DNA of 12,467 bases from Myxococcota bacterium (GTDB lineage Bacteria > Myxococcota_C > UBA6777), in the NCBI GenBank assembly GCA_023150835.1, contig JAKLKB010000164.1:1-12467 (forward strand). The letters are read 5' to 3'. The notes under the pieces are model-generated. The model was not told the DNA's origin. It saw only the letters and a program-made list of their open reading frames with translations, and searched no databases. This document shows, one piece after another, positions 1 to 12,467 of the stretch. Every line of letters starts with the position of its first letter. The first letter of the stretch is position 1. The translations under genes and the position numbers were made by a program.

Positions 1-70
1 GCAAAAGTCGGAAGCATCGGGGATTTTGTTTTTTCATGACGCACGCTGTATGCACGAAATGCAGACGCTG
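1..70. repeat. 70-bp repeat, left copy
   Basis: This stretch matches 12398-12467 at 64 of 70 positions in the same orientation with no gaps. Differences are at positions 3, 17, 41 and 58-60. It contains a T-rich core near 25-34. It lies in non-coding DNA and touches the window edge, so the true repeat may extend further left. The nature of the element is unknown; it is probably one member of a dispersed family. Confidence 0.85.
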
Positions 71-83
71 CCCGTTCCAACTT

Positions 84-102
84 CCCCCCGTTGGCCGGGG
101 GG
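84..102. repeat. GC hairpin (C6/G6 stem)
   Basis: Six C at 84-89 can pair with six G at 97-102 across a 7-nt loop. It is followed by another long G run. A related C-run/G-run hairpin lies at 12373-12396 beside the other 70-bp repeat copy. Function unknown; no T tract on the plus strand directly after the stem. Confidence 0.5.
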
Positions 103-384
103 ATTGAGGGGGGGAGAAAAAAAGGCGATCAAGACCGACTCTACGAGGTTTCCACCTTAACAAGGCGCGTATGGGGGCATTTGATCCAACGAATTCATTT
201 CGAGTTCAAATCTGCGAACGATCATATCGGACAGTGCGGGGTTTCGCACCTCACCCCTGTCAAAGGCGGACGTCCCCATGACCCACAAGCGCAAACAAGG
301 TTTGCTGCGCGTTATGGGGAAAGCAAAGCCAAAGTCTCTGCCGTCCGTAAGCTTTTTTTCTCCCATCTCGCCTCTGCGACAGCA

Positions 385-411
385 GGGAGAGGGGGGCTGG
401 GGGGGTGAGGG
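385..411 (+). other. Potential G-quadruplex motif
   Basis: Four G-runs of 3, 6, 7 and 3 (385-387, 391-396, 399-405, 409-411) are separated by loops of 3, 2 and 3 nt, which satisfies the usual intramolecular G4 pattern. It lies between radA and the window edge in non-coding DNA. The reverse complement reads like the C-rich dispersed repeats common in intergenic DNA of some environmental bacteria. Confidence 0.5.
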
Positions 412-487
412 TCAAACGACGTATTGCCATTTTTTTCAACAAAATCAAATTCTTCGTAAAAATGACGTCCAATTAGTTGGTCCAAGT

Positions 488-499
488 GGTTCGCGAACC
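488..499. repeat. 12-bp perfect palindrome GGTTCGCGAACC
   Basis: A perfect inverted repeat centred on TCGCGA sits about 60 bp beyond the radA stop codon and is followed by GCCCCTAC. It could form a short hairpin or be part of a dispersed repeat. It lacks a T tract on the minus strand, so I do not call it a terminator. Confidence 0.4.
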
Positions 500-559
500 G
501 CCCCTACAAAGGGTTGATTCTTCACGGTTTCCCTCTTCAACTGCGTAACTCCTATGGGT

Positions 560-2470
560 TTATTTTTTTGTGCCGTTGCGAGCGGCGGGTGTGTGGGAGG
601 CAGCGGGAGCGGAAGAAGCGGGCGCAGGGCGGCGAGTGCGGTGGGGAGTGCTGCGGGGAGCTTGGTTTTGGTTGGAGTGAGTTGTGCGTGGTTGAGAAGT
701 GGAGGCTCGGAGATCTTCGCGCTCGTCGTGGTGATGATAAGGCGGAGAAGTGGAGGCATCGTCCTCATCGGGGTGGTGATAAGGCGGAGAAGTGGAGGCT
801 TGGTCGTCGAACCATGCGGGCGCATCGCCTTTTGGATGCGAAGTCGGCCAATAGGCGGGATCTTCGGTGAAGGGTTGTCCGTTCCAACCTTGGAGGCTGT
901 CTTCGTCGAGAGGCGGGAGAGGTTGTTCGTAAGGGGCGTTGGGGTCTTGTTCGGGTGGTGCTTTGCGTTTGTGATAACGCTCGGCGTATCGGCTTTTTCG
1001 GGGAGCGGAGGGTGTGCGAGGCGATGCTTGTGGAGTATCGGGGCTTGCGGCGGTGGCGAAGCGCAATGGTGTGGCGTGTTCGTTGCTTTCAAAGAGGATC
1101 TGGAGTGCGTCGGTGAGTGTGCGGACGGGGATTCCTTCGATGCCTTCGGCGTGAGGGGGAGGTGTTGTCGAGAGCGGGACGAGGCAGCGTGTAAAGCCGA
1201 GTTTGGCGGCTTCGTTGAGGCGTTTGTCGAGTTGGGAGACGGGTCGGACTTCGCCGCCGAGGCCGATCTCTCCAACGAGAGCGAGGTCTCTCGGGAGGAC
1301 GCGCTCAAAAAAGCTGGAGGCGATTGCAGCGGCGAGAGCGAGGTCGTTGGCGGGTTCGCGCAAGCGGAGTCCACCGACGACGTTGACGAAGATATCTTGG
1401 TCGTCCATTTGGATACCGACGCGTTTTCCGAGGACGGCGAGGACCATGTGGAGGCGATTGAGATCGATGCCGTTGGCGGTGCGGCGGGGTTGGCTGAATC
1501 CGCTTTGGCTGACGAGGGCTTGGAGTTCTACAAGGATACTGCGAGTACCTTCCATATTGACGGCGATGGCGGCCCCGCTGGTGTTTTCGTGGTGTCCTGA
1601 AAGAAAGCTTGCGCTGGGGTTAGGGACTTCGATCATGCCTTCTTCGCGCATCTCGAAGACGCCGACTTCGTTGGTGGAGCCGAAACGGTTTTTTTGTGCG
1701 CGCAACAGACGGAAAGAATGGAAACGATCGCCTTCGAGATAGATGACGGTATCGACGATGTGTTCGAGGACACGGGGGCCAGCGATCGAGCCTTCTTTGG
1801 TGACGTGTCCGACCATGATCACGGGGATATTGCGGACTTTGGCGAGTTGCATAAGACGGGCGGCGCATTCGCGGACTTGGGTGATGCTGCCTGCGCTAGA
1901 GGGGATGGAGGGGAGGTAGACGGTTTGGATCGAGTCGACGATGAGAGCCTTGGGTTGGAGGCTTTTGACGTGTTCGATGGCCAGTTCGAGATTGGTTTCG
2001 CTGAGCAGGTAGACTTCTTTGTCGCCGACGCCAAGGCGTTCTGCGCGCATCTTGACTTGGTAGACGCTTTCTTCGCCTGAGAGATAGAGGACAGAACCGA
2101 CAGCATCTGCGATCATGCCCGATACTTGGGAGAGTAGGGTTGATTTTCCGATTCCGGGATCTCCCCCCACAAGGATCAGCGATCCCGGGACCAAGCCCCC
2201 TCCGAGGACACGGCTCATCTCGGGCATGGCAAGAGGGATGCGTTCGTAGGTGTGGGCGGCGATCTCACTAACTTTGAGCGGGGCATTTTCTGTGGCTTGG
2301 CGTTTGGTGCTGCGGGCTTGTCCACCAAATCCGAAAGAACCCATGGCGCGGGGATCGTTGGTTTCTTCTTTCATGCTGTTCCATGCGCCGCAGGTGGGGC
2401 AACGGCCCAACCATTTGCTGTGTTCGGCTTGGCACTCGCCACATCGGTAAAAGCTGCGGATCTTGGCCAT
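560..2470 (-). CDS. radA: DNA repair protein RadA, with long C-terminal tail
   Basis: RadA is a RecA-like ATPase and branch-migration helicase that processes recombination intermediates. The 636-residue protein shows a four-cysteine zinc finger (C10, C13, C24, C27), a Walker A motif GDPGIGKST (103-111), a Walker B strand ending in VDS (178-180), the RadA-specific KNRFG motif (260-264) and a C-terminal Lon-like domain (about 290-460). I chose the ATG at 2470 because the protein then begins MAKIRSFYRC, typical of RadA, and AAGGGAG lies 7 nt upstream; an in-frame ATG at 2503 adds 11 unlikely residues. The family usually ends near residue 450-460. Here about 175 further residues follow, rich in Pro, Ser, Thr, His and charged residues, with a degenerate repeat (about 558-593), and look disordered. 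The gene is divergent from cysM. Identity is very secure; the tail's role is unknown. Confidence 0.96.
   Translation of the reverse strand: MAKIRSFYRCGECQAEHSKWLGRCPTCGAWNSMKEETNDPRAMGSFGFGGQARSTKRQATENAPLKVSEIAAHTYERIPLAMPEMSRVLGGGLVPGSLILVGGDPGIGKSTLLSQVSGMIADAVGSVLYLSGEESVYQVKMRAERLGVGDKEVYLLSETNLELAIEHVKSLQPKALIVDSIQTVYLPSIPSSAGSITQVRECAARLMQLAKVRNIPVIMVGHVTKEGSIAGPRVLEHIVDTVIYLEGDRFHSFRLLRAQKNRFGSTNEVGVFEMREEGMIEVPNPSASFLSGHHENTSGAAIAVNMEGTRSILVELQALVSQSGFSQPRRTANGIDLNRLHMVLAVLGKRVGIQMDDQDIFVNVVGGLRLREPANDLALAAAIASSFFERVLPRDLALVGEIGLGGEVRPVSQLDKRLNEAAKLGFTRCLVPLSTTPPPHAEGIEGIPVRTLTDALQILFESNEHATPLRFATAASPDTPQASPRTPSAPRKSRYAERYHKRKAPPEQDPNAPYEQPLPPLDEDSLQGWNGQPFTEDPAYWPTSHPKGDAPAWFDDQASTSPPYHHPDEDDASTSPPYHHHDEREDLRASTSQPRTTHSNQNQAPRSTPHRTRRPAPASSAPAASHTPAARNGTKK
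694..799 (-). repeat. Degenerate coding repeat in the radA tail
   Basis: A 22-bp block (736-757) recurs identically 42 bp away (778-799). A shorter 13-bp match lies at 694-706, 51 bp from its counterpart. Both spacings are multiples of three, so in the RadA frame they give imperfect repeats beginning ASTSPPYHH, followed by an acidic stretch. This indicates local duplication within the disordered tail. Confidence 0.75.
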
Positions 2471-2693
2471 AAAAGTTCTCCCTTCTCTCATTCGCTTTTT
2501 CAAGGACGCTTTTCGTTGGCGAGGGTAGCGCGGCAGAGTGCCAGAGCGCGACAGACGTTCAGAAGTTTGAGGTGAGGGTCCGATCAGGCCGTTATTGCGT
2601 GATCACGGCGGTATGTGTAGGTTTGCGGTCGTTGTGCTTGAAGCGGAAGGGTGCGAAAGAGAGTGTCTCTCCTTCGGTCGGAGGCGTGTAAAC

Positions 2694-2876
2694 TTGGGAG
2701 GCGTGTGATGGAAAAAGCCGAGTTCGTGGCGTCTCAAGCCGAAGCGTTGTTGTTTTGGGAGGCGTGTGATGGAAAAAGCCAAGAGCGTGGCATCTCAAGC
2801 CGAAGCGTTGTTGTTTTGGGAGGCGTGTGATGGAAAAAGCCGAGTTCGTGGCCTTTCAAGCGGAGCCGTTGTTGGT
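2694..2876. repeat. 61-bp tandem repeat, three copies
   Basis: Three consecutive copies start at 2694, 2755 and 2816, each 61 bp. Each opens with a TTGGGAGGCGTGT-like block and continues with GATGGAAAAAGCC. Copies 1 and 2 differ mainly around AGTTCG versus AGAGCG; copy 3 diverges towards its end. The unit is not a multiple of three and does not preserve a reading frame. It has no spacer/repeat structure, so it is not CRISPR. Confidence 0.9.
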
Positions 2877-2895
2877 TTGAACGTGTCTGTTCGTT

Positions 2896-2960
2896 CCGCC
2901 GATGCGGGGTCAAGGGGGCAAAGACCCCTTGCGGGGTGTGGGGTTCCAACCCCACGAAAC
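2896..2960 (+). repeat. Two-hairpin dispersed element, plus copy
   Basis: A 65-bp element with two adjacent stems: CAAGGGG (2911-2917) pairs with CCCCTTG (2925-2931) across 7 nt, and GTGGGG (2938-2943) pairs with CCCCAC (2950-2955). The second stem can extend by two T-A pairs. An inverted copy lies at 10022-10086. The element ends about 100 bp before cysM, with no T tract after it on the plus strand. Confidence 0.85.
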
Positions 2961-3060
2961 CAATGAAAGACGAGGAGTCCTTACAAAACAACGACATAGG
3001 CGTGAAGCCGTCTCTCACAAAATCGTGCGTATCGTTAGGACAAAGAAAGGATGGATGTGG

Positions 3061-3954
3061 ATGAGACATTTTGAGACGTTGGTGGATACGGTGGGGAAAA
3101 CGCCGTTGGTGCAAGTCAAGCACTTGGATATCAAGAACAACAATGTGATCTTGGCGAAGTTGGAAGGGAACAATCCCGCAGGTTCGGTGAAAGATCGGCC
3201 TGCCTTGAGCATGATTCAACGGGCCGAAGAACGGGGGGAGATCAAACGGGGGGATACGTTGATCGAGGCGACGAGCGGAAATACGGGGATCGCGTTGGCG
3301 ATGACAGCGGCGATGAAGGGCTATCGGATGATCTTGATCATGCCGGAAAATGCGAGCATTGAGCGCCGTGCAACGATGAAGGCGTTTGGTGCGGAGTTGA
3401 TCTTGGTGACGGCAAAAGAAAGCATGGAGGGAGCACGTGATCTGGCGTTGGCGATGCAGGAACGCGGCGAAGGGATCGTGTTGGATCAGTTCTCAAATCC
3501 CGATAATCCGCGTGCGCATTACGAGACGACAGGCCCCGAGATCTGGGAAGCCACGCGAGGGCAGGTGACGCACTTTGTCAGTTCGATGGGAACGACAGGA
3601 ACGATTATGGGAACTTCTCGTTTTTTGAAAGAGAAAAACCCTGCAATCCAGATCGTCGGTGTGCAACCCGCAGAAGGGGCGCAGATCCCGGGGATTCGGC
3701 GTTGGCCAGAAGCCTATCTACCCAAGATCTTCGAACCCAAGCGAGTCGATCAGATGTTGGATGTCACCCAAGAAGAAGCGTATCGATATGCGCGGTTGTT
3801 GGCCGAGAAAGAAGGTATCTTCGCAGGCGTCTCGTCGGGAGGGGCGATGGCTGCGGCCTTTGCGATCTCAGAGAAAGTCTCGGGCGCTGTGATCGTGTCG
3901 ATCGTTTGTGACCGAGGCGATCGTTATCTTTCGACGGATTTGTTTTTGTCTTGA
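3061..3954 (+). CDS. cysM: Cysteine synthase B (O-acetylserine sulfhydrylase, CysM type)
   Basis: This PLP-dependent cytoplasmic enzyme makes L-cysteine from O-acetyl-L-serine and sulfide, or thiosulfate in the CysM subtype. The 297-residue protein has the PLP-binding lysine K44 in NPAGSVKDR, the substrate loop TSGNTG (71-76), the phosphate-binding GTTGT (177-181) and SSGG (258-261). The features pointing to CysM rather than CysK are EGNNPAGSVKDR, GIRRWP (211-216), and the ending CDRGDRYLST (283-292). I chose ATG 3061 because the family's TVGKTPLV segment then starts near residue 10. An in-frame ATG at 3055 is also possible; AAAGG at 3046-3050 serves either. Longer starts back to 2902 would translate the hairpin repeat and are rejected. 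The gene appears monocistronic and converges on the lipoprotein operon. Confidence 0.95.
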   Translation: MRHFETLVDTVGKTPLVQVKHLDIKNNNVILAKLEGNNPAGSVKDRPALSMIQRAEERGEIKRGDTLIEATSGNTGIALAMTAAMKGYRMILIMPENASIERRATMKAFGAELILVTAKESMEGARDLALAMQERGEGIVLDQFSNPDNPRAHYETTGPEIWEATRGQVTHFVSSMGTTGTIMGTSRFLKEKNPAIQIVGVQPAEGAQIPGIRRWPEAYLPKIFEPKRVDQMLDVTQEEAYRYARLLAEKEGIFAGVSSGGAMAAAFAISEKVSGAVIVSIVCDRGDRYLSTDLFLS

Positions 3955-4011
3955 GAGGACTTAGACGAAATCTGAGTGATACGATATCCGAGTGAAGTGT
4001 TCCCGTAGGAT

Positions 4012-4196
4012 AGTGCGTAGACACCCGATTGTTGGGCAGCCACACCTGTCTGCCCCTACGCTTTGCGATCATACGCCCTGCGGATCTCGTATGACGAGTA
4101 CACAAAGGAGAGTACGTAGATGTCCGATTGTAGGGCCACACCTGTCTGCCCCTACATTTTTACGATAACTCAACGGGCGGATTTCGTACCACGCTG
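4012..4196. repeat. Duplicated ~90-bp repeat in the convergent spacer
   Basis: Two diverged copies lie 99 bp apart, at about 4012-4097 and 4111-4196. Both read AGTRCGTAGA, then CCGATTGT, then the shared block CACACCTGTCTGCCCCTAC, and end with a GCGGATYTCGTA-like block. The first copy can fold as GGGCAG (4034-4039) with CTGCCC (4050-4055); the second folds through a different stem. The ~280-bp spacer contains nothing else that I recognise. Confidence 0.8.
4129..4161 (+). terminator. Probable terminator for cysM
   Basis: TGTAGGG (4129-4135) pairs with CCCTACA (4150-4156) across 14 nt, followed directly by five T (4157-4161). It sits about 175 bp beyond the cysM stop in the convergent spacer. 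On the minus strand the stem is the same but lacks a following T run, so it is better as a plus-strand terminator. It is made from the second copy of the duplicated repeat. Confidence 0.5.
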
Positions 4197-4234
4197 ATGC
4201 TCTTCTATTTTATATTGCCCGATGGATGGCGTGT

Positions 4235-6073
4235 TTAGCGACAATAACCGATCTTGTTGGTTTGTCCATCGCGTAGAGGGAACGTGACGCAGCTACGGTT
4301 GGTGCAATCGCGGGAGGGGTAGTCTTGATCGCAGAGGCGTTTGCAGACACCGCTGTTTCCAGAGGAAAGGCAAGCATAGCCGCGTTGGCAGCCTTTGGTG
4401 GCATCGCAGCTAAGAGGCGTGCAGGGCGAGCCTTCGCCGCCGTTGCCTGCGGGCAAGCAGACGAAGGAGTCTTTGCCCCAAGGAGCGCATTGTTCGTTGA
4501 TGGCGCAGTTGGCTGTAAAGGGGCTGCATGGATCTCCCGGAAAGCAAACGCCTTTTCCGCCTTCAATCAAGCAAAAGTATCCGTTGGGGCAGTCGTTTCG
4601 GCTGTTGCAGGACTGGCGGCAGATGCCGAGTTTTTCTTTGGCGCACCAAGCGATGCCTCGGCGAGTGCAAAGGAGGTCGCCTTCGCAAGAGAAGTCGTAA
4701 TCGCAGGGGCCACCGAGTTTTTCGGGGATAAGACAACGGTTTCCGCGACATTGGTAGGGAGGGTTTTGGGCGGGGCAATCGGCATCGCGCAGGCAGCCGA
4801 TCAAAAAAGTGAGGCGTCGAGTGGTTTGGTTTTGGTGTAGGTCGGTGGCGATGACGACAAAGCGGCGTTCTCCCGGGCCATAGAGGGAGAACGCCGCTTG
4901 AGCTTCGGCTTGGAAAGTATCGGAGGTGAGGGGGGCTTTTTGGAAGAGCAAGTTGTCGAGGCGTTGGCCTTTTTCGTCTTCGAGGTAAAAGGCGACGGAG
5001 GCGAGGCCCGCTTCGTCACGGGCGCGGGCTTCAAAGCGGATGCGTCCGAGGTGCGGGGAGTTGGGTTGAGGAGAAAGGATCTCGATGGTGGGAGGTTTGG
5101 CGTCAAGAGTGACTTGGAGTGAGGGCGGAGTGGGGGTGATGTTTCCGACGTTGTCGGTTCCGACCGCTTGGAGGGTGATGGCTTGTTGGTGTTGAAAGGC
5201 CGAGAGGTCGACGCTGATCTGATAGGGCGGGGCGTCGCGTGTGCCGACGACGACGGGTGGTTGGCCTTGGGCGGCGGCGAGGATCTCGATCTTGTGGAGG
5301 CCAAAGTCTTCTTGGATCTCCAAAAGAGCGGTGAATTGGAGGGGGACCGTTTGGGTGTTGGCGTCGGGGAAGAGGAATTGGAGTTTGGGGCCTTGGCGAT
5401 CGATGTAAGCGGTGCAAAGGCTGGTGGTTCCGCGATAGAGTCCACGCAAGACGACGGCAGAGAGGGTGGTTTCGGTGGCGTGCGGAAGTGCGGAGAGATC
5501 TACATCAAAGATGTAGGGTGGGCCTTCGAGGCGAGATTGTGCGATGCCTTGGACGTACAATTCGACGGGCGTGGGGGGGAGGTTGGGTGGAGTATCGAGC
5601 CATTCGAGGGTGAGTTTGACTTGATCGCGGAGGATGAGCGCGCCTTGTTGACATTCTTTGAAGCGAAGCCGCGCCTGACCATTGACGATCCAGACGGGGG
5701 CAACGGCTTTTTGAGCGACGGTCTGTCCTGTGAGCAGGACTTGGACAAAGATCTCGTAGGGACCGTCCAGATCGGCGGTGGTATCCCACTCGTAGAGGTA
5801 GGGGAATCGGTCGGGTTGGGTGCGGTGGAGGATCTTAAGCAGCTTGCTTTCTTTCTGGCTGCGAAGTCCGATCAAAAGTTCTTTGATCTCGCGTGTTTGA
5901 TTGGAATCGATCTCAACCAAAGCAAAGCCGGTCACTTGTGTTTCGGCGGTTGGTTGTCGGATCTGGATTGAGACGGTGTTTGGGTCGATCAGCGTTGTGC
6001 AAGCGGTAGGGGCGAGAAGCGCGAGGAGAAGGCCCAGACACAGCGCAAAAGAGGCGAACAGACGGGTGTGCAT
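4235..6073 (-). CDS. Putative lipoprotein: Ig-like domains plus 26-cysteine C-terminal region
   Basis: Function unknown. The 612-residue protein starts with a hydrophobic signal peptide and a likely lipidation cysteine C25 (LLAPTAC, a slightly irregular lipobox), so it should be an envelope or surface lipoprotein. Residues about 33-425 look like several beta-sandwich Ig-like domains; TDNVGN (306-311) and ARDEAG (351-356) are typical strand-turn motifs. Residues 427-612 hold 26 cysteines, presumably disulfide-bonded after export. The protein is a paralogue of the product of 8064-9968: same domain order, same cysteine count, and matching landmarks such as CRQ(S/R)C. It is the last gene of a three-gene operon; its ATG lies 11 bp after the stop of the preceding gene, with only a weak ribosome site (GAG). 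Gene boundaries are secure; the exact Ig family is not. Confidence 0.88.
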   Translation of the reverse strand: MHTRLFASFALCLGLLLALLAPTACTTLIDPNTVSIQIRQPTAETQVTGFALVEIDSNQTREIKELLIGLRSQKESKLLKILHRTQPDRFPYLYEWDTTADLDGPYEIFVQVLLTGQTVAQKAVAPVWIVNGQARLRFKECQQGALILRDQVKLTLEWLDTPPNLPPTPVELYVQGIAQSRLEGPPYIFDVDLSALPHATETTLSAVVLRGLYRGTTSLCTAYIDRQGPKLQFLFPDANTQTVPLQFTALLEIQEDFGLHKIEILAAAQGQPPVVVGTRDAPPYQISVDLSAFQHQQAITLQAVGTDNVGNITPTPPSLQVTLDAKPPTIEILSPQPNSPHLGRIRFEARARDEAGLASVAFYLEDEKGQRLDNLLFQKAPLTSDTFQAEAQAAFSLYGPGERRFVVIATDLHQNQTTRRLTFLIGCLRDADCPAQNPPYQCRGNRCLIPEKLGGPCDYDFSCEGDLLCTRRGIAWCAKEKLGICRQSCNSRNDCPNGYFCLIEGGKGVCFPGDPCSPFTANCAINEQCAPWGKDSFVCLPAGNGGEGSPCTPLSCDATKGCQRGYACLSSGNSGVCKRLCDQDYPSRDCTNRSCVTFPLRDGQTNKIGYCR

Positions 6074-6084
6074 GGCGTTTCTCG

Positions 6085-8067
6085 TTAGGGTTGGGGGGAA
6101 GGAGGCGGCAGAAGGATACGCCAGAGGGTGTTGTCTCCTGCGCTTGCGGCCCAGATCTCACGTTGTTTTTGGGCGTTGGGCGGTGAGACGGCAAGGCCAA
6201 GGATGCCGAGGCCGAGTTTGATCTGCCGCGTGATCTGGCGGGTTTGGAGATCGAGGATCGAGATCATCCCGCCGTCGCGATGGCCGATGGCAGCGATGCC
6301 ATCGAAGGCGATCACGGGTCCGGGGGCTGCATCGCCGCCTTGTTGATCGGAGAGCGTGAGGGTGTTGAGCAGTTGTCGCTGGTTGAGATCGACGATGTAG
6401 AATGCGCGCTTGGTGGGGTTGGTGACGACAGCGCGGGCGAGATCGCTTTCGGCGGCGATCTGATCGGCTCCTGCGGGGAGAGCAAGCGAGCGTGTGGTGG
6501 TTTCCGTGAATTGCAAGCCATCGATCCAAAGCAGATGTGTTGCGCCTGTGAGAAGCAAGTAAAGCCCGAAGGGATGGGTATTTTGGCCGATGGCTGTTTG
6601 CGTCGAAGGCAGGGCGTTGCAAAGGATCTGTTGGGAGGCGATATCGACGCGGCACAGGCCCGCTTCTGGAGCGCCGAGCGCATCTTGTCCGCGAAATCGA
6701 CCGATTAGTCGGCTTTGGAACAGCAAGAGATCACCGCTATGGTCACGTTTGGGGAGGGTCACAAAGGCTGCGCGTGTGCCGTCCTTGAGCGAGATCCTTT
6801 CGATGGATTGGGGCATTTGAACATAGGCGTGATCGTTGTCGAGGGCGATCCCTGAGGGGGATTCGGAGAGGTCGATGGTGTGGGTGAGTTTGGGAGGATC
6901 GTTTTGTCGATCAAAGAGCAAGACTTTTTTGGTATCGCGCAAAGAGACCGCTCCCCACGTTGCAGAAAGAGCCGTATAATGCGGATAGGACGGTGGAATG
7001 GCGATCGAAAAAGGTTGGTAGGTGCAGCCGTTGTCGATCTGCCCGTCGCAGTCGTTGTCAAGGTTGTCGCCGCAGATCTCAGAAGAGGCCGATGTATCGG
7101 GGATGCAAGTGACTTTGCCTGTGGGTGGGTGGCAAGCGGTGGTGCCTGTTTTGCAGACGCCTTGTTGTTGGGTTTCGCAGCGTTGGCCGGTTCCTTGGAC
7201 GTTATCGATCTGGCCGTCGCAGTCATTGTCGATCCCATCGCAGCTTTCGGTGGTAGGAAGGATCTCGTCTTCACAAGAAGACCAGCTTTTGTTGTTGCAA
7301 CGCTCGCGCCCTTCTTTGCAAGCGCCGATGCCTGCGGCAGTTTTGGGGCCGCTGTAGCAGGGACGCGAAAGGGCCTTCCCATCGGCGTCATTGTCGACTT
7401 GGCCGTCGCAATCGTTGTCGAGTCCATCGCAGATCTCGGCAGCGGGTAGGACTTGGCTTTGGCAGACGCCCCAGATCCCTGTGCTGTTGCAGGATTGACG
7501 GCCTTTTTTGCATTGCGTTCCCGGGAAGGTGAGCGTTTTTTCGATCCCGTCGTAGCAATCGCGAGCCTCGCCCGGCGTACATTCGACCTTGATACAACCC
7601 AGTTCGTCGATCTGTCCGTTGCAGTTGTCATCAACGTTGTTCCCGCAGTATTCGTCATTTCCGGGCTTAATCAGCGGATCGTTGTCGTTGCAATCAAGGG
7701 GAGGGGGGTAGCCGTCTTTGTCTTTGTCCTCTTGGGTGGGAGCGCATTGGTTGCCGACGCAGACTTGGCCTTTTTCGCATTCGATGTGGTAGCGGCAACC
7801 GTCGATACAGATCTTTTGGAAGCTGTTGCAATAGGTACGGGGTGGGCAGTCTTTGTCTTCTTGACAGGGGCCGCCTTTGTTGCTGCATGACCCGAGCAAG
7901 AGAAGCAGGGGGAGAAACAAGAGAAGCAGGGGGAGAAACAGCAAGAGTGGGCGACAAGATGTGCGTACATTCGACTGTGAGCGCGGAAGGCGCCATTGCA
8001 TCGGCAAAGTGAGAACCCAGCGTGAGAATGCAAACGAGAGAAGAGTGAGAATCCAGCGTGAGATCAT
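6085..8067 (-). CDS. Putative lipoprotein with four MopE-type metal-binding motifs and a probable beta-propeller
   Basis: Function unknown. In the 660-residue reading, the lipobox LGSC gives lipidation at C61. A cysteine-rich segment follows (68-108), then four motifs of the MopE putative metal-binding kind: a full copy with DKDKDGY, DCNDNDP and a DDNCNGQIDE end (114-155), and three short copies around CDGLDNDCDGQVD (213-225), CDGIDNDCDGQID (276-288) and NLDNDCDGQID (335-345). The Asp/Asn spacing suggests calcium or another cation. Residues about 350-655 contain repeated strand patterns such as ISILDL and DNTLWRI, consistent with a beta-propeller. ATG 8067 overlaps the preceding gene's TGA as ATGA, suggesting translational coupling. 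It leaves 60 residues before the cysteine, long for a signal peptide; ATG 8001 would leave 38 and is a serious alternative. TTG 8073 is also open. Confidence 0.87.
   Translation of the reverse strand: MISRWILTLLSFAFSRWVLTLPMQWRLPRSQSNVRTSCRPLLLFLPLLLLFLPLLLLLGSCSNKGGPCQEDKDCPPRTYCNSFQKICIDGCRYHIECEKGQVCVGNQCAPTQEDKDKDGYPPPLDCNDNDPLIKPGNDEYCGNNVDDNCNGQIDELGCIKVECTPGEARDCYDGIEKTLTFPGTQCKKGRQSCNSTGIWGVCQSQVLPAAEICDGLDNDCDGQVDNDADGKALSRPCYSGPKTAAGIGACKEGRERCNNKSWSSCEDEILPTTESCDGIDNDCDGQIDNVQGTGQRCETQQQGVCKTGTTACHPPTGKVTCIPDTSASSEICGDNLDNDCDGQIDNGCTYQPFSIAIPPSYPHYTALSATWGAVSLRDTKKVLLFDRQNDPPKLTHTIDLSESPSGIALDNDHAYVQMPQSIERISLKDGTRAAFVTLPKRDHSGDLLLFQSRLIGRFRGQDALGAPEAGLCRVDIASQQILCNALPSTQTAIGQNTHPFGLYLLLTGATHLLWIDGLQFTETTTRSLALPAGADQIAAESDLARAVVTNPTKRAFYIVDLNQRQLLNTLTLSDQQGGDAAPGPVIAFDGIAAIGHRDGGMISILDLQTRQITRQIKLGLGILGLAVSPPNAQKQREIWAASAGDNTLWRILLPPPSPQP
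7897..7938 (-). repeat. Perfect 21-bp tandem duplication in a signal peptide
   Basis: Two identical 21-bp units (7897-7917 and 7918-7938) encode successive FLPLLLL-type heptapeptides in the hydrophobic core of the lipoprotein signal peptide. The duplication is in frame and makes the hydrophobic core unusually long. A further partial unit follows on the plus strand. Confidence 0.85.
8008..8064 (-). repeat. 36-bp-spaced direct repeat at the start of the MopE-type gene
   Basis: A block reading AGTGAGAAYCCAGCGTGAGA occurs at 8008-8027 and again at 8044-8063, 36 bp apart, with one difference. In the gene's frame it gives SRWILTL and SRWVLTL. It lies in the segment whose translation is uncertain (between ATG 8067 and ATG 8001), so it may be coding or part of a leader. 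Confidence 0.65.
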
Positions 8068-9968
8068 TGGCAAACCCCGTAGCGAAGGGGCTTTCCGCCA
8101 AAGCTCCAGATCAGCGGATTACAGCGTTCACCTGTGGGGCAGGCAGGGCGCTGTGTGTCGCAGACTTGGGCGCAGACGGTACGGCCTAGATTGATCAAGA
8201 TGATGCACCAAGCGTTGCGGGTGCAGTTGCCTTGGGCGCTACAGCTTTGTTGGCAAGAGCTACCGAGCGGGTTGGGGCCGATGGGTACGCAGTAAGAAGC
8301 GTCATCATCAGCAACGATGCAGTGTGTTCCGTTTGGGCAATCGTTGCCAAGAGGGGTGCAAGTCTCGGTGGGCAGGCATGTTTTTGTGTTGCGATCACAA
8401 TAATAGCCTTTGTCACACGGATCGGCGGAGACAAATTGATTTCCGGGGTTGCAGCGTTGGCGGCAATAGGTTTGCGGAGAAGTCGTACAGACGGGTGCGT
8501 TGCCGAGGACGCAATCGGTTCCGATCTCACAGGGCAGATCGGCATGGCAGCGTTCGCCGAGGCGCGCAGGGGTGAGGCAACGGGTCTTGTGACAGATCTG
8601 ACCGCCTGTGCAATCGGTGGAGTCGACGCATCCGACCAAAAACAGGCGTTCTTGGGTGGCGATATTTCCCGAAGCATCGGTGGCTTTGATCGAGAAAACA
8701 AAGCGGCCTGTTCCGTATTGTTTGCGGAGATCTTTGAGCGTGATCTCTTCGGTGATATCGGGGGTGGTATAGGTTTTTTTGTGAAGTTCCCACGTTTTTT
8801 TGGTTTGCTCGCTTTTGAGGGTGATGACGACCTGTGCGAGTTGTTGGTTGTCGGTGATGCGTGTGGCGAGTTTGACTTGATCTTCAAAGACTTGCCCTTC
8901 GCCCGGGGTGCGGATGAAGATCTCGGGAGGAACAGGGTCGATGCGGACACGGATCTGGGTGGGCGGATCGGTGAGATTGCCAGCTTCATCGAGAGCGCGG
9001 GCGGAAAGGACGATGCTTTGTTCGCGGTTATAAGAGGCGGGGAGGGTGATGTAGATCGGAAAATCGGGGGCTTTTCGACCGACCCAAGGTGCGTTGGGTT
9101 CGGGACAGTAGGGATCTTTGGCACCTGTTGCGGCGGAGGGGTCCGAGCATCCGCTCCCATCGACAAGGAGTCGAACCTCGCGCACGCCAAAGCGATCTTG
9201 CGCATCGAAGCGAACGAGGAAAGAGCGACCGACAAGGGTATCTTCTTTTTCGGGTTCGATGAAACGTACGGTGGGAGAGGTGTTGTCGATGCGCGGAGTG
9301 CAGGTGATACGGCTAAGATTGCCGCGCAGATCCGTTCCTTCGACGTTGAGATGAAGGGTTGTGCCGTCTTGGAAGTTTTGGGTGGGGAGCAAGAAGCGAT
9401 AGGGTGCGATGAATTCAGCGGTGGTCGGGCCTTGTTGGCCGTCGATCGAGAGGGTGGGCGGTGCGCCAAGCTGTGTGTTGCTTTGGTTGATGGCGACGAG
9501 TAGGGCGTATGTGTCACGGATCCATTGTCCGTCGTAGCAGTTGACAAACCACAAGCGTGGTGGCTCGTTGAGGACTTGCACGAGAGTGATGCGCGATTCG
9601 ATGGTGCTGCCGAACTGATCGTGTGCGATGGCTTTGAGATGGTAGAAGCCATCGGGTACTTGGAAGGTTCCCCATTGGAAGGAGTAAGGGGCTCGGTGGA
9701 GCTCGGCGAGGATACGTTCGGTTTGTTGGGTGGTGCGGGTGCGTTGTTGGGGGGTGAGCCAGAGCGAGACGTGGTGGATGGTTTGATCGGGAGACACTTC
9801 GATACGGACAGGGATGATCCCTGAGACATGGCCGGGTTTGGGGGATTCGATGGAGACTTTGATCTCGACACGTTCTCGATAATCGTCATCGCATCGGCAT
9901 GCGCTGAGTGCGGCGAGCAGATTGATGCAAAGCCAAAACAGCGGATGCTGTAAGAAGACGCGGCGCAT
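8064..9968 (-). CDS. Putative lipoprotein: Ig-like domains plus 26-cysteine C-terminal region (first gene of trio)
   Basis: Function unknown. The 634-residue protein begins MRRVFLQHPLFWLCINLL and has a good lipobox LSAC with lipidation at C24. About four Ig-like (Big-type) beta-sandwich domains follow, roughly 33-135, 136-230, 231-345 and 346-446, with recurring turn motifs GTDLRGN (211-217), ALDEAGN (325-331) and ATDASGN (429-435). Residues 447-634 hold 26 cysteines in CxxxxDC, GxxC and RC patterns. It is a paralogue of the product of 4235-6073. I chose ATG 9968 because it places the signal peptide at the N-terminus. The frame stays open to a TTG at 10484, but that would translate the 18-bp repeats and hairpin element, so I reject it. 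The ribosome site is poor. Its stop overlaps the next gene's ATG by 4 bp, supporting an operon. Confidence 0.88.
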   Translation of the reverse strand: MRRVFLQHPLFWLCINLLAALSACRCDDDYRERVEIKVSIESPKPGHVSGIIPVRIEVSPDQTIHHVSLWLTPQQRTRTTQQTERILAELHRAPYSFQWGTFQVPDGFYHLKAIAHDQFGSTIESRITLVQVLNEPPRLWFVNCYDGQWIRDTYALLVAINQSNTQLGAPPTLSIDGQQGPTTAEFIAPYRFLLPTQNFQDGTTLHLNVEGTDLRGNLSRITCTPRIDNTSPTVRFIEPEKEDTLVGRSFLVRFDAQDRFGVREVRLLVDGSGCSDPSAATGAKDPYCPEPNAPWVGRKAPDFPIYITLPASYNREQSIVLSARALDEAGNLTDPPTQIRVRIDPVPPEIFIRTPGEGQVFEDQVKLATRITDNQQLAQVVITLKSEQTKKTWELHKKTYTTPDITEEITLKDLRKQYGTGRFVFSIKATDASGNIATQERLFLVGCVDSTDCTGGQICHKTRCLTPARLGERCHADLPCEIGTDCVLGNAPVCTTSPQTYCRQRCNPGNQFVSADPCDKGYYCDRNTKTCLPTETCTPLGNDCPNGTHCIVADDDASYCVPIGPNPLGSSCQQSCSAQGNCTRNAWCIILINLGRTVCAQVCDTQRPACPTGERCNPLIWSFGGKPLRYGVCQ

Positions 9969-10021
9969 CCGATAGAAAAAGGTTCCATTCTTTTTGGGGA
10001 TAGGTGTCGCTTGTTGGGCAA

Positions 10022-10086
10022 GTTTTTGTGGGGCGCGGCCCCACGCCCCGCAAGGGGTCGTGGCCCCCTTGACCCCAGATCGGCGG
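10022..10086 (-). repeat. Two-hairpin dispersed element, inverted copy
   Basis: The reverse complement matches 2896-2960 across about 65 bp, sharing CCGCCGAT, GGGGTCAAGGGGGC and GACCCCTTGCGGGG. Stems: GTGGGG (10028-10033) with CCCCAC (10039-10044), extendable by a C-G pair, and CAAGGGG (10051-10057) with CCCCTTG (10065-10071). Where the plus copy extends the terminal stem with T-A pairs this copy has C-G, so pairing is kept while sequence changes. It ends about 54 bp upstream of the first lipoprotein start. Confidence 0.85.
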
Positions 10087-10363
10087 GGCGCGCAGACGTT
10101 TTTCAGACAGACGGCTGCGCCGCTTGAAGTGTTGCGAACACGGGATTTTTTTTGCAACGGCATCGCTCCCATCGAAAAGACTTGTGCTGACATACTGGCA
10201 TTGCTCCGTATGGTGGGCAGCGTAGCGCTTGTGTCGAAAGCAGCTTCTGTCAGGAAGGTACGATGCGGCAGAAGGCGAAAAGATGTCAACGAGGCAGGGA
10301 GAGATCGACGAGGGAGACAGAGGCCCGCAGGCTGGGAAAGGCATCCGATGAGGGGAGCGGGTC

Positions 10364-10471
10364 GGCGATGCGGAGTCTGTGGGCGATGCGGAGTTTGTAG
10401 GTGATGTAGAGTCTGTAGGGGATGTAGAGTTTGTAGGTGATGCGGAGTCTGTAGGGGATGTAGAGATTGCA
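10364..10471. repeat. 18-bp tandem repeat, six copies
   Basis: Six contiguous units start at 10364, 10382, 10400, 10418, 10436 and 10454. The consensus is GGNGATGYRGAGTYTGTA, with variation mainly at positions 3, 8, 9 and 14; the last unit is the most diverged. There are no spacers. On the plus strand the unit reads as GD(A/V)E(S/F)V hexapeptides but no ATG-started frame covers it; on the minus strand it reads as LQ-T-PH-type hexapeptides. It starts just after the gcvH stop. Confidence 0.92.
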
Positions 10472-10480
10472 GGCGAAAGA

Positions 10481-10858
10481 TCAATGGCCTGTGTGTTTGA
10501 TGTAGGCGTCGGCGTCCATGAGGCCGTCTAGTTCGGAGTGATCGGCGATCTCGACGCGATAGAGCCAGCCAGCGCCGTAGGGATCGGTGTTGACGAGTTC
10601 GGGGGATTTGGCGAGGGCTTCATTGATCTCGATGATCTTGCCGCTGATCGGCGAATAGATATCGGAGACGGTTTTGACGGACTCGATGGTTCCGAGGACA
10701 TCTTTGTGGGCGATGGACTGATTGGACTTGGCGGAGAAGTCGAGGTATACGACATCACCAAGCTGATCTTGTGCGTGGTCCGTAATCCCCATCAAGCCTG
10801 TTTCGGGGTTGATCCATTCGTGGTCTTCGGTATAGCGGAGGTTGCTTGGAAATTTCAT
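10481..10858 (-). CDS. gcvH: Glycine cleavage system H protein
   Basis: GcvH is the lipoyl carrier of the glycine cleavage system. Its swinging lipoyl-lysine takes the aminomethyl group from GcvP, presents it to GcvT and is reoxidised by lipoamide dehydrogenase. The 125-residue product is the usual length. It shows the conserved start YTEDHEWI (9-16), the central GDVVYLD (34-40) and the lipoylation site ESVKTVSD with K62. GAGGAG lies 9 nt before ATG 10858, a good ribosome site. It follows gcvT on the same strand after a 134-bp gap and is probably co-transcribed. Identity is very secure. Confidence 0.97.
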   Translation of the reverse strand: MKFPSNLRYTEDHEWINPETGLMGITDHAQDQLGDVVYLDFSAKSNQSIAHKDVLGTIESVKTVSDIYSPISGKIIEINEALAKSPELVNTDPYGAGWLYRVEIADHSELDGLMDADAYIKHTGH

Positions 10859-10935
10859 ACTTAAAACTCCTCGTGTGCGAATCGACCCCTTCTTGTGGGG
10901 GGTTCTGATGTCGGGGGTTGGATGGGTGTGGTGTT

Positions 10936-10971
10936 GCTTCGGCGATGGGGTTGGTGTGGTATCGCTGAAGC
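10936..10971. repeat. Inverted repeat between gcvT and gcvH
   Basis: GCTTCGGCGAT (10936-10946) pairs with ATCGCTGAAGC (10961-10971) with one wobble, across a 14-nt loop. It lies within the 134-bp gcvT-gcvH gap. On the coding (minus) strand no T tract follows, so it is more likely an intercistronic RNA hairpin affecting stability or relative expression than a full terminator. Confidence 0.5.
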
Positions 10972-10992
10972 GGTTTTGTTGTGTGGTCTTGT

Positions 10993-12123
10993 TTAGGCGA
11001 TCTCGCTGGGTTTGGTATAGAAGGGGGTTTTGACGACTTGGGCCGCGAGCTTTTTGTTGCGGATATCGATGGTGAGGGAGCTTCCGGGTTTGGTATATTG
11101 GGGGAGGGCGGGGACATAGCCGATCCCGATGGATTGTTGGAGGCTGGGCGAAAAGCCACCTGAAGTGAGGAGGCCGATCTCGTTTTGGCCGTCTGCGTCG
11201 AAGATCTTGTAGCCGTGTCGGGGGACACCGCGATCGGTGAGTTGGATACCAACGAGGCGGCGGGAAGGTTTGTTTTGGATCTGTTCAAGGATGGCATCGC
11301 GTCCGAGAAAGGGGCCTTTTTCGGGCTTGACGGTCCAGCCCAGTCCGGCCTCGATCGGGTTGGTGGTTTGATCGATATCGTTTCCGTAGAGGGGATAACG
11401 CATCTCCATGCGCAAAGTGTCGCGTGCGCCAAGGCCGATGGGTGCGGCTCCTTTGTCGATCAGCGCATCCCACAGGACGGTGGCTTTTTGGGTGGGGACA
11501 AAGATCTCGAAACCATCTTCGCCTGTGTATCCTGTGCAAGCAGCCATACATTCGGCGATACCTGCAAGGGTGGTGGTGGTGAGTTGGTTGTGCTTGAGCG
11601 GCGTGAGGTCGACGGTGGAGAGAGCGTTGAGCATCGAGCGGGCTTGTGGGCCTTGGATCGCGATCAGCGCCCATTTGTCCCCATCTTCGGGAGTTTTCAT
11701 AACGAAGCCGGCTTTGGCTTCGGCGGGGATGTTTTCTTGGAACCAAGCGAAGTCTTTGTCGCGATTTGAGGCGTTGATCACGATGATGTAGTGGGCTTCT
11801 TGGAGGCGATAGACGAGGCAGTCGTCGACGATGCCACCGCTTGGGTAGCAGATCGGTGTGTAAAGTGATTGTCCATCGGACAGGCGTGCTGCATCGTTGG
11901 TGATCCAATGTTGGATCGCGGTCAGAGCGCCTTTTCCAAGGATCTCGACACGGCCCATGTGGGAAACATCGAAGAGTCCGGCATATTGGCGGACTTTGTT
12001 GTGTTCTGCGACGATGCCTTCGTATTGGATCGGCATCTCCCAACCTGCAAAGTCGACGATGCGGGCGTGATGGGCTTTGTGTTTTTCGTAGAGGGGAGTG
12101 CGGCGGGCCTGTTGTTCGGACAT
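10993..12123 (-). CDS. gcvT: Aminomethyltransferase (glycine cleavage system T protein)
   Basis: GcvT transfers the methylene group from aminomethyl-lipoyl GcvH to tetrahydrofolate, giving 5,10-methylene-THF and ammonia. The 376-residue protein is of family length and carries TPLYEKH (9-15), FDVSHMGR (51-58), the folate-site segment GGIVDD (96-101) with its conserved aspartates, TGYTGEDGFE (197-206), GLGARDTLR (230-238), TSGG (320-323), and the C-terminal TPFY (366-369). AAGGAG lies about 10 nt before ATG 12123. It heads a gcvT-gcvH pair; the P protein genes that often follow are absent, since non-coding repeats and lipoprotein genes come next. No glycine riboswitch-like structure was recognised upstream. 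Identity is very secure. Confidence 0.97.
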   Translation of the reverse strand: MSEQQARRTPLYEKHKAHHARIVDFAGWEMPIQYEGIVAEHNKVRQYAGLFDVSHMGRVEILGKGALTAIQHWITNDAARLSDGQSLYTPICYPSGGIVDDCLVYRLQEAHYIIVINASNRDKDFAWFQENIPAEAKAGFVMKTPEDGDKWALIAIQGPQARSMLNALSTVDLTPLKHNQLTTTTLAGIAECMAACTGYTGEDGFEIFVPTQKATVLWDALIDKGAAPIGLGARDTLRMEMRYPLYGNDIDQTTNPIEAGLGWTVKPEKGPFLGRDAILEQIQNKPSRRLVGIQLTDRGVPRHGYKIFDADGQNEIGLLTSGGFSPSLQQSIGIGYVPALPQYTKPGSSLTIDIRNKKLAAQVVKTPFYTKPSEIA

Positions 12124-12164
12124 TGCGAATGCTCCTTGTTTGGGTCGCTGGATTTTTGCGGGGG

Positions 12165-12193
12165 AGGCTACTCCCTTCTTTGCGGGCTGTCAA
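12165..12193 (-). promoter_or_regulatory. Sigma70-like promoter candidate for gcvTH
   Basis: On the minus strand a perfect TTGACA (12188-12193) is followed by a 17-nt spacer and TAGCCT (12165-12170), a moderate -10 box. It lies about 40 nt before the gcvT start, leaving a short leader with a good ribosome site. The -10 overlaps a small inverted repeat, GGGAG-TAGC-CTCCC, which could be a binding site; that part is speculative. Confidence 0.55.
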
Positions 12194-12358
12194 CACTTTC
12201 GCGCAAACGGCGAAAGGAGCGTATGAAAAGAGCTTTCGGCCCTGCTGTCGAGCATCACGCGGAACATCCCCTGTGTCGAGTGATACGTGATCCGCCCGTT
12301 GTGTTAACGCGAAGATGTAGGGGCAGCCCCCATAGGCGTTAGGTGAAGCGCTTGTTGG

Positions 12359-12381
12359 CCCCCCCACCCCAGCCCTCCCCC
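12359..12381 (-). other. Potential G-quadruplex motif, minus strand
   Basis: C-runs of 7, 4, 3 and 5 (12359-12365, 12367-12370, 12373-12375, 12377-12381) with loops of 1, 2 and 1 nt give a minus-strand G4 motif. It resembles the motif at 385-411, again in the non-coding part of the window edge. Confidence 0.5.
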
Positions 12382-12396
12382 GTGAACAGGGGAGGG
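12373..12396. repeat. Perfect 8-bp GC hairpin
   Basis: CCCTCCCC (12373-12380) pairs with GGGGAGGG (12389-12396) across an 8-nt loop. It abuts the 70-bp repeat at 12398. The left-edge copy of the 70-bp repeat also has a C-run/G-run hairpin nearby, but on its other side. Confidence 0.65.
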
Positions 12397-12397
12397 A

Positions 12398-12467
12398 GCG
12401 AAAGTCGGAAGCAGCGGGGATTTTGTTTTTTCATGACACACGCTGTATGCACGACGCGCAGACGCTG
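12398..12467. repeat. 70-bp repeat, right copy
   Basis: Matches 1-70 at 64 of 70 positions, same orientation, no gaps. It runs to the last base of the window. The six differences show that the two ends are not an exact assembly overlap but two diverged members of a repeat family. Confidence 0.85.

Follow-up and report, generated by a model that had tools for sequence, protein, structure and literature searches.

Three neighbouring genes for putative lipoproteins in an uncultured Myxococcota bacterium raise the question of whether they encode separate envelope proteins or the parts of a single system. The genes, termed A, B and C, lie in a contig of 12,467 nucleotides (JAKLKB010000164.1), the whole of which was analysed and is called the window below. 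A preliminary description, made from the letters of the window, had seen in them two cysteine-rich, Ig-like paralogues flanking a lipoprotein with MopE-type motifs and a propeller. The comparison covers five genomes of the phylum, which represent three genera of one family; G000 (7.56 Mb) is the genome of the window, and one of its relatives has a public record, CAUJFU010000312.1 ('Myxococcota bacterium KLAP109'). The main features are as follows.

8064–9968, minus strand: gene A, a candidate lipoprotein of 634 amino acids with lipobox LSAC24, Big_7 Ig-like domains and a tail with 26 cysteines
8070–8630, minus strand: 26-cysteine tail of A (residues 447–633), from the cysteine count
8064–8067, minus strand: overlap of the A stop codon (TGA) with the B start codon (ATG), giving ATGA; also found in G001 and G003
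6085–8067, minus strand: gene B, a candidate lipoprotein starting with the ATG at 8067, with an LGSC lipobox, a Dickkopf-like module, MopE motifs and a propeller-like domain
6088–7023, minus strand: C-terminal YVTN-type propeller-like domain of B, from sequence profiles
6074–6084, minus strand: 11-bp gap between B and C; also 11 bp in G001, an ATGA overlap in G003
4235–6073, minus strand: gene C, a candidate lipoprotein of 612 amino acids and paralogue of A, with PTAC25, Ig-like domains and a 26-cysteine tail
4238–4795, minus strand: 26-cysteine tail of C (residues 427–611), from the cysteine count

All three genes lie on the minus strand, and transcription would run from A through B to C. The 4-bp overlap and 11-bp gap on one strand, as first described, are exact on the coordinates. 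Junctions consist of ATGA or a short gap in G000, G001 and G003. In G002 and G004 the trio genes do not overlap, with gaps that range, according to the choice of start codon, from about 30 to nearly 200 bp; tight translational coupling is thus not universal. Promoter- and terminator-like sites in the window are no more numerous than in shuffled sequence, and searches against Rfam and for plasmids returned zero matches. Several repeats surround the genes. Between gcvH and gene A, immediately 3' of the former, is an 18/36-bp tandem repeat (10364–10473), and a 61-bp tandem repeat, present three times (2694–2879), separates radA from a cysteine synthase gene. A palindromic, G+C-rich repeat (GGGGTCAAGGGGGC...CCCCTTGCGGGG) is dispersed in intergenic DNA, at 2893–2960 and 10026–10085, with further copies in G001 (L041:15297-15361 and 18502-18625). 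The RadA homologue itself (560–2503) carries a long C-terminal extension of low complexity, rich in Pro, His and Ser, which is also present in G001.

By inspection, each of the three proteins begins with a signal-peptide-like N-terminus followed by a candidate lipidation cysteine: LSAC24 in A, LGSC in B (residue 61, counted from the ATG at 8067) and PTAC25 in C. The lipobox of C (PTAC) is non-canonical, as it is in some of the species. This cysteine, noted for each protein at the outset, is invariant across all A, B and C orthologues. A location of A, B and C in the cell envelope is very likely.

Alignment of the two outer proteins, which had been proposed as a check, finds them homologous over their whole length (BLASTP 176 bits, E=1e-51, 27% identity over 585 columns). 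Their local alignment score exceeds that of shuffled sequences by 82 s.d. for the full length, 43 s.d. for the Ig part and 18 s.d. for the tail. The tandem Big_7 Ig domains score 58 bits in A and 36 bits in C, above the Pfam cut-off of 24 bits, and the counts of 26 cysteines in each tail agree with those first reported. In a tree, the A proteins and the C proteins form separate groups (support 80/89 and 100/99, respectively), each tracking the genome tree; the duplication thus took place before the phylum diverged. These comparisons mark A and C as true, ancient paralogues, and the proposal that the outer genes arose by duplication agrees with both BLASTP and the tree.

In an alignment of nine proteins, five A and four C, drawn from four genomes, every one of the 26 tail cysteines is invariant, with exactly 26 in every sequence; only 8 of the 162 non-cysteine positions are invariant, and A and C share 22% identity at non-cysteine positions. 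Beyond the tail, every A and C protein keeps C144 and C223, and every A protein C274/C288. Apart from the lipid-bearing cysteine and the A-specific C26, the cysteine sets are even, as would be expected for disulfides, which supports the disulfide stabilisation suggested in the preliminary description. The exact retention of a 26-cysteine domain through an ancient duplication is strongly indicative of a specific disulfide fold. The domain has no family of its own in Pfam or NCBIfam. A tandem 13+13 cysteine repeat within the tail is a hint only (hhalign probability 64%), and is not significant against shuffles that keep the cysteine positions. With a pLDDT of 50, the structural model of A is weak and usable in the Ig region only; its fold matches mostly chains of the Ig, FnIII and cadherin type. 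A more distant relative of A (L048:6137-7918 and L049:7650-9431; about 590 amino acids) combines Ig domains, a divergent cysteine tail and a signal peptide. In G000 it lies near DUF58, vWA and GATase1-like genes, and a related frame is present in G003 (C50).

Homologues that were never adjacent would speak against a linked system. In each of the five genomes of the phylum, A, B and C stay together and keep their order and strand; in G002 the cluster spans two short contigs (C400 and C276) carrying A, whose start is cut off, B and C. Orthologues from different genera share about 40–48% identity. The flanks differ: gcvT-gcvH lies upstream in G000, G001 and G003, and a carboxyl-transferase gene and others take this place in G004. 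Since the trio is constant while the flanks change, what is conserved is the trio and not its neighbourhood. A functional tie to glycine cleavage was rejected on this ground, the gcv neighbours not being conserved in G004, as was a tie to cysteine synthase, the cysM neighbour not being conserved in G003 and G004. An extra exported-looking gene with a DUF6895 match lies directly 3' of C in G001 (L041:14075-15193); it is missing at the matching position of the window, of G003 and of G004. The trio is under strong purifying selection, as measured between two species of one genus (G000 and G001): dN/dS is 0.077 for A, 0.104 for B and 0.080 for C, and 0.074 for the neighbouring gcvT.

Against this background, there is little doubt that A, B and C form a linked system. 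The idea that they are chance neighbours, or the product of a recent local duplication of no functional meaning, has next to no probability: it is contradicted by synteny in five of five genomes at such identities and with changed flanks, and the A/C duplication preceded that divergence of the phylum which the tree shows. A more serious alternative is that linkage is kept for shared expression of independent lipoproteins that never meet in a single complex. Within the phylum, the full tail is found in A, in C and in one extra A-like gene of G004 (L045:7921-9870). The latter has neither B nor C beside it and is convergent with a gene for a fusion of FAD-oxidoreductase and GCV_T. A-type proteins can thus exist without B and C nearby, and other MopE and cysteine-rich proteins abound in the genomes; both observations favour independence. 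On the other hand, three genes whose order holds through three genera while their flanks change typically encode interacting products, and co-regulated independence appears rather unlikely. A physical complex of all three proteins is the reading we consider probable.

Four stretches of B match PF11617 (Cu-binding_MopE) with 83 bits and E=1.4e-23, where the Pfam cut-off is 27, in accord with the four MopE-type motifs counted in the preliminary description. B has 35 invariant cysteines: one in the lipobox, eight in the Dickkopf-like module, 24 in the MopE part and two in the C-terminal domain. The Pfam label would suggest a system for acquiring copper or another transition metal, and the Asp-rich stretch of MopE has been discussed as providing possible weak Cu(II) ligands (PMC3423442). 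The copper ligands of MopE are, however, Kyn130, His132 and His203 (PMC3423442), and the significant match between B and MopE (PDB 2vov) covers only residues 6–46 of MopE*, which excludes the site formed at 130–203. The shared part is instead the Dx[DN]xDG loop, a Ca2+-binding element in many folds (PMC3123361), and calcium stabilises MopE and protects it against proteolysis (PMC3423442). Each of the five B orthologues has, at matching places, five loops of the form Dx[DN]x[DN]G, some with N at the fifth position. As the high-affinity copper ligands of MopE fall outside the shared motif, the motif in B points to calcium rather than copper. The earlier suggestion of cation binding holds at the level of the motif, refined to calcium as the predicted ion in place of the copper of MopE.

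Abundance also bears on the metal. Across G000, at least about 150 PF11617 matches were found among 456 candidates (about 70 frames among the matches listed), and 14 well-known control genomes gave no match to the motif. Such numbers suggest a general building block and not the mark of a particular metal pathway; for motifs this abundant, the 'Cu-binding' label is probably better read as denoting calcium loops. An acquisition system for copper or another transition metal, which would also have to accommodate an even, invariant and disulfide-like set of cysteines, is thus very improbable.

The profile of the C-terminal domain of B (A2) matches the surface-layer YVTN propeller 1l0q (E=5.6e-18); the structural prediction for B (pLDDT 34) is too poor to use, so that this part of the first description stands as a profile-based assignment. 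The domain occurs once per genome, in the trio only, and gave one short, weak match in the other phylum searched. With the full 26-cysteine tail alone as the query, a search of 195 genomes of that other phylum found nothing at E<=1e-10. At 1e-6, a tail search of 386 mixed genomes matched the five of this phylum and none of the 381 others. In 193 genomes of the other phylum, matches to A and C were confined to the Ig part, save for a 968-amino-acid protein of G173 (L073) that matches across Ig part and tail. Because a limited set of candidates was scored in each genome, weak relatives could escape these scans. Ig domains and MopE motifs are common, while the full tail and the propeller are limited to this phylum among the genomes searched; within these searches, the statement that no such system has been described holds.

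Taken as a single functional unit, the trio could be an envelope-anchored, disulfide-locked lipoprotein assembly stabilised by calcium and not copper, and the chances of this reading are about even. Translation of A, B and C would be coupled, and the proteins would pass through Sec, receive their lipid and reach the outer membrane. There, A and C would provide two similar but non-identical arms, each with an Ig stalk and a rigid cysteine tail, which may pair with or flank B, and the Ca2+-bound repeats of B would present its propeller. If the assembly faces outward, it might serve adhesion, cell–cell contact or surface-layer architecture; an exposed function in adhesion or recognition is the leading conjecture, and a tentative one. 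An outer-membrane complex oriented towards the periplasm is the other option, in which a propeller lipoprotein would act as scaffold for Ig partners in envelope assembly or quality control, with no surface structure. It would suit three proteins that are all lipoproteins, are present in every genome of the sample and have a dN/dS like that of housekeeping genes. A very high content of disulfides is, like Ca-loop repeats and arrays of Ig domains, commoner in exposed extracellular proteins, and Pfam and NCBIfam searches gave no similarity to known envelope-assembly lipoproteins; both count against the inward-facing complex, which we regard as unlikely. The most far-reaching form of the outward-facing proposal is a machine for surface contact or architecture, with two arms sharing a 13-disulfide lattice, a calcium-loaded propeller lipoprotein between them and conservation like that of core genes, unlike any described recognition or S-layer system. 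It is a decidedly long shot. What had been a loose impression of many cysteine-rich MopE proteins in Myxococcota-like bacteria has become a defined unit of three genes, present throughout the phylum and amenable to expression and testing.

Several known systems share single elements with the trio. Proteins of the other phylum with an Ig array of the A/C type (e.g. L061-L072) match in the Ig part (profile ~38-383), but are mostly large and have other tails. MopE of Methylococcus capsulatus (PDB 2vov, PF11617) has the same Asp-rich DxDxDG...DCND motif region as B, with no significant match beyond it. Unlike MopE, B is a predicted lipoprotein and adds the Dickkopf-like cysteine module and the propeller; a search of the literature for Dickkopf-type Myxococcus lipoproteins found none. 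The C-terminal domain of B also matches the repeats of the surface-layer YVTN protein 1l0q, from which B differs in that its propeller is fused to MopE repeats on a lipid anchor and no PKD domain was found. In TraA/TraB, the contact receptor found in Myxococcus, a cysteine-rich surface protein is likewise encoded in an overlapping operon (PMC3325183), an analogy only: TraB is an OmpA-domain protein, whereas all three members of the trio are putative lipoproteins. PA14, the TIGR04201 cysteine repeat and MYXO-CTERM gave no match at E<=0.1 in A–C, and with these defining domains of TraA absent, the trio is not a member of the TraA family. Calcium also enhances TraA-dependent stimulation (PMC3325183), and TraA is the nearest working analogy for the trio.
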